Program-made: the position numbers and the translations under genes | Notes under the pieces: generated by a model | The model's database searches: none | What the model was told of the DNA's origin: nothing | What the model saw: the letters and a program-made list of their open reading frames with translations, nothing else | Origin: Allostella vacuolata | GTDB taxonomy: Bacteria; Pseudomonadota; Alphaproteobacteria; ATCC43930; Allostellaceae | DNA: 64,000 nt | Direction of reading: 5' to 3' | Assembly: GCA_006739055.1 (NCBI GenBank) | Contig: AP019702.1 | Span: 248,001 to 312,000 of the forward strand | Part shown: positions 1 through 64,000 of the stretch, piece by piece | How the letters are laid out: each line of letters begins with the position of its first letter | Position numbering within the stretch: position 1 is the stretch's first letter

Positions 1-830
1 GAGCTCGTAGTGTAATCTTCAGCAGAAAATGAATTTAGGGGCACCTCTTCCGAGAGTACAGGACATTTTTTCAGAACAGATCTTAGATGTCGGCATAACG
101 ATACGTAAATAATATCTGTCCGGCTGGCCGGTTTGCAGATCGAGATGTGATCGGCATCAACCGCTACCGGTCTTAATGTACCTACACCGGGGTCAGCACT
201 ATCTTCGTGAACGATAATGCTGGCGCCTTTGATCTTATATTTCTCGTAATACGAGACTGTTGCAATGTCAGATGCCGTTGCCAATTCGCGATAAGATTGA
301 TTCAGGTTTGTTAAATATCCGCTGTCATTAGTTAAAATATCCAAGTGAGTGGAGGCTAGTCTCGGTATCATAAACTTAACTACAGATGCTAGGGAGGCGC
401 CCTTGTGTGGTGTCGCCATAAAGACAGCAAGGCGAGTCTGCGTAGAAATAGCCTTCCATCCTTCGTCTTTGCACTCGTTCGACGTGCGGAGCATCTCTTT
501 CGCTAGAATGCCGCCGAGGCTATGGCAGACTAGGGCGATAGGATTCGAACCGATGCCGTCAGCGGCAAGGTATTCTAACATGTTGACTGCGCGTTCGTGG
601 AGAGTCATCTCCTTCTTGGCCCATTTTCCAAAGATACTGGCGGGATATCCTAGGGCGTAGATAGATATACCCTTCAAGCTCTCACACAGCCAAGTCGGCC
701 AGTATTCTTGAGTAGGCTCGGAAGTCCACGTACTTACTGGATCGCCCGTCAATCCGTGGACAAACAGAACGTCGAGTCGGGAGGGCTCGGTGCCGCCGCA
801 AACCCTGGAAAAGTGGGGGCTATCAGGCAT
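1..830 (-). CDS. Alpha/beta hydrolase (SERAC1/DUF676-like), C-terminus cut off by the window edge
   Basis: The frame reads leftward from the ATG at 828-830 and stays open for 276 codons to base 1, so the C-terminus lies outside the window. Residues about 20-230 look like a complete alpha/beta-hydrolase fold: FVHGLTGDP (23-31) as oxyanion region, CHSLGG with nucleophile Ser104, ATPHKGAS (139-146), and DADH with His228 as catalytic base. About 45 more residues follow without a stop, so the protein is larger than a lone hydrolase. There is no signal peptide, so it should act in the cytoplasm. Codons often end in A or T, unlike every gene to the right, which suggests horizontal transfer. In the known family such domains occur alone or as the N-terminal effector of STAND-NTPase or TPR proteins; which applies here cannot be seen. 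The ribosome site is weak (AAGAG). Confidence 0.85.
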   Translation of the reverse strand, partial: MPDSPHFSRVCGGTEPSRLDVLFVHGLTGDPVSTWTSEPTQEYWPTWLCESLKGISIYALGYPASIFGKWAKKEMTLHERAVNMLEYLAADGIGSNPIALVCHSLGGILAKEMLRTSNECKDEGWKAISTQTRLAVFMATPHKGASLASVVKFMIPRLASTHLDILTNDSGYLTNLNQSYRELATASDIATVSYYEKYKIKGASIIVHEDSADPGVGTLRPVAVDADHISICKPASRTDIIYVSLCRHLRSVLKKCPVLSEEVPLNSFSAEDYTTS

Positions 831-1352
831 GGTCGCACTCTTGATAAGCTAGAGATATAATGTCACTGCTGATGTGATAGGCGACGCGCCTGGGGCTGGT
901 AAGATATAAACTGAGCAAGTTAGCGCCCTCACACGTTTGCGGTCGCGAGTATCGCGCGGTGGTCCTTGATCGTGCAACCGCTAGAGACGATTGATTCATG
1001 TCGGCGTGAGTGGCGCATGGAACGATGCGTGTATGGAGGCGCGGCCCTGACGTTCGTCGTTGTTAAGCATCGTACTCGACGATCAAAAATTGCTGGTAGC
1101 GAGGCCGATCAGGTTCCCTTTCGGCGATGGCGGGCAGTATCCTGGTGGCTGTCTCGCCTCGAACCTGTCGCGGTCCGGATGCGACTCGCTCTCTCTCACC
1201 AGCCGCAACCGCCGCACTTGTTACCTACATGGGGGGCGTAGCTCAGTCGTGAGGCGGCGAACCACCGCGGTATTGCCATCCCGGACCGTGCTCGAACCGC
1301 TATATTGCCGCCGTTCATACTATCCGCGTTCGAATAGCAGGAGCCCACCCCC
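831..1352. other. Gene-free junction between AT-richer DNA and the G+C-rich chromosome
   Basis: No convincing protein gene lies here: the short open frames have no family-like sequence. Base composition rises from left to right across the segment. A tRNA-like 5' start (GGGGGCGTAGCTCAG, 1232-1246) is present but does not fold into a full tRNA. A TATATT at 1301-1306 could be the -10 of a promoter for hyuB, without a good -35. The ribosome site AGGAG for hyuB is at 1339-1343. Confidence 0.6.
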
Positions 1353-3023
1353 ATGCCCCGCTCCAACACCCTCTCCCAGATCCACACCCAGATCATGTGG
1401 AACCGCCTGATCGCGGTCGTCGAGGAGCAGGCGCAGACGTTGATCCGCACCGCCTTCAGCCCGATCGTGCGCGAGTGTGGCGACCTGTCGGCCGGCGTGT
1501 TCGACCTCCAGGGGCGGATGCTGGCGCAGGCGGTCACCGGCACGCCCGGGCACGTCAACTCCATGGCGGAGTCGGTGAAGCACTTCCTGCGGCACTTCCC
1601 CGTCGAGACGATGCAGGAAGGCGACATCTACATCACCAACGACCCGTGGATGGGCACGGGCCACCTCAATGACTTCGTGCTGACGACGCCCTGCTTCCAC
1701 CACGGCAAGCTGGTGGCGCTCCTGTCCTGCACCAGCCACCTGATGGACATCGGCGGCATCGGCTTCGGGCCGGACGGGACCGACGTCTTCATGGAGGGGC
1801 TCTACATCCCCATGCTGAAGCTGGCCGAGCGCGGCCGCATGAACGAGACGCTGCTGGCGATGATCCGCGCCAACACGCGCCTGCCCGTCGACACCGAGGG
1901 CGACGTCTATTCGCTGGCCGCCTGCAACGATGTCGGCTGCAAGCGCCTGTCGGAGATGATGGACGAGTTCGCCCTCTCCAGCCTCGACGACCTGGCCGAG
2001 CACATCATCCACCACTCCCGCGAGGCCGTCCTGGCAGAGATCGCCCGCCTGCCCAAGGGCAGCTGGAGCTACGCCATGCGCGTCGACGGCTTCGACCAGC
2101 CGATCGACCTGGCGGCGACGGTGACGGTGTCGGAGCGCGGCATCCATGTCGACTACACCGGCACCTCGCCCGCATCCGCCAAGGGCATCAACGTGCCGAT
2201 CGCCTATACCACCGCCTATACCTGCTTCGGCCTCGGCTGCGTCGTCGCCGCCCAGATCCCCAACAATGCCGGCTCGCTGGAGCCGCTGACGGTGTCGGCA
2301 CCCCCCGGCACCATCCTCAACGCGCCCTATCCGCTGCCGGTGTCGTCGCGCCACATCACCGGGCAGATGCTGCCCGACATGGTCTTCGGCTGCCTGCGCC
2401 AGGTGGTGCCGGAGCGGGTCCCGGCCGAGGGCACGTCCTGCCTCTACAACATGACCTTCCGCGGCCCCAGCGCCGACAAGCCCGACAGCAAGTACGGCTT
2501 CGCCGTTACCATCACGTCCAACGGCGGCACCGGCGCCCGGCCGGCCAAGGACGGGCTGTCCGCCACCGCCTACCCGAGCGGCGTGCGCGGCACCCCGGTC
2601 GAGATCGCGGAGTCGGTCACCCCGCTGCTGTTCTGGCGCAAGGAGCTCAGGCCGGATTCGGCCGGCGCCGGCCACACCCGCGGCGGCTTCGGCCAGGTGA
2701 TCGAGATCGAGAGCGCCGACGACCTGCCGGTCGAGCTGCTGGCCGCCTTCGACCGCATCGACCACCCGCCGCGCGGCCGCGACGGCGGCGGCGACGGGGC
2801 CTCCGGCACGGTTGGCCTGGCGTCGGGCAAGGTGCTGAAGGGCAAGGGCTCGCAGACGGTGCCGCCCGGCGAGCGGCTGATCATCCAGACCCCCGGGGGT
2901 GCGGGCATCGGCGACCCGCGCGGCCGCGCGCGGGAGGCCGTCGCGGCCGACCTGCGCGACGGGCTGGTGACGGCCGACGCCGCCCAGCGCCTCTACGGCG
3001 CCACCGCCGCGGCCGCCGAGTAG
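1353..3023 (+). CDS. hyuB: Hydantoinase B / oxoprolinase family protein (HyuB)
   Basis: This is a 556-residue protein of the hydantoinase B family, whose members open cyclic amides (N-methylhydantoin, 5-oxoproline) using ATP together with an HyuA subunit. Typical family stretches are visible: FSPIVRECGDLSAG near the N-terminus, GTPGHVNSM, TNDPWMGTGHLND, and a glycine-rich C-terminal GGFGQVIEIES and TPGGAGIGDP. The length is normal for the B subunit. The start at 1353 is backed by AGGAG nine bases upstream. No hyuA gene is next to it: the left neighbour is the AT-richer junction and the right neighbour a molybdoenzyme gene 15 bases away. The partner is therefore elsewhere, or was lost when the left segment arrived. 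The substrate cannot be named. Confidence 0.88.
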   Translation: MPRSNTLSQIHTQIMWNRLIAVVEEQAQTLIRTAFSPIVRECGDLSAGVFDLQGRMLAQAVTGTPGHVNSMAESVKHFLRHFPVETMQEGDIYITNDPWMGTGHLNDFVLTTPCFHHGKLVALLSCTSHLMDIGGIGFGPDGTDVFMEGLYIPMLKLAERGRMNETLLAMIRANTRLPVDTEGDVYSLAACNDVGCKRLSEMMDEFALSSLDDLAEHIIHHSREAVLAEIARLPKGSWSYAMRVDGFDQPIDLAATVTVSERGIHVDYTGTSPASAKGINVPIAYTTAYTCFGLGCVVAAQIPNNAGSLEPLTVSAPPGTILNAPYPLPVSSRHITGQMLPDMVFGCLRQVVPERVPAEGTSCLYNMTFRGPSADKPDSKYGFAVTITSNGGTGARPAKDGLSATAYPSGVRGTPVEIAESVTPLLFWRKELRPDSAGAGHTRGGFGQVIEIESADDLPVELLAAFDRIDHPPRGRDGGGDGASGTVGLASGKVLKGKGSQTVPPGERLIIQTPGGAGIGDPRGRAREAVAADLRDGLVTADAAQRLYGATAAAAE

Positions 3024-3038
3024 GGAAGGGCGCCCGCC

Positions 3039-5372
3039 ATGCCCCAGGACGCGGCCTTCGCCACCACCGCCACCCATTGGGGCACCTACCGGGCGGAGGT
3101 CCGCGACGGCCGCCTGGTCGGCCTGCACCCGTTCGAGCTGGATGCGGACCCTTCGCCGATCGCCCGCTCGGTGCCGCCGACCATCGACGGCCCCTTGCGC
3201 ATCCGCGGGCCGATGGTCCGCCGCTCCTGGCTCGCCCGGCGCGAGCGCGCGGGCGGCGCGGGCCGCGGCGGCGAGCCGTTCGTGGAGGTCGGCTGGGACA
3301 CCGCACTGGACCTGGTGGCGGGGGAGGTGGCCCGCGTCCGCGAGCGCTTCGGCAACCGGTCGATCTATGCCGGCTCCTACGGCTGGGCCAGCGCCGGGCG
3401 CTTCCACCACGCCCAGAGCCAGATGCGCCGCTTCCTCAACCTGGCCGGCGGCCATACCCGCTCGGTCAACGCCTACAGCTATGCGGCCGCCCAGGTGATC
3501 GTGCCGCGGGTGATCGGCGACCCGCGCGGCCTGCTCGACGACCACACCCAATGGCCGGCGATCGCGGCCGGGCAGGGGCTCGTCGTCATGTTCGGCGGCA
3601 TGCCGATGAAGAACGCCCAGGTCCATTCGGGCGGGGTCAGCCGGCACACGGTCCGCGAGGGGCTGGAGCAGTGCAAGGCGGCGGGCGTGGAGTTCGTGCT
3701 GGTCGGGCCGCTGCGCTCCGACGCGGCCGACTTCCTGGGGGCCGAATGGCTGCGGCCCCGGCCCAACACCGACACCGCGATCATGCTGGGCCTCGCCCAC
3801 ACGCTGGTCGCCGAGGGGCTGCACGACCAGCCCTTCCTCGACCGCTATGCCGAGGGCTTCGCGCGCTTCCGCCCCTACCTGATGGGCGAGAGCGACGGCC
3901 AGCCCAAGGATGCCGCCTGGGCCGCCGCCATCTCCGGCCTCGAGGCCGATGCCATCCGCAATCTCGCCCGGCGCATGGCGGCCAAGCGCACGCTCGTCTC
4001 GGTCGGCTGGTCGGTGCAGCGCGGCGACCATGGCGAGCAGCCCTACTGGATGGCGATCACGCTCGCCGCCATGCTGGGGCAGATCGGCCTGGCCGGCGGC
4101 GGCTTCGGCTTCGGCTATGCCGACATGAACGGGCAGGGCAACCCGGTGCGGTCCTTCCCCTGGCCGGCGCTGCCCCAGGGCATCAACCCGGTGCGCGACT
4201 TCATCCCGGTCGCCCGCATCTCCGACATGCTGCTCAACCCCGGCGCCGAGTTCGATTTCGACGGCGGCCGCTTCGCCTATCCCGACGTGCGCATGGTCTA
4301 CTGGGTCGGCGGCAACCCCTTCCACCACCACCAGGACCTGAACCGCCTGGTCCGCGCCTGGCAGCGGCCGGAGACGATCGTCGTCCACGAGCCGTTCTGG
4401 AACCCGCTCGCCCGCCATGCCGACATCGTCCTGCCGGCGACCACGCCGTTCGAGCGCAACGACCTCGCCTGCGCCGGCAATGACGGCCACCTGATCGCCA
4501 TGCACCGCGCGGTCGACCCCGTCGGCGGCGCCCGCAACGACCACGACGCCTTCGCCGACCTGGCCGACCGGCTCGGCCAGCGCGACGCCTTCACCGAGGG
4601 CCGGACGGAGATGGACTGGCTCCGCCATCTCTACGCCGTCGCCCGCCAGCGCGGCGCCCGCCTCGACATCGACTTCCCGGAATTCGACGCCTTCTGGGAA
4701 AAGGGCTGGTTCGCCCTGCCGCCACGCGAGCGCCCCCATATCCTGATGGAGGATTTCCGCCGCGACCCGGTCGCCCACCGGCTGCCGACGCCATCGGGCA
4801 GGATCGAGATCCACTCGGCCGCCATTGAGAGCTTCGGCTACGACGACTGCCCCGGCCACCCGGTGTGGCTGGAGCCGGCCGAATGGCTGGGCGGGGCCGG
4901 CGCCGCGCGCCATCCGCTGCACCTCATCTCCAACCAGCCGGACCGCAAGCTGCACAGCCAGTACGACCACGGCCCCTATTGCCGCGAGGGCAAGGTGGCG
5001 GGGCGCGAGGCGCTATGGCTGCATCCCGACGACGCCGGCCCCCGCGGCATCGCCACCGGCGACCTGGTCCGCGTCTTCAACGACCGCGGCGCCTGCCTCG
5101 CCGGCGCGGTGGTGACGGATGCGGTGATGCCCCGCGTCGTCCAGCTCCCGACCGGCTCCTGGTTCGACCCGGCCGAGCCCGGCCGCCCCGGCGCGCTCGA
5201 CCGCCACGGCAACCCCAACGTCCTGACGCTCGACAAGCCCACCTCGAAGCTGGCCCAGGCCCCGGTCGCCATGACCTGCCTGGTGGAGGTCGAACGCTGG
5301 CAGGGCCCGGCCCCGGCGGTCGGCGCGTTCGACCCGCCGGCGATTGAACAGGCTCAGGCGGTCGGGCTGTAG
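3039..5372 (+). CDS. Molybdopterin-dependent oxidoreductase of the BisC/TorA group
   Basis: This 777-residue protein belongs to the DMSO-reductase family, in the biotin sulfoxide / trimethylamine N-oxide reductase branch that uses a serine ligand to molybdenum. The ligand region SYGWASAGRFHHAQ is clear, with Ser118 as probable Mo ligand. There is no N-terminal cysteine cluster for an iron-sulfur centre and no Tat signal, so it resembles cytoplasmic BisC rather than periplasmic TorA or DorA. Molybdopterin-binding stretches include YWVGGNPFHHHQDLNRL and the C-terminal HLISNQPDRKLHSQYDHG. A GGAAGG ribosome site precedes the start, 15 bases after hyuB, so the two are probably cotranscribed. Its last 19 bases overlap the convergent glyoxalase gene. 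The true substrate (S- or N-oxide) is not determined by sequence. Confidence 0.88.
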   Translation: MPQDAAFATTATHWGTYRAEVRDGRLVGLHPFELDADPSPIARSVPPTIDGPLRIRGPMVRRSWLARRERAGGAGRGGEPFVEVGWDTALDLVAGEVARVRERFGNRSIYAGSYGWASAGRFHHAQSQMRRFLNLAGGHTRSVNAYSYAAAQVIVPRVIGDPRGLLDDHTQWPAIAAGQGLVVMFGGMPMKNAQVHSGGVSRHTVREGLEQCKAAGVEFVLVGPLRSDAADFLGAEWLRPRPNTDTAIMLGLAHTLVAEGLHDQPFLDRYAEGFARFRPYLMGESDGQPKDAAWAAAISGLEADAIRNLARRMAAKRTLVSVGWSVQRGDHGEQPYWMAITLAAMLGQIGLAGGGFGFGYADMNGQGNPVRSFPWPALPQGINPVRDFIPVARISDMLLNPGAEFDFDGGRFAYPDVRMVYWVGGNPFHHHQDLNRLVRAWQRPETIVVHEPFWNPLARHADIVLPATTPFERNDLACAGNDGHLIAMHRAVDPVGGARNDHDAFADLADRLGQRDAFTEGRTEMDWLRHLYAVARQRGARLDIDFPEFDAFWEKGWFALPPRERPHILMEDFRRDPVAHRLPTPSGRIEIHSAAIESFGYDDCPGHPVWLEPAEWLGGAGAARHPLHLISNQPDRKLHSQYDHGPYCREGKVAGREALWLHPDDAGPRGIATGDLVRVFNDRGACLAGAVVTDAVMPRVVQLPTGSWFDPAEPGRPGALDRHGNPNVLTLDKPTSKLAQAPVAMTCLVEVERWQGPAPAVGAFDPPAIEQAQAVGL

Positions 5373-5746
5373 CCCTTCGGCGCCTCGTGCATCAGCGCCA
5401 GGGTGTGGCCGTCGGGGTCGGCGAAGAACGCCATCCACAGATCGTGGTCGTCCATCGGGGCGACCCGGTGGGGCGGGCCCGTGAAGACGACCCCGCGCTG
5501 CCCCAGCTCGCGGACGGCAAGGGCGATGTCCGCGCAGGCGAAGTAGATCGGCGAGCCCTGGGGCACCTCGCCCGGGCTGCCGGTCTTCTCCAGCAGCAGC
5601 CGGACGCCGGCGCAGTCGAAGAACGCCAGGTCGCCGAAGCGGTACAGCCGCCGCAGGCCCAGGACATCCCGATAGAACGCTTCCGCCCGGTCGACGTCGC
5701 GGACCGGCAGGGCGATCTGCCCGATGCGGTTCAGGCCGAATGCCAT
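5354..5746 (-). CDS. Glyoxalase/VOC family protein
   Basis: This is a 130-residue single-domain vicinal oxygen chelate protein. It starts MAFGLNRIGQIALPVRDVDRAEAFY, the usual first beta-alpha unit of the fold, and ends with the paired module containing FFADPDGHTLAL. I place the start at the ATG 5744-5746 because GGAG lies upstream and homology begins there; the longer open frame upstream is not family-like. It is last in a leftward set behind the ChaC-like and SDR genes, 19 bases downstream of ChaC. VOC proteins may be lyases, dioxygenases or resistance proteins, so the reaction is unknown. A link to glutathione through the ChaC neighbour is only suggestive. Confidence 0.85.
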   Translation of the reverse strand: MAFGLNRIGQIALPVRDVDRAEAFYRDVLGLRRLYRFGDLAFFDCAGVRLLLEKTGSPGEVPQGSPIYFACADIALAVRELGQRGVVFTGPPHRVAPMDDHDLWMAFFADPDGHTLALMHEAPKGYSPTA

Positions 5747-5765
5747 GGCTCCCGGTCTCCTTCCT

Positions 5766-6458
5766 TCAATCCTCCCCGGCCCCCAGCGCCTGCGCCGCCT
5801 CGACGCTGGCGGCCAGGCGTTCCAGCTCGGGGTCGGGGATGCCGTGGGCGCGCAGGCCGTCGCGGGTCCGGAACAGGTATTCGGCGGCACTGCCGAGCGC
5901 ACCCGATGCGGTGGCGAGGCGCTGGACGACGATCTCCTGCGCCAGGCGGCCGGCATACTGCTCGCCGGCCGGGTCGATGGTGAAGGCGATGGCGCTGCCG
6001 AAGCGGGCGCCGCGATGGTCGAGCGCGTCGATCCAGCGCGGCACGTACGACCCGGCCAGCATCTCGCGCCGCCACAGCAGGGCCAGTTCCGCCTCCAGCT
6101 CCTCCTCGGCGATGCGGAAGGCGACGCCGCTGCAGTCGCCGCCCGCGTCGAGCGCCAGCATCAGCCCCGGATTCTCCATCGAGCCGCGGCCGGCGCGGAT
6201 CGACAGGCAGAAGGCGCGGTGCCAGCCCTCGATCCGCGCCGTGCGGTGCTCGACGCTGCGGATGGTCGGGTTCCAGATCAGCGAGCCGTAGCCGAACAGC
6301 CAGACGTCGCCCGGCGGGCGAACGTCGAGCACGGCGCGCAGCGAGGCCGCCCGCTCGGCGTCGGTCAGGAGGCGCAGGCCGGGGGCGTCGCGCGCGACGA
6401 TCGCGTCGACGCCGCCCGCCTCGATCAGCTCGCGGGTCAGGAGGTGCTTGTCGGTCAT
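5766..6458 (-). CDS. chaC: ChaC-like glutathione-specific gamma-glutamylcyclotransferase
   Basis: The 230-residue protein carries the ChaC signature: WLFGYGSLIWNP at the substrate loop, then a HRAFCLSIRAGRGSMENPGLMLAL segment and a YVPRW element. Family enzymes cleave glutathione to 5-oxoproline and Cys-Gly in the cytoplasm. I prefer the ATG at 6456-6458, with AGGCGG nine bases upstream; a TTG at 6465-6467 in the same frame is possible. It lies 13 bases after the SDR gene and before the glyoxalase gene. 5-Oxoproline is also the substrate of oxoprolinase-type hydantoinases, and a HyuB gene lies 2.7 kb away, but the two are in different transcripts. Confidence 0.86.
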   Translation of the reverse strand: MTDKHLLTRELIEAGGVDAIVARDAPGLRLLTDAERAASLRAVLDVRPPGDVWLFGYGSLIWNPTIRSVEHRTARIEGWHRAFCLSIRAGRGSMENPGLMLALDAGGDCSGVAFRIAEEELEAELALLWRREMLAGSYVPRWIDALDHRGARFGSAIAFTIDPAGEQYAGRLAQEIVVQRLATASGALGSAAEYLFRTRDGLRAHGIPDPELERLAASVEAAQALGAGED

Positions 6459-6471
6459 GGGGGACAACCGC

Positions 6472-7254
6472 CTACCACGCCGTATAGCCGCCGTCGACCA
6501 GCAGGTCGGCGCCGGTCATGAAGCTGGCGGCGTCGCTCGCCAGGAACACGGCGGCCGACGCGATCTCCTCCGGCCGGCCCATGCGGCCCAGGACGTGGCG
6601 CTGGTCGTTGTAGGCGTGCATGGCCTGGTCGTCGGGGAAGCGCGAGCGCACCCGGTTGCCCTCGATGGCGCCGGGCGACAGGCTGACGACGCGGATGCCG
6701 TCGGCCGCATGGTCGATCGCCATGATCCGGGTCAGGTTGTGGATGCCGGCCTTGGCCGCGCCATAGGCCGCCAGCCCGGCCTGCCCGACATGGCCCAGCT
6801 GCGAGGCGAGGTTGACCACCACCCCGCCGCCAGTCCCCTGCCCATTCCCCTGCCGCATCGCCGGGATGGCGTGCTTGCTCATCAGGAAGGGGCCAGTCAG
6901 GTTGACCGCCATCTGGCTCGCCCAGTCCGCCTCCGACAGGTCGACGACGGTGCCGCGGATGGCGAGCGCGGCCGCGTTGTTGACCAGCACCCGCAGGCCG
7001 CCGAAGGCCGCGACCGTGGCGGCCACCGCGGCGGCGCAGGATTCCGACCGGGTGACGTCGAGCGGGACGGCGATCGCCTCGGCCCCCAGGGCCCGGGCGA
7101 TGCCGGCCGCCGCCTCGGCGCGGGCCGGGTCGAGGTCGGCGGCGGCGATGCGCGCGCCGGCGCGGGCGAAGGCCGCCGCCATGGCGCGGCCGATGTCGCC
7201 CCCGGCGCCGGTCAGGAGGACGGGGCGGCCGGCGAGCGGAAGGGCGTCGGGCAT
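6472..7254 (-). CDS. Short-chain dehydrogenase/reductase
   Basis: This is a classical SDR of 260 residues. The nucleotide-binding TGAGGDIG is at residues 15-22, NNAA follows in the middle, and the catalytic Ser (NLASQLG) and YGAAK pair are present. A C-terminal SFMTGADLLVDGGYTAW closes the family pattern. The Asp in AAADLDP after beta-2 favours NAD(H) over NADP(H) (family knowledge). The start at 7254 has GGAG nine bases upstream. It heads the leftward SDR-chaC-glyoxalase set and is divergent from the flavin reductase-like gene, leaving 127 bases for both promoters. The substrate is unknown. Confidence 0.9.
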   Translation of the reverse strand: MPDALPLAGRPVLLTGAGGDIGRAMAAAFARAGARIAAADLDPARAEAAAGIARALGAEAIAVPLDVTRSESCAAAVAATVAAFGGLRVLVNNAAALAIRGTVVDLSEADWASQMAVNLTGPFLMSKHAIPAMRQGNGQGTGGGVVVNLASQLGHVGQAGLAAYGAAKAGIHNLTRIMAIDHAADGIRVVSLSPGAIEGNRVRSRFPDDQAMHAYNDQRHVLGRMGRPEEIASAAVFLASDAASFMTGADLLVDGGYTAW

Positions 7255-7381
7255 GGGCGGGATCTCCGGTGGATGGCGCCCCGATCGGACCATTGCCGAT
7301 GGTCCCAGGTCAATCGCCGGCTGGCGCAACGCCGGCCGGGACGGCAGGATGGACCATCCTCGTCCCATCCCCGGAGCCACC

Positions 7382-8017
7382 ATGTTCTATCGCGGCGACC
7401 AGCCCCACGGCCTGCGCCACAACCCGTTCAACGCCATCGTCGTGCCGCGGCCGATCGGCTGGATCTCCACCATCGATGCCGAGGGCCGGGCCAACCTCGC
7501 CCCCTATTCCTTCTTCAACGGCGTCGCCTACACCCCGCCGCAGGTCATGTTCGCCTCCACCAGCGCCCACCAGCAGGGCGGCGGCATGAAGGACACGGTC
7601 GCCAACGCCCGCGAGACCGGCGAGTTCGTCGTCAACATCTGCACCTGGGCGCTGCGCGAGGCGATGAACATCACCGCCGCTCCCTCGCCCTTCGGCGTCA
7701 ACGAGTTCGAGCTGGCCGGGCTGACCATGGCGCCGTCCGAGCTGGTGCGGGCGCCGCGGGTCAAGGAGAGCCCGATCCATCTCGAATGCCGCTTCACCGC
7801 CGCCGTCGACCTGGCGACCGCCGACCCGAAGCAGCCGAACACGGTCGTCTTCGGCGAGGTGATCGGCATCCATATCGACGATTCGGTGATCGTCGACGGC
7901 CTCGTCGACTACAGCCGTGTCGAGCCGATCGGCCGCCTCGGCTACATGGACTATGTGAAGGTCGACACCGTCTTCTCGATCATGCGCCCGGGCTGGCCGA
8001 TCGAGCCGCGCGGGTGA
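7382..8017 (+). CDS. Flavin reductase-like FMN-binding protein
   Basis: This 211-residue protein has the split-barrel flavin reductase fold seen in HpaC-like and DIM6/NTAB proteins. It opens with NPFNAIVVPRPIGWISTID and ANLAPYSFFNGVAYTPPQVMF, the usual FMN-binding segment, and continues with FVVNICTWALREAMNITA. Such proteins bind FMN and reduce it for a partner, or act as flavoproteins of unknown function. The start ATG at 7382 follows GGAG. It stands alone, divergent from the SDR gene, with no monooxygenase partner nearby. Confidence 0.88.
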   Translation: MFYRGDQPHGLRHNPFNAIVVPRPIGWISTIDAEGRANLAPYSFFNGVAYTPPQVMFASTSAHQQGGGMKDTVANARETGEFVVNICTWALREAMNITAAPSPFGVNEFELAGLTMAPSELVRAPRVKESPIHLECRFTAAVDLATADPKQPNTVVFGEVIGIHIDDSVIVDGLVDYSRVEPIGRLGYMDYVKVDTVFSIMRPGWPIEPRG

Positions 8018-8093
8018 CGGGCGCCGGTCACATCCCTGCAACCTTCGTCTGATACTAAGCGCGCTCAGAACCATGTGCTCGAGGGGGGCGAAG

Positions 8094-8414
8094 ATGACGT
8101 TGCGGATTTCGGGGATGATCGTGGCGATGGCCGTGCTGGGCCTGGCCGCCTGTGCGGACGACCAGCGGCCGGCGACGGCGATGGCGCCGGCCGCTTCGGC
8201 GCAGGCGGGCAGCCAGTACGACAAGCCGGGCTTCTGGACCAAGGTCGAGCACGGCCGCCTGTGGGTGTTCCGCGCCGGCTCGAAGGAGCTGGAGGCGTTC
8301 CAGAAGTCGGGCGAGCCGGCCCGCCAGGTGACCCGCATCGGCGCCGGCCCCGGCGGCATGACCATCAAGTCCTCGGACGCGTCGGTGATCGACGGCTACA
8401 TCGCCGCGAAGTAG
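8094..8414 (+). CDS. Small lipoprotein of unknown function
   Basis: The 106-residue product begins with a lipoprotein signal: a short basic start, a hydrophobic stretch (residues 7-18) and lipobox LAAC with Cys20. The mature part is small and polar, with FWTKVEHGRLWVFRAGSKEL and an end IDGYIAAK; I do not recognise a family. I choose the ATG at 8094 because the G-rich ribosome site at 8081-8088 sits just upstream; an ATG at 8073 in frame would place the lipobox unusually deep. It ends 13 bases before the convergent receiver-Hpt gene. Confidence 0.75.
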   Translation: MTLRISGMIVAMAVLGLAACADDQRPATAMAPAASAQAGSQYDKPGFWTKVEHGRLWVFRAGSKELEAFQKSGEPARQVTRIGAGPGGMTIKSSDASVIDGYIAAK

Positions 8415-8419
8415 CCGCG

Positions 8420-8438
8420 GCCGGGCCTCAGTCCCGGC
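8420..8438. terminator. Short hairpin between convergent genes
   Basis: GCCGGG and CCCGGC form a six-base stem with a seven-base loop, lying between the lipoprotein stop and the end of the convergent receiver-Hpt gene. There is no clear T-run on either side, so a terminator role is only inferred from position. Confidence 0.3.
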
Positions 8439-9225
8439 GTTCCGCCTCCAGGGCGGCATCGACCCGGTCGGCGGCTTCGGTCGCCGACCGGGCCAGGCGT
8501 TCCGCTGCCGGAACGACGCTGGCGCCCGGCGGATCGCCGTGGGCCGCCCGTTGCAGGGCCTGCGCTTCCTGGCCGAGGCCCGGATGGCCGAACGATCCGG
8601 ACGTGCCGGCCAGCATGTGGGCGGTGCGCAGGATGGTCCCGGTGTCGCCAGCCGCCGCCGCTTGCCGCAGGATGGCAGCCTTCTCGCGGGCGAAGGCGGA
8701 GAACTGCCGCTGCAGGGATGCGAAGGCCGTGTCGCCGACCGAGCGCCGCAACCGCACCCAGGTCTCCCGGTCGGGTTCGGCCGGATCGGCGGCTATGCCC
8801 GGCCGCCCGGCCGTCAGCGTTGCCAGCAGGGCCGCCAGTTCGTGCGCTCTTGCCGGCTTTTCCAGCACCCCGTCCATGCCGGCCTCGGCACAGGCGGCGA
8901 TCTCCGCTGCCCCGGTGTCGCCGGTCAATCCGTGGATCGGCGTCCGCCCCGCGGGCCCGGGCAGCGCCCGGATCCGTCGGGTTGCCGCCAGCCCATCCAT
9001 GCCGGGCATGAAGCGATCCATCAGGATCAGGTCATAGACGCCGTCGCGGGCCATCCGCACCGCTTCCTCGCCGTCCGGCGCATGGTCGCAGGCATGGCCA
9101 TCGCCGGCGAGCTCCAGCTCCAGCATGGCGCGCTGGAGCGCGATGTCGTCGACCAGCAGGATGCGCAGCGACCGCGCAGCGCTGGGGGCGGGTTGGCTGG
9201 GGTCCGCGTGCAAGGATGCAGCCAT
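8428..9225 (-). CDS. Response regulator receiver domain fused to an Hpt domain
   Basis: The 265-residue protein has a receiver domain (about 20-137) with acidic pair Asp26-Asp27, phospho-acceptor Asp70 in LILMDRFMPGMDG, Thr101 and Lys123. A histidine phosphotransfer domain follows (about 150-250) with AHMLAGTSGSFG and phospho-His203. There is no kinase, DNA-binding or GGDEF domain. It could pass phosphate between an unlinked hybrid kinase and another regulator. It lies 65 bases downstream of the MFS gene on the same strand. The start is the ATG at 9223-9225, where the protein-like sequence begins; the ribosome site is weak. No partner kinase is visible in the window. Confidence 0.88.
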   Translation of the reverse strand: MAASLHADPSQPAPSAARSLRILLVDDIALQRAMLELELAGDGHACDHAPDGEEAVRMARDGVYDLILMDRFMPGMDGLAATRRIRALPGPAGRTPIHGLTGDTGAAEIAACAEAGMDGVLEKPARAHELAALLATLTAGRPGIAADPAEPDRETWVRLRRSVGDTAFASLQRQFSAFAREKAAILRQAAAAGDTGTILRTAHMLAGTSGSFGHPGLGQEAQALQRAAHGDPPGASVVPAAERLARSATEAADRVDAALEAERRD

Positions 9226-9290
9226 GATGCCCGGGCAAGAATAGCGGATCGCACCGCGCACGCAACTGCCGGGCCACGCGCCCATTGCGG

Positions 9291-10457
9291 TCACCGGCGC
9301 CGGTCCCGGCCGATCGCCCAGGGGATCAGCAGGCCTCCCAGGACCGCGGCCGCGACCAGGGTGCCGAGGGCGGCGCGCAGCCCTATGCCTTCCGCGGCAA
9401 ACCCGATCAGCGGCGGCCCGGCGAGCGCGCCCGCATAGCCGAACACCGCGACCATCGCCACCCCGGCCCCCGGCGCCACCCCCGGTACGCGTGCGGCCTG
9501 GCCGAACAGCAGGGGGACGATGTTGGCCAGGCCCAGCCCGGCCACGGCGAAACCGGCCGGCGCGAAAACGGGGTGGGGTACGGCGATCGCCAGCGCCAGG
9601 CCGGCGGCGGCCAGTGCCGCGGAGCCGGCCAAGGTCCGCTGCGGCCCGAAGCGGGCGGCGATGCGGTCGCCGGTCAGGCGTCCTGCGGTCATCGCCAGCG
9701 AGAAGGCGGCGTAGCCCGATGCCCCGGCGGCCGGGCTGGTGCCGACCCGCTCCACCAGATAGACCGCGCACCAGTCGATCAGCGAGCCTTCGGCGAAGAA
9801 GCCGAGCACCGCCAGGATGCCGAGGCGCAGGACCGGTCTCCGCGGCCGGGCGAAGCCGGCACCCGGCACCGCGGGCGGGGTTGCCACGGCCAGGTGAAGG
9901 TTGGCGGCACCGACCGCCAGGACCAGGGCGGCGGCCGCCGCCGTCATGGTGGCCGCGGGACCGAAGCCGCCGGCGATGGCCGCTCCCGCCGCCCCGGCGC
10001 CGGCCAGCCCGCCCAGGCTGTAGAAGGCGTGGAAGCCGGACATGATCGGCCGCCGCCAGGCCCGCTCGACGGCGGTCGCATGGGTGTTCATGGCAACGTC
10101 GAGCGCACCGTTGGCCGCGCCCAGCAGCAGGCAGGCCAGCATCAGCGTGCCCAGGCCGGGCGCCAGCGGCGGCACCGCGAGCAGGGCGGCGAAGGCGAAG
10201 CCGGCCGCCGCCACCGTGGGGCGGCTGCCGGCACGGACCGCCCAGCGCCCGACCAGCGGCATCGTCGCCACGGCGCCGGCGGCCATCATCAGCAAGGCCA
10301 GCCCCAGCTCGCCTTCCGAGAGGTCGAGGCCTTTCTTGAGCAACGGGATATGGGCGGCCCAGATGCCGAATCCCGCGCCGTTGGCGAAGAACACGGCGGC
10401 GGTCGCCCGGCGGGCGGCAGCAGGCCGGGCTGGGCGTTCGCGGAGCGGGCTGGTCAT
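9291..10457 (-). CDS. MFS transporter (YbjJ-like)
   Basis: This is a 388-residue membrane protein with about twelve hydrophobic segments. The N-terminal FFANGAGFGIWAAHIPLLKKGL and the loop VGRWAVRAGSRPTV after TM2 match the YbjJ-like branch of the major facilitator superfamily. A second half begins near RPVLRLGILAVLGFFAEGSLIDW. The start at 10455-10457 follows an AGGGGCGGG ribosome site. The substrate is unknown. Downstream on the same strand is the receiver-Hpt gene; upstream is the small-RNA region. Confidence 0.85.
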   Translation of the reverse strand: MTSPLRERPARPAAARRATAAVFFANGAGFGIWAAHIPLLKKGLDLSEGELGLALLMMAAGAVATMPLVGRWAVRAGSRPTVAAAGFAFAALLAVPPLAPGLGTLMLACLLLGAANGALDVAMNTHATAVERAWRRPIMSGFHAFYSLGGLAGAGAAGAAIAGGFGPAATMTAAAAALVLAVGAANLHLAVATPPAVPGAGFARPRRPVLRLGILAVLGFFAEGSLIDWCAVYLVERVGTSPAAGASGYAAFSLAMTAGRLTGDRIAARFGPQRTLAGSAALAAAGLALAIAVPHPVFAPAGFAVAGLGLANIVPLLFGQAARVPGVAPGAGVAMVAVFGYAGALAGPPLIGFAAEGIGLRAALGTLVAAAVLGGLLIPWAIGRDRRR

Positions 10458-10599
10458 CGGGCCCGCCCCTATAGCATGGGGGGCCCGGCTGCGGCGATCC
10501 TGCGGCCAATGCCAGGATCCGCGACCGGTGCGATAAATCACAGTTTCGCCGCAATCCGACCAAGCGACTGTCGCATTCCGGCATCACATTGCTACCTGT

Positions 10600-10711
10600 C
10601 GCAAGGACGGAACATCGTACCGAGCGACGGTTTCAACGCCTCCTTGGCGGCTTGAACGCTGCCGCTCCGGGCGGTCGCCGATCCCCCCTCGGCGGCCGCC
10701 CACCTTTTTTT
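10600..10711 (+). ncRNA. Candidate small RNA, copy 1, with UCCUU loop and intrinsic terminator
   Basis: The 5' end is a guess from where conservation with copy 2 changes character. A hairpin at 10630-10657 pairs CGCC with GGCG and extends through CAA/TTG, leaving UCCUU (10641-10645) in the loop, complementary to a Shine-Dalgarno sequence. A terminator follows at 10669-10711. A similar plan, C-rich anti-Shine-Dalgarno loops before an intrinsic terminator, is known in alphaproteobacterial trans-acting RNAs of the AbcR, CcsR/cuckoo and ar14 types. Sequence identity with any of these could not be checked. Confidence 0.6.
10669..10711 (+). terminator. Intrinsic terminator of small RNA copy 1
   Basis: A 13-base stem (10669-10681 with 10689-10701, one G-T wobble) closes a TCCCCCC loop and is followed by seven T (10705-10711). 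This is the clearest Rho-independent terminator in the window. Confidence 0.85.
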
Positions 10712-10945
10712 GGCGTGCTGCTTCAGGCCCTTGTGTGACAGGCGCGGCGACCGGGGCCCAACCCCGGCTCGCCGTCGCCGCGGCGGCGGAGGTTCTGCGG
10801 GAAGATCGGCCGGCAACTACCTGAAACCGGCCGGCGATCGGCCTCGGGCGGCCGTGCCAGGTTCATTCTGGCGCAATAAATACCACGATCTTGCCGCAAT
10901 CTGCCCCTGGACCTGTCTCATTCCTGCATCAGATATTCGCGGTCG

Positions 10946-11052
10946 CGAGGGCATCGAACATCCCCCAGCGACAGAACTCGACGCCTCCTTGGCAGCACCA
11001 CGACCCGCTGCCCCTCGGGCGGCTGCCGTCCCCCCTCGGCAGCCGCCCTTCT
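10946..11052 (+). ncRNA. Candidate small RNA, copy 2, with UCCUU loop and intrinsic terminator
   Basis: This is the second member of the pair. GCC (10983-10985) pairs with GGC (10991-10993), again exposing UCCUU (10986-10990). The terminator is a perfect 12-base stem at 11017-11028/11037-11048. The stem around the UCCUU loop is shorter than in copy 1, but the loop itself is unchanged while flanking bases differ, which suggests selection on the loop. The 5' end is inferred from the alignment. It ends about 30 bases before ccmA, so leaky termination would feed the ccm operon. Confidence 0.6.
11017..11052 (+). terminator. Intrinsic terminator of small RNA copy 2
   Basis: A perfect 12-base stem GGGCGGCTGCCG / CGGCAGCCGCCC closes the loop TCCCCCCT and is followed by TTCTCTT. 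The T-run is weaker than in copy 1. Confidence 0.75.
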
Positions 11053-11081
11053 CTTGCCGGTTTCATGCTATCAACCGCGCG

Positions 11082-11750
11082 ATGAGCGCATTCGCGGCCA
11101 GCCGCTTCACCGGTGCCGGGCTCGGTTGCGTCCGCGGTGAGCGGATCGTCTTCCAGGGGCTCTCCTTCGAGGTTGCCGGCGGCACCGCGCTGACGCTGAT
11201 CGGCCCCAACGGCGCCGGCAAGAGCAGCCTGCTGCGCCTGATGGCGGGGCTGCTGGCACCGGCCGCGGGAAAGCTGCTCTGGAATGGCGCGCCGGTCGCC
11301 GACGACCCCGACGCCCACCGCGCCCGGCTGCGCTGGCTCGGCCATGGCGACGGCATCAAGCCGGGCCTGTCCGCCCTGGAGAACGCCGCCTTCTGGGCCG
11401 CCCTGGCCGGGGCGCCTGGTGAGGCAGCCCTCGGCGCCCTGCAGCGGATGGGCCTCGGCCCCCTGGCCGAAACCCCGGCCCGCTTCCTGTCCCAGGGGCA
11501 GCGGCGGCGCCTGGCCTTGACCCGGCTCCTGCTGGGCGGCGCCGCGCTCTGGCTCCTGGACGAGCCGACGGTCGGGCTGGATGCCGGCTCGGTGGCGGTG
11601 GTCGAGGCGCTGCTGGCCGACCATTGCCGGGCCGGCGGCATGGTCGTGCTGGCGACCCACGTCCCGATCGCGGTGCCGGCCGGGCAGGTGCTGGAACTGA
11701 CCCCCGCCGCGGTCCCGCCTCCGTCCCATTCCCCCTCGCCATCGCCGTGA
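11082..11750 (+). CDS. ccmA: Heme exporter ATP-binding protein CcmA
   Basis: The 222-residue ABC ATPase powers the CcmABCD complex, which releases holo-CcmE after heme loading. Walker A GPNGAGKSS is at 41-49, the signature LSQGQ at 136-140, and Walker B LWLLDEP at 156-162, followed by a short H-loop region with THVPI. The length is typical of CcmA. The start ATG at 11082 lacks a strong ribosome site. It is the first gene of a nine-gene ccm run; its stop overlaps the ccmB start (GTGA). Confidence 0.95.
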   Translation: MSAFAASRFTGAGLGCVRGERIVFQGLSFEVAGGTALTLIGPNGAGKSSLLRLMAGLLAPAAGKLLWNGAPVADDPDAHRARLRWLGHGDGIKPGLSALENAAFWAALAGAPGEAALGALQRMGLGPLAETPARFLSQGQRRRLALTRLLLGGAALWLLDEPTVGLDAGSVAVVEALLADHCRAGGMVVLATHVPIAVPAGQVLELTPAAVPPPSHSPSPSP

Positions 11751-12412
11751 ACGCCTTCCGCGCCATTCTCGTCCGCGACCTGCGGCTCGCCCTGCGCCAG
11801 GGTGGCGATGCGGCCGCCGTCGTCCTCTTCTTCGTGCTGGCCGCCAGCCTGTTCCCCTTCGGGGTCGGGCCGGAGCCGAACCTGCTGGCCCGCGTCGCCG
11901 CCGGGGTCATCTGGGTGACGGCGCTGCTGGCCGTGATGCTCGGGCTCGACCGCCTGTTCCTGGCCGACCACGAGGACGGCAGCCTGGAAGGGATGGTGGC
12001 GTCGCCGGCCCCGATGCTCGTCATCGTGCTGGCGAAGTGCCTGGCGCAGTGGCTCCTGTCCGGGCTGCCGCTGGTGCTGGCGACGCCGATCCTGGCGATC
12101 TTCCTGCAGCTTCCGGCCGAGGGCCTGCCGGCCCTGCTGGGTGCCCTGCTGCTCGGCACCCCGACCCTGGTCCTGGTCGGCGCCATCGGCGCGGCGCTGG
12201 TGCTGGGCGCGCGCCGCGGCGGGGTCCTGCTGGCCTTGCTGGTGCTGCCGCTGACGGTGCCGGTCCTGATCTTCGGGGTTGCGGCGGCGGATGCCGCGAT
12301 CGCCGGCCTGCCGGCCCGGCCGCACCTCCTGGTCCTGGGCGCCATGCTGCTGGCCGCCCTGGCGGCCGCCCCCTTCGCCGCTGCCGCCGCCCTGCGCCAG
12401 GCGGTCGAATGA
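11747..12412 (+). CDS. ccmB: Heme exporter membrane protein CcmB
   Basis: The 221-residue product has six hydrophobic segments and the CcmB opening FRAILVRDLRLALRQGGDAA, then a LFLADHEDGSLEGM loop. It forms the membrane part of the CcmAB transporter in the inner membrane. It starts with GTG at 11747, inside the ccmA stop, and the reading length matches the family, so a longer upstream start is unlikely. A 91-base gap separates it from ccmC. Confidence 0.95.
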   Translation: MNAFRAILVRDLRLALRQGGDAAAVVLFFVLAASLFPFGVGPEPNLLARVAAGVIWVTALLAVMLGLDRLFLADHEDGSLEGMVASPAPMLVIVLAKCLAQWLLSGLPLVLATPILAIFLQLPAEGLPALLGALLLGTPTLVLVGAIGAALVLGARRGGVLLALLVLPLTVPVLIFGVAAADAAIAGLPARPHLLVLGAMLLAALAAAPFAAAAALRQAVE

Positions 12413-12503
12413 CCGGGACGGCGGGCGGGGCCGAACGCCGCAGGTGCAGGGGCTTTGCGCCGCATGGAACGTGGCCCATCTGGGTGATACATACCGGACG
12501 ACG

Positions 12504-13235
12504 ATGGTGATGCACCGCTTCGCCAACCCTGCCAGGTTTCTTCGCTTCGCGGCCGTGGCCCTGCCATGGTTTTCCGCGGCCGCGGTCCTGTGCATGGCCG
12601 CCGGGCTGGCGTTCGGCCTGTTCGTCTCGCCGGCCGACTACCAGCAGGGCGAGACGGTGCGGATCATGTATGTCCATGTGCCGTCGGCCTGGATGGCGAT
12701 GTTCGCCTACACGGTGGTGGCCGGCGGCAGCATCTCGGCCCTGGTCTGGAAGCACCCGCTGGGCGAGATCGTCGCCCGCGCGGCGGCCCCGATCGGCACC
12801 GGATTCACCCTCGTCTGCCTCGTCACCGGCGCCCTGTGGGGCAAGCCGATGTGGGGCGCCTGGTGGGTGTGGGACGCGCGCCTGACCTCGGTGCTGGTGC
12901 TGTTCTTCCTCTATCTCGGCTACATGGCGCTGCTCGGCGCCTTCGACGACCCGGTGCGCGGCGGCCGGGCGGCCTCGATCCTGGCCATCGTCGGGCTGGT
13001 CAACGTGCCGATCATCAAATGGTCGGTCGACTGGTGGAACACCCTGCACCAGCCGGCCAGCGTCGCCCGCATGGACGGGCCGGCGATCCATTCCTCGATG
13101 CTGGTGCCGCTCCTGCTGATGGCGGCGGGCTTCGCCTGCTACTTCGCCGCCGTCCTGCTGCTGCGCGTCCGGGCGGAAGTCGCCGCGCGCCGCATCCGCA
13201 CCCTCCGCCTGGCCGCCATGGAGGCCGAATCATGA
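12504..13235 (+). CDS. ccmC: Heme-handling membrane protein CcmC
   Basis: The 243-residue product has six membrane segments. It carries the tryptophan-rich WWD motif ([13 protein letters not shown]) and two conserved histidine regions ([10 protein letters not shown] and AIHSSMLVP) that in this family hold heme for delivery to CcmE. The start could be ATG 12504 or ATG 12510; both lack a strong ribosome site. The stop overlaps the ccmD start by four bases. Confidence 0.95.
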
Positions 13236-13441
13236 TCGACCGGCTCGCGGCCTTCCTCGCCATGGGCGGCCATGGCGGCTTCGTCTGGGGCGCCTACGCC
13301 ACCGCTGCCATCGTCCTCCTCGCCATCCTTGCGGCCAGCCTGCTGCGCGTGCAGCGCGAGGAGCGCGCCCTGCAGCGCCTGGCCGAGGCGGGCGGACGCC
13401 GCGGCGGCCGGGCGCGTGGGCCCGCGGGACCGGCGGCATGA
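13232..13441 (+). CDS. ccmD: Small membrane protein CcmD
   Basis: This 69-residue protein has one membrane helix (about 20-40), preceded by [15 protein letters not shown], the usual CcmD N-terminal pattern, and followed by a basic cytoplasmic tail. It tethers CcmE to the CcmABC complex. Both ends overlap neighbours by four bases (ATGA), so translation is coupled to ccmC and ccmE. At this size it is identified mainly by position and the HGGFVWGAY pattern. Confidence 0.92.
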
Positions 13442-13932
13442 CCCGCAAGCGCCGCCGCCTTCTCGTGCTCGTGGTGGCACTGGGCCTGCTCGGCAGCGCC
13501 ACGGCCCTGATGCTGGCCGCCTTCCAGGACAGCCTCGTCTTCTTCTACAGCCCGAGCGACCTGCAGGCCAAAGGGGCGCCCGGCGACCGCTCCTTCCGGC
13601 TGGGCGGCCTGGTCGAGGCATCGAGCGTCACCCGCTCCGCCGACGGACGGACCATCGCCTTCCGGGTGACCGACGGCGCCCATGCGGTGCCGGTGACATT
13701 CCGCGGCATCCTGCCCGACCTCTTCCGCGAGGGGCAGGGCGTCGTGACCGAGGGCCGGATGCGCCCCGACGGGACCTTCGAGGCGCGCGACGTGCTGGCC
13801 AAGCACGACGAGACCTACATGCCCCGGGAGGTTGCCGACGCCCTGAAGAAGGCCGGCCGCTGGAAGGAAGGGGAGGGGCTCAGGCCCACCGCCGTCCCCG
13901 GCCCCGCCGCTGCCGGCGGCGGGCGGTCATGA
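13438..13932 (+). CDS. ccmE: Heme chaperone CcmE
   Basis: The 164-residue protein is anchored by one N-terminal helix (about 8-28), with a periplasmic OB-fold. The heme-binding motif HDETY is present: His123 binds heme covalently and Tyr127 is an axial ligand by family knowledge. The C-terminal tail is flexible and glycine/proline-rich. It receives heme from CcmC and delivers it to CcmFH. The start overlaps the ccmD stop. Confidence 0.96.
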
Positions 13933-15926
13933 TCGCGGAGCTCGGCCACTTCGCGCTGGCGCTGGCGCTCTTCGTGGCGCTGGTCCAGGGCACGCTGCCG
14001 CTGGTCGGCGCCGCCCGCGGCGACCGCCGCCTGATGGGGCTGGCCGCCCCGGCCGCGGTCGGACAGGCGGCACTCGCCCTGTTCGCCTTCGCCGCCCTGA
14101 CCCACGCCTTCGTCGTCTCGGATTTCTCGGTGGCGCTGGTCGCCGGCAACAGCCATTCGGCCAAGCCGATGCTCTACAAGGTGACCGGGGTCTGGGGCAA
14201 CCACGAGGGCTCGATGCTGCTCTGGGTGCTGATCCTGTCCCTGTTCGGGGCGGCGGTCGCGCTCTTCGGCGGCAACCTGCCGCCCAGGCTGAAGGCGCGG
14301 GTCCTGTCGGTGCAGGGGCTGGTCGGGGTCGGCTTCCTGCTGTTCGTGCTGGTCACCTCCAACCCCTTCCTGCGCCTCGATCCGGCGCCGCCAGACGGAA
14401 ACGACCTCAACCCGCTGCTCCAGGACCCGGGCCTGGCCTTCCACCCGCCGATGCTCTATCTCGGCTATGTCGGCTTCTCGGTCGCCTTCTCGTTCGCGGT
14501 CGCCGCCCTGATCGAAGGGCGGGTCGATGCCGCCTGGGCGCGCTGGGTGCGGCCCTGGACGCTGGCCGCCTGGTGCGCGCTCACGCTCGGCATCGCGCTC
14601 GGCTCCTGGTGGGCCTATTACGAGCTCGGCTGGGGCGGCTGGTGGTTCTGGGACCCGGTCGAGAACGCCTCTTTCATGCCCTGGCTGGTCGGCACCGCGC
14701 TGCTGCATTCCGCGATCGTGGTCGAGAAGCGCGACGCGCTGAAGGGCTGGACGATCCTGCTCGCGATCCTCGCCTTCTCGCTCAGCCTGCTCGGCACCTT
14801 CCTGGTGCGCTCGGGCGTGCTGACCTCGGTCCACGCCTTCGCCGTCGACCCGGCGCGCGGCATCTTCATCCTGCTGCTGCTGGTGGTGGTGATCGGCGGC
14901 TCGCTGCTGCTCTATGCCATTCGCGCCCCGGCGCTGGCGCCGGGGGGCATCTTCGCCCCGGTCAGCCGCGAGGGCGCGCTCGTCCTCAACAACCTGCTGC
15001 TGTCGACGGCGGCGGCCACGGTCCTGGTGGGCACGCTCTATCCCCTGGTGCTGGAGGCGGTGACCGGCGGCAAGGTCTCGGTCGGGCCGCCCTATTTCGA
15101 GGCGACCTTCGTGCCGCTGATGGTGCCGCTGGTGGCGGCGATGGCCGTCGGCCCGCTGCTGTCCTGGAAGCGCGCCGACCTGGCCGGTGCGCTGTCCCGG
15201 CTCGGTGTCGCCGCGCTCGCCGGCGTCGTCGCCGCCCTGGCCGCGCTGTGGATCATGGGCGCCCGCCCGGTGCTGGCCCTGCCCGGCATCGGGCTCGCCG
15301 CCTGGCTGGTGGTGGGCGCCGTGGTCGACATCGCCGAGCGCGTCCGCCTGTTCCGCGTCCCGCTCGCTGCCAGCCTGTCGCGGGCGATCCACCTGCCGCG
15401 GGCCGCCTGGGGGGCGGCGATCGCCCATGGCGGCACCGGCATCCTGGTCGCGGGCGCGGTCGCGGCGTCGGCCTGGAAGAGCGAGCTGGTGGACATCGTC
15501 CGCGTCGGCGGCACGCTCGACCTCGGCAGCTACTCCTATCGCCTGGACGGGGTCGAGCCCGCACCCGGCCCGAACTGGCGCGCCGACCGCGCCACCGTCA
15601 CCATCCGCGCGGGCGACCGGGTCATCGCGACGGTGCATCCCGAGAAGCGCTTCTACCCGGTGCAGGCGATGCCGACCACGGAGGCGGCGATCCACACCCG
15701 CTGGATCGTCGACCATTATGTCGTGCTGGGCGATCCGGACGGCCAGGGCGGCTGGACCATGCGCATCTATCACGAGCCGCTGGTGCCGTGGCTATGGATC
15801 GGTGCCGCGATCATGACGGCGGGCGGGCTGCTGTCGCTGACCGACCGGCGCCTCAGGGTCGGCGCGCCCACCCGCCGGCGGGTGCCGGCGCCGGGCGACG
15901 CGCCGCCCGCGACCGCCCGCGCCTGA
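13929..15926 (+). CDS. ccmF: Cytochrome c heme lyase subunit CcmF
   Basis: The 665-residue, many-helix membrane protein carries the WWD heme-handling motif in [18 protein letters not shown]. Conserved loops [13 protein letters not shown] and [23 protein letters not shown] are present. A large C-terminal periplasmic loop holds [10 protein letters not shown]. CcmF, with CcmH and CcmI, attaches heme to apocytochrome c. The ATG at 13929 overlaps the ccmE stop; 15 bases separate it from ccmG. Confidence 0.96.
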
Positions 15927-15941
15927 CCCGGGACGAGGCCG

Positions 15942-16469
15942 ATGCGCCGCCTGCTCTACATCGTGCCGGCCCTGGTCTTCGGGCTGATCGCGGCCTACCT
16001 GCTGGCCGGGCTCGGCCTCGATCCCAAGACCTTGCCGTCGGCAATGATCGACAAGCCGGCGCCGCAGTTCGCCCTGCCGGCGCTCGGCACCGTGGCGCCG
16101 CCGCTCGCGACGGCCGACCTCGGCGGCGAGGTGGCGCTGGTCAACGTCTTCGCCTCCTGGTGCGTGCCCTGCCGGGCCGAGCACCCGCTGCTGATGCGGC
16201 TGGCGACGGAGAAGGGGGTGCCGATCTTCGGCATCAACCAGAAGGACAAGCCCGAGGACGCGGCCCGCTTCCTGGCCCAGCTCGGCAACCCCTACCGCCG
16301 CATCGGCGTCGACGCCAACGGCCGCGCCAGCATCGAATGGGGCGTCTATGGCGTGCCGGAGACCTTCGTGATCGATCGCGCGGGCCGCATCCGCTACCGC
16401 CATGTGGGGGCGCTCGGGCCGCAGGATTTCGAACCGATCCTGGCCATGCTCGAGCGGCTGCGGCGCTGA
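15942..16469 (+). CDS. ccmG: Thiol:disulfide interchange protein CcmG/DsbE
   Basis: The 175-residue protein has an N-terminal membrane anchor (about 4-22) and a periplasmic thioredoxin fold with active site WCVPC (Cys74, Cys77) after NVFASW. It reduces the CXXCH cysteines of apocytochrome c, directly or through CcmH, before heme attachment. The later GVPETFVIDRAG holds the cis-proline region usual in this family. Its stop overlaps the ccmH start (TGATG). Confidence 0.95.
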   Translation: MRRLLYIVPALVFGLIAAYLLAGLGLDPKTLPSAMIDKPAPQFALPALGTVAPPLATADLGGEVALVNVFASWCVPCRAEHPLLMRLATEKGVPIFGINQKDKPEDAARFLAQLGNPYRRIGVDANGRASIEWGVYGVPETFVIDRAGRIRYRHVGALGPQDFEPILAMLERLRR

Positions 16470-16966
16470 TGCGGGCCTGCCTCCTGGCGTTGCTGCTGGC
16501 CGTGTCCGGGCCGGCGCTGGCCGTCGAGCCGGGCGAGCGCCTGGCTGACCCCGCGTTGGAGGAACGCGCGCGCGAGCTGTCGAAGGAACTGCGCTGCCTC
16601 GTCTGCCAGAACCAGTCGATCGACGATTCGAACGCGCCGCTGGCCCGCGACCTGCGGGTGCTGGTGCGCGAGCGGCTGGCGGCCGGCGACGGCGACGCGG
16701 CCGTCCGCGACTACCTCGTCGCCCGCTACGGCGACTTCGTGCTGCTGCGCCCGCCGATGAAGCCGGAAACCTGGGCCCTGTGGCTGGCCCCGCCCCTGCT
16801 GCTGCTGGCGGGCGGCGCCATCGCCGTCCTGGCCTTCCGTCGCCGTCGCCAGCGCCCGGTCGAGGCGGATGCGCTGTCGCCGGTCCAGCGCGCGCGCGTC
16901 GACGCGCTGCTGGCCGAGGATGGCGACGGCCGCCATTCCGGGCATGAGGGGGGCGGCCGGCCGTGA
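16469..16966 (+). CDS. ccmH: Cytochrome c maturation protein CcmH (CycL type)
   Basis: The 165-residue protein has a signal peptide (about 1-18), a three-helix domain with the redox motif LRCLVCQNQ (Cys43, Cys46), and one C-terminal membrane helix (about 102-120). This is the short CcmH/CycL form, with the TPR part encoded separately as ccmI. It handles apocytochrome thiols alongside CcmG. Confidence 0.95.
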   Translation: MRACLLALLLAVSGPALAVEPGERLADPALEERARELSKELRCLVCQNQSIDDSNAPLARDLRVLVRERLAAGDGDAAVRDYLVARYGDFVLLRPPMKPETWALWLAPPLLLLAGGAIAVLAFRRRRQRPVEADALSPVQRARVDALLAEDGDGRHSGHEGGGRP

Positions 16967-18342
16967 TCGCATTCTGGCTGGCGGCCGGCCTGCTGGCGGC
17001 CCTGGTGGTGGCGGCGCTTGCCCGGCCGCTGCTGCGCCGCGGAGGGGCCGAGGCGGAGGGGCGCCTCGCCTACGACCTGGCCATCTATCGCGACCAGCTG
17101 GCGGAAGTCGAGCGTGGCCGGGCGTCGGGGGAGATCGGGGAGCGCGAGGCGGCCGCCTCGCGGGCGGAGATCGAGCGCCGCATCCTGGTCGCGGCCGACC
17201 GGGCCGAGGCCGAGGGGCCGCCCGTGCCGGAGCGTTCCATCCTGGCGGTGGTGCTGGCCCTGCTGCTGCCGGTCGGGGCGCTGGCGCTCTATGGCTGGCA
17301 GGGCGCGCCGCGCCTGCCGGCGCAGCCGCTGGCGGGACGAACCCTGCCGGCCGGCGAGGGCGATGTCGCGCGCATCCAGCAGGAGTCGATCAATGCCCTG
17401 GTCCGGCGCCTGGAAGAGCGGCCGGACGACCTGGAGAGCTGGGAGCGGCTGGGCCGCACCCTGGTCCGGGCGCAGCGCTTCGCCGATGCGGCCGAGGCCT
17501 ATCGCCACCGCATCGGACTGGGAGCGGAGCGGGCGGACCTCCATGCCGCCCATGGCGAGGCCTTGACGATGGCGGCGGGCGGCATCGTCACCCCGGCCGC
17601 CCGCGAGGCCTTCGCCCGCGCGCCGGACGATCCCCGCGCCATGTTCTTTCTCGGCGAGGCGGCCATGCAGGCGGGCGACCTGGACCAGGCCATCGCCCGC
17701 TGGACGGCGCTCGAAGGGCTGTCGCCGCCCGATGCCCCGTGGCGGCCGCTGCTGCGCCAGCGGATCGCCGAGGCGGCCACCCGCCGCGGCGTTCCGGCGC
17801 CACCCCCGGCGCCGGCCGGCGAGGGCCCCCCGGCCGGCGCGGTACCGCCCGGCGGCGAGGCACTGTTGCGGCTGTCGCCCGAGGAGCGGGCGCAGGCGAT
17901 CCGCGGGATGGTCGATGGGCTGGAGCAGCGCCTGCAGGCGGCGCCGGCGGATCGCGACGGCTGGCGGCGGCTCGCCCAGGCGTTGCGCGTCCTGGACGAC
18001 CCGCCCCGCCTGGCCGCCGCGCTAACCCGCGCCGTGGCGGCCTTTCCCGAGGATGTCGAGCTGCATCTCGACCTGGCCAACGCCCAGCTCGAGGTGGCGG
18101 GCGGCGACGACGTGCTGCCGGAGCCGTTCCTCGCCACCATCCGCGCGGCGGCACGGCTGGCGCCGGACCACCCGCAGATCCTGTGGTATCTCGGCCGTGC
18201 GGCAGCGGATGCCGGCGACCCCGCCGAGGCGCGGCGCCTGTGGCAGCGCCTGCTGGAGCGGCTGCCGGCCGGCTCGCCGGCGCGCGGCGCGGTCGAGTCG
18301 CGCCTGTCGGCGCTGCCGGAAAAAAAGACTACGGCGCCGTGA
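16963..18342 (+). CDS. ccmI: Cytochrome c maturation protein CcmI (CycH type)
   Basis: The 459-residue protein has two N-terminal membrane helices (about 3-22 and 88-106) with a leucine/arginine-rich cytoplasmic loop between (AYDLAIYRDQLAEVERG), then periplasmic TPR-like repeats. One TPR block includes RLEERPDDLESWERLGRTLV and a second lies around 300-450. CcmI chaperones apocytochrome c to CcmFH. A GTG start at 16963 overlaps the ccmH stop. It is the last ccm gene; a likely small RNA and a strong terminator follow. Confidence 0.93.
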   Translation: MIAFWLAAGLLAALVVAALARPLLRRGGAEAEGRLAYDLAIYRDQLAEVERGRASGEIGEREAAASRAEIERRILVAADRAEAEGPPVPERSILAVVLALLLPVGALALYGWQGAPRLPAQPLAGRTLPAGEGDVARIQQESINALVRRLEERPDDLESWERLGRTLVRAQRFADAAEAYRHRIGLGAERADLHAAHGEALTMAAGGIVTPAAREAFARAPDDPRAMFFLGEAAMQAGDLDQAIARWTALEGLSPPDAPWRPLLRQRIAEAATRRGVPAPPPAPAGEGPPAGAVPPGGEALLRLSPEERAQAIRGMVDGLEQRLQAAPADRDGWRRLAQALRVLDDPPRLAAALTRAVAAFPEDVELHLDLANAQLEVAGGDDVLPEPFLATIRAAARLAPDHPQILWYLGRAAADAGDPAEARRLWQRLLERLPAGSPARGAVESRLSALPEKKTTAP

Positions 18343-18354
18343 ACCTTTCCGGGG

Positions 18355-18468
18355 GCTGGGGCGTCTCTATCTGTGAGAGCGCGATCCCCCTCCCCAAGCC
18401 GCTCTCGACCTCGCTTCCCCAAGCGACGGGCCCGGTCGGATCCCCCCTCCGACCGGGCCCATCTTCTT
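18355..18468 (+). ncRNA. Candidate small RNA after ccmI with two C-loop hairpins
   Basis: Right after the ccmI stop come three ordered stem-loops. GAGAGCG/CGCTCTC (18375-18381 with 18400-18406) closes an 18-base loop rich in C (CCCCCTCCCC). TCGCTT/AAGCGA (18411-18426) closes a CCCC loop. The terminator follows at 18428-18460. C-rich loops of this kind can bind Shine-Dalgarno sequences, as in CcsR/cuckoo-type RNAs. It may be processed from the ccm transcript or have its own start; TGAAC at 18343 with CGTC 17 bases later faintly resembles an ECF-type promoter. Confidence 0.55.
18428..18460. terminator. Strong hairpin terminator between ccmI/small RNA and convergent rlmI
   Basis: A perfect 13-base stem, GGGCCCGGTCGGA / TCCGACCGGGCCC, closes a TCCCCCC loop; ATCTTCTTT follows on the plus side. 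On the minus side the stem lies 15 bases past the rlmI stop but has no T-run, so it may serve both directions unequally. Confidence 0.8.
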
Positions 18469-18475
18469 TCCGGCT

Positions 18476-19675
18476 TCAGTCGAGCGCCAGCGTCAGGCTC
18501 TTGAGGTAGGCGCTCTCCGGCAGCAGCGGGTGGACCGGATGGTCCGGCCCGGCCCCGCCGGTGCGCAGGATGCGGCCCGACCGGCCGGCATCGGCCAGCC
18601 CGCGCGCCACCTGCTCCGAGAACAGCGGCAGGTCGACATTGTGCGAGCAGGACGCGACGAAGAGATAGCCGCCCGGGGCCGTCACCTGAGCCGCCAGCCG
18701 GGTCAGCTTGCGATAGCCGCGGGTGCCCGAGGCCAGGTCCTTGCGCGACTTCACGAAGGCCGGCGGGTCGGCGATCACCACGTCCCAGCGCTCCTCGCCC
18801 TTGGCCCGCCCCTCCAGTTCGGCGAAGACCTCGCCGCGCTTGAAGGTGCAGGTCGCAGTGACCCCGCTCAGTTCGGCCGATGCCGCCGCCGACGCCAGGG
18901 CCGGCTCGGACCGGTCGAGCGCCAGCACGCTGGACGCCCCGCCGAGGGCGGCCGCGACCGCGAAGCCGCCGCCATAGGTGTAGAGGTCCAGCACCCGGAC
19001 GCCCGACGTCAGCCTGGCCACCCAGGCCCGGTTGTCGCGCTGGTCGAAGAACCAGCCGGTCTTCTGCCCGCCGAGCACGTCGATGGCGAAGCGGCCGCCA
19101 TTCTCCTCGATCTCGACCGGGCCGGCGAGTTCACCCACGGCCATGTCGACGCCGACGGGCAGCCCCTCCTGGGTCCGGGCCGGGCTGTCGCCGCGCAGCA
19201 CGATGGCGCGGGGCGCCAGCAGCGCCAGCAGCGATTCCTGTACCGACGGCCACAGCATCGCCATGCCGGCGGTGTTCACCTGCACGGCCAGCACGTCGCC
19301 GTAGCGGTCGATGACCAGGCCCGGCAGTCCGTCCGCCTCGGCATGGACCAGCCGGTAGAAGGGGCGCGGATAGAGCCGGTCGCGGATCTCCAGCGCGCGG
19401 CGCAGCCGGCGGCGGATGAACTCGTCATGGATGTGGCTGCCCGCCTCGCGCGTCAGCACCCGGGCGGCGATCAGCGTGTGCGGGTTGAAGGTCGCGGCGG
19501 CGACCTGGGTGCCCTCGGCCGTCACGACCGTGACCAGCGTGCCGGGCGGCAGCGCCTTGGCGGCCGCATCCATGGCGATCTCGTTGGAATAGATCCACGG
19601 ATGTCCGTGCCGCGCGCGCTTGTCGTGGCCGGGCAGCAGGGTGACGCGCGGCCGCGTCTTGGGGTTGTCTTGCAT
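18476..19675 (-). CDS. rlmI: Class I SAM-dependent 23S rRNA m5C methyltransferase (RlmI-like)
   Basis: The 399-residue protein has an N-terminal PUA-like RNA-binding domain (about 7-90, with KRARHGHPWIYSNEI), an EEHHH-like middle segment and a Rossmann methyltransferase domain. Motifs are VLDLYTYGGGFAVAAA for S-adenosylmethionine, IADPPAFVKS, and SCSHNV with the catalytic cysteine. RlmI methylates cytosine 1962 of 23S rRNA in E. coli. The start at 19673-19675 is where homology begins. It is followed by the terminator shared with ccmI. Confidence 0.9.
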   Translation of the reverse strand: MQDNPKTRPRVTLLPGHDKRARHGHPWIYSNEIAMDAAAKALPPGTLVTVVTAEGTQVAAATFNPHTLIAARVLTREAGSHIHDEFIRRRLRRALEIRDRLYPRPFYRLVHAEADGLPGLVIDRYGDVLAVQVNTAGMAMLWPSVQESLLALLAPRAIVLRGDSPARTQEGLPVGVDMAVGELAGPVEIEENGGRFAIDVLGGQKTGWFFDQRDNRAWVARLTSGVRVLDLYTYGGGFAVAAALGGASSVLALDRSEPALASAAASAELSGVTATCTFKRGEVFAELEGRAKGEERWDVVIADPPAFVKSRKDLASGTRGYRKLTRLAAQVTAPGGYLFVASCSHNVDLPLFSEQVARGLADAGRSGRILRTGGAGPDHPVHPLLPESAYLKSLTLALD

Positions 19676-19730
19676 GGCGGCGCAGCATAGTGATGCGCCG
19701 CCCGGCGGCAAGTGGGGGCTTGGCCGCAGC

Positions 19731-20690
19731 TCAGCCCGCGTCCCACTCGGCAGCGATGCGGCGGCGCAGGGCGGCGTCGGGCAGGGGGCCGGTGCCGGCG
19801 CGGGCATTGTCCGCCATGTGCTGCGGCCGGCTGGTGCCGGGGATGACGCAGGTCACCGCCTCGTGCCCGAGCAGGAACTTCAGCAGGATCTGGGCCCAGG
19901 TCTCGCAGCCGATCTCCGCGGCCCAGTCCGGCAGGGGGCGGCCGCGCAGGCCGCGCAGCAGCCCGCCGCCGCCGAACGGCTGGTTGACCAGCACGGCGAT
20001 GCCGCGGTCGGCGGCCAGCGGCAGGATCCGCCGTTCGGCCGCGCGGTCGTCCAGCGCGTAGTTGATCTGCACGAAGTCGAGCGTCTCGGCCCGCATCACC
20101 GCCTCCAGCTCGCCGTGGGCGGACTGGGTGTAGTGGGTGACGCCCAGATGCGCGATGCGGCCCTCGGCCTTCCAGGCGCGCAGGGTCTTCAGGTGTGTCC
20201 GCCAGTCGACCAGGTTGTGCACCTGCATCAGCTGGATGCGCGGGCGGCGCAGCAGCGCCAGCGATTCCTCCATCTGCCGGATGCCGGCCTCGCGGCCCCG
20301 GGTCCAGACCTTGGTGGCGAGGAAGGCGCGGTCGTGGCTGCCGGCCTCGGCCAGCAGGTCGCCGACCACCGCTTCCGACCGGCCATACATGGGCGAGCTG
20401 TCGATCACCGACCCGCCCGCCCGGAACAGAACCTCCAGCACCTCGGCCAGGGGCGCCCGGGCGCCCGGGTCCGGGCCGACGTCGAAGGTCCGCCAGGTGC
20501 CGCAGCCGACCACCGGCAGGGCCATGCCGCTGGAAGGGATGGTTCGCGTCCGCATCGTGGGGGATGACGGCGGCGACGGGGCGGCCGCGGCCCGGCCACC
20601 CATCGCGACCGCCGCGGCGGCCGAACCGGCCCAGCGCAGGAAGGTCGATCGGGCGATGCGCTGGCCGCCCTCGTGTCCCGTCGGGGTCAT
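19731..20690 (-). CDS. Aldo/keto reductase with an exported-looking N-terminus
   Basis: The 319-residue protein has the aldo/keto reductase barrel: DSSPMYG with catalytic Asp and Tyr, ATKVW with Lys, and QVHNL with His. The first 40 residues look like a signal sequence (ARSTFLRWAGSAAAAVAMGGRAAAA), Tat-like in shape but without a double arginine, so export is uncertain. GGAGGACGAG precedes the start ATG at 20688-20690. The leftward neighbour rlmI starts 55 bases downstream. The substrate is unknown. Confidence 0.87.
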   Translation of the reverse strand: MTPTGHEGGQRIARSTFLRWAGSAAAAVAMGGRAAAAPSPPSSPTMRTRTIPSSGMALPVVGCGTWRTFDVGPDPGARAPLAEVLEVLFRAGGSVIDSSPMYGRSEAVVGDLLAEAGSHDRAFLATKVWTRGREAGIRQMEESLALLRRPRIQLMQVHNLVDWRTHLKTLRAWKAEGRIAHLGVTHYTQSAHGELEAVMRAETLDFVQINYALDDRAAERRILPLAADRGIAVLVNQPFGGGGLLRGLRGRPLPDWAAEIGCETWAQILLKFLLGHEAVTCVIPGTSRPQHMADNARAGTGPLPDAALRRRIAAEWDAG

Positions 20691-20755
20691 CTCGTCCTCC
20701 TTCGTCCTGGAGGCAAGATGGGGCCGGCCCCGGCCAAGGCAATGGCGCCGGGCAG

Positions 20756-21205
20756 TCAGCCGCCGGCCAGCCGCAGGGCCCGCTCCCGGAACCCCTCGGG
20801 GTAGGGCACCGCCTTGCGGGCCCTGGTGTCGAAGCAAACCGAGACCGCCTCGCTGACCGCGATGCAGCGCCCGTCCTGGAACAGCCCCTGCACCAGCCGG
20901 CACGAGGAGCGGCCGAACCCCAGGATCCGGGTGCCGATGCGCACGATGCCCGGGAAGTGGGCCTCGTGGCGGAACTCGATCGTCACCTTGGCCAGGGACA
21001 GGCCGAGGATCGGGTTGTCGCGCTGCAGGTCGCCCGCGCGCTCGAAGGCGACCCGGCCGCCCTCGCAGAACTGGGCGATGGCGACGTTGTTGACATGGCC
21101 GTTGGTGTCCATGTCGCCATAGCGCAGCACCTCCTCGCGCCACAGGCGGAAGGTGCCGGGATCGGTCGGGTCGAGCGCGCCGACCCCGACGGTGGCTGCC
21201 GTCAC
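20756..21205 (-). CDS. Acyl-CoA thioesterase (hotdog fold, 4HBT type)
   Basis: The 149-residue protein has the 4-hydroxybenzoyl-CoA thioesterase pattern LRYGDMDTNGHVNNVAIAQFCE, with the catalytic Asp in DMDTNGHVNN, followed by VTIEFRHEAHFPGIVRIG. I take the GTG at 21203-21205 as start, seven bases after the upstream lipoprotein stop; the longer open frame upstream overlaps that gene. It acts on an acyl-CoA in the cytoplasm; chain length is not evident. Confidence 0.87.
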   Translation of the reverse strand: MTAATVGVGALDPTDPGTFRLWREEVLRYGDMDTNGHVNNVAIAQFCEGGRVAFERAGDLQRDNPILGLSLAKVTIEFRHEAHFPGIVRIGTRILGFGRSSCRLVQGLFQDGRCIAVSEAVSVCFDTRARKAVPYPEGFRERALRLAGG

Positions 21206-21212
21206 CGGCCCG

Positions 21213-21563
21213 TCACTTCGCCGGTGCCACCTGGTCGGCCGGCATGTAGCCGCGCGAGCGCATGCAGCCATAGACCTCGTCGTCCTGGCGGCCGCTGGTG
21301 CGGGCCTCGGAGATGCCCCGGCGGGTCATCATCGAGCCGGAGCGGCGATAGTCGTCGCCGCGGGTCGACATGATGTCGCTCTCGATGCGCGCGTCGCGCT
21401 CCACGGCCGGCTGGGCCTGGCGGACGCAGTCGCGGTAGTCCGCGCGCATCTGGTCGTCCTCGGTCCCGGGCTTGACCCAGCTCTGCGCGGCGCAGCCGGC
21501 GAGGGCGAGGCCGAGGACGGCCAGGGGCAGGAGGCGGCGGGCCGTCGGAAACTGGCGTGGCAT
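21213..21563 (-). CDS. Small lipoprotein of unknown function
   Basis: The 116-residue product starts with a basic, hydrophobic signal and lipobox LAGC with Cys24, so it should be lipid-anchored. The mature part is charged, with a DYRDCVRQAQPAVERDARIESDI helix and a C-terminal YGCMRSRGYMP that resembles the end of many small proteobacterial envelope lipoproteins (two cysteines spaced along it). I place the start at the ATG 21561-21563. No function is assigned. Confidence 0.8.
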   Translation of the reverse strand: MPRQFPTARRLLPLAVLGLALAGCAAQSWVKPGTEDDQMRADYRDCVRQAQPAVERDARIESDIMSTRGDDYRRSGSMMTRRGISEARTSGRQDDEVYGCMRSRGYMPADQVAPAK

Positions 21564-21604
21564 GGGGGCCTCGATCGGAATCGATTGGGGGACAGGAGGG
21601 GAGT

Positions 21605-21823
21605 CTAGCACGCCCCGCCGGGCGGTTCGCACCCGCCTTGCGCGCGCTGCCGCCCGGCCAGCTCGTCCAGGAGCGCCAGCCGGGCCGGCGCATCCATCCG
21701 CGGCCAGGCGGAAATCTCGCCGATGGTCCGCCAGCAGCCTTGGCAGAGGCCGGAATCGGGGTCGAGCCGGCAGATGCCGACGCAGGGCGAAGGGATGTCC
21801 CAGGCACGCATCGCCCGGATCAT
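21605..21823 (-). CDS. DUF1289 family small cysteine-rich protein
   Basis: A 72-residue protein (68 if the ATG at 21811 is used) matches DUF1289: SPCVGICRLDPDSGLCQGCWRTIGEISAW has the family's four spaced cysteines and the TxxEIxxW ending, which suggests a small metal site. The rest is a short leucine-rich helix. It lies 29 bases downstream of the GntR gene. The function of the family is unknown. Confidence 0.82.
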   Translation of the reverse strand: MIRAMRAWDIPSPCVGICRLDPDSGLCQGCWRTIGEISAWPRMDAPARLALLDELAGRQRAQGGCEPPGGAC

Positions 21824-21852
21824 AGCACCGCTCGCATCGCGGTGGGCCAGGA

Positions 21853-22608
21853 TCAGGGCCGCAGGTCCATGTCGAGATGGACGTAGTCGCCGCGGTAGGT
21901 GACCTCGGCCAGGTAGATGACGGTGCCGGCCGGGTCGCACAGCACCCGGCGGACCTCGGCGATCGGCTCGTTGACGGGGATGCCGAGCAAGGCCGCCACC
22001 TCCGGGTCGGCCTTGGCGATCTCCAGGGTCTGCCGGGCCCGGGCGATCACCAGCCCCGGAATCCCCACCAGCACCGGCAGGATGACCTCGTGCCGGAATC
22101 GGTCGGGCGCGCGCCGGAACACCCGCTCGTCGATGTAGATGGTGATGACGCAATAGCGCTCGCCGCCCCGCGAATGGACCCGGCGCATGTGGAAATAGGC
22201 CGGCGCCGGCGCCCCGTCGCGATCCGCCAGGACCGGGGCCGCCTCCGATTCGGCGATGGTGAGCAGTTCCGGCACGTCGCCGCGGTACATCTCCACGAGG
22301 TCGTCCAGGGTCGTCTCGACCTTGAGCCGCCGGCCGGCGCCGGCGGGGTGGACGAAGGTGCCGCGCCCGCGCTGCGGCGACACCAGACCGTCGCGGGCGA
22401 GCAGCGCCATCGCCTGGCGGACGGTGACCCGCGCCACCTGGAACTCGGCCATCAGCTCCTCGATCGAGGGCAGCATCGCGCCCGCCGCCCAGTCGCCGCG
22501 GCCGATGCGGTGGCGCAGCACCTCGGCCAGCTGGATGTAGAGCGGCACCGGGCTGCCGCCGAAGAGCGGATGGGCGGCGGATTTGCGGGCTTGTGGCAAA
22601 CGTCCCAA
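21853..22608 (-). CDS. GntR/HutC-type transcriptional regulator
   Basis: The 251-residue regulator has an N-terminal winged helix-turn-helix (about 20-88, with PLYIQLAEVLRHRI, FQVARVTVRQAMALL and GRGTFV) and a C-terminal UTRA ligand domain. The start is a TTG at 22606-22608 with AAAGG nine bases upstream; no ATG is suitably placed. It is divergent from an ABC importer plus oxidoreductase operon, with only 65 bases between, so it very likely controls that operon in response to the imported compound or a product (inference). Confidence 0.9.
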   Translation of the reverse strand: MGRLPQARKSAAHPLFGGSPVPLYIQLAEVLRHRIGRGDWAAGAMLPSIEELMAEFQVARVTVRQAMALLARDGLVSPQRGRGTFVHPAGAGRRLKVETTLDDLVEMYRGDVPELLTIAESEAAPVLADRDGAPAPAYFHMRRVHSRGGERYCVITIYIDERVFRRAPDRFRHEVILPVLVGIPGLVIARARQTLEIAKADPEVAALLGIPVNEPIAEVRRVLCDPAGTVIYLAEVTYRGDYVHLDMDLRP

Positions 22609-22673
22609 CCTGAGTACCTTTGGGGGAAGAACGAACAGACGAACTATAGAATGTTTCGGGGGAGGGAAGGGAA
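22609..22673. promoter_or_regulatory. Divergent promoter region between GntR regulator and ABC importer
   Basis: This short AT-richer stretch holds TATAGA (22645-22650) and a repeated GAACGAAC/ACGAAC element, candidates for promoter and GntR operator. GGGAAGG just before 22674 is the ribosome site of the permease gene. No perfect palindrome is seen. Confidence 0.4.
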
Positions 22674-23435
22674 GTGGGGCCTGGAGTGCGACGCGCGGCG
22701 CTGATCCTGCTGCCCTGGCTGGCGATCGTCGCCCTGTGGTACGGGGTCCACCATAGCGGCCTGATCAGCCCGGCCCTGGTGCCCGCACCCCACGCGGTCG
22801 CCGCCCGCTTCGCCGAGCTCGCCACCGGGCGCCTGCCGCTCGACATCCTGATGTCGACCCGGCGGGTGGTGACCGGGGTGGCGCTCGGCATCGCGCTCGC
22901 CGTGCCGGCCGGCTTCGTGCTCGGCTGGTATCGCCAGGTGCGGACCTTCGTCGACCCGCTGGTCAACTTCTTCCGGGCCCTGCCGCCGATCGCCCTCATC
23001 CCGCTGGTTATCGTCTATTTCGGGGTCGACGAGCTGGCGAAGACGGTGATCCTGTTCTACGCGGCGTTCTTCGCCGGGGTCATCGTCATGTACGAGGGCA
23101 TCTCGCAGATCAGCCCCATCTACCTGCGCGTCGCCCGCACGCTGGGGGCCAGCGACAGCGAGATCTTCCTCAAGGTGGTGGTGCCGATGACGGTGCCGCA
23201 CATGCTGACGGCGCTGCGCGTGGCCCTCGGCGTCGCCTGGGCGACCCTGGTGGCGTCCGAGCTGATCGCCGCCCAGCGCGGGCTGGGGGCGCTGATCCAG
23301 GACGCGGCCTCGTTCTTCCAGCTCGACATCATCTATGTCGGCATCATCTCGATCGGCTTCATCGCGCTGGCGATGGACCTGGCGCTGCGCCGCCTGTCGC
23401 GGCGGCTGCTGGCCTGGCAGGAGCGCATGGCATGA
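22674..23435 (+). CDS. ABC transporter permease (SsuC/TauC type)
   Basis: The 253-residue permease has six membrane segments and the cytoplasmic EAA-like loop ARTLGASDSEIFLKVVVPMTVPHMLTALR. It belongs to the branch that serves nitrate, taurine, sulfonate or pyrimidine-precursor importers. It starts with GTG behind a GGGAAGG site; its stop overlaps the ATPase start (ATGA). It is the first gene of a five-gene operon divergent from the GntR regulator. Confidence 0.9.
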   Translation: MGPGVRRAALILLPWLAIVALWYGVHHSGLISPALVPAPHAVAARFAELATGRLPLDILMSTRRVVTGVALGIALAVPAGFVLGWYRQVRTFVDPLVNFFRALPPIALIPLVIVYFGVDELAKTVILFYAAFFAGVIVMYEGISQISPIYLRVARTLGASDSEIFLKVVVPMTVPHMLTALRVALGVAWATLVASELIAAQRGLGALIQDAASFFQLDIIYVGIISIGFIALAMDLALRRLSRRLLAWQERMA

Positions 23436-24244
23436 CGACCGGCCGGGTGCGCATCGCCTTCGAGGGCGTCTCGGTCGCGTTCGGGCCGCCCGACCGCCGG
23501 CTGCGCGTCGTCGACGACGTCAGCTACGCGATCCATGACGGCGAGTTCGTCTCGGTCATCGGGCCGTCGGGGTGTGGCAAGACCACCATGCTCAACATGG
23601 TCGCGGGCTTCATGCAGCCGACCGCCGGCCGCGTGCTGCTGGACGGCAAGCCGGTCACGGGGCCGGGGCCGGACCGCGGCGTGATCTTCCAGGAATACGG
23701 CGTCTTCCCCTGGCTGACGGTGCGCCAGAACATCGAGTTCGGCCTGAAGCTGCGGGCCAACCGCCGGCCGGCGGCCGAGCGGGCGGAGATCGCCCGGCGC
23801 TACATGCGCCTGATGGGGCTGGAGGATTTCGCCGACGCCTGGCCGCGCACGCTCTCGGGCGGCATGCGCCAGCGCCTGGCGCTGGCCCGCGCCTATGCCG
23901 TCCGGCCGCAGTTCCTCTTGATGGACGAGCCCTTCGGCGCGCTCGATGCGCAGACCCGCAGCGCCATGCAGAACCTGCTGCTGGAGGTGCTGCGCACCGA
24001 GGGCAAGACGGTGATGCTGATCACCCACTCGGTCGAGGAGGCGCTCTACCTGTCGTCGCGCATCGTCGTGATGACCGCCCGGCCGACCCGCATCCGCGAG
24101 ATCGTCGAGGTGCCGTTCGGCTACCCGCGCGCCGAGGCCCTGCACGAGCAGCCGGAGTTCGGCCGGCTGCGCTCGCACCTGCGCGACCTCGTCATGCAGG
24201 AATACGCCGCCCAGGCGCGCCAGCGCTTCGCGGTGACGGACTGA
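23432..24244 (+). CDS. ABC transporter ATP-binding protein (SsuB/TauB type)
   Basis: The 270-residue ATPase has Walker A GPSGCGKTT (44-52), Q-loop FQEYGVFPW, signature LSGGMRQRLALARA, Walker B FLLMDEPFGALD and H-loop ITHSVEEAL. These features place it with TauB, SsuB and NrtD type importers. It is coupled to the permease by a four-base overlap and is followed by the binding-protein gene. Confidence 0.92.
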   Translation: MTTGRVRIAFEGVSVAFGPPDRRLRVVDDVSYAIHDGEFVSVIGPSGCGKTTMLNMVAGFMQPTAGRVLLDGKPVTGPGPDRGVIFQEYGVFPWLTVRQNIEFGLKLRANRRPAAERAEIARRYMRLMGLEDFADAWPRTLSGGMRQRLALARAYAVRPQFLLMDEPFGALDAQTRSAMQNLLLEVLRTEGKTVMLITHSVEEALYLSSRIVVMTARPTRIREIVEVPFGYPRAEALHEQPEFGRLRSHLRDLVMQEYAAQARQRFAVTD

Positions 24245-24288
24245 GAAGCCGGACGGGCCGAGAATCGAAAAAAGGGAGGAACCAGACC

Positions 24289-25290
24289 ATGCATACCACC
24301 CGCCGCCGCCTTCTCGCCGGCTCGGCCGCCGCCGTCGGGCTGGCCGCCCTCGGCATGCCGGCCATCGCCCAGGCGCGCACGAAGATCCGCGTCGGCTACC
24401 TGCACACGCTGGCCGTCGACGGCCAGATGTGGCTGGCCCAGCATCTCGATGCCTGGGGCAGGAACGGGCTGGAGCCGGAATTCAAGCCCTTCACCACCGG
24501 GCTGGAGCTGTTCCAGGCGATGGTCGGCGGCAGCCTCGACATGCTGTCGACCGGCGCCGTCATCTCCAACTTCCCGGCCCGCGGCCAGGGCCGCATGTTC
24601 CTCGCCAACTGCGTGGAGTTCGCGACCGCCCAGCTGTGGGTGCGAGAGGACCTGGGGGTGAAGAGCTTCGCCGACCTCAAGGGCAAGCGCATCGCCACCA
24701 CCACTGGCACCACCGCCCACGTCTTCCTGGATACCGCGCTCCGCGCCAACGGCATCGGCCGCGGCGACGTCGAGATCCTGAACCAGCGCATGGCGGAGGC
24801 GGTGACCTCGTTCATCGCGGGCGCGGTGCCGGCGGTCGCCCTGTGGGTGCCCTTCAACGTCACCGTGCGCGACAAGGTGCCGGGCGCGAGGAAGCTGGTC
24901 GACGCCTCGGCCTATTATCCCCAGGCGGCGATCGTCTCCGGCTGGGCGGCCGCCAACGACTACCATGCCCGCAACCGCGAGGTGCTGTCGCGGGTGGTGC
25001 GGGCCTGGTCGGCCGGCAACGACATGCTGATCGGCCGCACCGACGAGGCGCTGGAGGTGCTGCAGAAGAACCACTACCCGCAGGTGCCGCTGGCCGACCT
25101 GAAGGAACAGTTCGCCGCCCAGAAGACCTTCCCGACGGCGGAATGGAAGAAGCTCTACGCAGACGGCTCGGTCACCAAGTGGCTGCAGCAGGTGACGGAT
25201 TTCTACGTGGCAGCCGCCAACATCGCCAACCCGGTGCCGGCCGCGCAGTATTTCGACCCGAAGATCTACCTCGACACCATCCAGGGCTGA
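24289..25290 (+). CDS. ABC transporter substrate-binding protein (NMT1/TauA-like) with Tat signal
   Basis: The 333-residue protein starts with TTRRRLLAGSAAAVGLAALGMPAIAQA, a twin-arginine signal, and continues with the NMT1/SsuA-like periplasmic fold (KIRVGYLHTLAVDGQMWLA and VGGSLDMLSTGAVISNF). This family binds small organic compounds such as taurine, sulfonates, pyrimidine precursors or aromatic acids; the ligand is not evident. AAAGGGAGGAACC precedes the start. The GMC oxidoreductase gene follows three bases later, suggesting that the imported compound is an alcohol (inference). Confidence 0.9.
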   Translation: MHTTRRRLLAGSAAAVGLAALGMPAIAQARTKIRVGYLHTLAVDGQMWLAQHLDAWGRNGLEPEFKPFTTGLELFQAMVGGSLDMLSTGAVISNFPARGQGRMFLANCVEFATAQLWVREDLGVKSFADLKGKRIATTTGTTAHVFLDTALRANGIGRGDVEILNQRMAEAVTSFIAGAVPAVALWVPFNVTVRDKVPGARKLVDASAYYPQAAIVSGWAAANDYHARNREVLSRVVRAWSAGNDMLIGRTDEALEVLQKNHYPQVPLADLKEQFAAQKTFPTAEWKKLYADGSVTKWLQQVTDFYVAAANIANPVPAAQYFDPKIYLDTIQG

Positions 25291-25293
25291 CGC

Positions 25294-26895
25294 TTGCCGA
25301 CCACGGCCTTCGACTATGTCGTCGTCGGGGCCGGTTCGGCGGGGTGCGTCCTCGCCAACCGGCTGTCCGCCGACCCGGCCGTTCGCGTCCTGCTGCTGGA
25401 GGCGGGCGGCCCCGACCGCAACTTCTGGCTCCGCCTGCCGGTCGGCTATTTCCGGACCATCTACGACGAGCGCTTCTCGCGCCTGTTCCGCACCGAGCCG
25501 TCCGAGGGCACAGGCGGGCGGCCCATCGTCTGGCCGCGCGGGCGCATCCTGGGCGGCTCCAGCTCGATCAACGGGCTGATCTTCATCCGCGGCCAGCACG
25601 AGGATTTCGACGACTGGGCCCGGCTCGGCGCCGCGGGCTGGTCCTATCGCGACGTGCTGCCCTGGTTCCGGCGGCTGGAGCGGTGGGAGGGCCCGCCCGA
25701 CCAGTATCGCGGCGCCCATGGCGAGCTCGGCGTGTCGCCCCTGCGCAACGAGAACCCGGCCTGCCGGGCCTGGGTCGAGGCGGCCCGGCAAGCGGGCCTG
25801 CCGGCCAACCCGGATTTCAACGGCGAGACCACCCATGGCGTCGGCGCCTACCAGCTCAGCATCCGCGACGGCTGGCGGGCGAGCGCGGCCGCCGCCTTCC
25901 TGGCTCCGGTGCGGACCCGCCCCAACCTGACGGTCGCGACCGGCGCCCTGGCGAGCCGGATCCTCGTCGAAGGACAGGCCGCGGTCGGCGTGGAGTGGCT
26001 GGAGGGGACGACGGTCCGCCGGGCACGGGCGGAACGGGAGGTGATCCTGTCCGCGGGCGCGCTCCAGTCGCCGCAGCTCCTGCAGCTCTCCGGCATCGGA
26101 CCGGCCGACCTGCTGCGCCGGCACGGCATCGCCGTGGTCGCCGACCTGCCGGGGGTGGGCGCCAACCTGCAGGACCACTACCAGGCCCGGACCATCGTCC
26201 GGCTGCGCGACCGGCTGTCGCTCAACGACCAGGTGCGCAGCCCGGTCGGGCTCGCCCGCATGGGGCTGGAATGGCTCTTCCGGGGCTCGGGGCCGCTGAC
26301 GGTCGGCGCGGGCCAGGTCGGCGGGGCCGCCTGCACCCGCTTCGCCGAGGGCGGCCGGCCGGACGTGCAGTTCAACGTCATGCCGCTGTCGGTCGACCGG
26401 CCCGGCACCCCGCTGCACCGCTACTCCGGATTCACCGCGTCCGTCTGGCAGTGCCATCCGCGCTCCCGCGGAACCCTCGCCATCACCTCGGCCGACCCGC
26501 GCGAGCAGCCCCGCATTGCGCCGGGATATTTCTCCGACCCGTATGACCGCCGGGTCATCGTCGAAGGGGTGCGGATGCTGCGGCACATCTACCGGCAGCC
26601 GGCCTTCCGCGGCCTGTGGACCGAGGAGGTGGTGCCCGGGGCCGCAGCGCAGACCGACGACGAGATCTTCGAGTTCGTGCGCACGACCGGCGGTACCGTC
26701 TTCCATTGCGTCGGGACCTGCCGGATGGGCACCGACGGCGACGCGGTGGTCGACCCGGCACTCCGGGTGCGCGGGGTGGACCGGCTGCGGGTGATCGACG
26801 CCTCGGTCATGCCGACGGTAACATCCGCCAACACCAACGCCGCCTCGCTGATGATCGGCGAGCGCGGCGCGGCCCTGGTGCTGGGAAGGGGGTGA
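25294..26895 (+). CDS. GMC family FAD-dependent oxidoreductase (choline dehydrogenase-like)
   Basis: The 533-residue flavoprotein has the FAD-binding DYVVVGAGSAGCVLANRLS at its N-terminus, the first GMC signature GRILGGSSSINGLIFIRG, and the second around GALQSPQLLQLSGIGP. C-terminal FHCVGTCRMG and VMPTVTSANTNAASLMIGE hold the active-site His and Asn of the family. It oxidises an alcohol to an aldehyde. The start is a TTG at 25294, three bases after the binding-protein stop; no in-frame ATG fits the family start. It probably acts on the compound imported by the preceding transporter. Confidence 0.92.
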   Translation: MPTTAFDYVVVGAGSAGCVLANRLSADPAVRVLLLEAGGPDRNFWLRLPVGYFRTIYDERFSRLFRTEPSEGTGGRPIVWPRGRILGGSSSINGLIFIRGQHEDFDDWARLGAAGWSYRDVLPWFRRLERWEGPPDQYRGAHGELGVSPLRNENPACRAWVEAARQAGLPANPDFNGETTHGVGAYQLSIRDGWRASAAAAFLAPVRTRPNLTVATGALASRILVEGQAAVGVEWLEGTTVRRARAEREVILSAGALQSPQLLQLSGIGPADLLRRHGIAVVADLPGVGANLQDHYQARTIVRLRDRLSLNDQVRSPVGLARMGLEWLFRGSGPLTVGAGQVGGAACTRFAEGGRPDVQFNVMPLSVDRPGTPLHRYSGFTASVWQCHPRSRGTLAITSADPREQPRIAPGYFSDPYDRRVIVEGVRMLRHIYRQPAFRGLWTEEVVPGAAAQTDDEIFEFVRTTGGTVFHCVGTCRMGTDGDAVVDPALRVRGVDRLRVIDASVMPTVTSANTNAASLMIGERGAALVLGRG

Positions 26896-26897
26896 CC

Positions 26898-27278
26898 ATG
26901 GCGGACGAGACCGACTGGCCGGATGGCCTCGCCGCGGCCGAGGAGCGGCTGCGCCGGGCGATCCTGGCGGCGGACGTGGCGATGCTGGAGGAACTGCTGG
27001 CCGACGACCTGCTGTTCGTCGACCAGACGGGCCGGGTGCTGACCCGCGAGATGGACCTGGACGCGCACCGTTCGGGCCGGCTCCGCCTCGACCGGGCCGA
27101 CTTCTCCGAGCAGGCGGTGCGCACCGCCGGCGACGCGGTGCTGGTCGTGCTCCGGGCCGAGCTGGCCGGAACCTGGGAGGGAACCCGGTTCGCCGGCGCC
27201 TGGCGCTACAGCCGCCTGTGGCGGCGGGCGGGCGGCGGCTGGCAGGTCGCGGCCGCCCATTGCAGCCAGATCGCCTGA
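26898..27278 (+). CDS. SnoaL-like/DUF4440 family protein
   Basis: The 126-residue protein has the NTF2-like cone fold pattern: an N-terminal helix pair (AAAEERLRRAILAADVAMLEELLADDLLFVDQTGRV) and a C-terminal AWRYSRLWRRAGGGWQVAAAHCSQI typical of DUF4440. Such proteins are small isomerases, cyclases or binding domains. It follows the GMC gene by two bases with GAAGGGGG as ribosome site, so it is last in the GntR-linked operon and may process the same substrate. Confidence 0.87.
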   Translation: MADETDWPDGLAAAEERLRRAILAADVAMLEELLADDLLFVDQTGRVLTREMDLDAHRSGRLRLDRADFSEQAVRTAGDAVLVVLRAELAGTWEGTRFAGAWRYSRLWRRAGGGWQVAAAHCSQIA

Positions 27279-27408
27279 CGGGATCGGGCAACGAGATCGC
27301 CCGCCGCCGCCATTGCGGGCTTGCGCCCGGGCGGGCCGGCGGGATTGAATCGCCGGCGATCGCCCGCGCTTCGGCCGGGCACGCGGTTCATTCCCCGGGG
27401 AGCTACAG

Positions 27409-28005
27409 ATGAGATTCGTTTTCGCGATCGGCACGGCCGCCCTGGCCGGGCTGCTGCCGGCCGTCGCCCAGGCCCATACCGGCGTCGACCATGCGGCCGG
27501 GTTCGCCCACGGCTTCGCCCATCCGGTGGGCGGGCTCGACCATGTGCTGGCGATGGTGCTGGTCGGCGTGCTGGCCTTCCAGCTCGGCGGTCGCGCCCTG
27601 TGGGCGGTGCCGGCCGCCTTCGTCGCGGTGATGGCGGCCGGCGGCGGGCTCGGCGTCGCCGGGATCGAGGTGCCATTGGTCGAGGCCGGCATCGCGCTGT
27701 CGATCGTCGCCCTGGGCGTGGTCGTGGCGGCCGGCGTGCGCTGGCCGCTGGCCGCCGCCATGGGCATGGTCGGCTTCTTCGCCGTCTTCCACGGCTATGC
27801 GCACGGGGCGGAGATGCCGGCCGATGCCGGCGGCCTCGGCTATGCCGCGGGCTTCCTGCTGGCGACGGCGCTGCTGCACCTGGCCGGCGTGGCGGTCGGC
27901 TTCGCGGTCGCCCGGGCGACCGCGGGGCGCGGGGCCGCGCTGGTGCGTTCGGCCGGGGGCGCCGCTGCGCTGGCGGGCGTGGCGATCCTGACCGGGCTGA
28001 TCTGA
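27409..28005 (+). CDS. HupE/UreJ family nickel/cobalt transporter
   Basis: The 198-residue membrane protein has a signal peptide (about 1-22), then the family motif HPVGGLDHVLAMVLVG, with earlier His residues (HTGVDHAAGFAHGFAH) that may bind metal, and a second FHGYAHGAEMP. About six membrane segments follow. HupE/UreJ proteins import nickel or cobalt. No urease or hydrogenase genes are in the window. The 130-base upstream leader has a GCCGGCG/CGCCGGC hairpin (27335-27357) of unknown role. Confidence 0.88.
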   Translation: MRFVFAIGTAALAGLLPAVAQAHTGVDHAAGFAHGFAHPVGGLDHVLAMVLVGVLAFQLGGRALWAVPAAFVAVMAAGGGLGVAGIEVPLVEAGIALSIVALGVVVAAGVRWPLAAAMGMVGFFAVFHGYAHGAEMPADAGGLGYAAGFLLATALLHLAGVAVGFAVARATAGRGAALVRSAGGAAALAGVAILTGLI

Positions 28006-28017
28006 GCGGGGAGGGCC

Positions 28018-28040
28018 GGGCGCCGCCGTCAGTCGGCGGC
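28018..28040. terminator. Hairpin between convergent hupE-like gene and ggt
   Basis: GCCGCCG (28022-28028) and CGGCGGC (28034-28040) pair around TCAGT, which holds the ggt stop codon. There is no T-run, so its role is inferred from position. Confidence 0.35.
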
Positions 28041-29717
28041 GGCGCCGTCCCGTCGCGGGTCGGCCGCGCCGGTCCAGCCGGCCGGCGTGCGGGCGATGCC
28101 GGCAAGCCCGCTCTGCATGCGGACCGTCGTCACCTGATGGCCGAGCGCGCCCAGCGCCTCGGCCAGGCCGGCGGCCGGCGTGTCCGACTCGAGTTCGCTC
28201 GGACCGTTGGCATTGTGCCAGTGCGGCTGGGCGAGTGCTGCGGCGATGTCGAGGTTCCAGGCGAGCACGCCCAGTTCCGCCTGCGCCAAGTAGCTCGGGA
28301 TGCGCACCCCGCCGGCGGCGCCGATCGCCAGCATGGGCGCCCCGTCCGGGCCGAAGGCGATGGTCGGCGCCATTGCGGTATAGGGCCGCTTGCCGGGCGC
28401 CATGCGGTTGACCGCGGGCCGCCCCTCGCGCTCCGGCTGGCTGGCGAAGTTGATCAGCGCGTTGTTGAGGAAGAGGCCGCCGACCGCGATCCCGGAGCCG
28501 AAATAGAGGTTGATGGTGGTGGTCATGGAGACGATGCGGCCGTCGCCGTCGACCACCGCCAGATGGCTGGTGGTGGTCTCGCCCCACGGCTCCGAGGGGG
28601 CGATGTCGGCACGGCGCCCGGGCGGGGCGCCGGCCGCGGCCCGCCCCATCGTTGCATCCTCGCGGATCAGGCCGGCGCGCTGGCGCAGGTAGCCGCGGTC
28701 GACCAGGCCCGCCGTCGGTACATGCTCGAAATCCGGGTCGCCCACATGCAGGAAGCGGTCGGCATAGGCGAGCCGGCTCGCCTCCAGGAACAGGTGCGCG
28801 GCCGCCGCGCTGCCGGGCGCCTGGCGGGCGATGCCGCGCTCGCCCGCCATCGCCAGGACCTGCAGGGTCACGATGCCGCCATAGGACGGCGGCGGCATGG
28901 TGCACAGCCGGTGGGCCAGGGCCTCGGCGCACAGCGGGTCGCGTTCGCGCGGGCGATAGGTGGCGAGGTCGGCCTCGGTCAGGAAGCCCGGAACCTCGTC
29001 GGCGGCAACCGCCGCCACGATCGCCTGGGCCAGCTCGCCATGGCGCAGGGCATCGGCGCCCTCGGCCGCGAGCCGGCGCAGGGTGGCGGCCTGGGCCAGG
29101 TTGCGCACCGGCGTGCCGACCGGCCGGGGGTTGCCCTCGGCGTCGAACCACTCCGCCCGCAGCGCCGGATCGGCCAGGCGCCGGCCCCGGGGCGTCGACA
29201 GCGCGTAGTGCAGGTAGGGCGGCATCGGGAAGCCCTCCTCGGCCGCCCGGATCGCCGGCGCGAAAAGGCTGGCCCAGGGCAGCCGGCCCTCCTGCCCGTG
29301 CAGCTCCGCCAGCAGGGGCACCGCCCCCGGCACGCCGACCGCGCGGCCCGAAAAGCGCACGCGGTCGATCGGCAGCTGGCTTCCGTCGGCATCGGTGGTC
29401 AGGCTGGCGGTCGCCCGGGCCGGCTGGGCGGCCACGCCGTCGAAGGCGCGCACCCGGCGCTGCCCGGGGTCCCACAGCAGGACGAAGGCGCCGCCGCCGA
29501 TGCCCGATGCGTGCGGCTCCACCACCGACAGCGTCATCTGCACCGCGACCGCGGCGTCGACCGCGTTGCCCCCGGCATCCAGCATCGCCTTGCCGGCGGC
29601 CGATGCCAGGGGGTGGGCGGACGCCACGACCGGCCGCTCCGCGGCCTGGGCGGGCCATTCCCGGGCCAGAGCGGCCAGGAGCAGCAGGGCAAGGATGGAA
29701 AGGCGACGGACCGGCAT
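28029..29717 (-). CDS. ggt: Gamma-glutamyltransferase
   Basis: The 562-residue protein has a signal peptide (cleavage near AQA-AER, residue 26) and a gamma-glutamyltranspeptidase fold. The N-terminal ASAHPLASAAGKAMLDAGGNAVDAAVA and the autocatalytic cleavage site GETTTSHLAV, where the nucleophile Thr begins the small subunit, are clear. The lid-side GGVRIPSY region is also present. It cleaves glutathione and other gamma-glutamyl compounds in the periplasm. The start is the ATG at 29715-29717. It is convergent with the hupE-like gene. Confidence 0.92.
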   Translation of the reverse strand: MPVRRLSILALLLLAALAREWPAQAAERPVVASAHPLASAAGKAMLDAGGNAVDAAVAVQMTLSVVEPHASGIGGGAFVLLWDPGQRRVRAFDGVAAQPARATASLTTDADGSQLPIDRVRFSGRAVGVPGAVPLLAELHGQEGRLPWASLFAPAIRAAEEGFPMPPYLHYALSTPRGRRLADPALRAEWFDAEGNPRPVGTPVRNLAQAATLRRLAAEGADALRHGELAQAIVAAVAADEVPGFLTEADLATYRPRERDPLCAEALAHRLCTMPPPSYGGIVTLQVLAMAGERGIARQAPGSAAAAHLFLEASRLAYADRFLHVGDPDFEHVPTAGLVDRGYLRQRAGLIREDATMGRAAAGAPPGRRADIAPSEPWGETTTSHLAVVDGDGRIVSMTTTINLYFGSGIAVGGLFLNNALINFASQPEREGRPAVNRMAPGKRPYTAMAPTIAFGPDGAPMLAIGAAGGVRIPSYLAQAELGVLAWNLDIAAALAQPHWHNANGPSELESDTPAAGLAEALGALGHQVTTVRMQSGLAGIARTPAGWTGAADPRRDGAAAD

Positions 29718-29788
29718 GGGCTGCCCCCGAATCGCGGGATGGATGCCAGCATGTTCCTGCACCCCGGCGCGTCCGGCGGCAAGCGGGT

Positions 29789-30598
29789 TCAGGGCTTCAG
29801 CTTGTAGCCGGTCCGGAAGAGGTGGTGGCAGGCGGCCCACAGGGCCAGGTTGGCGCCCGCCAGGACGAGGTAGCCTATCGTCCGGTCGCCGTCGGCATGG
29901 CCGATGAAGCCGGCCCGGAAGCCGTCGATCATGTAGAAGAACGGGTTCAGGTGGGCGATGAAGGCCCATTCCGCCGGCAGCCGCTCGACCGAGTAGAAGG
30001 TGCCGGAGAGGAAGGCGAGCGGCGTCACCACGAAGTTGGTGACCGCGGAGATGTGGTCGAACTTCTCCGACCACAGGCCGGCCAGGATGCCGATCAGGGC
30101 CAGCATCAGGGCGCCGGCCGCGGCGTGGAAGACGATCGCGAGCGGGTCCACCACCGGCAGGTGGACGAAGAGCATCATCGCCAGCCCGACCGCCAGGCCC
30201 ACCACCAGCCCGCGGGTCATGCCGCCCAGCGCGAAGCCGGCGGTCAGGACGGCCGGCGACAGCGGCGGCATCAGCAGGTCGACGACGCTGCCCTGGACCT
30301 TGGCGACGACCAGCGACGACGAGGTGTTGGCGAAGCCGTTCTGGACGATCGCCATCATGACCAGCCCCGGGGCCAGGAACTGGATGTACGGCACGCCGCC
30401 CACCAGCCGGTCGCTGCCGCCCAGCGCCAGGGCGAACACGGCCAGGAACAGCAGGGTGGTCACCAGGGGCGCCATCACCGTCTGGGTGGCGATCTTGGCG
30501 AACCGCATCACCTCCTTGCGGTAGAGGGACCACAGACCGCGCAGGTTGCGGCCGGAATAGGGGCGCCAGGCGCCCGCATCCGGCGGGACGAGGCTCAT
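29789..30598 (-). CDS. ABC-2 type transporter permease
   Basis: The 269-residue permease has six membrane segments and the ABC-2 pattern seen in NodJ/DrrB-like proteins: WSLYRKEVMRFAKIATQTVMAPLVTTLLFLAVFALALG near the start and FLSGTFYSVERLPAEWAFIAHLNPFFYMIDGFR late. Exporters of this type need an ATPase, but none is next to it. The start ATG overlaps the stop of the upstream MscS-like gene (ATGA), so the two are translationally coupled. The substrate is unknown. Confidence 0.88.
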   Translation of the reverse strand: MSLVPPDAGAWRPYSGRNLRGLWSLYRKEVMRFAKIATQTVMAPLVTTLLFLAVFALALGGSDRLVGGVPYIQFLAPGLVMMAIVQNGFANTSSSLVVAKVQGSVVDLLMPPLSPAVLTAGFALGGMTRGLVVGLAVGLAMMLFVHLPVVDPLAIVFHAAAGALMLALIGILAGLWSEKFDHISAVTNFVVTPLAFLSGTFYSVERLPAEWAFIAHLNPFFYMIDGFRAGFIGHADGDRTIGYLVLAGANLALWAACHHLFRTGYKLKP

Positions 30599-32880
30599 GG
30601 GCCGGCCGGCCGGGGCGCCGCCTCGGCCTCCGGCGCCGCGATGGCGCCGCGCCGCGTCGTCGCGTCGCCGACCACCACCTGGTGCGGGAAGGGGATCTCG
30701 ATGCCGCTGTCGTCGAAGGCCTGCTTCATGCGGCGGTTGAACTCCCGGCCGATGGTCCATTGCTTGCCGGGCGGCGTGCGGATGCGGGCACGAATGATGA
30801 TCGCGCTGTCGGCGAACCGCTCGACCCCCAGCATCTCGAGCGGCGCGGAGATCATGCCGGCGAAGGCCGGGTCGCCCCGCATCTCTTCCTCGATGCGGGC
30901 CAGCACCTGCATCGCCTGGGTGATGTTGGTGGAATAGGACACGTTGGCATCGATCACCGCGAAGCTGAAGTCGCGGGTCATGTTCTTGACGCTGGCGACG
31001 TTCGAGAACGGGATGGTGTGGACGGCGCCGGTCAGGTCGCGCAGGCGCATGGTGCGGATGCTGAGGCCCTCGACCACGCCGCTGCGACCGTCCACCTCGA
31101 CCACGTCGCCGATGTTGATGGTGCCCTCGACCAGGATGAACAGGCCGGTGATGACGTCCTTGACCAGGGCGTTGGCGCCGAAGGCGACCGCGATGCCGAT
31201 GATCGAGGCGCCGGCCAGCAGCGGCGCGATGTTGATGCCGATCTCCGACAGGGCGACCAGGATGAAGATGGTGGCCAGCACGACCATGGCGACGTTGCGC
31301 ACCAGCGGCAGGAAGGTGCGCAGGCGCATGGCGCTGCCGGCCGTCGGCGCCTGCCGTGACAGGCGGCGGAGCGTGCGCTCGATGACCCGGTCGACCACCT
31401 CCCAGACGAACAGCGCCAGCAGGCCGACGACCACGATCGACACCATCCCGCCGATCAGCCGCTGCCCGAACGCAGAGGACAGCCAGTCGAGCGAGCGCAG
31501 GCCCCAGGCCTGGAGCAGCAGGATGACGGCGACCAGGGCGATGGCGGCCGAGGCGACGATGCCGACGATCGCCATGTAGCGGTTGGCCCGGGCCTCGATG
31601 TTGGGGAACTCGCGGGCCAGGGCCGGCGCGACCGCGAAGACCCGCCGGATGAGGCGCCGCGCCGTGGATTGCGCCAGCACGGCCAGCGCGATGATCAGGA
31701 TCGACAGGGCCGAGGCGCGCAGCACGAAGGCGAAGCCGCTCGGGATCTGGAACAGCCAGACGACGGCCAGCATCGCCACATAGGCCAGCGCCAGCATGTG
31801 CCAGGTCTCGGCCAGCCAGCCGCACAGGGCCGACGCCATCTGTGGCCGGGCGGGGTCGGCGGCCGGCTCGGGGCGCAGCCAGTCCGACACCGCGGTCCGG
31901 TTCTGCAGGATGAAGACCACGGCCAGCCCGGCCAGCACCAGCCCCAGCACGCGCTCGACCAGTTGGTAGATCGAGATCGGCAGGCCGAGCAGGAAGGCGA
32001 TGTCGAGCGCCGCGAAGCCGTAGATGCCGAGCGCGACGAAACGCCGGACCCAGATCATCACGTAGTTCGCCGACTCGTCGCCGAGCGGCAGCAGCCGGAG
32101 GCCGGGCGCATCCGGCATCAGCATGGCGCGGGCGAGCGCCGCCACCACCCCGGCCAGCACCACCGCGCGGACCACGGTCAGGCTGACGAAGCGGGCCGCG
32201 AAGTCGACCGGCAGCAGGGCCAGCGCGCCCAGCGCGATGCCGGCGAAGGCCGCCACCGGTATCAGTTCGACGAAGGCGCGCAGGAAGGCGTAGGGCAGGC
32301 GACGCAGCCGGGTGGTGGCATGGCGGCCCGCGATCGCACGGCGCGGCCGGCGCATGCCCCACCATGCGACCACCTCGACCAGCATGGCGGCGCCGAAGAC
32401 GATCGTCAGTTCGAGCAGGATGTCGAGCCAGCGCGCGCGGCTCTCGGGATTGTCGATCTGGTCGACCAGCCAGTCGGCCAGGCCGGGCAGGTTGGCGGCC
32501 AGGATCCCGGCATCGATGACCGCCCGCACCACGGCATCGGCCGCCTGGGCGAACTGCGCCAGCACGGCTTCCCCGCTCGACGGGTCGGGCTGCGCCGCTG
32601 CCGGCGGGGCGGCCGACCGGGCGGCCTGGGACAGCAGGCGCAGCTGCTGGATCAGCTCCGCGCGGCGCGCCGGGTCCTCCAGCGCCTTGGCCAGGCGCTC
32701 GACCTCCTCGGCCGACGGGCGGGCCGGGTCGGCCGCGGCTTCGGTCTTGGTCGTGCCCAGTCCGAGCATCGCCGGCGGAACCTGGGCGGCCGCCGGCAAC
32801 GCCGCCAGGAGCAAGCTCCAGGCGAGCAGGGCGGCCAGAAGCAGGAACGGGTACCGGGGCATCGGGAGGCGGGACGACAT
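30595..32880 (-). CDS. Large MscS-type mechanosensitive channel (YbiO-like)
   Basis: The 761-residue protein has a signal peptide (about 1-33), a periplasmic helical part (about 34-145), around ten membrane segments and a C-terminal MscS core. The pore helix region GIAVAFGANALVKDVITGLFILVEGTINIGDVVEVDG and the beta domain (IPFSNVASVKNMTRDFSFAVID) are clear. It should open under membrane tension to release solutes. Size and layout fit the YbiO/MscM group rather than small MscS. It lies 34 bases downstream of the LysE gene and is coupled to the ABC-2 permease. Confidence 0.9.
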   Translation of the reverse strand: MSSRLPMPRYPFLLLAALLAWSLLLAALPAAAQVPPAMLGLGTTKTEAAADPARPSAEEVERLAKALEDPARRAELIQQLRLLSQAARSAAPPAAAQPDPSSGEAVLAQFAQAADAVVRAVIDAGILAANLPGLADWLVDQIDNPESRARWLDILLELTIVFGAAMLVEVVAWWGMRRPRRAIAGRHATTRLRRLPYAFLRAFVELIPVAAFAGIALGALALLPVDFAARFVSLTVVRAVVLAGVVAALARAMLMPDAPGLRLLPLGDESANYVMIWVRRFVALGIYGFAALDIAFLLGLPISIYQLVERVLGLVLAGLAVVFILQNRTAVSDWLRPEPAADPARPQMASALCGWLAETWHMLALAYVAMLAVVWLFQIPSGFAFVLRASALSILIIALAVLAQSTARRLIRRVFAVAPALAREFPNIEARANRYMAIVGIVASAAIALVAVILLLQAWGLRSLDWLSSAFGQRLIGGMVSIVVVGLLALFVWEVVDRVIERTLRRLSRQAPTAGSAMRLRTFLPLVRNVAMVVLATIFILVALSEIGINIAPLLAGASIIGIAVAFGANALVKDVITGLFILVEGTINIGDVVEVDGRSGVVEGLSIRTMRLRDLTGAVHTIPFSNVASVKNMTRDFSFAVIDANVSYSTNITQAMQVLARIEEEMRGDPAFAGMISAPLEMLGVERFADSAIIIRARIRTPPGKQWTIGREFNRRMKQAFDDSGIEIPFPHQVVVGDATTRRGAIAAPEAEAAPRPAGP

Positions 32881-32914
32881 CAGGAATCCGTGGCGCGGGC
32901 AGGAGCGGTCCCGG

Positions 32915-33631
32915 TCAGTCGAGCGGCGACCAGGGCGTCATGGTAAGCAGCAGGAACAGCGCGAACGCGATCAGGATCGCGCCCGAGGTGCGCGACACCC
33001 AGACCAGGTGCATCTCGCGGACGCGGTGGCGGATGCCGCCCGCGATCGCGCAGAGCAGGAACCACCAGGCGAGCGAGCCGGCGAAGACGCCGGCCACCAG
33101 CATGCCCGCCCCACCCCACGTCGCCTCCGTACCGGACAGGCCGGCGGCGGAGAACACCCCGGCGAAGGCGAGGATGGTGATCGGGTTGGTGACCGTCAGG
33201 ACGAAGGTCGACGCGAAGGCCCCGGCCAGGCTGTCGCCGCTGATCGGGGCGGGCGTGGTGTCGCGGGCGCCGATGATCGCCCGCCCGCCGATGAAGAGCA
33301 GGAACGCCGCCCCGACCGCCTTCAGCCAGCTCTGGTGGCCGATCAGGAAGTCCGAGATGACGGTCAGGCCGAAGGCCGCGACGATGCCGAACAGGGCATC
33401 GGCCACCGCCGCTCCCAGCCCCGACACGAAGCCGTAGACCGGTCCCTCGAAGATCGTGCGGCGGACGCACAGGACGCCTACCGGGCCGACCGGGGCGGCG
33501 ATCACGATCCCGGCGATGATTCCCTTGAGAAAGAAGATGGTGAGTAGGGACAGATGCTGCTCCCGCCTGGCTGGCCATCGGACGATCGCCGCAGGGACGG
33601 TCCCGGCGCGGCAGCGATGGGACAGTCCCAT
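32915..33631 (-). CDS. LysE/RhtB family exporter
   Basis: The 238-residue membrane protein has six segments and the LysE opening FFLKGIIAGIVIAAPVGPVGVLCVRRTIFEG. A central FVLTVTNPITILAFAGVFSA matches the family. These proteins export amino acids or related compounds. The start is uncertain: ATG 33629-33631 gives an unusual polar leader of about 27 residues, whereas the family normally begins near LSLLTIFFL, where a CTG with GGGAG upstream could serve. It is divergent from an NMT1-type importer. Confidence 0.85.
   Translation of the reverse strand: MGLSHRCRAGTVPAAIVRWPARREQHLSLLTIFFLKGIIAGIVIAAPVGPVGVLCVRRTIFEGPVYGFVSGLGAAVADALFGIVAAFGLTVISDFLIGHQSWLKAVGAAFLLFIGGRAIIGARDTTPAPISGDSLAGAFASTFVLTVTNPITILAFAGVFSAAGLSGTEATWGGAGMLVAGVFAGSLAWWFLLCAIAGGIRHRVREMHLVWVSRTSGAILIAFALFLLLTMTPWSPLD
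33594..33631. promoter_or_regulatory. Two GGGAC-N-GTCCC inverted repeats between divergent genes
   Basis: GGGACGGTCCC (33594-33604) and GGGACAGTCCC (33619-33629, extending to a 15-base palindrome 33617-33631) are 25 bases apart, between the lysE-like gene and the NMT1-type importer. Paired, evenly spaced palindromes in a divergent gap fit binding sites for a dimeric regulator; none is encoded beside them. The second overlaps the first possible lysE start. Confidence 0.5.
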
Positions 33632-33736
33632 AAGCGGCGGCGCGCCGGAACGCAACGGCGCCGGCCGCCGCATGGCGTTGACGATCGCCGCCTGCGGCCG
33701 ATAGCTTGCCCCCGCCGCGAACGGGGGGAGAACAAG

Positions 33737-34756
33737 ATGGCCCGAAGGCACGCATTTTCTGTTTTTCTCGCGTCTCTGGGCGTTCTGCTGGCGGCGGCCT
33801 CGGCATGCGCGGAGGCGGTGAGCGTCGCGGCGTTGCGCCTGTCCTCCTCCGGCCCGCTCTTCATCGCCCAGGATCGGGGCCATTTTGCGGCAGAGGGGCT
33901 GGAGGTCACCTTCCGCTTCTTCACCGCCGCCCAGCCGGTCGCGGTCGCCGTGACGACCGGCGACGCCGATTTCGGCGTGACCGGCCTGACCGCCGGCTTC
34001 TACAACCTGGCCGGAAAAGGGGCGTTGCGGATCGTCGCGGCGCAGTCGGCCGATGTGCCGGGCTTCCACCTGAGCGCCTACCTGGCGACGCCCCGGGCCT
34101 GGGATGCCGGCTTGCGGTCGCTCGCGGACTTTCCCGGCCGCAGCGTCGGCATCACCCAGACCGGCTCCACCTTCCACTACATGATCGGCCTGCTGGCCCG
34201 GAAGGAGGGCTTCGCGCTGGCCCGGGTGCGGCTGGTGCCGCTGCAGTCGATCCCCAACATGGTCTCCGCCTTCAAGGGCGGGCAGGTGGACGGGCTGATC
34301 CTGCCCTCGTCGGTCGCCCTGCCGATGATCGAGGCGGGCGAGGGCCGGCTGCTCGGCTGGGTGGGCGACGCCACGCCCTGGCAGCTGGGGGCGCTCTTCA
34401 CCTCGGGCCGGACGGTGGCCGACCGCCGGCCGCTGGTAGCGCGGTTCGTGCGCGCCTATGCCCGCGGCGCGGCCGAATACCACGCCGCCTTCAACCAGCG
34501 GGACGCCGCCGGGCGCCCGGTCGCTGGCGAGGGGTACGCGGCATTGATGCCGATCCTGGAGAAATACACCCAGCAGCCGGCCGCCCGGCTCGCGACCGGC
34601 CTGCCCTGGGTCGACCCGGCCGGTCGTCTCGACGTCGGCGACATCCGCGACCAGGTGGCCTGGTGGCAGGCGCAGAAGATGGTCGACCCGGCGGTCGATG
34701 CCGCGGCCATCCTCGATCTCGGCTTCGTCGAGGGGCACCGCAACGTGCCGCGCTGA
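33737..34756 (+). CDS. ABC transporter substrate-binding protein (NMT1/SsuA-like)
   Basis: The 339-residue protein has a cleavable signal (about 1-25, ending ASACAEA) and the NMT1-type fold: AALRLSSSGPLFIAQDRGHFAAEGLEV, GDADFGVTGLTAGFYNLAGKG and the hinge KGGQVDGLILPSS. Unlike the first importer of this type in the window, it uses a Sec rather than a Tat signal. The ligand is unknown. GGGGGGAGAACAAG precedes the start. It heads a three-gene operon with the ATPase 21 bases downstream. Confidence 0.88.
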   Translation: MARRHAFSVFLASLGVLLAAASACAEAVSVAALRLSSSGPLFIAQDRGHFAAEGLEVTFRFFTAAQPVAVAVTTGDADFGVTGLTAGFYNLAGKGALRIVAAQSADVPGFHLSAYLATPRAWDAGLRSLADFPGRSVGITQTGSTFHYMIGLLARKEGFALARVRLVPLQSIPNMVSAFKGGQVDGLILPSSVALPMIEAGEGRLLGWVGDATPWQLGALFTSGRTVADRRPLVARFVRAYARGAAEYHAAFNQRDAAGRPVAGEGYAALMPILEKYTQQPAARLATGLPWVDPAGRLDVGDIRDQVAWWQAQKMVDPAVDAAAILDLGFVEGHRNVPR

Positions 34757-34777
34757 GGGGCCCCGGAGGGCCCGGCG

Positions 34778-35566
34778 ATGGAACTGCTGGTCGAGGGGGT
34801 GAGCCATGCCTATGGCGCGCTGCCGGTGCTGGAGGGCATCGACCTGGCGGTGCGCCCGGGCGAAATCCTGTCGCTGATCGGCCCGTCCGGGTCCGGCAAG
34901 TCGACCCTGCTCGGCATCATGGGCGGGCTGCTGCGGCCCTATGCGGGCCGGGTCTCGACGCGCGGCCGGCCGCCGGCCGGGTGCCTCAACCCGCTGACCT
35001 ATGTCTTCCAGGACTTCGCCCTGCTGCCCTGGCGGAGCGTCGCCGGCAACGTCTCGCTTGCGCTCGACCATCATCGCCTGCCGGCCGGGGAGCGGCGCGA
35101 GCGGGTGGCCGACGCGCTCGCCCGCATGGGGCTCGCGGATTTCGCCGCCGCCTTTCCGCGCCAGCTGTCGGGGGGCATGCGCCAGCGGGTCGGGATCGCC
35201 CGCGCGCTGGTCGTGCGCCCGGCGGTGCTGCTGCTCGACGAACCCCTGTCGGCGCTGGACGCCCAGACCCGCGACCTGCTGACCGAGGAGTTCCTGGCGA
35301 TCTGGCAGCGCGAGCGGACGACGGCGGTCCACGTCACCCACAACCTGGGCGAGGCGCTGCGCCTCGCCGACCGGATCGCCGTCCTGTCGCGCCGGCCGGG
35401 TCGCGTCCGCGAGATCCTGCCGGTCGACGTGCCGCGCGAAGAACGGTCGGCCGCGGCCCGGGCGGGCCGTATCGCCGAGCTCCATGCCCATCTCTGGGCC
35501 CTGCTGCGCGACGAGGCGCGGGCGGCCGACCTCGAATTGGCGGAACCGGCGAGGGGCGGGCGATGA
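34778..35566 (+). CDS. ABC transporter ATP-binding protein (SsuB/TauB type)
   Basis: The 262-residue ATPase has Walker [10 protein letters not shown] (35-43), Q-loop FQDFALLPW, signature LSGGMRQRVGIARAL, Walker B VLLLDEPLSALD and H-loop VTHNLGEAL. It belongs with nitrate/sulfonate/taurine-type importers. The stop overlaps the permease start by four bases. Confidence 0.92.
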   Translation: MELLVEGVSHAYGALPVLEGIDLAVRPGEILSLIGPSGSGKSTLLGIMGGLLRPYAGRVSTRGRPPAGCLNPLTYVFQDFALLPWRSVAGNVSLALDHHRLPAGERRERVADALARMGLADFAAAFPRQLSGGMRQRVGIARALVVRPAVLLLDEPLSALDAQTRDLLTEEFLAIWQRERTTAVHVTHNLGEALRLADRIAVLSRRPGRVREILPVDVPREERSAAARAGRIAELHAHLWALLRDEARAADLELAEPARGGR

Positions 35567-36357
35567 GCGCGCCGGAAGCCCGCCCGGTGCCGTTCCGCGG
35601 TGGCGGCTTCGTCCGCCGCCCGCGTCGGCTGGTGTCCCTGTCGGCCCTGTTCGGCCTGGTGCTGGCCTGGCAGGCCGCATCCTGGTCCGGGCTCGCGAAC
35701 CCGCTGTTCCTGCCGGCGCCGGCCATGGTGGCGGCCGCCCTGTGGGAGCTGGCGCGGTCGGGCGCGCTCGCCCAGCACCTTCTCGCCTCGCTCGGCCGGG
35801 TCGCGGGCGGCTGGCTGATCGGGACGGGACTCGGCCTGGCGGCCGGGCTTGCCGTCGGCATCTTCGCGACCGCGCGGGCCGCCGGCATGCCGCTGGTGTC
35901 GGCCCTGTTCCCGATCCCCAAGATCGCGGTGCTGCCGCTCTTCATCCTGTGGTTCGGCATCGGCGAGCCGTCGAAGGTGGCGACGATCGCGGCCGGAGTC
36001 TTCTTCCCGACCGTGATCGCGGCGGCGGGCGGGGTGGATGCGGTCCCCCGCTCGCTGGTCCGGATGGGTCAGAGCTTCGGCCTGCCGGCCTGGGCGATCG
36101 TCTGGCGGATCGTGGTGCCGGGCGCGCTGCCGAGCGTGCTGGCGGGGTTCCGAATCACCGTGGCGATCGCGGTGATCCTGGTGGTCGCGGCCGAGATGAT
36201 CGGCGCCGATACCGGGCTCGGCGCCTTCGTGCTGATGGCGGGCAACCTGATGCGCACCGACCAGTTGCTGGCCGGCGTGGTCGTGCTGTCGCTGGTCGGG
36301 CTGTCGGCGGCGGGGCTGGTGTCCCTGGCCGAACGGCTGCTGCTGCGCTGGCGATAG
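35563..36357 (+). CDS. ABC transporter permease (SsuC/TauC type)
   Basis: The 264-residue permease has six membrane segments and an EAA-like loop (RMGQSFGLPAWAIVWRIVVPGALPSVLAGFR). FPIPKIAVLPLFILWFGIGEPSKV is typical of the SsuC/TauC branch. A basic, arginine-rich N-terminus precedes the first helix. The ATG at 35563 overlaps the ATPase stop. It closes the second NMT1-type importer operon. Confidence 0.92.
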   Translation: MSAPEARPVPFRGGGFVRRPRRLVSLSALFGLVLAWQAASWSGLANPLFLPAPAMVAAALWELARSGALAQHLLASLGRVAGGWLIGTGLGLAAGLAVGIFATARAAGMPLVSALFPIPKIAVLPLFILWFGIGEPSKVATIAAGVFFPTVIAAAGGVDAVPRSLVRMGQSFGLPAWAIVWRIVVPGALPSVLAGFRITVAIAVILVVAAEMIGADTGLGAFVLMAGNLMRTDQLLAGVVVLSLVGLSAAGLVSLAERLLLRWR

Positions 36358-36442
36358 AAAGGCCCGCGGTTGCGCTGGCGCCCGGCCGGGCGCAGCCTAT
36401 CTTCCCTGGATACCGCAGCCGCTTCGACCGGGAGGGCCCTCC

Positions 36443-37030
36443 ATGAGGCGTCCGATCTTCAGCACCGCCTTTGCCGCCCTGGCGGCCCTCGTCTGGTCCT
36501 TCACCCCCTTCGCGCTCCACGGGCGCATCCTGACCTCCGGAAAGACGGGAATGACCGCACACCAGTTCACGTTCGAGGGCATCGACGGCCAGCCGATCGC
36601 GCTGGCCGGCTACAAGGGCAAGCCGGTTCTGGTGGTGAACACCGCCTCGCAATGCGGCTTCACCCCGCAATACGAGGACCTGCAGGCGCTGCATCAGAAA
36701 TATGGCGGGCAGGGGCTGGTCGTGCTGGGCGTGCCGTCGAACGATTTCGGTGCCCAGGAGCCCGGCTCCAATACCCAGATCCAGGCCTTCTGCGAGACCC
36801 GGTTCGGCGTCGAGTTCCCGATGACCGAGAAGCAGGTGGTGATCGGCGGCGACGCCCATCCGCTGTTCCGCTGGATCGCCGCCGAGGCCGGGGAAGCGGC
36901 CGCCCCGCGCTGGAACTTCCACAAATTCCTGATCGACGGGGACGGCCGGCTGGTCGGCACCTGGCCGTCGCGCGTCCGACCGGTCAGCGCGGAAATCACC
37001 GGCGAGATCGAAAAGCTGTTGCCGCGCTGA
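36443..37030 (+). CDS. Glutathione peroxidase family protein, probably exported
   Basis: The 195-residue protein has the thioredoxin-like glutathione peroxidase fold: VVNTASQCGFTPQYEDL with peroxidatic Cys71 in place of selenocysteine, GVPSNDFGAQEPGS, and WNFHKFLID with the active-site Trp-Asn. An extra 30-residue hydrophobic start (MRRPIFSTAFAALAALVWSF) looks like a signal peptide or anchor, so it may act in the periplasm. Cys-type members usually use thioredoxin rather than glutathione. GGGAGGG precedes the ATG at 36443. Confidence 0.88.
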   Translation: MRRPIFSTAFAALAALVWSFTPFALHGRILTSGKTGMTAHQFTFEGIDGQPIALAGYKGKPVLVVNTASQCGFTPQYEDLQALHQKYGGQGLVVLGVPSNDFGAQEPGSNTQIQAFCETRFGVEFPMTEKQVVIGGDAHPLFRWIAAEAGEAAAPRWNFHKFLIDGDGRLVGTWPSRVRPVSAEITGEIEKLLPR

Positions 37031-37184
37031 GGTTTGCACGCCCAACCGGGGCGTCAATACGCCTCTTGCAAATCCTGGCCAAATCCGTAAACCGGCTGAC
37101 ACTCGAGGGCGCCCCGATACCGGGATGGCCGGGGCCACCTTTCGCGTCGCGGCGATCGCCGACGGCGCTTCCGGTTGAACGAAG
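37031..37184. other. Intergenic hairpins before the Gld-like ABC operon
   Basis: ACGCCC/GGGCGT (37038-37043 with 37049-37054) pair around AACCG, within a wider TTTGCA/TGCAAA inverted repeat (37033-37072). These could end the peroxidase transcript or form an operator; there is no T-run. No convincing sigma70 promoter was found in the rest. Confidence 0.35.
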
Positions 37185-38186
37185 ATGGGACGGGCCATGG
37201 TCGAGACGGCAATTGCAGGCCCCGCGGCGCGCACCGGCGCGGAGACGATGATCTCCATCCGCGGCCTCTCGAAGCATTTCGGCAGCATCGTCGCGGTCGA
37301 CGACGTCAGTTTCCAGGTGGCCCGAGGCGAGGTTCTGGGCTTCCTCGGGCCGAACGGCGCCGGCAAGTCGACGACCATGAAGATGGCGACCGGCTTCCTG
37401 TCGCCGACCGCGGGCACCGCGACCGTGTGCGGGTTCGAGATCCAGGACCGCCCGATCGAGGCCAAGCGCCACATCGGATATCTTCCAGAGGGCGCGCCGG
37501 CCTATCCCGACATGACGCCCGCGGGTTTTCTCGATTTCTGCGCCTCGATCCGCGGCATGTCGGGCGCGGAGAAGCGCCGGCAGATCGCCGACGTGGTCGA
37601 CCGGATCGATCTGGGCGAGGTGCTGCACCAGCCGATCGACACCCTGTCCAAGGGCTTCAAGCGCCGCGTCGGCCTGGCCCAGGCGCTGGTCCACGACCCC
37701 GACGTGCTGATCCTGGACGAGCCGACCGACGGCCTCGACCCCAACCAGAAGCACGAGGTGCGCGGGCTGATCCAGGAACTGTCGGCGCGCAAGGCGATCA
37801 TCATCTCGACCCATATCCTGGAAGAGGTGCATGCGGTCTGCTCGCGCGCGATCGTCATCGCCCGCGGCCGCATCGTCGCCGACGACACCCCGCACGGCCT
37901 GGAGGCGCGCTCGCGCCACTACAACGCGGTCGCCGTCACCATCCCGATGCCGATGCACGACGCGGCCCGGGCTGAGCTGCTGCGCCACCCCAAGGTGGCG
38001 GCCGTGGAGGCCGGGGTGCCCACCAACGGCTCGGTCACGCTGCTCGTCATCCCCAGGAACGGCGTCGACATCGTCGGCGACGTCGGCGGGACATTGCGTG
38101 CCCGCCAATGGCCGTTCGACCAGATTCGCGTGGAGCAGGGCCGGCTCGACGACGTGTTCCGCATCCTGACCCTGCCGCAGATCTGA
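37185..38186 (+). CDS. ABC transporter ATP-binding protein (GldA-like)
   Basis: The 333-residue ATPase has Walker A GPNGAGKST (55-63), signature LSKGFKRRVGLAQAL, Walker B VLILDEPTDGLD and H-loop STHILEEV. A C-terminal extension of about 80 residues follows, as in GldA/NodI/CcmA-like exporters. A second ATG at 37197 with GGGACGGG upstream is an equally good start. With the next three genes it forms a Gld-type ABC exporter unit, whose role outside gliding bacteria is not established. Confidence 0.9.
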   Translation: MGRAMVETAIAGPAARTGAETMISIRGLSKHFGSIVAVDDVSFQVARGEVLGFLGPNGAGKSTTMKMATGFLSPTAGTATVCGFEIQDRPIEAKRHIGYLPEGAPAYPDMTPAGFLDFCASIRGMSGAEKRRQIADVVDRIDLGEVLHQPIDTLSKGFKRRVGLAQALVHDPDVLILDEPTDGLDPNQKHEVRGLIQELSARKAIIISTHILEEVHAVCSRAIVIARGRIVADDTPHGLEARSRHYNAVAVTIPMPMHDAARAELLRHPKVAAVEAGVPTNGSVTLLVIPRNGVDIVGDVGGTLRARQWPFDQIRVEQGRLDDVFRILTLPQI

Positions 38187-38199
38187 GGAGCACCCTTTC

Positions 38200-38934
38200 A
38201 TGCGCACGACCTGGGTGGTCTTTCGGCGCGAGCTGGCGAGCTACTTCGCCACGCCCGTGGCCTATGTCTTCATCGTCATCTTCCTGGCGCTGGCAGGCTC
38301 GCTCACGTTCTTCCTCGGCAATTTCTTCGACCGCGGGCAGGCCGACCTGCAGCCGTTCTTCATGTTCCACCCCTGGCTCTACCTGTTCCTGATACCGGCC
38401 ATCGCCATGCGCATGTGGGCGGAGGAACGCAAGACCGGGACGATCGAGCTGTTCCTCACCCTTCCGGTGTCGATCCCGGCCGCGGTGATCGGCAAGTTTC
38501 TGGCGGCCTGGGCCTTCACCGGCATCGCGCTGGTGCTGACCTTCCCGGTGTGGCTGACCGTGCAGTGGCTGGGCGAGCCCGACCATGGGGTGATCCTGGC
38601 CAGCTACGTCGGCAGCTTCCTGATGGCCGGAGCCTTCCTGGCGATCGGCGCCTGCATGTCGGCCATCACCCGCAACCAGGCGATCGCCTTCGTCCTGGGT
38701 GCCGTGGTGTGCTTCCTGTTCACGGTGTCCGGGTCGCCCATCGTGATCAACTTCTTCTCGGGCTGGGCGCCGCAGGCGGTCATCGACACCATCGCGTCCT
38801 TCAGCTTCCTCACCCATTTCAGCGCCATCGTGCGCGGCGTCATCGATATCCGCGACGTCGTCTTCTTCGGCTCGGCGATCGCCCTCTTCCTGTTTGCGAA
38901 CGTCGTCCTCGTCGACCTCGCGAAGAGCCGGTAG
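38200..38934 (+). CDS. ABC transporter permease (GldF-like, ABC-2 type)
   Basis: The 244-residue permease begins TTWVVFRRELASYFATPVAYVFIVIFLALAGSLTFFLG and contains MRMWAEERKTGTIELFLTLPVSIPAAVIGKF, both typical of the GldF/NosY-like ABC-2 branch. About six membrane segments are seen. It lies 13 bases after the ATPase and 9 bases before the GldG-like gene. Confidence 0.9.
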   Translation: MRTTWVVFRRELASYFATPVAYVFIVIFLALAGSLTFFLGNFFDRGQADLQPFFMFHPWLYLFLIPAIAMRMWAEERKTGTIELFLTLPVSIPAAVIGKFLAAWAFTGIALVLTFPVWLTVQWLGEPDHGVILASYVGSFLMAGAFLAIGACMSAITRNQAIAFVLGAVVCFLFTVSGSPIVINFFSGWAPQAVIDTIASFSFLTHFSAIVRGVIDIRDVVFFGSAIALFLFANVVLVDLAKSR

Positions 38935-38943
38935 GTGCCTGCC

Positions 38944-40944
38944 ATGAACGCCCCCTTTCGCCGCCACCATGCCTTCTATTCGCTGCTGGCGCTGGCCGCG
39001 GCGGCCATCCTGTTCGTCGCCGTCAACATCCTGGCCAGCGGCTGGACGCAGCGCCTCGACCTGACCGAGCAGCGGCTCTACACGCTCTCGCCCGGCTCGC
39101 GCTCGGTCCTGCGCCAGATCGAGGAGCCGATCACCGTCCGCTTCTATTATTCGGACCGGCTCGGCCGCGAGGTCCCGGCCTATGCCACCTATGCGACCCG
39201 CGTGCGCGAGCTGCTGGACGAATACTCCGCGCTGTCGGGCGGCAAGATCCGGGTCGAGCAGTTGAACCCGCTCTCCTTCTCCGACGAGGAGGACCGGGCG
39301 GTCGCCTTCGGCCTGCAGGGGGTGCCGATCACCCAGGGCGGCGAGCAGGTCTATTTCGGCCTGGCGGCGACCAATTCCACCGACGACGAGCAGGTCATCG
39401 CCTTCCTCCAGCCGGAGCGCGAGCGCTTCCTCGAATACGACCTGACCAAGCTGGTCTACAATCTCGCCAACCCCAAGAAGAAGGTGGTGGCGCTGATCAG
39501 CGACCTGCCGCTGGAAGGCGACGTCATGGCCATGCGCATGACCGGCCGGCCGCCGCAGCCCTGGGCGATCATGGAGCAGCTGCGCGCCTTCTTCGAGATG
39601 CGCCAGCTTGGCGGCGACGTGACCGAGATCGGCGACGACGTGGCCGTGGTCATGGTCGTCCACCCGAAGAAGATGAACCCGCAGACCCAGTACGCGATCG
39701 ACCAGTTCGTGCTGCGCGGCGGCCGGGCCATCGTCTTCGTCGATCCCAACTCCGAGGCCGAGCGCTCGCGTCCCAACCCGATGCAGCGCGGGCCGGTGGA
39801 GGATGCCTCGTCCAACCTCGACACCCTGATGAAGTCCTGGGGCGTCGAGATGGTGAAGGGCAAGGTGCTGGGCGACCGCTTCTCCGCCCGCAAGGTCAAT
39901 GCCGGCGGATCGAGCCGCATCCAGGCGGTCGACTATGTCGCCTGGCTGGCGCTGCGGCCGGCCAACTTCGACACCGCCGACCCGATCACCGCCGAGCTCA
40001 ACCTGCTCAACCTCGCCACCACCGGCATCCTGCGCAAGGCGGACGGCGGCACCACCGAGATCGCGCCGCTGGTCCAGTCGAGCCCCGCCTCGATGGAGAT
40101 CGACGCGACCGAGTTCATGGCGCCGGTGCCGGACGTGCTGGGCCTGCTCAACCGCTTCCAGTCGCAGAACAAGCGCGAGACGATCGCCGCCCGCATCCAG
40201 GGCCCGGCCAAGTCCGCCTTCCCCGACGGTCCGCCGCGGAAGGAGCCGCCCAAGCCCGCGTCGGACAGCGACGAGGACAAGAAGAAGGCCGAGGACGAGG
40301 CGAAGGCGCAGGAGGCCGAGTACGCCAAGATCAAGGAAAAGCACCTGGCCGAGGCGCGCCAGCCGATCAACGTCATCGTCGTCGCCGACACCGACATCCT
40401 GGACGACCGCTTCTGGGTCAACGCGCAGGACTTCTTCGGCCAGCGCATGCAGGTGCCGATCGCCAACAACGCCGACTTCGTCGCCAACGCGATCGAGAAC
40501 CTGACCGGGTCGAACGAGCTGATCGGCCTGCGCTCCCGCGGCACCTCCAGCCGGCCGTTCGAGCGCGTCCAGGCCCTCCAGCGCGATGCCGAGTCGCAGT
40601 TCCGGGCCAAGGAGAAGGAGCTGCAGGACAAGCTGCGCGACGTCGAGAAGAAGCTGGCCGACATCCGCAACCAGGGCCAGGGCCAGGGCGCGCAGGCGAT
40701 CCTGACCGCCGACCAGCAGCGCTCGATCGACCAGTTCCGGACCGAGATGGTGGCGACCCGCAAGGAGCTGCGCGACGTGCAGCTGGCGCTGCGCAAGGAC
40801 ATCGACCGGCTGCAGTCGACGGTGCAGTTCGTCAATATCGGCCTCGTACCCATCGTCGTCGCGGTGTTCGCGATCCTGCTCGGCCTGTGGCGGCGCAGCC
40901 GCCGGCGCCGTGGCCGGTCGCGCACCGCCACCGCCCGCGCCTGA
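38944..40944 (+). CDS. GldG-like ABC-type transport system auxiliary protein
   Basis: The 666-residue protein has one N-terminal membrane helix (about 10-30), then the GldG-type domain (RLDLTEQRLYTLSPGSRSVLRQIEEPITVRFYYS and VLRGGRAIVFVDPNSEAE). A charged lysine/glutamate-rich coil (about 430-475), a second coiled coil (about 545-635, with FRAKEKELQDKLRDVEKKLADI) and a C-terminal membrane helix before an arginine-rich tail follow. Most of the chain should be periplasmic. I choose the ATG at 38944; a GTG at 38935 is possible. It pairs with the GldF-like permease. Confidence 0.88.
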   Translation: MNAPFRRHHAFYSLLALAAAAILFVAVNILASGWTQRLDLTEQRLYTLSPGSRSVLRQIEEPITVRFYYSDRLGREVPAYATYATRVRELLDEYSALSGGKIRVEQLNPLSFSDEEDRAVAFGLQGVPITQGGEQVYFGLAATNSTDDEQVIAFLQPERERFLEYDLTKLVYNLANPKKKVVALISDLPLEGDVMAMRMTGRPPQPWAIMEQLRAFFEMRQLGGDVTEIGDDVAVVMVVHPKKMNPQTQYAIDQFVLRGGRAIVFVDPNSEAERSRPNPMQRGPVEDASSNLDTLMKSWGVEMVKGKVLGDRFSARKVNAGGSSRIQAVDYVAWLALRPANFDTADPITAELNLLNLATTGILRKADGGTTEIAPLVQSSPASMEIDATEFMAPVPDVLGLLNRFQSQNKRETIAARIQGPAKSAFPDGPPRKEPPKPASDSDEDKKKAEDEAKAQEAEYAKIKEKHLAEARQPINVIVVADTDILDDRFWVNAQDFFGQRMQVPIANNADFVANAIENLTGSNELIGLRSRGTSSRPFERVQALQRDAESQFRAKEKELQDKLRDVEKKLADIRNQGQGQGAQAILTADQQRSIDQFRTEMVATRKELRDVQLALRKDIDRLQSTVQFVNIGLVPIVVAVFAILLGLWRRSRRRRGRSRTATARA

Positions 40945-40956
40945 GGGAGGACGCCC

Positions 40957-41985
40957 ATGCGCAAGACGACTTTCATGATCCTGGTGGCCGTCACGGTGGC
41001 GGCGACCGCGGGGGCGGCCTACCGGTCGCTGCATGACGGCAACGAGCCGGTCACGGCCCGGGCCGGCGAGATCTTCCTGCCCGAGCTGCAGCGCCGCGCC
41101 AACGACGCCCGCGAGGTGGTGCTGACGCGCAACAGCGGCACCGCCACCCTGAAGCAGCAGGGCGACCGCTGGATCTTCGTCGAGAAGGGCAACTATCCGG
41201 CCAACGGCGAGCAGGTGCGCCGGGTGCTGGTGGAGCTGGCGGAGCTGCGCCTGGTCGAGAGCAAGACCCGCAAGCCCGACCTCTATCCGCGTCTCCAGGT
41301 CGAGGACCCGACCGCCAAGGACGGCCGCTCGACGCTGATGACGGTGAAGGACGGCCAGGGCGGCACGATCGCCGACGTGGTGATCGGCCGCCGCCGCATC
41401 GACCGCCTGGGCGGCGGCCGCGATTCCCTCTATGTCCGCCGCAAGGATTCCGACCAGGCCTGGCTCGCCGCCGGCAATGTCGACATCACCGGCGAGTTCC
41501 AGCGCTTCCTGGTCCGGCCGCTGATCGACATCAAGGCCGAGCGCATCGCCGAGGTGGCGACGATCCAGCCGGACGGCACCCGCCTGGTCATCCGCCGCGA
41601 CAAGGCCGAGGACCCGATGGCGGTGGTCGACCTGCCGGAAGGCAAGGCGGTGAAGGAGCAGGACAAGGTGACGAAGGCCGCGTCCGCGCTGGCCGGCATC
41701 GATCTCGACGACGTGCGCAAGAGAGGCGAGGCCGACATCCCCGACAATGCCGTCAAGGCCGAGATCCGCACCTTCGACGGGCTGCTCGTCACGGTGGCGA
41801 CGCACGAGACCAACTACCGCGCCTGGGCCCGCTTCACGATCGCGGCCGCGCCCGACGCATCGGAAGACGCGAAGAAGGAGGCGGAGCAGCTGAAGGCCAG
41901 GCTCGAGCCGTACGACTTCGAGCTGCTCGGCTACAAGACGGCCCCCTTCACCACCAAGCTGGTCGACCTGACCGGCGAGAGCTGA
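40957..41985 (+). CDS. DUF4340 domain-containing protein
   Basis: The 342-residue protein has an N-terminal signal-anchor (about 4-21) and a repeated beta domain with VLTRNSGTATLKQQGDRWIFVEKGNYPANGEQVRRVLVELAELRLVE, the DUF4340 pattern. A shorter repeat lies near ATIQPDGTRLVIRRDKAEDPMAVVDLPEGK. DUF4340 proteins are usually encoded beside GldG-like genes, as here (13 bases apart), and probably form the outer part of that transporter. The molecular role is unknown. Confidence 0.88.
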   Translation: MRKTTFMILVAVTVAATAGAAYRSLHDGNEPVTARAGEIFLPELQRRANDAREVVLTRNSGTATLKQQGDRWIFVEKGNYPANGEQVRRVLVELAELRLVESKTRKPDLYPRLQVEDPTAKDGRSTLMTVKDGQGGTIADVVIGRRRIDRLGGGRDSLYVRRKDSDQAWLAAGNVDITGEFQRFLVRPLIDIKAERIAEVATIQPDGTRLVIRRDKAEDPMAVVDLPEGKAVKEQDKVTKAASALAGIDLDDVRKRGEADIPDNAVKAEIRTFDGLLVTVATHETNYRAWARFTIAAAPDASEDAKKEAEQLKARLEPYDFELLGYKTAPFTTKLVDLTGES

Positions 41986-41999
41986 GGCCCGCCGCTCCC

Positions 42000-42025
42000 G
42001 CGAACTTGTCCTGGGACAAGTTCGC
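42000..42025. promoter_or_regulatory. 26-base near-perfect inverted repeat
   Basis: GCGAACTTGTC and GACAAGTTCGC form an 11-base stem around CTGG, 15 bases after the DUF4340 stop. It could be a terminator without a T-run, or an operator given its symmetry. The argD promoter lies 120 bases downstream. Confidence 0.5.
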
Positions 42026-42144
42026 GGTTTGCGGGCCGGGGGCGGTCTGGTAGCTTCCCGCTCCATGTTCTCGGGCTCGCAGATCGACTTGGCCGACACC
42101 GGTGCAACGGCACCGGCCCTTCGACGTCGACGGTTCGCGCTCGA

Positions 42145-42173
42145 TTGACAGGTTACGGCCCAACCCCGATATT
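42145..42173 (+). promoter_or_regulatory. Sigma70-type promoter of argD
   Basis: TTGACA (42145-42150) and GATATT (42168-42173) are separated by 17 bases, the best -35 match seen in the window. Transcription would begin near 42180, giving a leader of about 70 bases before argD. Confidence 0.6.
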
Positions 42174-42183
42174 CTTCGCTTTT

Positions 42184-42205
42184 CCGGGCCGCAAGTGCGG
42201 CCCGG
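42184..42205 (+). promoter_or_regulatory. Leader hairpin upstream of argD
   Basis: CCGGGCCGC and GCGGCCCGG form a perfect nine-base stem with an AAGT loop, followed by TTCGATTT. It starts a few bases after the expected transcription start, so it may protect the mRNA end or act as an early terminator. No leader peptide rich in arginine codons was found. Confidence 0.5.
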
Positions 42206-42252
42206 TTCGATTTGGGGTTGGCCGATCTCCGCACCCGCCAGGAGGACAGCCG

Positions 42253-43425
42253 ATGATTTCGCCCGTGATGCCGACCTACGCCCGTGTCGACCTCGCCTTC
42301 GAGCGGGGCGACGGCGCCTATCTGTATGCAACCGACGGGCGACGCTTCCTCGACTTCGCCAGCGGCATCGCGGTCACCTGCCTCGGCCACAACCATCCGC
42401 ACCTGGTGTCGGCCCTGACCGAGCAGGCGAAGAAGGTGTGGCACGTCTCCAACCTGTGGCGGATCCCGGAAGGCGAGCGGCTGGCCGAGCGGCTGGTGGC
42501 CAACACCTTCGCCGACACCATGTTCTTCACCAACTCGGGCGCCGAGGCGAACGAGTGCGCGATCAAGCTGGTGCGCAAGTACCATGACGAGACCGGCAAT
42601 CCCGGCCGATTCCGGATCATCACCGCCGAGGCGGCCTTCCACGGCCGCACCATGACGACGATCGCGGCGACCGGCGGCTACAAGTACACCAAGGGGTTCG
42701 AGCCGATCCCCGAGGGCTTCGACCACGTCGCCTTCTCCAACACCAACGAGATGCGCGCGGCGATCCGCGACGACACCGCGGCGATCCTGGTCGAGCCGGT
42801 CCAGGGCGAGGGCGGCATCCGCCCGGCCTCGGCCGAGTACCTGCAGGCGCTGCGCCAGATCTGCGACGAGTTCGGCCTGCTGCTGGTCTTCGACGAGGTG
42901 CAGTCGGGCGTCGGCCGGACGGGCAAGCTGTTCGCCCATGAATGGGCGGGCATCACGCCTGACGTCATGACGATCGCCAAGGGCATCGGCGGCGGCTTCC
43001 CGCTGGGCGCCTGCCTGGCGACCGAGAAGGCCGCCGTCGGCCTGACCGCCGGGACGCACGGCTCGACCTTCGGCGGCAACCCGCTCGCCATGGCGGTCGG
43101 CAACGCCGTCCTCGACGTGCTGCTGGAGGACGGCTTCCTGCCGCGGGTGGAGCGGATCGGCGGCGTGCTGCGGAACCGCCTGTCCGACGTCGTCGCCAAA
43201 TATCCCAAGGTGCTGGCGGAGGTGCGCGGCGCGGGGCTGATGCTCGGCCTGCGCTGCGAGGTGCCGAGCGGCGAGTTCGGGACCAAGCTGCGCGAGAACG
43301 GGATGATCACCGTCGGCGCCGGAGAAAACGTGGTGCGGCTCCTGCCGCCGCTCATCATCGGAGAGGGGGAAATCGACGAGGCCGTAGGCATCGTCGAGAA
43401 GACATGCCGGGACTGGACACACTGA
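42253..43425 (+). CDS. argD: Acetylornithine aminotransferase
   Basis: The 390-residue PLP enzyme makes N-acetylornithine from the semialdehyde. [19 protein letters not shown] (92-110), [12 protein letters not shown] (213-224) and the PLP lysine Lys243 in TIAKGIGGG are clear, with TFGGNPLA near the C-terminus. CAGGAGG precedes the ATG at 42253. argF follows at once, and argE lies 2 kb away on the other strand, which supports arginine synthesis over other class III aminotransferase roles. Confidence 0.94.
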
Positions 43426-43433
43426 ACGCGGCG

Positions 43434-44339
43434 ATGCCGCGGCACTTCCTCGACCTCGACGGGATCGACGGCGACACGCTGCGCGCGATCCTGGAGCAGA
43501 GCGCGGTCTACAAGCGGGGCGGAACCCCGGCGGCGGCCGAAAGGCCGCTTGCCGGGAAGACCCTGGCGATGATCTTCGAGAAGCCCTCGACCCGCACCCG
43601 GGTGTCGTTCGAGGTCGGGATGCGGCAGCTGGGCGGCGAGGTGGTCGTCCTGTCGGCCAGCGAGATGCAACTCGGCCGCGGCGAGACGGTGGCGGACACC
43701 GCCCGCGTCCTGTCGCGCTATGTCGATGCGATCATGATCCGCACGACCAGGCCCGAGAAGCTGAAGGAACTGGCCGACGCGGCCACCGTCCCCGTCATCA
43801 ACGGCCTGACCGACGGCAGCCATCCCTGCCAGATCATGGCCGACGTGATGACCTTCGAGGAGAAGAAGGGGCCGATCCGCGGGCGCGTCGTCGCCTGGAG
43901 CGGCGATGGAAACAACGTCGCGACGTCGTGGATCCATGCCGCCGTGCGCTTCGGCTTCGAGCTCCGGATCGCCTGCCCCACGGAGCTGCGCCCGGGCGCG
44001 GAGCTGATCGACTGGGCGCGCAAGGCCGGTGGCGCCGTCACCATCCTCGACGATCCCTATGCCGCGGTGACGGGCGCCGACTGCGTCGTCACCGACGCCT
44101 GGGTGTCGATGGGGGATGCAGACGCGGGCAGCCGTCACAACCTGCTGGCCCCCTACCGGGTGGACGAGCGGCTGATGGCGGCGGCCGGGCCGGAGGCGAT
44201 CTTCATGCACTGCCTGCCCGCCCATCGCGGCGAGGAAGTGACCGAAGGCGTCATCGACGGGCCGCAGTCGGTGGTGTTCGACGAGGCGGAGAACCGCCTG
44301 CACGCGCAGAAGGGCATCCTCGCCTGGTGCCTGGGGTGA
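43434..44339 (+). CDS. argF: Ornithine carbamoyltransferase
   Basis: The 301-residue enzyme joins ornithine and carbamoyl phosphate to give citrulline. The carbamoyl phosphate motif STRTR is at 52-56, and HPCQIMAD and HCLPAHRG are present. I choose the ATG at 43434, because the family begins MPRHFLDLD; an ATG at 43404 in the same frame would overlap argD by 22 bases. hslO starts two bases after its stop. Confidence 0.94.
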
Positions 44340-44341
44340 AC

Positions 44342-45274
44342 ATGGATCCCTCCCGGCTGGCCGGAACGGTGCCGGCCGACGACCTGGTGCGGCCCTTCCA
44401 GGTCGAGCCGCACCAGCTACGCGGCCGGCTGGTGCGCATGGGCCCGGCGCTCGACGCGATCCTGACGCGGCACGACTATCCGCTGGCGGTTGCGACCCAG
44501 CTGGGCGAGCTGGTGGTGCTGACCGCGACGGTCGCCACCATGCTGAAGTTCGATGGCATCCTGACCCTGCAGACGCGGACCAACGGGCCGATCCGGCTGC
44601 TGGTCGCCGACTACGACGCCTCGACCCGCTCCGTCCGCGGCTATGCCCAGTACGACGCCGAACGGCTGGCCCAGCTGGCATCGGCGGGCGCGTCCATGGG
44701 GCGGCTGCTCGGCACCGGCCACCTCGCCTTCACCATCGACCAGGGGCCGGACACGGAGCGCTACCAGGGCATCGTCGAGCTGGTCGGCACCAGCCTGGTG
44801 GACGCCGTGCACCACTACTTCCGCCAGTCGGAGCAGATCGAGACCGGCATCCGGGTGGCGGTCGTCCGCCAGGCCGCGGACGAGCGGTGGCGGGGCGGGG
44901 CCGTGATGGTCCAGCGCCTGCCCGACGAGGAGCGCGGCTACCAGGACCAGGAGGCGCGCGACGACCAGTTCCGCCATGTCATGACGCTGATCGGCACCTG
45001 CCGCAACGAGGAGCTGACGGATGCCGGCATGGCGCCCGACAAGCTGCTGTTCCGGCTGTTCCACGAGGAAGGGGTGCGGGTCTTCCCGCCGGCGCCGATC
45101 CGCGACGGCTGCCGGTGCAGCGAGGAGCGGGTCGTGGCCCTGCTGGCCAGCCTGCCGGCGGACGACCGCGGCGAGCCGTCCGAGGACGGCCGCATCGAGG
45201 TCCGGTGCGAGTTCTGCGCCCGCCTCTACCGGATCGACCCGGCCACGATCACGGACGAGCCGACCGCGTTCTGA
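44342..45274 (+). CDS. hslO: Redox-regulated chaperone Hsp33
   Basis: The 310-residue protein has the Hsp33 N-terminal chaperone domain and a C-terminal zinc-binding redox switch: CRC (Cys257, Cys259) and CEFC (Cys289, Cys292), the expected CXC/CXXC set. Under oxidative heat stress the zinc is lost and the protein holds unfolding proteins. It is cotranscribed with argD-argF, an order common in alphaproteobacteria. A GTG at 44336 is an alternative start. Confidence 0.94.
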   Translation: MDPSRLAGTVPADDLVRPFQVEPHQLRGRLVRMGPALDAILTRHDYPLAVATQLGELVVLTATVATMLKFDGILTLQTRTNGPIRLLVADYDASTRSVRGYAQYDAERLAQLASAGASMGRLLGTGHLAFTIDQGPDTERYQGIVELVGTSLVDAVHHYFRQSEQIETGIRVAVVRQAADERWRGGAVMVQRLPDEERGYQDQEARDDQFRHVMTLIGTCRNEELTDAGMAPDKLLFRLFHEEGVRVFPPAPIRDGCRCSEERVVALLASLPADDRGEPSEDGRIEVRCEFCARLYRIDPATITDEPTAF

Positions 45275-45314
45275 ATGGTCAGGCGGCACCGGGCCGGCGC
45301 GAGTGCGACGCTGC

Positions 45315-45346
45315 ACCATCCGGCACGCCGCGGCGTGCCGGATGGT
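45315..45346. terminator. Perfect 32-base palindrome between hslO and argE
   Basis: Bases 45315-45346 read the same on both strands, with arms ACCATCCGGCACGCCG. It lies between two convergent genes, 41 bases after the hslO stop and 9 bases before the argE stop. It could serve as a bidirectional terminator, although neither side has a T-run, or as a protein-binding site. Confidence 0.6.
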
Positions 45347-45354
45347 TGGAAGGG

Positions 45355-46518
45355 TCAGGCCGCCGCGCGGTCGGCCATCCGGCGCTGGAACGCCTCGCCC
45401 GCCTGCATCTGCTCGCGGGTGATGAACTCGTTCGGCTGGTGCGCCTCCAGGATGCTGCCGGGGCCGCAGACGACCGTCGGCAGGCCGGCGCGCTGGAAAT
45501 GGCCGGCTTCGGTGCCGAACGACACCACCACCGTGCCGTTGTTGCCGGAGAGCGACTTGGCCATCTCCTCGGCCGGCGAATCCTGCATCGGCGCCAGCGC
45601 CGGCAGGACGTTGATGCCGGTCGTCTCGACCTGGGCCTCGGGGTATTCCCGGCGCATGCGCGGCAGGATCTCGTTGGCGATGAAATCGTCGAAGCGGGCC
45701 TTGATCGCCGCCGGGTCGTCGGTCGGCAGGCCGCGGAAGTTCCAGCCGAAGCGGCACTGCCGGGGGATGATGTTGCCGGCGGTGCCGCCGGTGATGGTGC
45801 CGATGTTGAAGGTGGTGTAGGGCGGCACGAACAGGCAGGCCGGGTCGGCATTCTCGCGCAGCTCCCGGGCCATCCCGTAGATGAAGCGCACGATCTCCGC
45901 CCCGTACTCGATGGCGCTGCAGGCGATCTGCGGCTGGCTCGAATGGGCGTCCTTGCCGGTCACGGTGGTGACGAAGGAGTGGACACCCTTGTGGGCGTTG
46001 GCGACCTTCATCTCGGTCGGCTCGCCGACGATGACCAGCTTCGGCTTCGGCAGCAGCTCCAGCAGCTGCGGGATCAGCCGCTGCACGCCGTAGCAGCCGA
46101 CCTCCTCGTCATAGGTGAAGGCGAGATGGATCGGGCGCTTCGTCGCCTTGGCCTTGAACTCCGGCACCAGGGCGAGCGCGATGGCGATGAAGCCCTTCAT
46201 GTCGCAGGTGCCGCGGGCGAACAGCTTGCCGTCCTTCTCGGTCAGCTGGAAGGGGTCGGTCACCCAGGGCTGGCCCTCGACCGGCACCACGTCGGTGTGG
46301 CCGGACAGGACATAGCCGCCCTCCACGTTGGGGCCGATCGTCGCCAGCAGGTTGGCCTTCTTGCCGTCGTCGTCGAAGGTCAGGTGCGAGGCGACGCCGT
46401 GGCCTTCCAGGTACTCGCGGACATAGTCGATGAGCGCCATGTTCGACAGGTGCGAGGTGGTGTCGAACGCGATCAGTCGGCGCAGCATCTCTTCGGACGA
46501 AACGACCTCGGCGGGCAT
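45355..46518 (-). CDS. argE: Acetylornithine deacetylase
   Basis: The 387-residue M20-family metallohydrolase releases ornithine from N-acetylornithine. Metal-site regions are SGHTDVVP, GTCDMKG, YDEEVG with the catalytic Glu, GEPTEM and HQPNEF. I choose the ATG at 46516-46518, with GGAG nine bases upstream; an ATG at 46536 is in frame. It lies 72 bases after trkH on the same strand and is convergent with argD-argF-hslO. Confidence 0.92.
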   Translation of the reverse strand: MPAEVVSSEEMLRRLIAFDTTSHLSNMALIDYVREYLEGHGVASHLTFDDDGKKANLLATIGPNVEGGYVLSGHTDVVPVEGQPWVTDPFQLTEKDGKLFARGTCDMKGFIAIALALVPEFKAKATKRPIHLAFTYDEEVGCYGVQRLIPQLLELLPKPKLVIVGEPTEMKVANAHKGVHSFVTTVTGKDAHSSQPQIACSAIEYGAEIVRFIYGMARELRENADPACLFVPPYTTFNIGTITGGTAGNIIPRQCRFGWNFRGLPTDDPAAIKARFDDFIANEILPRMRREYPEAQVETTGINVLPALAPMQDSPAEEMAKSLSGNNGTVVVSFGTEAGHFQRAGLPTVVCGPGSILEAHQPNEFITREQMQAGEAFQRRMADRAAA

Positions 46519-46590
46519 GTTCGCAAACTCCAGCATGGGCTCGGCAATCCGGCGGCCAGTAAGGCGCGTCCCGGACCGGGGCGCAAGCGC

Positions 46591-48042
46591 TCAGTCGCGC
46601 CAGAAGGCGGGCGTGAAGAGGACGAACACGGTCAGCAGTTCGAGCCGGCCGAGCAGCATCCCGAACGACAGGATCCACAAGGCGCCGTCCGGGATCGAGC
46701 TGAAGTTGCCGGCCGGGCCGATCACCTCGCCCAGCCCGGGGCCGACATTGGCGAGCGCGCTGGCCGAGCCCGAGAGGGCCGTCACCAGATCCAGCCCGAA
46801 CAGCGCCAGGCCCATGGCGATCAGGCCGAACGAGATGCCGTAGAGGGTCAGGAACGCCAGGACGGAAAAGACGATCGGCTCGGCCACCGCCTTGCCGTTG
46901 AAGAGCGGCAGGATGACCCGGTGCGGCTGCATCAGCCGGTCGATCTGCACCTTGGCGACGCTGAGGAAGACCTGCAGGCGGAAGATCTTGATGCCGCCCG
47001 ACGTCGAGCCGGTCATGCCGCCGAGGAAGGTGAGGAAGAAGAAGCAGGCGATCGGGAAGGACCCCCACAGGGTGTAGTCGTCGGTCGAGAAGCCGGTCGT
47101 CGTCATGATCGAGGCGACGGAGAAGGCGGTGGCGCGCAACGCGTGAAGCGGGTCGGCGTCGTTGATCGCGATCTGCCACACGGCGATCGCCGCCGTGAAG
47201 CCGGCGAAGATGCCGAAGTACCAGTGCAGCTGGCTGTCCTGCCACAGGGGGCGGAAGTCGCGGCGCGCGAAGCGGATGAACAGCGCCAGCGTCATCCCGC
47301 CGAGCAGCATGAAGACGGTGATGACGACCTCCGCCAGCGGGTTGCGGAAATGCCCGATCGAGGCGTCGTAGTTGCCGAAGCCGCCCGTGGCGACCGTCGC
47401 CAGGGAATGGCAGAGCGCGTCGAAGAAGCTGAGCCCGGTCGCCCACAACAGGCAGATGCAGGCCAGGACGAGGCCGAAATAGACCAGCACGATCGCGCCG
47501 GCCATCTGCGAGACGCGCGGCAGCAGCTTGTCGGAGCGGTCGGAGGACTCGGTGCGGAAGAGCTGCATCCCACCGATCCGCAGGAAGGGCAGCACCGCCA
47601 CGGCCATGACGACGATGCCCGCCCCGCCCAGCATGACCAGGAGCGCCCGCCACAGGAGCAGGCCGCGCGGCGCATGGTCGAGCCCGGTGATGACCGTCCC
47701 CCCGGTCGTGGTGAGCCCCGACATCGCCTCGAAGAAGGCCTTGGAATAGCCGAGCTGCAGTTTGCCCACCACGAACGGCAGGGCACCGAAGGCGCAGACG
47801 AAGACCCATGCCAGGGCGGTCAGGACGAAGGTCTGCCGCACGGACAGCTCCACGCGGCCGTTCGGCTGGCAGGCCAGGCTCAATGCGACGCCGACGAACA
47901 AGGTCACCCCGGACGAGACCGCGAACGCCCGCCAGTCCTCGTCGCCATCGGCCCAGTCGAGCAGCGCCGGCAGCGTCATCACCGTGGCGACGACGCTCAG
48001 CAACAGGCCGATGATATGGAAGATCGGCCGCAGGGCGGGCAT
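46591..48042 (-). CDS. trkH: Trk-type potassium uptake protein TrkH
   Basis: The 483-residue membrane protein has the four pore loops of the Trk/Ktr family: MSGLTTTGGTV, LATVATGGFGN, SIMTTTGFS and ALANVGPGLG, whose central glycines form the potassium filter. About ten membrane segments surround them. It normally works with the cytoplasmic regulator TrkA, not encoded here. It follows folE by 37 bases on the same strand. Confidence 0.93.
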   Translation of the reverse strand: MPALRPIFHIIGLLLSVVATVMTLPALLDWADGDEDWRAFAVSSGVTLFVGVALSLACQPNGRVELSVRQTFVLTALAWVFVCAFGALPFVVGKLQLGYSKAFFEAMSGLTTTGGTVITGLDHAPRGLLLWRALLVMLGGAGIVVMAVAVLPFLRIGGMQLFRTESSDRSDKLLPRVSQMAGAIVLVYFGLVLACICLLWATGLSFFDALCHSLATVATGGFGNYDASIGHFRNPLAEVVITVFMLLGGMTLALFIRFARRDFRPLWQDSQLHWYFGIFAGFTAAIAVWQIAINDADPLHALRATAFSVASIMTTTGFSTDDYTLWGSFPIACFFFLTFLGGMTGSTSGGIKIFRLQVFLSVAKVQIDRLMQPHRVILPLFNGKAVAEPIVFSVLAFLTLYGISFGLIAMGLALFGLDLVTALSGSASALANVGPGLGEVIGPAGNFSSIPDGALWILSFGMLLGRLELLTVFVLFTPAFWRD

Positions 48043-48079
48043 CGGCGCCGCTTCCGAGCGTGTGGGCGGACGGGCCGGG

Positions 48080-48712
48080 TCAGACGTTCCCCGTGCCGGA
48101 CGGCCCCGCGACGCCGACTCCGACGAAGGCCAGGAACTCGCGCCGGGTGGCGGCGTCGTTGCGGAACGCGCCCAGCATCCGGCTGGTGACCATGGTCGTG
48201 CCCGGCTTGTGCACGCCGCGGGTCGTCATGCACTGGTGCGAGGCCTCGATGACCACCGCCACGCCGTGCGGCTGCAGCACCTCCTCGATCGCGTTGGCGA
48301 TCTGGGCGGTCATCTTCTCCTGGATCTGGAGGCGGCGGGCATAGATGTCGACGACCCGGGCGAGCTTGCTGATCCCGACGACCCGGGTCCGCGGCAGGTA
48401 GGCGACGTGCGCCTTGCCGATGATCGGCGCCAGATGATGCTCGCAATGGCTCTCGAAGCGGATGTCGCGGAGCACGACCATCTCGTCATAGCCCTCGACC
48501 TCGTCGAAGGTCCGCTGCAGGACCTCCACCGGATCGAGCGCGTAGCCGCCGAAGAACTCCGCGAAGGATCGGGCAACCCGACCCGGGGTGTCACGCAGGC
48601 CCTCGCGCTGCGGATCGTCGCCGGCCCAGCGGATCAGGGTGCGGACGGCTGCCTCCGCGTCGGTCTGCGTCGGCCGGTCGTCCGGCGGGTTCCGGCGATC
48701 CTCGGTCGTCAT
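48080..48712 (-). CDS. folE: GTP cyclohydrolase I
   Basis: The 210-residue enzyme opens GTP to dihydroneopterin triphosphate, the first step of folate synthesis. [21 protein letters not shown] holds the zinc Cys and His ligands; [13 protein letters not shown] holds the second zinc Cys; the N-terminal domain has [15 protein letters not shown]. Full length for the type I enzyme. It lies 13 bases after apaG. Confidence 0.95.
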
Positions 48713-48725
48713 GATACCTCGCTAC

Positions 48726-49118
48726 TCAATTGAGCCGGACGGGCTGATGCGGGCTGTCCAGCGAGAAGGCCGGAATCTGCACATCGAACACGCCGCCATC
48801 GGCACCTTCCATCTGGTACGTGCCGACCATGATGCCCGAGGGCGTCGGCAGGGGAGTGCCGCTCGTATACTCGAAGGATTCGCCCGGTTCCAGGACCGGC
48901 TGCTCGCCGACGACGCCCGGCCCGCGCACCTCCTGGACGCGGCCCAGCGCGTCCGTGATGCGCCAGTGGCGGGTGCGCAACTGCACCTTCTCCCGGCCGG
49001 TGTTCTCGATGCGGACGTGATAGGCCCAGACGTAGTGGCTTTCCGACGGCGACGACTGGTCGTCGAGATAGAAGGGTTTGACCGTGACCCGGATGGCGCG
49101 GGTGGTTTCCGTATACAT
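48726..49118 (-). CDS. apaG: Co2+/Mg2+ efflux protein ApaG
   Basis: The 130-residue protein is a single immunoglobulin-like ApaG domain: [54 protein letters not shown] and [12 protein letters not shown]. The biochemical role is not settled; knockouts elsewhere affect cobalt resistance. It heads the leftward run apaG-folE-trkH-argE. Confidence 0.93.
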
Positions 49119-49322
49119 GGGCTGATCCGCGGGAAACGGGCGAGGAAAGGAACGGGGACGGCACCCATGGCGGCACCGTCGGCACCCGGACTATCAGCCG
49201 GCCGGCCAGCCTTGTCCAGCCGATGCGGCGCCCGAATGGGCAAATTGCGGGCGTGCGCCCAAGGGATCGGCAGGGGCGGATCCGCGATGGCCCTGAAGAC
49301 GAAGACGATGCCCGCAAACGAA

Positions 49323-49350
49323 AACGGCGCCGGCCGAAGCCGACGCCGTT
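49323..49350 (-). terminator. Intrinsic terminator of the OmpA-family gene
   Basis: On the minus strand AACGGCG pairs with CGCCGTT, and CGGC with GCCG inside, around a TTCG tetraloop; TTTTCGTTT follows. It lies 22 bases past the stop of the gene at 49372. The remaining 200 bases to apaG hold no gene. Confidence 0.8.
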
Positions 49351-49371
49351 CCGTCTGCCGTTGGAGAACCG

Positions 49372-50217
49372 CTACTGGATGCGGATCTCGGCGCGGCGGT
49401 TCTGCGGCTCGCGGACACCGTCCGGAGTCGGGACCCGCGGCTCGGACTCACCGCGACCGGCGGTCGAGACCTGGCCGGAGGCGATGCCACCACGAACCAG
49501 CGCGGCCTTGACCGAGTTGGCGCGGCGGACCGACAGGCCCTGGTTGTACTGCGGCGTGCCGGAGCGATCGGTATGACCGACGACGCTGACCGGGCCGGCC
49601 TTCTGGCGGTAGGACGCGATGACCTGCTGGATCACGCGGGCGCCTTCAGCCGTGATGTTCGACCGGTCGAAGTCGAAGAACACGATGAACTGGCGCGGGG
49701 CCGGCGGAGCCGCCGGGGCTGGGGCCGCGGCCGGGGCCGGGCGGGCTTCGAGCTGCGCGAGCAGGGCATAGAAGTCCCGCTTGCACTTCTCGATGCAGTC
49801 GATCTGCCAGCCTTCTTCCTGTTCCTCGACCCAGCAGTCATACGAGAGCTGGGCACCGGCCGCCACCTGCGGCAGGCGGGTACGGCCGTTGGCATCGAGC
49901 GCCGCGATCAGGCGGGCACGGGCCGACTGGAACTCCGGCATCATGCTGGCCGGAAGCGCCCAGTTCGCCGGGTCCTCCGGCAGCACCATCTGGCCCTGGC
50001 CGGCGGCCAGGCCCTTGTTCGCGTAGCGATACGCGTCCGACCAGTCGCGAAGGCCTTCCTCCTGGATGGCAAGCGCACGATAGCCGCTGGCCAGCGCCTG
50101 CGTGAATTCCGTACCCCCGGTCGGCGTCATGCCGCGAACCGAGTTGATCTCGGTCGTGCCGCAGGCGGCCGCCATGAGGCCGACAGCGAACACTGCCCCT
50201 AGCTTCATCGATCGCAT
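49372..50217 (-). CDS. OmpA-family lipoprotein with peptidoglycan-binding domain
   Basis: The 281-residue protein starts with a lipoprotein signal (KLGAVFAVGLMAAAC, Cys19). A helical middle part of unknown fold and a short proline/alanine linker follow. The C-terminal OmpA domain has FIVFFDFDRSNITAEG, VVGHTDRSGTPQYNQGLSVRRANSVKAAL and GRGESEPRVPTPDGVREPQNRRAEI, which binds peptidoglycan. It probably links the outer membrane to the wall, as Pal does. The start at 50217 has an ideal AAGGAGG nine bases upstream. It is monocistronic, with its own promoter and terminator. Confidence 0.9.
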   Translation of the reverse strand: MRSMKLGAVFAVGLMAAACGTTEINSVRGMTPTGGTEFTQALASGYRALAIQEEGLRDWSDAYRYANKGLAAGQGQMVLPEDPANWALPASMMPEFQSARARLIAALDANGRTRLPQVAAGAQLSYDCWVEEQEEGWQIDCIEKCKRDFYALLAQLEARPAPAAAPAPAAPPAPRQFIVFFDFDRSNITAEGARVIQQVIASYRQKAGPVSVVGHTDRSGTPQYNQGLSVRRANSVKAALVRGGIASGQVSTAGRGESEPRVPTPDGVREPQNRRAEIRIQ

Positions 50218-50628
50218 GAAGAAAAACCTCCTTGTCGTTTCAGCCCACACCACGGCTCAATCTCTGGACACCGTGGCGCCGGGCGCGCCCCACGAACCAC
50301 CGATGCTTCGACCACCGGAAGGCGAATGCCCACCGATGCCCCTCGACCATGGATTCTAAGTTCATGCCAAGCCCTGGCAACCTTAAAATCCAAGACCCCC
50401 GCCGGCAGTACCGCTTGCGCACCCCCCGTGACACCAGCCACACACATCGGCGCGGCGGCGCGCCACGCCGACGGCATCGTCCTAATCTATAGTCGAATCT
50501 TCAGCACCCCGGCAGCCCCCTCGTCCGATTGTCCCGTCCGTACGCGATTCCCTGGCTACTATGTTGCTGACATGCAACAGCTGCGGCGCGGGAAACACGG
50601 AACTGCGGAGCATCGGACCCGATAACGC
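50218..50628. other. 411-base gap between OmpA-family gene and radical SAM gene
   Basis: The left third is the leader and promoter of the OmpA-family gene. The rest has no protein-like frame. A GTTGC/GCAAC inverted repeat with a six-base loop (50560-50575) and a TATAGA-like element near 50491 (minus strand) are present, neither convincing alone. Confidence 0.5.
50353..50380 (-). promoter_or_regulatory. Sigma70-type promoter of the OmpA-family gene
   Basis: Read on the minus strand, TTGCCA (50375-50380) and TAGAAT (50353-50358) are 16 bases apart, each one mismatch from consensus. The leader would be about 130 bases and holds two copies of GCATCGGTGG (minus strand) 33 bases apart. Confidence 0.6.
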
Positions 50629-51594
50629 TCAAGCCCCGCCGCAGGATCCCCCGCCCAGCACACAAAATCGCGCGCAGTAGGGATGATTGAGCGGCACCGG
50701 CCGCGCGGCTGCGGCCAGGGTGGTGCCGAGCTCGAACCGCGGGTCATAGGGAAGGAGCGTGCAGGCGAGCACGGCCGGGCCCGGCGCGTCCTTGCGCTTC
50801 ACCACCATCCGGGCGCTGGCGCACATCACCGAATCGGGCGAACGGCGAAGGATTCCCCAGCAGGCCTCGGTGATCTCCGGCACGTCGTGGCCGGGGGCCA
50901 TCTCGGGGAACAGCACCAGCCGGACCGGGTCCTCGCAGTCGATCGGGATGCCCTCGGCCTGGAACAGCCGGGTGAAGCCGCGGCGCAGCTCGGCCTCGCT
51001 GCCGCCCCAGCGGGTCCGGCCGGCGACATGGACCGCGAAGCCGTTGCCGGCCAGGAAGCGCAGCCCGGCCATGGCCGGCGCCCAGGACCGCGGCCCGCGT
51101 TCCTGCTCGTGCAGCCGGCGGTCGTAATGGTCGATCGAGACCCGGACGGTCAGGCGGCCGGGGTGACGCCGGTGCAACGCCAGCAGGGCGTCGGCGTGCT
51201 TCATCATCGGACGCATGGCGTTGGTCAGCACCAGCGCGTCGAGCCCGCGGCCCATGGCATCGTCCAGCATGGCGACGATATCCGGGTTCAGGAACGGCTC
51301 GCCGCCGGTGAAGCCGATGGTGCGGGTGGGCAGCCGGTCGCGGGCGATCTCGTCGAGGTAGGCCGAGACCTCGGCCGCGGTGATGTAGGCGAGGCGGTCG
51401 TTCCGTGGAGTCGATTCGATGTAGCAGCTCGCACAGGCGAGGTTGCAGAGCGTGCCGGTGTTGATCCAGAGGGTGGCCAGGCCCTTCAATGCCACGACCG
51501 CGCGCGCCTCGCCCCGGGCCGTGCGCAACGGATCCCGGAACTTGCCCGGATCGAGTGGGGCTGGGTCGAGTGGGGCTGGGTCGGGGCCGTTCAC
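50629..51594 (-). CDS. Radical SAM protein
   Basis: The 321-residue protein has the CxxxCxxC cluster motif CNLACASC (Cys50, 54, 57) for a 4Fe-4S centre that cleaves S-adenosylmethionine, then TIGFTGGEPFLNPD. Three more cysteines (307, 311, 318) lie in the last 15 residues (YCARFCVLGGGSCGGA) and may bind an extra cluster, though this is shorter than a full SPASM domain. The GTG start overlaps the O-antigen ligase-like stop. Its first residues come from a tandem 15-base repeat (DPAPL twice, 51551-51580). The substrate is unknown. Confidence 0.88.
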   Translation of the reverse strand: MNGPDPAPLDPAPLDPGKFRDPLRTARGEARAVVALKGLATLWINTGTLCNLACASCYIESTPRNDRLAYITAAEVSAYLDEIARDRLPTRTIGFTGGEPFLNPDIVAMLDDAMGRGLDALVLTNAMRPMMKHADALLALHRRHPGRLTVRVSIDHYDRRLHEQERGPRSWAPAMAGLRFLAGNGFAVHVAGRTRWGGSEAELRRGFTRLFQAEGIPIDCEDPVRLVLFPEMAPGHDVPEITEACWGILRRSPDSVMCASARMVVKRKDAPGPAVLACTLLPYDPRFELGTTLAAAARPVPLNHPYCARFCVLGGGSCGGA

Positions 51595-52816
51595 GGATGC
51601 TTCCCCGGCCGGGCTCGCGCGGCGGTCGCCATGCCGGCGGCGGCGAGGCCGATCGCGGCCAGCCACCAGTTCTGCCAGGCACCGTAGCTCAGCATCGAGA
51701 CCACCAGGCCCGCCGTCAGCAGTGCCAGGCCCGCGGCGCGGGTGGCGGCCGTCGGCAGGCGACGGGCGGCCCGCGCCAGCAGCAGGATCGCCGCCATGCC
51801 CGCCACCGCGCCCGGCAGCCCCAGTTCCAGCCACCATTGCAGGGCGGCGTTGTGGGGATGAAGCGGCATCTGCATGGCCCCGGACGCGGGGTCGAGGATC
51901 CGGTCGCCGCCCGGAAAGACCCGCGACACGTTGAGGCCCCATCCCTGGAAGGGTCGCTCCAGCACATGCTCGGCCGCGAAGTGCCAGATCTCCATCCGGT
52001 GCTGGCCGGAAAACGGTAGCAGCTCGCCGCCGCCGAAGCCGCCCAGGCCGGGGTAGATGCCGTAGAGGACCAGCACCGGCGCCGTCAGCACGCCCGCGAT
52101 GGCGACCAGGGCCAGGCCGCATGCCGCCAGGCGCGGCGCCCGCCAGGCGAGCGCGAACACGGCGGTGCCGGCCAGTGCTGCCAGGAAGGCGGATCGGCCG
52201 TCGAGCAGGGCGAGCGGCAGGATGACGGCGACCGCCAGGACGCCTGCCGCCCGGCCCCGCCCGCCATCGATCAGGAACGCCAGGGCGGGCCACAGCAGCA
52301 GCACCAGGATGGTCGAACCGGCCTTCAGCGCCATGACCGGGTTCGCCTTGTCGCTCAGCAGGTCCTTGATCGCACCCGCGGTCGCGGCCTCGATCAGCAG
52401 CAGGAGCGCCCCGGCGGCGACCCCGGCCAGGAGGGCGCGCGCCGCAAGCCGGGCATCCGCGGGCTCGAGCCGGGCGGCGACCGCCGTCATCAGGATGCCC
52501 GCGGCCATCAGGTAGGCGACGCGCGGCAGCTGCTCCAGGCCGGCCGCGGGGGCGATCGACCACAGCAGGCCGAGCCCGGCCCAGGCCGTCCAGGCGCCGA
52601 AGAGGATTGTGAAGGCCGGGTCCGGCCGGATCGCGCGGCCGCCGAGCCAGGCAAGCAGCGGTACCGCCAGCCCTGCCGCCGTCACCAGTGGTGCCGCGGC
52701 GCGATGGGCATGCAGCGCGAGCAGCGCGGTCAGGAAGAAGGTCGCGCCCAGGACCAGCGCCGACCGCCGGCTGCCGCGGGCGCTGGCCGCGGCCCCGGCG
52801 ACGCGCGACGCGCCGG

Positions 52817-52820
<4 letters not shown>
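51591..52820 (-). CDS. O-antigen ligase/polymerase-like membrane protein (Wzy/WaaL type)
   Basis: The 409-residue protein has about ten to twelve hydrophobic segments and the Wzy_C-type pattern: a large loop with FSGQHRMEIWHFAAEHVLERPFQGWGLN, then PLHPHNAALQWWLELGLPGA with the conserved histidine region. It should join or polymerise surface polysaccharide on the periplasmic face. The GTG start overlaps the MFS gene stop; its own stop overlaps the radical SAM start. Confidence 0.85.
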
Positions 52821-54127
<1,307 letters not shown>

Positions 54128-54139
54128 GGCAGGCTGGCT

Positions 54140-54688
<549 letters not shown>

Positions 54689-54840
54689 GGGCAGCCTCTC
54701 GGGGGTCAGGGGTGGGGTACGACTCGCTGGCCCGGACCATAGACGATCGCCGGCCAGGGGGAAACTTGGGCCTCGGCCCACCCGAACCGCCGGGTGGAGG
54801 GCACGCTCGCGCGTTGTCGCGTACCCCCAGGCCCCAGAGG

Positions 54841-56661
<1,821 letters not shown>

Positions 56662-56708
56662 GGGGCGCTCGATATGGCAGCGCAGCAAGGCTTGTGCCAG
56701 AGGCTGCG

Positions 56709-57695
56709 TCAAATGGGACGGATGAGTTCCGCGAGCGGCGTCTCGGGCCGCGCGCCGAAGTGCGAGATGACCTCCGCCGCGGCCGTCGCGCCCAGCCGGC
56801 CGCAGGCCGCCAGGGCGTGGCCGGCGGTCAGGCCGAAGAGGAAGCCGGCGGCATAGAGGTCGCCGGCGCCGGTGGTGTCGACGACGCGGGCGACGGGCGC
56901 GGCCTGGACGGCATGCACGGCGTCGGCGGTCGCGACCACGCTGCCCTGGGCGCTGCGGGTCAATGCCGCGATCGGCACCGTGCCGCGGATCATGGTGAGC
57001 GCGTCGTCGAAGTCGGTGGCGCCGGTCAGCGACAGGATCTCCACCTCGTTGGCGAACAGCACGTCGACATGCTCGCGCACGAACTGGCGGAGCGCATCGC
57101 GATGACGGTCGACGCAGAACGGGTCGGACAGGCTGAGGGCGACCCGGCGGCCGTTCCGGCGCGCGATCTCGGCCGCCTTGACGAAGGCTTCCCGCGCCCG
57201 GGGCGGGTCGAACAGGTAGCCTTCGAGGTAGGTCACGGCCGACGCGGCGACCGTTTCCTCGTCGACGTCGTCGGGGCCGAGGTCGACGCAGGCGCCGAGA
57301 TAGGTGGACATGGTGCGCTGCGCATCGCCGGTGACCAGGATCAGGCAGCGCGCGGTGCCGGGCCCGTCGGTCGCGGGGGCGGTGGGAAACGTCACGCCGG
57401 TCGCCCGGATGTCGTGGGCGAAGATCTGCCCCAGCTGGTCGTCGCGGACCTTGCCGAAGTAGGCGGCCCTGCCGCCCAGCGAAGCGATGCCGGCCATGGT
57501 GTTGGCCGCCGATCCGCCCGACATTTCCACCCCGGCCGCCATGCGGCTATAGAGTGCGTCGGCCTGGGCGGCGTCGATCAGGGTCATGGTGCCCTTCGCC
57601 AATCCCTCGCGCTCGAGGAAGGCGTCATCGGCATGGGCAAGGACATCGACGATGGCATTGCCAATGCCGACGACATCGTGGCGTGTCTCAGCCAT
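56709..57695 (-). CDS. Adenosine kinase-like PfkB family sugar kinase
   Basis: The 328-residue kinase has the ribokinase fold: [14 protein letters not shown]-like start ([16 protein letters not shown]), [27 protein letters not shown] as first PfkB signature, and [16 protein letters not shown] with the catalytic Asp as second. Alphaproteobacterial members of this group are usually annotated as adenosine kinase. ATG 57695 fits the family start; ATG 57707 is possible. It is divergent from the PhoX-like gene. Confidence 0.9.
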
Positions 57696-57783
57696 TCTGG
57701 AGCACATTTCGGTGGAGGAACGCGGCGGGTTCTATCGGATCGCGGCCGGTTCGGCAAGGTCGTCGGCAATTCGGTCGCGATGG

Positions 57784-57801
57784 TGTCACATGCCGGTGAC
57801 A
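57784..57801. promoter_or_regulatory. TGTCAC/GTGACA inverted repeat between kinase and phoX
   Basis: Two six-base arms flank ATGCCG. Read on the minus strand it also gives CTGTCAC-N4-ATGTGAC, a degenerate match to the PhoB box (CTGTCAT repeated every 11 bases). Beside a PhoX gene this hints at phosphate control, but the orientation points away from phoX. Confidence 0.35.
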
Positions 57802-57856
57802 GGATTTCCCTGCCATCCTCTTGTTCATCCTGCATTCAAGTCTGCGGAGGGCGTCG

Positions 57857-59779
57857 TTGGACGAAGCCGAGTTTGCGCCGTTCGCGGAAAATGACCGGGG
57901 GATCAGCAACCCGTCCGCCGCACCCGGCATCGCGGAGCTGATCGACCGCCGCCTGACCCGCCGGGCGGCGCTGGCCGGCCTGCTGGCGGCGGGCGCGGCC
58001 GGCTGGACGGGCCTCGCTCCGTCCCCCGCGGGCGCCGCCCCGTCCGTCGCGGCCGGGTTCGAGGAGGTGCCGCAGGGGGCGGACGAGCGCGACCACCTGC
58101 CGCCGGGATATGGCGGGCAGGTGCTGCTGCGCTGGGGCGACCCGCTGTTTCCCGACAGCCCGGCGTTCGACGTCGCCGGCCAGACGGCATCGGCACAAGC
58201 CCGGCAGTTCGGCTACAATTGCGACTTCGTGCGCTTCTACCCGCTGCCGGCCGGCAGCGATGCCGCCGACCACGGGCTGCTCGTGGTCAATCACGAATAC
58301 ACCATCCCGGCCCTGATGTTCGCGGGCGTGGCGCCCGGCCGGGCCGCCGCCCGGGCGACGACGCGCGAGCAGGCCGCGGTCGAGATGGCGGCGGTCGGCG
58401 CGTCGGTGGTCGAGGTGCGCCGCGGCCGGGGCGGGTGGGAGGTCGTGCCGGGCCCCTATGCGCGGCGGCTGACCGCGACGACGCCGATGGCCGTCTCCGG
58501 CCCGGCGGCCGGGCATCGGTTGCTGCGCACCGCGGCCGACCCGGCCGGTACCCGGGTCGCGGGCACCTTTGCCGACTGCGCCGGCGGCGGCACGCCGTGG
58601 GGCACGGTGCTGATCGGCGAGGAGAACTTCCAAGCCTTCTTCGGCGGCAAGCCGGCGGCCGACGCGGCGCTGGCCCGCTATGGGGTCGACGGCCAGGGCT
58701 GGTACTCGTGGCACCGCCACGACCCGCGCTTCGACCTGGCGCAGGAGCCGAACGAGCCGAACCGCTTCGGCTGGGTCGTCGAGTTCGACCCCTACGACCC
58801 GCGGTCCGTCCCGGTGAAGCGCACCGCGCTCGGTCGCTTCAGGCACGAAGGGGCGACCATCGCCGTCAATCCCGACGGCCGCATCGTCGCCTACCAGGGC
58901 GACGACGAACGGTTCGAGTATGTCTACAAGTTCGTCTCCACCCGTCCCTGGAACCCGGCCGACCGCGCCGCCAACCGCGACCTGCTGGACGACGGCGTGC
59001 TGCATGTCGCGCGCTTCCACGACGATGGCCGGCTCGAATGGCTGCCGCTGGTGCATGGGCAGGGTCCGTTGACGGCCGAGAACGGCTTCCCCGACCAGGC
59101 CTCCGTGCTGATCCAGGCGCGGGCGGCCGCCGACCGGCTGGGGGCGACGCCGATGGACCGGCCCGAGGACGTGGAGGTCTGCCCGGCGACCGGCCGGGTC
59201 TATGTCACGATGACCAACAATGTGCGCCGCGGCGCCGACCGGCTCGACCGGGCGAACCCGCGCCCGGCCAACCGGCACGGCCATGTCATCGAGATGATCC
59301 CGCCGGAGGGGCCGGGCGGCCCCGACCATGCCGCGGCGTGGGGGCGGTGGGACCTGTTTCTCGCCGCGGGGCGGCCGGGGGTGGACGCGGGCACGTCCTA
59401 TCACCCCGGAACCACCGCCGACGGCTGGCTGTCCTGCCCCGACAACCTCGTCTTCGACCCGGCCGGCCAGCTGTGGGTCGCGACCGACGGCGCCCTCGCG
59501 GCGGGCGTCGCGGACGGCCTCTGGGTCACCCGCACCACCGGGCCGGAGCGGGCCCGCACCCGGCGCTTCTATCGCGCCCCGATCGGCGCGGAGGTGACGG
59601 GCCCCTGCTTCACGCCGGACGGGCGTACCCTCTTCCTGTCGGTGCAGCACCCGGGCCAGGTCGCCGGGTCGCACTTCGCGGCGCCGGCGACGCGCTGGCC
59701 CGACTTCGCCGATGGCATGCCGCCCCGTCCATCGGTTATCGTCGTCACCAAGGATGATGGCGGCCCGATCGGCGGTTGA
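57857..59779 (+). CDS. phoX: PhoX-type alkaline phosphatase (DUF839)
   Basis: The 640-residue protein has a twin-arginine signal (RRLTRRAALAGLLAAGAAG, 31-49) and the DUF839 beta-propeller: HGLLVVNHEYTIPALMF, FADCAGGGTPWGTVLIGEENF, FGWVVEFDPYDPRSVPVKRTALGRFRHEGATI, RPEDVEVCPATGRVYVTMTNN and PDNLVFDPAGQLWVATDG. PhoX enzymes are iron/calcium phosphatases exported by Tat and induced by phosphate starvation. I take the TTG at 57857 with GGAGG six bases upstream; an upstream TTG at 57821 lacks a ribosome site. Confidence 0.88.
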   Translation: MDEAEFAPFAENDRGISNPSAAPGIAELIDRRLTRRAALAGLLAAGAAGWTGLAPSPAGAAPSVAAGFEEVPQGADERDHLPPGYGGQVLLRWGDPLFPDSPAFDVAGQTASAQARQFGYNCDFVRFYPLPAGSDAADHGLLVVNHEYTIPALMFAGVAPGRAAARATTREQAAVEMAAVGASVVEVRRGRGGWEVVPGPYARRLTATTPMAVSGPAAGHRLLRTAADPAGTRVAGTFADCAGGGTPWGTVLIGEENFQAFFGGKPAADAALARYGVDGQGWYSWHRHDPRFDLAQEPNEPNRFGWVVEFDPYDPRSVPVKRTALGRFRHEGATIAVNPDGRIVAYQGDDERFEYVYKFVSTRPWNPADRAANRDLLDDGVLHVARFHDDGRLEWLPLVHGQGPLTAENGFPDQASVLIQARAAADRLGATPMDRPEDVEVCPATGRVYVTMTNNVRRGADRLDRANPRPANRHGHVIEMIPPEGPGGPDHAAAWGRWDLFLAAGRPGVDAGTSYHPGTTADGWLSCPDNLVFDPAGQLWVATDGALAAGVADGLWVTRTTGPERARTRRFYRAPIGAEVTGPCFTPDGRTLFLSVQHPGQVAGSHFAAPATRWPDFADGMPPRPSVIVVTKDDGGPIGG

Positions 59780-59867
59780 CCCGGTCGGCCCCCGTCTTGC
59801 AAAGCCCGGCCTGCCCTCTTCGCAGGATCAAGGGGCCGCAGGGCCCATGTCGAAAGGATCGACCGCC

Positions 59868-60917
59868 ATGTTTCCCGTCCCCGTACGACGACTGCTGCCG
59901 GCGCTCTTCCTGTCCGGCCTGGCCATGGTGCAGGCGGGCGCTTCCCGCGAAGCCGCGGCGGGACCGACGCTGGATGCGGTGAAGGCGCGGGGTGCGCTCG
60001 TCTGCGCGATGAACGGCAGCCGCCCGGGCTTCTCGATGGTCGACAGCAAGGGCGAATGGTCGGGGCTGGAGGTCGACGTGTGCCGGGCGATCGCCGCCGC
60101 CACGCTGGGCGACGCCGGCAAGGTCCAGTACGTCAAGAGCACGACCCAGACCCGGCTCACCGTGCTGCAGACGGGCGAGGTCGACGTCACCCTGTCGAAC
60201 GTCACCTGGACCTATGGCCGCGACGCCGACCTCGGGCTCGATTTCGTCACCCCCACCTTCTATGACGGCCAGGGCTTCATGGTGCCGAAGAAGCTCGGCG
60301 TGAAGTCGGTGAAGGAGCTGGACGGCGCGGCGGTGTGCGTGCGTCCCGGCTCCACCTCCGAGCGGATCATCGCCGACGCCCAGGCCAAGTACAGCATCAA
60401 GATCACCCTGGTGGTGATCGAGGACCAGAAGGAGCTGAACACCGCCTTCTTCGGCGGTCGCTGCGACGCCTTCGTCCAGACGACGTCTGGCCTGTCGGCG
60501 ATCCGGGCCGCGGTCGCGCCCAACCCCGAGGACTTCGTCATCCTGCCGGAGATCTTCGGCAAGGACCCGATGGGGCCGGTGGTCCGCCAGGGCGACCCGC
60601 AATGGCGCGACATCGTGCAGTGGACCGTGTTCGCCCTGTTCGAGGCCGAGGAGCGCGCCATCACCTCGAAGAATGTCGACCAGATGCGCCGGGACAGCAA
60701 GGAGCCGGAGGTGCAGCGCCTGCTCGGCACGGCCGGCAGCGCCAGCGGCAAGGGCCTCGGCCTCGATCCGGAATGGGCGTACCGGGTGATCCGGCAGGTC
60801 GGCAACTATGCCGAGATCTACGACCGCTCGATGGGCGACGGCTCCCGGCTGAAGCTGAGCCGCGGCGTGAACCAGCAATGGACCAACGGCGGTCTCTTCT
60901 ACGCCCCGCCCTTCTGA
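59868..60917 (+). CDS. aapJ: General L-amino acid ABC transporter, binding protein AapJ
   Basis: The 349-residue protein has a signal peptide (about 1-31) and the AapJ-type binding fold: LDAVKARGALVCAMNGSRPGFSMVDSKGEWSGLEVDVCRAIAAATLG, and RGDPQW-like VVRQGDPQWRDIVQWTVFAL. It binds polar amino acids in the periplasm. AAAGGA precedes the ATG at 59868; an ATG at 59847 is in frame. It is the first of four aap genes. Confidence 0.93.
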   Translation: MFPVPVRRLLPALFLSGLAMVQAGASREAAAGPTLDAVKARGALVCAMNGSRPGFSMVDSKGEWSGLEVDVCRAIAAATLGDAGKVQYVKSTTQTRLTVLQTGEVDVTLSNVTWTYGRDADLGLDFVTPTFYDGQGFMVPKKLGVKSVKELDGAAVCVRPGSTSERIIADAQAKYSIKITLVVIEDQKELNTAFFGGRCDAFVQTTSGLSAIRAAVAPNPEDFVILPEIFGKDPMGPVVRQGDPQWRDIVQWTVFALFEAEERAITSKNVDQMRRDSKEPEVQRLLGTAGSASGKGLGLDPEWAYRVIRQVGNYAEIYDRSMGDGSRLKLSRGVNQQWTNGGLFYAPPF

Positions 60918-60936
60918 CCATGCGGCGGCTCTGACC

Positions 60937-62103
60937 ATGCCGCCGGCCGCCGGGCGGCCCGCCTTCTGGCGGACCGCCGGCTTCCGCGCGACCCTTTACC
61001 AGATCCTGGTGATCGCCGTCCTGGTCGGCTCTGTCGCCTGGATGACCGACACCGCGCGCCGGGCGATGCAGCAGCGCGGCATCGCGTCCGGCTTCGATTT
61101 CCTGTGGGACCGGGCCGGCTTCGCAATCGGCCATGCCTTCTTCGTCTTCACCCCGGACAATACGTACTTCTGGGCGTTCGTCGTCGGGCTCGGCAACAGC
61201 CTGGTGGTGGCGGCGGCCAGCCTCGTCACCGCGACCGTGCTGGGGGTCCTGCTCGGCCTCGCCCGCCTGTCCGGCAACTGGCTGCTGGCGCGGGCGGCCG
61301 GGCTCTATGTTGAGCTGTTCCGCAACACCCCGCAGCTCGTCCAGATCGTCTTCTGGTATGCGCTCTTCACCCTGCTGCCGGGGCCGCGCCAGGCCTGGAG
61401 CCTCTTCGATCACGCCTTCTTCTCCAACCGCGGGCTGCTGCTGCCGTGGCCGGACCAGGCCATGGTCTTCGGCCTGGCGCTGCTGCTACTCGTCCCGGGC
61501 GCGCTCCTGGCCTGGGCCTTCCAGCGCCTGGCCGACCGGCGCCGGCGCGCGGGCCGGCCGCTGCCCCGGGCCGGCCTGCTCGCGGTCGCGCTCCTGCTCG
61601 CGCCGTCGATCGCCGGGTGGATCGCCGCCGGCGCGCCGACGGGGTGGAGCGTGCCGGCCCTGCGCGGCTTCAACTTCGCGGGCGGCATCGCCCTGTCGCC
61701 GGAATTCCTCGCCCTCTATCTCGGCCTGTCCTTCTACATCGCCGCCTTCATCGCCGAGATCGTGCGCGCCGGCATCCTGTCGGTCGGCCGCGGCCAGGTC
61801 GAGGCGGCCGAGACCATCGGGCTCGGCCGGGCCGATCTCTACCGCAAGATCGTCTTTCCCCAGGCGATGCGGGTGATCGTGCCGCCGCTGGCGGCGCAGT
61901 ACATCAGCCTGGTCAAGAACAGCTCGCTCGGCGTCGCGATCGGGTATCCGGACCTCTTCAGCGTCACCAACACGGTGCTGACGCTGAGCGGCAACACCAT
62001 CGAGGCGATCGCCATCATGGCGCTGATCTACCTGACGCTGGCGCTGGCGATCGGCGGTCTGGCCGACATCGTCAACCGCGCCGTGCGCATCCGGGAGCGC
62101 TGA
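60937..62103 (+). CDS. aapQ: General L-amino acid ABC transporter, permease AapQ
   Basis: The 388-residue permease has the long N-terminal extension typical of AapQ, with FDFLWDRAGFAIG, and eight membrane segments. The HisM-type core has VELFRNTPQLVQIVFWYALF and an EAA loop AAETIGLGRADLYRKIVFPQAMRVIVPPLAAQYISLVKNSSL. It forms the channel with AapM. It starts 19 bases after aapJ. Confidence 0.94.
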   Translation: MPPAAGRPAFWRTAGFRATLYQILVIAVLVGSVAWMTDTARRAMQQRGIASGFDFLWDRAGFAIGHAFFVFTPDNTYFWAFVVGLGNSLVVAAASLVTATVLGVLLGLARLSGNWLLARAAGLYVELFRNTPQLVQIVFWYALFTLLPGPRQAWSLFDHAFFSNRGLLLPWPDQAMVFGLALLLLVPGALLAWAFQRLADRRRRAGRPLPRAGLLAVALLLAPSIAGWIAAGAPTGWSVPALRGFNFAGGIALSPEFLALYLGLSFYIAAFIAEIVRAGILSVGRGQVEAAETIGLGRADLYRKIVFPQAMRVIVPPLAAQYISLVKNSSLGVAIGYPDLFSVTNTVLTLSGNTIEAIAIMALIYLTLALAIGGLADIVNRAVRIRER

Positions 62104-62106
62104 GGC

Positions 62107-63216
62107 GTGGCGGACGCCCGTTCCTTCGCCGTGGCCGGCGGCGGCCCGCCGCAGCCGCCGCCCCCGGTCGCCCGCGGCGCCGTCGGCTGGGCGCGCCGTC
62201 ACCTCTTCGCCTCGCCCTTCGATGCCCTGGTCACGCTGGCGCTGGGCCTGCTGATCGCCTGGCTGGTGCCGCGCGCCTTCGCCTGGGCGGTGGTCGACGC
62301 CGTCTGGTATGCGCCGGACGGGCAGGCCTGCCGGGCCGCGACCGGGGCCTGCTGGGCGGTCGTCGCCGAGAAGCACCGGCTGATCCTGTTCGGCACCTAT
62401 CCCTACGACCAGCAATGGCGCGGCGCCGCCGTCATCGCGATCTTCGTCGCCCTGATCGGCCTGTCCTCGATCGGCCGCATCCCGGTCCGCCTCAGGCTGG
62501 CCGCCTGGGGGGCGGGGGCGAGCGCGGGCCTCGTGCTGCTGCTGGGCGGGGTCTTCGGCCTGTCCCCGGTCGGGACCCACCTGTGGGGCGGCCTGCCGCT
62601 CACCATCGTGATCTTCGTCGGCACCGTCGCCGGCGGGATGCCGCTCGCCGTGCTGCTGGCGCTCGGCCGGCAGTCGGAGATGCCGGCCATTCGCGCGGTG
62701 TCGGTCGGGATCGTCGAGGTGGTGCGCGGCCTGCCGCTGCTGGCCGTCCTGTTCGTCGTCTCGCTGGTCTTCCCGCTGTTCGTCCCGCCGGAGCTGTCGA
62801 TCGACAAGCTGGTCCGGGCGATCCTCGGGATGATCGTCTTCTTCGGCGCCTACGCGGCCGAGATCGTGCGCGGCGGGCTGCAGGCGATCCCGGCCGGCCA
62901 GCACGAGGCGGCCAAGGCGCTCGGCCTCGGCTACCGGCTGCGGATGCGGCGGGTGGTGCTGCCGCAGGCGCTCGCCCTGGTCGTCCCGGCGCTGCTCAAC
63001 GACATCATCCGCGCCTTCAAGAACACCACCTTCGTCGCCATCCTCGGCCTGTTCGACGTGCTGGGCGCGACCAAGGTGGCGCTGGAGGACCCGGCCTGGG
63101 TGCGTCACGCGCCCGAGATCTACGTCTTCATCTTCCTGCTCTACCTCCTCTTCTGCCTCGCCTTCTCGCGCCGCGGCATGGCGATCGAGCGGCGCCTGGC
63201 CGCCCGGAAGCGCTGA
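62107..63216 (+). CDS. aapM: General L-amino acid ABC transporter, permease AapM
   Basis: The 369-residue permease has an N-terminal extension and a C-terminal core with [23 protein letters not shown] and EAA loop [43 protein letters not shown], which contacts AapP. It starts with GTG at 62107, three bases after the aapQ stop. Confidence 0.94.
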
Positions 63217-63220
63217 TCCG

Positions 63221-63979
63221 ATGGGACCGACACGGCCGGCCGGCGATTTCGTCGTGGAGTTCGAGGGGGTCGACAAGTGGTACGGCGCCCACCACGCGCT
63301 GCGGTCGGTGACGCTGGGCGTCGCCCGCGGCGAGCGAGTGGCGATCTGCGGGCCGTCCGGGTCCGGCAAGTCTACGCTGATCCGCTGCGTCAACGGGCTG
63401 GAGCGCCACCAGCAGGGGACGATCCGGGTCGACGGCATCCCGGTCGACGGCACGGGCCTCGGACTGGCGGCCGTCAGGCGGCGCACGGGGATGGTCTTCC
63501 AGAACTTCAATCTCTTCCCGCACCTGACGGTGCTCGACAACCTGACGCTGGGGCCGGTCTATTCCGGTGGCGAGCCGGCGGCGGCGGCCGAGGCCCGGGC
63601 GCGTCTGCTGCTGGATCGGGTCGGCATCGCCGACCAGCAGGCCAAGTTCCCGGGCCAGCTGTCGGGCGGCCAGCAGCAGCGGGTGGCGATCGCGCGCGCG
63701 CTGATGCGCGAGCCGTCGGTGATGCTGTTCGACGAGCCGACCTCGTCCCTCGATCCCGAGCGGGTGCAGGAGGTGCTGGCGGTGATGGAGGAACTGGCGC
63801 GGGGCGGGATGACCATGCTGGTCGTGACCCACGAGATGGGCTTCATGCGCCGGGTCGCCGATCTCGTCGTCTTCATGGACCAGGGAGAGATCGTCGAGGC
63901 CGCCCCGCCCGAGCTATTCTTCACCCAACCGCGTACCGACCGCGCCCGAGCCTTCCTCGGGCAGGTGATGCATCTCTGA
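63221..63979 (+). CDS. aapP: General L-amino acid ABC transporter, ATPase AapP
   Basis: The 252-residue ATPase has Walker [10 protein letters not shown] (44-52), Q-loop [10 protein letters not shown], signature [15 protein letters not shown], Walker [13 protein letters not shown] and H-loop VTHEMGF. It ends [13 protein letters not shown], typical of the polar amino acid subfamily. It closes the aapJQMP operon four bases after aapM. The last 21 bases of the window hold no further gene. Confidence 0.95.
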
Positions 63980-64000
63980 GGAGCCGAAGGGCCCGCCCAT

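Follow-up and report, generated by a model that had tools for sequence, protein, structure and literature searches.

Two predicted small RNAs in tandem upstream of ccmA in Allostella vacuolata, and a candidate RNA family of Alphaproteobacteria

In Allostella vacuolata two repeat units lie between a divergent MFS transporter gene and ccmA, with ccmB and a gene for cytochrome c assembly downstream of the latter. Do these units encode separate regulatory RNAs, do they form a leader of the ccm operon, or are they chance repeats without a function? They were analysed in a window of 64 kb (the whole stretch of DNA under study), in which unit A (10530-10712) and unit B (10875-11056) are direct repeats at an offset of 345 nt (spacing 345-347 nt). 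Both have the same plan, that is, a promoter-side block of about 50 nt, then a variable stretch and the invariant GCCUCCUUGGC, and finally a GC-rich terminator stem of 12-13 bp with a C6 loop (Table 1). Identity between the copies is 73% in the 51-nt promoter-side block, 89% in the CUCCUUGGC core and 85% in the terminator, in agreement with the original prediction of a tandem pair of diverged small RNA candidates that share promoter-side sequence and strong G+C hairpin terminators. The terminators answer to that description in both stems and in the strong T7 tail of A, but not in the U-tract of B, which is weak (TTCTCTTG). A search of the genome for dispersed copies found none beyond A and B. 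A leader peptide was rejected, as no conserved ATG frame was seen in the units by reading. The reverse strand of GCCAAGGAGGC was also rejected as the Shine-Dalgarno sequence of an opposite gene, since there is no suitable start near it and the conserved blocks reach well past it.

Table 1. Positions in the window of the two units, their parts and the flanking genes
Feature	Position	Strand	Remarks
MFS transporter gene, divergent upstream neighbour	9291..10457	-	PF07690
Promoter-side conserved block of unit A	10530..10599	+	Repeated in unit B; conserved in congeners
Upstream element AATCACAGTTTCGCCGCAATC, a probable promoter or regulator-binding site	10536..10556	+	Common to distant ccmA-upstream regions
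Predicted small RNA A	10600..10711	+	5' end putative; 3' end at T-run
CCUCCUU of unit A, anti-Shine-Dalgarno-like	10639..10645	+	Invariant in seven units; 3' five bases mostly unpaired
Terminator A	10669..10711	+	C6 loop 10683-10688, open; T7 tail; compensatory stem changes
Promoter-side conserved block of unit B	10875..10944	+	Repeat of A; conserved in congeners
Upstream element of unit B, version TACCACGATCTTGCCGCAATC	10881..10901	+	By alignment to the unit A element
Predicted small RNA B	10945..11055	+	5' end putative
CCUCCUU of unit B	10984..10990	+	Invariant
Hairpin GGCAGC...GCUGCC of unit B	10991..11012	+	Pair probability ~1.0; corresponds to first hairpin of model R2
Terminator B	11017..11055	+	C6 loop 11030-11035; weak T-tract; 12-bp perfect inverted repeat
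TGCTAT, likely -10 of a separate ccmA promoter	11066..11071	+	After terminator B in 3/3 complete congeners
ccmA, constant downstream neighbour of the RNA family	11082..11750	+	PF00005; CcmB and cytochrome c assembly protein next

In the collection the family of A. vacuolata comprises four genomes, all from a single genus. Both units are present in two complete congeners; in the fourth genome a contig end falls inside unit A. Sliding identity along the alignment with the two congeners gives two islands of conservation, at about 10541-10700 and at about 10881-11060, separated by DNA of low identity. The original prediction held that the loop is unchanged while its flanks differ; instead, the whole of GCCUCCUUGGC is invariant, and CCUCCUU is so in seven aligned units. 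In the terminator stem two pairs have changed on both sides with pairing kept. A tree places the A copies apart from the B copies with a support of 1.0, which indicates that the duplication took place before the three complete species separated; no tandem arrangement was seen outside this genus.

Compared with dinucleotide shuffles, the two candidate transcripts have more stable predicted folds (z -4.3 for A and -3.7 for B). The proposed anti-Shine-Dalgarno UCCUU loop is predicted to be mostly unpaired, but it does not form a conserved hairpin: for the GCC-UCCUU-GGC mini-hairpin the probability is 0.88 in unit A of the window, 0.59 in unit A of congener G002 and at most 0.34 in the other four sequences, and an alternative GGCRGC:GCUGYC stem just 3' of UCCUU is preferred in 4 of the 6 (0.64-1.0). 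A stem-loop around UCCUU was therefore rejected as a consensus. CCUCCUU is predicted to be mostly open in its 3' part, with an accessibility that differs among the sequences. The most constant exposed element is one that the original prediction did not include, the CCCCCC loop of the terminator, which is predicted to be open at 0.96-1.0 in all six sequences of the genus.

That the units are chance repeats with GC-rich hairpins and encode no functional RNA is barely credible; the two islands inside diverged DNA, the compensatory changes and the conservation of one locus across families all speak against it. The last of these was seen in part with profiles and covariance models. A scan of the class with R1, a covariance model built from six sequences of the genus, gave 17 weak matches outside the genus, of which three (G240, G127 and G200) lie directly upstream of ccmA. 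A profile made from the ccmA-upstream regions of 20 distant genomes, with no sequence of the genus in it, had just two matches in the 64-kb window: unit A at 10530-10723 (E 4.9e-10) and unit B at 10879-11066, the latter with an E of 0.059 that is not significant by itself. A profile from order relatives matched the promoter block of unit A. R2, a covariance model from seven order relatives, again without the genus, ranked A first (10598-10709, E 2.6e-5) and B second (10943-11056, E 5.5e-4) in the window, these E-values being rough. Four of its matches in the class (G155, G154, G245 and G082) are again immediately upstream of ccmA and in its orientation; of the approximately 28 matches outside the training set, by our estimate, far fewer than one would fall there by chance.

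Two sets of matches elsewhere were also recorded. R1 cross-matches another small RNA candidate in L060, L061, L063, L064 and L065 (~1501-1612), which has CUCCUCAA-type motifs and a C6-loop terminator. Both R1 and R2 match a C-rich candidate in G146 (C6:194617-194742, minus strand; L052/L253) which carries GACCUCCCCUC and a C7-loop terminator and lies between LysE-type and rapZ-type genes, not beside ccmA; it is perhaps a relocated relative. Further C-run-loop terminators or hairpins away from ccmA occur in L258 (G101), L256 (G164) and L263 (G312), and such loops may mark other small RNAs in the class. The locus of one relative also contains a SAM_alpha riboswitch (L051:50-128; RF00521, 69.7 bits).

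We read ccmA-upstream DNA from approximately 100 genomes. Terminators with a C-run loop are found in many of them, mostly 50-160 nt before the CcmA match. A CCCC loop is present in 28 of 36 terminators outside the genus versus 7 of 47 in control DNA and in none on the reverse strand (Fisher p 7e-9, a descriptive value, as the comparison was prompted by the pattern in these very data and not predicted beforehand). The upstream element AATCACANTTTCGCCACATTT, whose consensus was itself read from some of the scored regions, scores at least 15 in 21 regions, mostly 200-340 nt upstream, and reverse strands and shuffles stop at 14. It is clear in unit A and degenerate in unit B, where its score of 13 is within the range of the controls; unit A is its only convincing copy in the genome, and no other gene there was convincingly associated with it. 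Of 102 regions, 39 have a C-run terminator or the upstream element, including three regions from the genus, a count in which G049, G137 and G161 are doubtful and from which the candidates in G148, G154 and G245 are missing. Put roughly, about 35 of 99 sampled regions, from about 20 families, have a similar candidate. Outside the genus this is a single copy that combines the conserved element with C-rich hairpins and, as in both units of the window, an intrinsic terminator whose loop is a run of C. The fullest relatives are tripartite, with a stretch of the CCUCCCCUC type on the 5' side, a C-run-loop hairpin and a C-loop terminator, and Azospirillum melinis (L166) carries the candidate. A hairpin scan did not find the RNA in most of the other named loci inspected, including those of Acetobacteraceae, Rhodobacterales and Hyphomicrobiales. 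This looks like a family of RNAs at ccmA that is widespread in Alphaproteobacteria and has no name in the databases and papers searched. The two units would then be a duplicated member of it, a relationship that goes beyond the original prediction.

The constant position raises the question of whether the units are a cis-acting leader or attenuator of the ccm operon, in which transcription would start at one or both units and the terminators would set readthrough into ccmA. The units end at 10711 and 11055 on the same strand as ccmA, which starts at 11082; thus terminator B, with its weak U-tract, is only about 27 nt from the gene, and the family was always found here just before ccmA. However, terminator A is strong and complete and has a repeat of its own promoter block behind it, the terminators of other genomes end in strong T-tracts at a distance of 50-160 nt from ccmA, and the likely relative in G146 is away from ccmA altogether. 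In addition, all three complete congeners have TGCTAT after terminator B, an indication of a separate promoter for ccmA downstream of that terminator. Similar sites are present in other genomes, and TGYTAK is mildly enriched over all ccmA-upstream regions (9 of 33, versus 4 on the reverse strand). On balance we think a leader unlikely. The upstream neighbours vary among genomes by reading, from which it appears that the upstream element and the RNA go with ccmA.

The original prediction recognised no named family here, and the Rfam search bears this out, as no family reaches its threshold for either unit. The best match of both is ar7 (RF02342), at 23.0 bits for A and 16.4 for B against a threshold of 60; identity with ar7 was rejected on these scores and because 289 genomes of the class gave no match above the cut-off. 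Literature searches, whose coverage is incomplete, returned no named small RNA upstream of ccmA. The 6C RNA (RF01066) is known from Actinobacteria. It resembles the family in its hairpins with C runs in the loops, and relatives score 32-36.4 of 47 bits, below threshold, with no match for the units of the window themselves. CcsR1-4 are tandem small RNAs with CCUCC-type motifs; these 'cuckoo' RNAs have CCUCCUCCC loops, an RpoH-type promoter and a Rhodobacter locus, whereas the sequence here is CCUCCUUGG and the units have no Rfam match to such a family. The likeness to tandem sibling RNAs of the AbcR and CcsR plan, which had been put forward for this locus, is upheld for the predicted RNAs, with conservation, promoter-side sequence and terminators all present. 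AbcR1 and AbcR2 (alpha-r15) are tandem alphaproteobacterial RNAs of about 115 nt with unpaired CU-rich anti-Shine-Dalgarno motifs (PMC7143759), and the units are likewise tandem, with the CU-rich CCUCCUU in a region predicted to be mostly open. However, AbcR adjoins lsrB (the lsrB/vtlR locus) and the units are flanked by the MFS gene and ccmA; AbcR1 and AbcR2 partly match SuhB/mmgR (RF00519), for which the units reach 15.4 of 41 bits and their relatives at most 27.8. The units would thus work like AbcR-type tandem anti-Shine-Dalgarno RNAs but fail the score and locus tests for AbcR itself. A VtlR box (GCAT-N3-TG-N3-T; PMC7486931) was rejected in unit B, where the sequence, as judged by eye, departs from it at one base, a resemblance that other genera do not conserve. 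For the promoter block, PhoB-like and RegA/PrrA-like sites were weighed by eye only and are not claimed.

GsrN homologues outside C. crescentus are mostly near the general stress response genes ecfG/nepR/phyR (PMC5869019), unlike the units, which adjoin the MFS gene and ccmA, and PmaR occurs only in Agrobacterium and a closely related Rhizobium (PMC6234868). RusT is a short RNA with C-rich elements whose locus, lolA-rusT-xth (PMC11005374), differs from the one here. The candidate cross-matched by R1 in L063 and L065 is downstream of lolA, that is, in the locus of Caulobacter RusT (PMC11005374), and may be a RusT-like RNA outside Caulobacterales. The RNAs upstream of ccmA would be a new, unnamed family of a known kind.

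What would the two RNAs do? CCUCCUU is part of the standard bacterial 16S anti-Shine-Dalgarno sequence, and the simplest mechanism is therefore pairing with AAGGAGG or G-rich start regions. We consider it probable that the units encode two paralogous trans-acting small RNAs, separately promoted and terminated, that pair with Shine-Dalgarno or G-rich sites. This reading draws on the two islands, the compensatory stem changes, the matches by models built without the genus, the recurrence of matches upstream of ccmA, the enrichment of C-run loops, the shared upstream element, the invariant CCUCCUU, the open C6 loop, the T7 tail, the likely separate ccmA promoter and the lack of a conserved ATG frame. 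Against it we count the weak profile match and weak U-tract of unit B, the variable accessibility of CCUCCUU and the constant position before ccmA, which would also suit a cis role. The trans-acting pair would consist of RNAs of about 90-112 nt, each presumably transcribed from a promoter that carries the conserved upstream element and ending at the intrinsic terminator with the C6 loop. CCUCCUU, as an anti-Shine-Dalgarno mimic, and the C6 loop would pair with target mRNAs at AAGGAGG or G-rich sites, possibly with the help of Hfq, and would most likely block translation initiation; with a second copy, the pair could have targets in common or evolve apart. In the alphaproteobacterial small RNAs GsrN (PMC5869019) and PmaR (PMC6234868), C-rich loops were shown to contact mRNAs, with effects described as mainly positive, so repression is here only the more usual guess. 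Relatives have several C-rich loops in one short RNA, as would be expected of a sponge or decoy that acts mainly on proteins or on other RNAs and not by pairing with mRNA; that reading is very improbable, given the contacts made by GsrN and PmaR and the match of CCUCCUU to the 16S anti-Shine-Dalgarno core.

Small RNAs usually diverge beyond recognition between families. Here recognisable relatives in about 20 families mean that the RNA family can be named, modelled and tested, for example in Azospirillum. More tentatively, a class-wide small RNA long tied to ccmA might couple cytochrome c maturation or haem export to the translation of respiratory or haem/iron mRNAs, under a dedicated regulator that recognises AATCACANTTTCGCCACATTT. 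The finding points to a layer of regulation next to the cytochrome c maturation operon, one for which we found no description in the literature searched.

Follow-up and report, generated by a model that had tools for sequence, protein, structure and literature searches.

What is the hairpin-rich stretch that directly follows ccmI, the last gene of the ccm operon, in Allostella vacuolata (S. vacuolata here): the tail of the ccm transcript, or a gene in its own right? We approached this question in a 64-kb window, the whole 64,000-nucleotide stretch of contig AP019702.1 that was analyzed, at G000:C1:248001-312000, and in related genomes. The ccmI gene is an open reading frame of 459 aa on the forward strand (16963-18342, stop codon TGA at 18340-18342), with a match in 38 of 41 genomes; within the genus, the three other genomes show identities of 77, 71 and 63%. 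Behind it on the same strand lies hairpin 1 (18375-18406), in which GAGAGCG (18375-18381) pairs with CGCTCTC (18400-18406) and the loop, which includes CCCCCTCCCC (18386-18395), presents CCCCCUCCCC. Hairpin 2 (18411-18426) joins TCGCTT (18411-18416) to AAGCGA (18421-18426) around a CCCC loop, and a perfect 13-bp stem (18428-18460; 18428-18440 with 18448-18460) encloses the loop UCCCCCC and leads into the U tract ATCTTCTTT (18461-18469). The evidence for hairpin 1 comes from sequence, fold, covariation and loop conservation, that for hairpin 2 from sequence and fold, and that for the long stem from sequence and covariation. On the reverse strand, an open reading frame for a SAM-dependent rRNA methyltransferase-like protein converges on the element (18476-19807); we take it to be of the RlmI type. 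An earlier sequence-only reading had described the two hairpins presenting CCCCCUCCCC and CCCC and the perfect 13-bp stem, and all of these can be read directly on the forward strand at 18375-18460. That reading had also called the stem a terminator, which is likely but not certain, because the U tract is imperfect in S. vacuolata, where it is weak, and practically absent in S. humosa.

The element folds far better than its shuffled versions. At 18374-18468 (95 nt) the predicted fold has an energy of -48.2 kcal/mol, compared with -27.5 ± 3.0 for 200 shuffles (z -7.0, with none of the 200 as good), and the other four copies in the genus give z values of -3.2 to -5.9. For the longer stretch 18340-18475 the value is -3.4, and the minimum-energy fold disrupts hairpin 1, whose loop pairs instead with upstream G-rich DNA inside the promoter. 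Because of this upstream pairing, good formation of hairpin 1 is predicted only if the RNA starts near 18372, and not in a read-through ccm transcript. We also searched about 820 kb of the S. vacuolata genome, comprising the window and 38 fetched stretches (14% of the genome, chosen to include the small-RNA and ECF sigma loci), and found 14 perfect hairpins of at least 10 bp with at least 4 T in the next 8 nt. Two have a CCCC loop and none has GGGG; both CCCC hairpins are in the window, at 18428 and 11017.

The element is kept after ccmI in all four Stella-group genomes that we examined: S. vacuolata, S. humosa, Stella sp. ATCC 35155 and the metagenome-assembled genome MAG SJ646. MAG SJ646 (contig G003:C123) has two tandem copies, bringing the total to five; the first has retained neither hairpin 2 nor the greater part of the -35 element, and the second has a promoter motif of its own. 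In loop 1, CCCCCTCCCCAA is present in all five copies, and loop 2 is kept in four, missing only from the first tandem copy. The idea of a small RNA with C-rich loops, which the sequence-only reading would have given up had the loops varied among relatives, is supported by this conservation. Covariation points the same way. In an alignment of five sequences from one genus, with the structure drawn from the first, 86.9% of cells pair and 7 of 26 pairs changed on both sides, compared with 2.5 ± 1.1 in shuffles (0 of 500 reach 7) and 0-2 in slid controls. These changes include alignment pairs 6-36 and 9-33 in hairpin 1 and 4 of the 13 pairs in the long stem. With so few sequences, we regard the covariation as supporting, not conclusive, evidence for a conserved structure. 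Indels of 1-2 nt between species inside the RNA leave no common reading frame.

To follow the element further, we searched 61 genomes with a covariance model and obtained six matches in five genomes, five of which are the known copies. The sixth (E 0.004, genome G031) was rejected as a tRNA beside a terminator. In the sister family within the order, represented by 38 genomes, the model found no further copy. We also scanned 84,980 species, excluding the window's own record, for the promoter and loop letters and obtained 35 stretches, two of which (three matches) contain this element and belong to ATCC 35155 and MAG SJ646. Seven of the other 33 were inspected (three from Bradyrhizobium, one each from Aurantimonas and Sphingomonas, and two others) and lack the arrangement, and 26 were set aside by organism. 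Hence, among the model-searched genomes and the scan matches inspected, we found no element outside the genus.

The sequence in front of hairpin 1 resembles an ECF-type promoter. A -35 element TGAACCTTTC (18340-18349) and a -10 element CGTC (18362-18365) are arranged as TGAACCTTTC-N12-CGTC, which places 17 bp between GAAC and CGTC; conservation, a shared motif and matrix ranking all mark out this site (18340-18365). Transcription would probably start at 18372-18375, judging by how far from an ECF -10 element it usually begins. GAAC-N17-CG[T/A]C is present in all five copies of the four genomes, and the copies align without a gap from GAACC to hairpin 1. The ccmI gene of S. vacuolata and of MAG SJ646 ends on the TGA of TGAACC. 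In S. humosa and ATCC 35155 the gene stops further upstream, and TGAACC still keeps its distance from the hairpin.

The same motif recurs in front of a gene for an ECF sigma factor. The strict form, GAACCTTT-N13-CGWC, occurs at nine places in the four genomes, against three for the reversed pattern; four of the nine belong to the small RNA, three to an orthologous ECF sigma gene and two to other places. At the ECF gene, TGAACC[T/A]TTC...CGACTGAGG stands 36 nt before the ATG in all four genomes, within intergenic DNA that has otherwise diverged among them. We built a promoter matrix from these four ECF-gene sites alone, with no small-RNA site included. Position 18340 ranks second of about 1.64 million positions, all from the 820 kb that were selected to hold both loci; only the ECF promoter is higher, and nothing else comes within 2 bits. 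A matrix of 12 sites outside the small RNA places 18340 third, behind the ECF promoter and one other place. Against 20.6, the ATCC 35155 copy scored 17.9 and the second MAG SJ646 copy 16.7. The first MAG SJ646 copy has probably lost ECF-type control, since its score is only 2.7. The -10 elements differ in one letter, CGTC at the S. vacuolata small RNA versus CGAC at the ECF gene. A small RNA of an ECF regulon is expected to have a promoter that matches the sigma gene's own, and both the motif and the matrix give this match.

The candidate regulator is a 196-aa ECF sigma factor (G000:C1:4000960-4001550). Downstream of its gene lie an anti-sigma-like gene (with zf-HC2 at 24.4 bits and NCBIfam antisigma at 49.9, below the cut-off of 100) and a subtilase gene. 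The S. vacuolata genome has 27 sigma region-4 matches, and the motif lies directly in front only at this ECF gene. The cluster as a whole (G000:C1:3999290-4003951) adjoins a TPR/beta-barrel-like gene and has the promoter motif at its start in the four genomes. Elsewhere in Stella, NepR-like frames have a conserved EcfG-type motif, GGAACC-N16-CGTTGTGCAGGC, at a distance of a few hundred bases.

A wider pattern, TGAACC-N16-CGWCT, suggests what else this sigma factor may control. It occurs at 34 places in the four genomes, compared with 11 for the reversed pattern, and we examined 32 at their loci, leaving out the S. humosa small RNA and one coding-like MAG SJ646 repeat. Orthologous places in the same register comprise two groups of coding repeats and, among the non-coding groups, the small RNA, the ECF gene, a DUF1127-like gene, the gene for a 104-aa protein and an L,D-transpeptidase. 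The DUF1127-like gene (55 aa; PF06568 at 21.2 and 22.3 bits, cut-off 23.3) and the 104-aa protein gene both follow the motif in S. humosa and ATCC 35155; no S. vacuolata orthologue of either was found in 820 kb, and they may lie elsewhere in that genome. The motif also precedes the L,D-transpeptidase gene (domains Scaffold, PG_binding_1 and YkuD) of S. humosa and ATCC 35155 and, in a form with CGACC, that of S. vacuolata, which we located by synteny in 360 kb searched. A different DUF1127 gene of S. vacuolata (88 aa, 24.0 bits) is preceded by TGAACCTTTC...CGACT. At G000:C1:2652468 in S. vacuolata, as at ccmI, the preceding gene ends on the TGA of a TGAACCTTTC motif, and a DUF1127 gene lies behind the motif. 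Because the sigma/anti-sigma pair accompanies a secreted-looking protease and a cell-wall enzyme, the putative regulon suggests a response to envelope stress.

Could the element nevertheless be only the end of the ccm transcript, either as an RNA cut from the 3'-UTR by RNase E or simply as terminator or stability hairpins of the operon? The element immediately follows ccmI, shares its strand and has a stem that would be able to end the ccm transcript, so that read-through is compatible with what we see. The promoter-like motif speaks against this origin: it runs ungapped up to the hairpin although the ccmI stop shifts, it is common to the ECF sigma gene, and the second tandem copy in MAG SJ646 has its own. 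We consider an origin from the ccm transcript unlikely, and the proposal of the sequence-only reading that the RNA is released from it is probably wrong, given a predicted ECF-type promoter directly before hairpin 1 whose position stays fixed as the stop moves. Because that promoter directly precedes hairpin 1, the link to cytochrome c maturation drawn in the same reading is probably only positional.

A second doubt concerns the regulator. The RNA might be real and yet depend on another sigma factor, for example the general-stress factor EcfG, and would then be more closely analogous to GsrN. Three Stella genomes each have a single GGAACC-N16-CGTTGT close to a NepR match, and its GAAC-N17-CGT spacing is that of the small-RNA motif. 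However, the small-RNA motif combines TGAAC or CGAAC with CGTC or CGAC in all five copies, never GGAAC with CGTT, and the matrix shows it to be much closer to the promoter in front of the other ECF gene. The predicted motif of the general stress response in Stella thus differs from that of the small RNA, and we judge control by EcfG quite improbable. More skeptically still, the element could be non-functional or purely structural, a convergent-gene terminator whose C-rich loops are only decorative, or a small ORF. The convergent gene ends 8 bp past the U tract, and C-rich loops also occur in two elements before ccmA. Yet the loop letters are conserved while the stems change, CCCC loops are found in only 2 of the 14 T-followed hairpins in 820 kb, both in the window, and the 1-2 nt indels between species break any frame, which makes this reading very improbable.

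The explanation that we favor, and hold to be probable, is that 18340-18469 is a separate ECF-dependent small-RNA gene whose product acts in trans, with C-rich loops masking the ribosome sites of other mRNAs. RNA polymerase with an ECF sigma factor, the best candidate being the product of the 4000960-4001550 gene, would start at about 18372-18375, and the transcript would end behind the GC-rich stem. The resulting RNA would be about 95 nt long and consist almost entirely of hairpins. Its exposed CCCCCUCCCC, CCCC and UCCCCCC loops would pair with G-rich Shine-Dalgarno stretches of the GGGGAGGGG type in other mRNAs. Once stress, probably envelope stress, releases the sigma factor, this pairing would lower translation of the targets. 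Masking of ribosome sites by the loops is proposed by analogy with NfeR1.

We looked for targets with the exact nine-letter pattern GGGGAGGGG-N3-10-ATG, which occurs at 58 places in the four genomes, compared with 2 for the reversed pattern, an excess that mostly shows that such ribosome sites exist. For the comparison between genomes, 54 of the 58 were re-found and 4 were lost at contig ends; 8 with frames below 60 aa were dropped, and 46 were compared. The GGGGAGGGG site stands at a gene start in only two cross-genome groups: three genomes share a sulfatase-like gene and two a thioesterase-like gene, names that we gave from the sequences. One further group looks internal to a coding region. 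In front of the sulfatase-like gene, the DNA before the site has diverged among the three genomes. The two genes are candidate targets only, and the exact-site test is weak because conservation of strong ribosome sites is to be expected in any case and only two groups emerged from the 46 places compared.

Similar elements stand in tandem before ccmA, at 10570-10712 and 10905-11058 of the window on the forward strand. In each, ACGCCTCCTTGGC is accompanied by a stem of 12-13 bp that closes on a TCCCCCC loop and has a T-rich tail; S. humosa and Stella sp. ATCC 35155 have kept both elements. The pair probably corresponds to the first and second small-RNA candidates of the sequence-only reading. 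They are without the ECF motif and have in common an upstream stretch of the CTGTCGCATTCC type.

For the ccm locus, our analysis corrects what is likely a mis-assignment: a presumed ccm fragment becomes a candidate gene with its own promoter motif and a named candidate regulator. It also outlines a small candidate regulon of an ECF sigma factor, an anti-sigma factor, a small RNA, DUF1127-like proteins and an L,D-transpeptidase. Stella has attracted study because of its star shape; the matches listed in our literature search for the genus included no paper on small RNAs. More tentatively, one ECF sigma factor could govern a dispersed module of the CcsR-CcaF1 type, in which an RNA with anti-Shine-Dalgarno loops, DUF1127 proteins that would bind and mature this RNA, and cell-wall enzymes are encoded at unlinked loci. 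If this possibility holds, the star-shaped bacteria would use the small RNA as the repressing arm of an envelope-stress regulon, and the partnership between RNA and DUF1127 protein would have been kept or reinvented despite unlinked genes and a different kind of sigma factor. It would also raise the question of whether C-rich-loop RNAs and DUF1127 proteins are partners beyond neighboring loci. The DUF1127 parallel is the least certain part of our account because the Pfam matches are marginal and, according to parts of one report, DUF1127 proteins also have other roles (PMC12501420).

How does this RNA compare with known C-rich-loop RNAs? At the gathering score, Rfam gave no match in the 64-kb window. 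The best sub-threshold match was ar14 (RF02344; 30.6 bits, E 2.4e-4 for 201 bases, cut-off 58.8). Across the four Stella genomes no place exceeded the ar14 cut-off, and our locus was absent from the four places listed; the best, at 26.1 bits, lies elsewhere (G000:C1:1756447-1756513, reverse strand), where a pair of hairpins with loops TCCCCCTCCCCCC and ATCCCCCTCGC follows a gene end. GsrN (CC3664, RF01530) reached 22.6 bits against a cut-off of 60, and its model had no match in any of the four genomes. The sX13 model (RF02232) scored 26.3 bits against 50. In Xanthomonadaceae, sX13 has three stem-loops with C-rich loops, and is alike in this respect although it belongs to another class of bacteria.

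Published accounts, in the parts that we drew on, describe ar14/NfeR1 of the Rhizobiales as about 100-120 nt long, with three hairpins, C-rich loops complementary to ribosome sites and the terminator last (PMC10746234, PMC3927594), and state that the NfeR1 loops block the ntrB ribosome site and act redundantly (PMC10746234). Our element likewise has three hairpins, unpaired C-rich loops and variable stems. Its loops, however, are CCCCCUCCCC, CCCC and UCCCCCC, whereas ar14 has CCUCCUCCC in each of its three, and its promoter is of the ECF type, in contrast to the control of NfeR1 by LsrB and NtrC. GsrN of Caulobacter is, in the parts of its description used here, an ECF-sigma-dependent small RNA with a C-rich loop (PMC5869019). 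A C-rich loop and a putative ECF-type promoter are found here too, but as TGAAC-N17-CGTC and not the GGAAC-N15-17-CGTT of SigT/EcfG. CcsR1-4 of Rhodobacter sphaeroides are C-rich-loop stress RNAs made together with the DUF1127 RNA-binding protein CcaF1, to which a common stress promoter ties them, according to portions of the report (PMC10253847). In Stella the DUF1127-like genes, which are weak Pfam matches, appear to bear the ECF motif of the small RNA. Unlike CcsR and the cuckoo RNAs (CIN1 locus), the element is neither behind nor co-transcribed with a DUF1127 gene, having ccmI upstream and the convergent methyltransferase gene downstream, and its ECF motif takes the place of RpoH control. 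The loop motif of the cuckoo family (PMC10746234) differs from the loops of the small RNA. By these tests the element is no member of ar14, GsrN or CcsR, and by score it is no sX13. Taken together, these comparisons suggest a working principle like that of NfeR1, CcsR, GsrN and sX13, and we conclude that the element probably represents a new family within a known kind of small RNA and that it has a specific candidate regulator.
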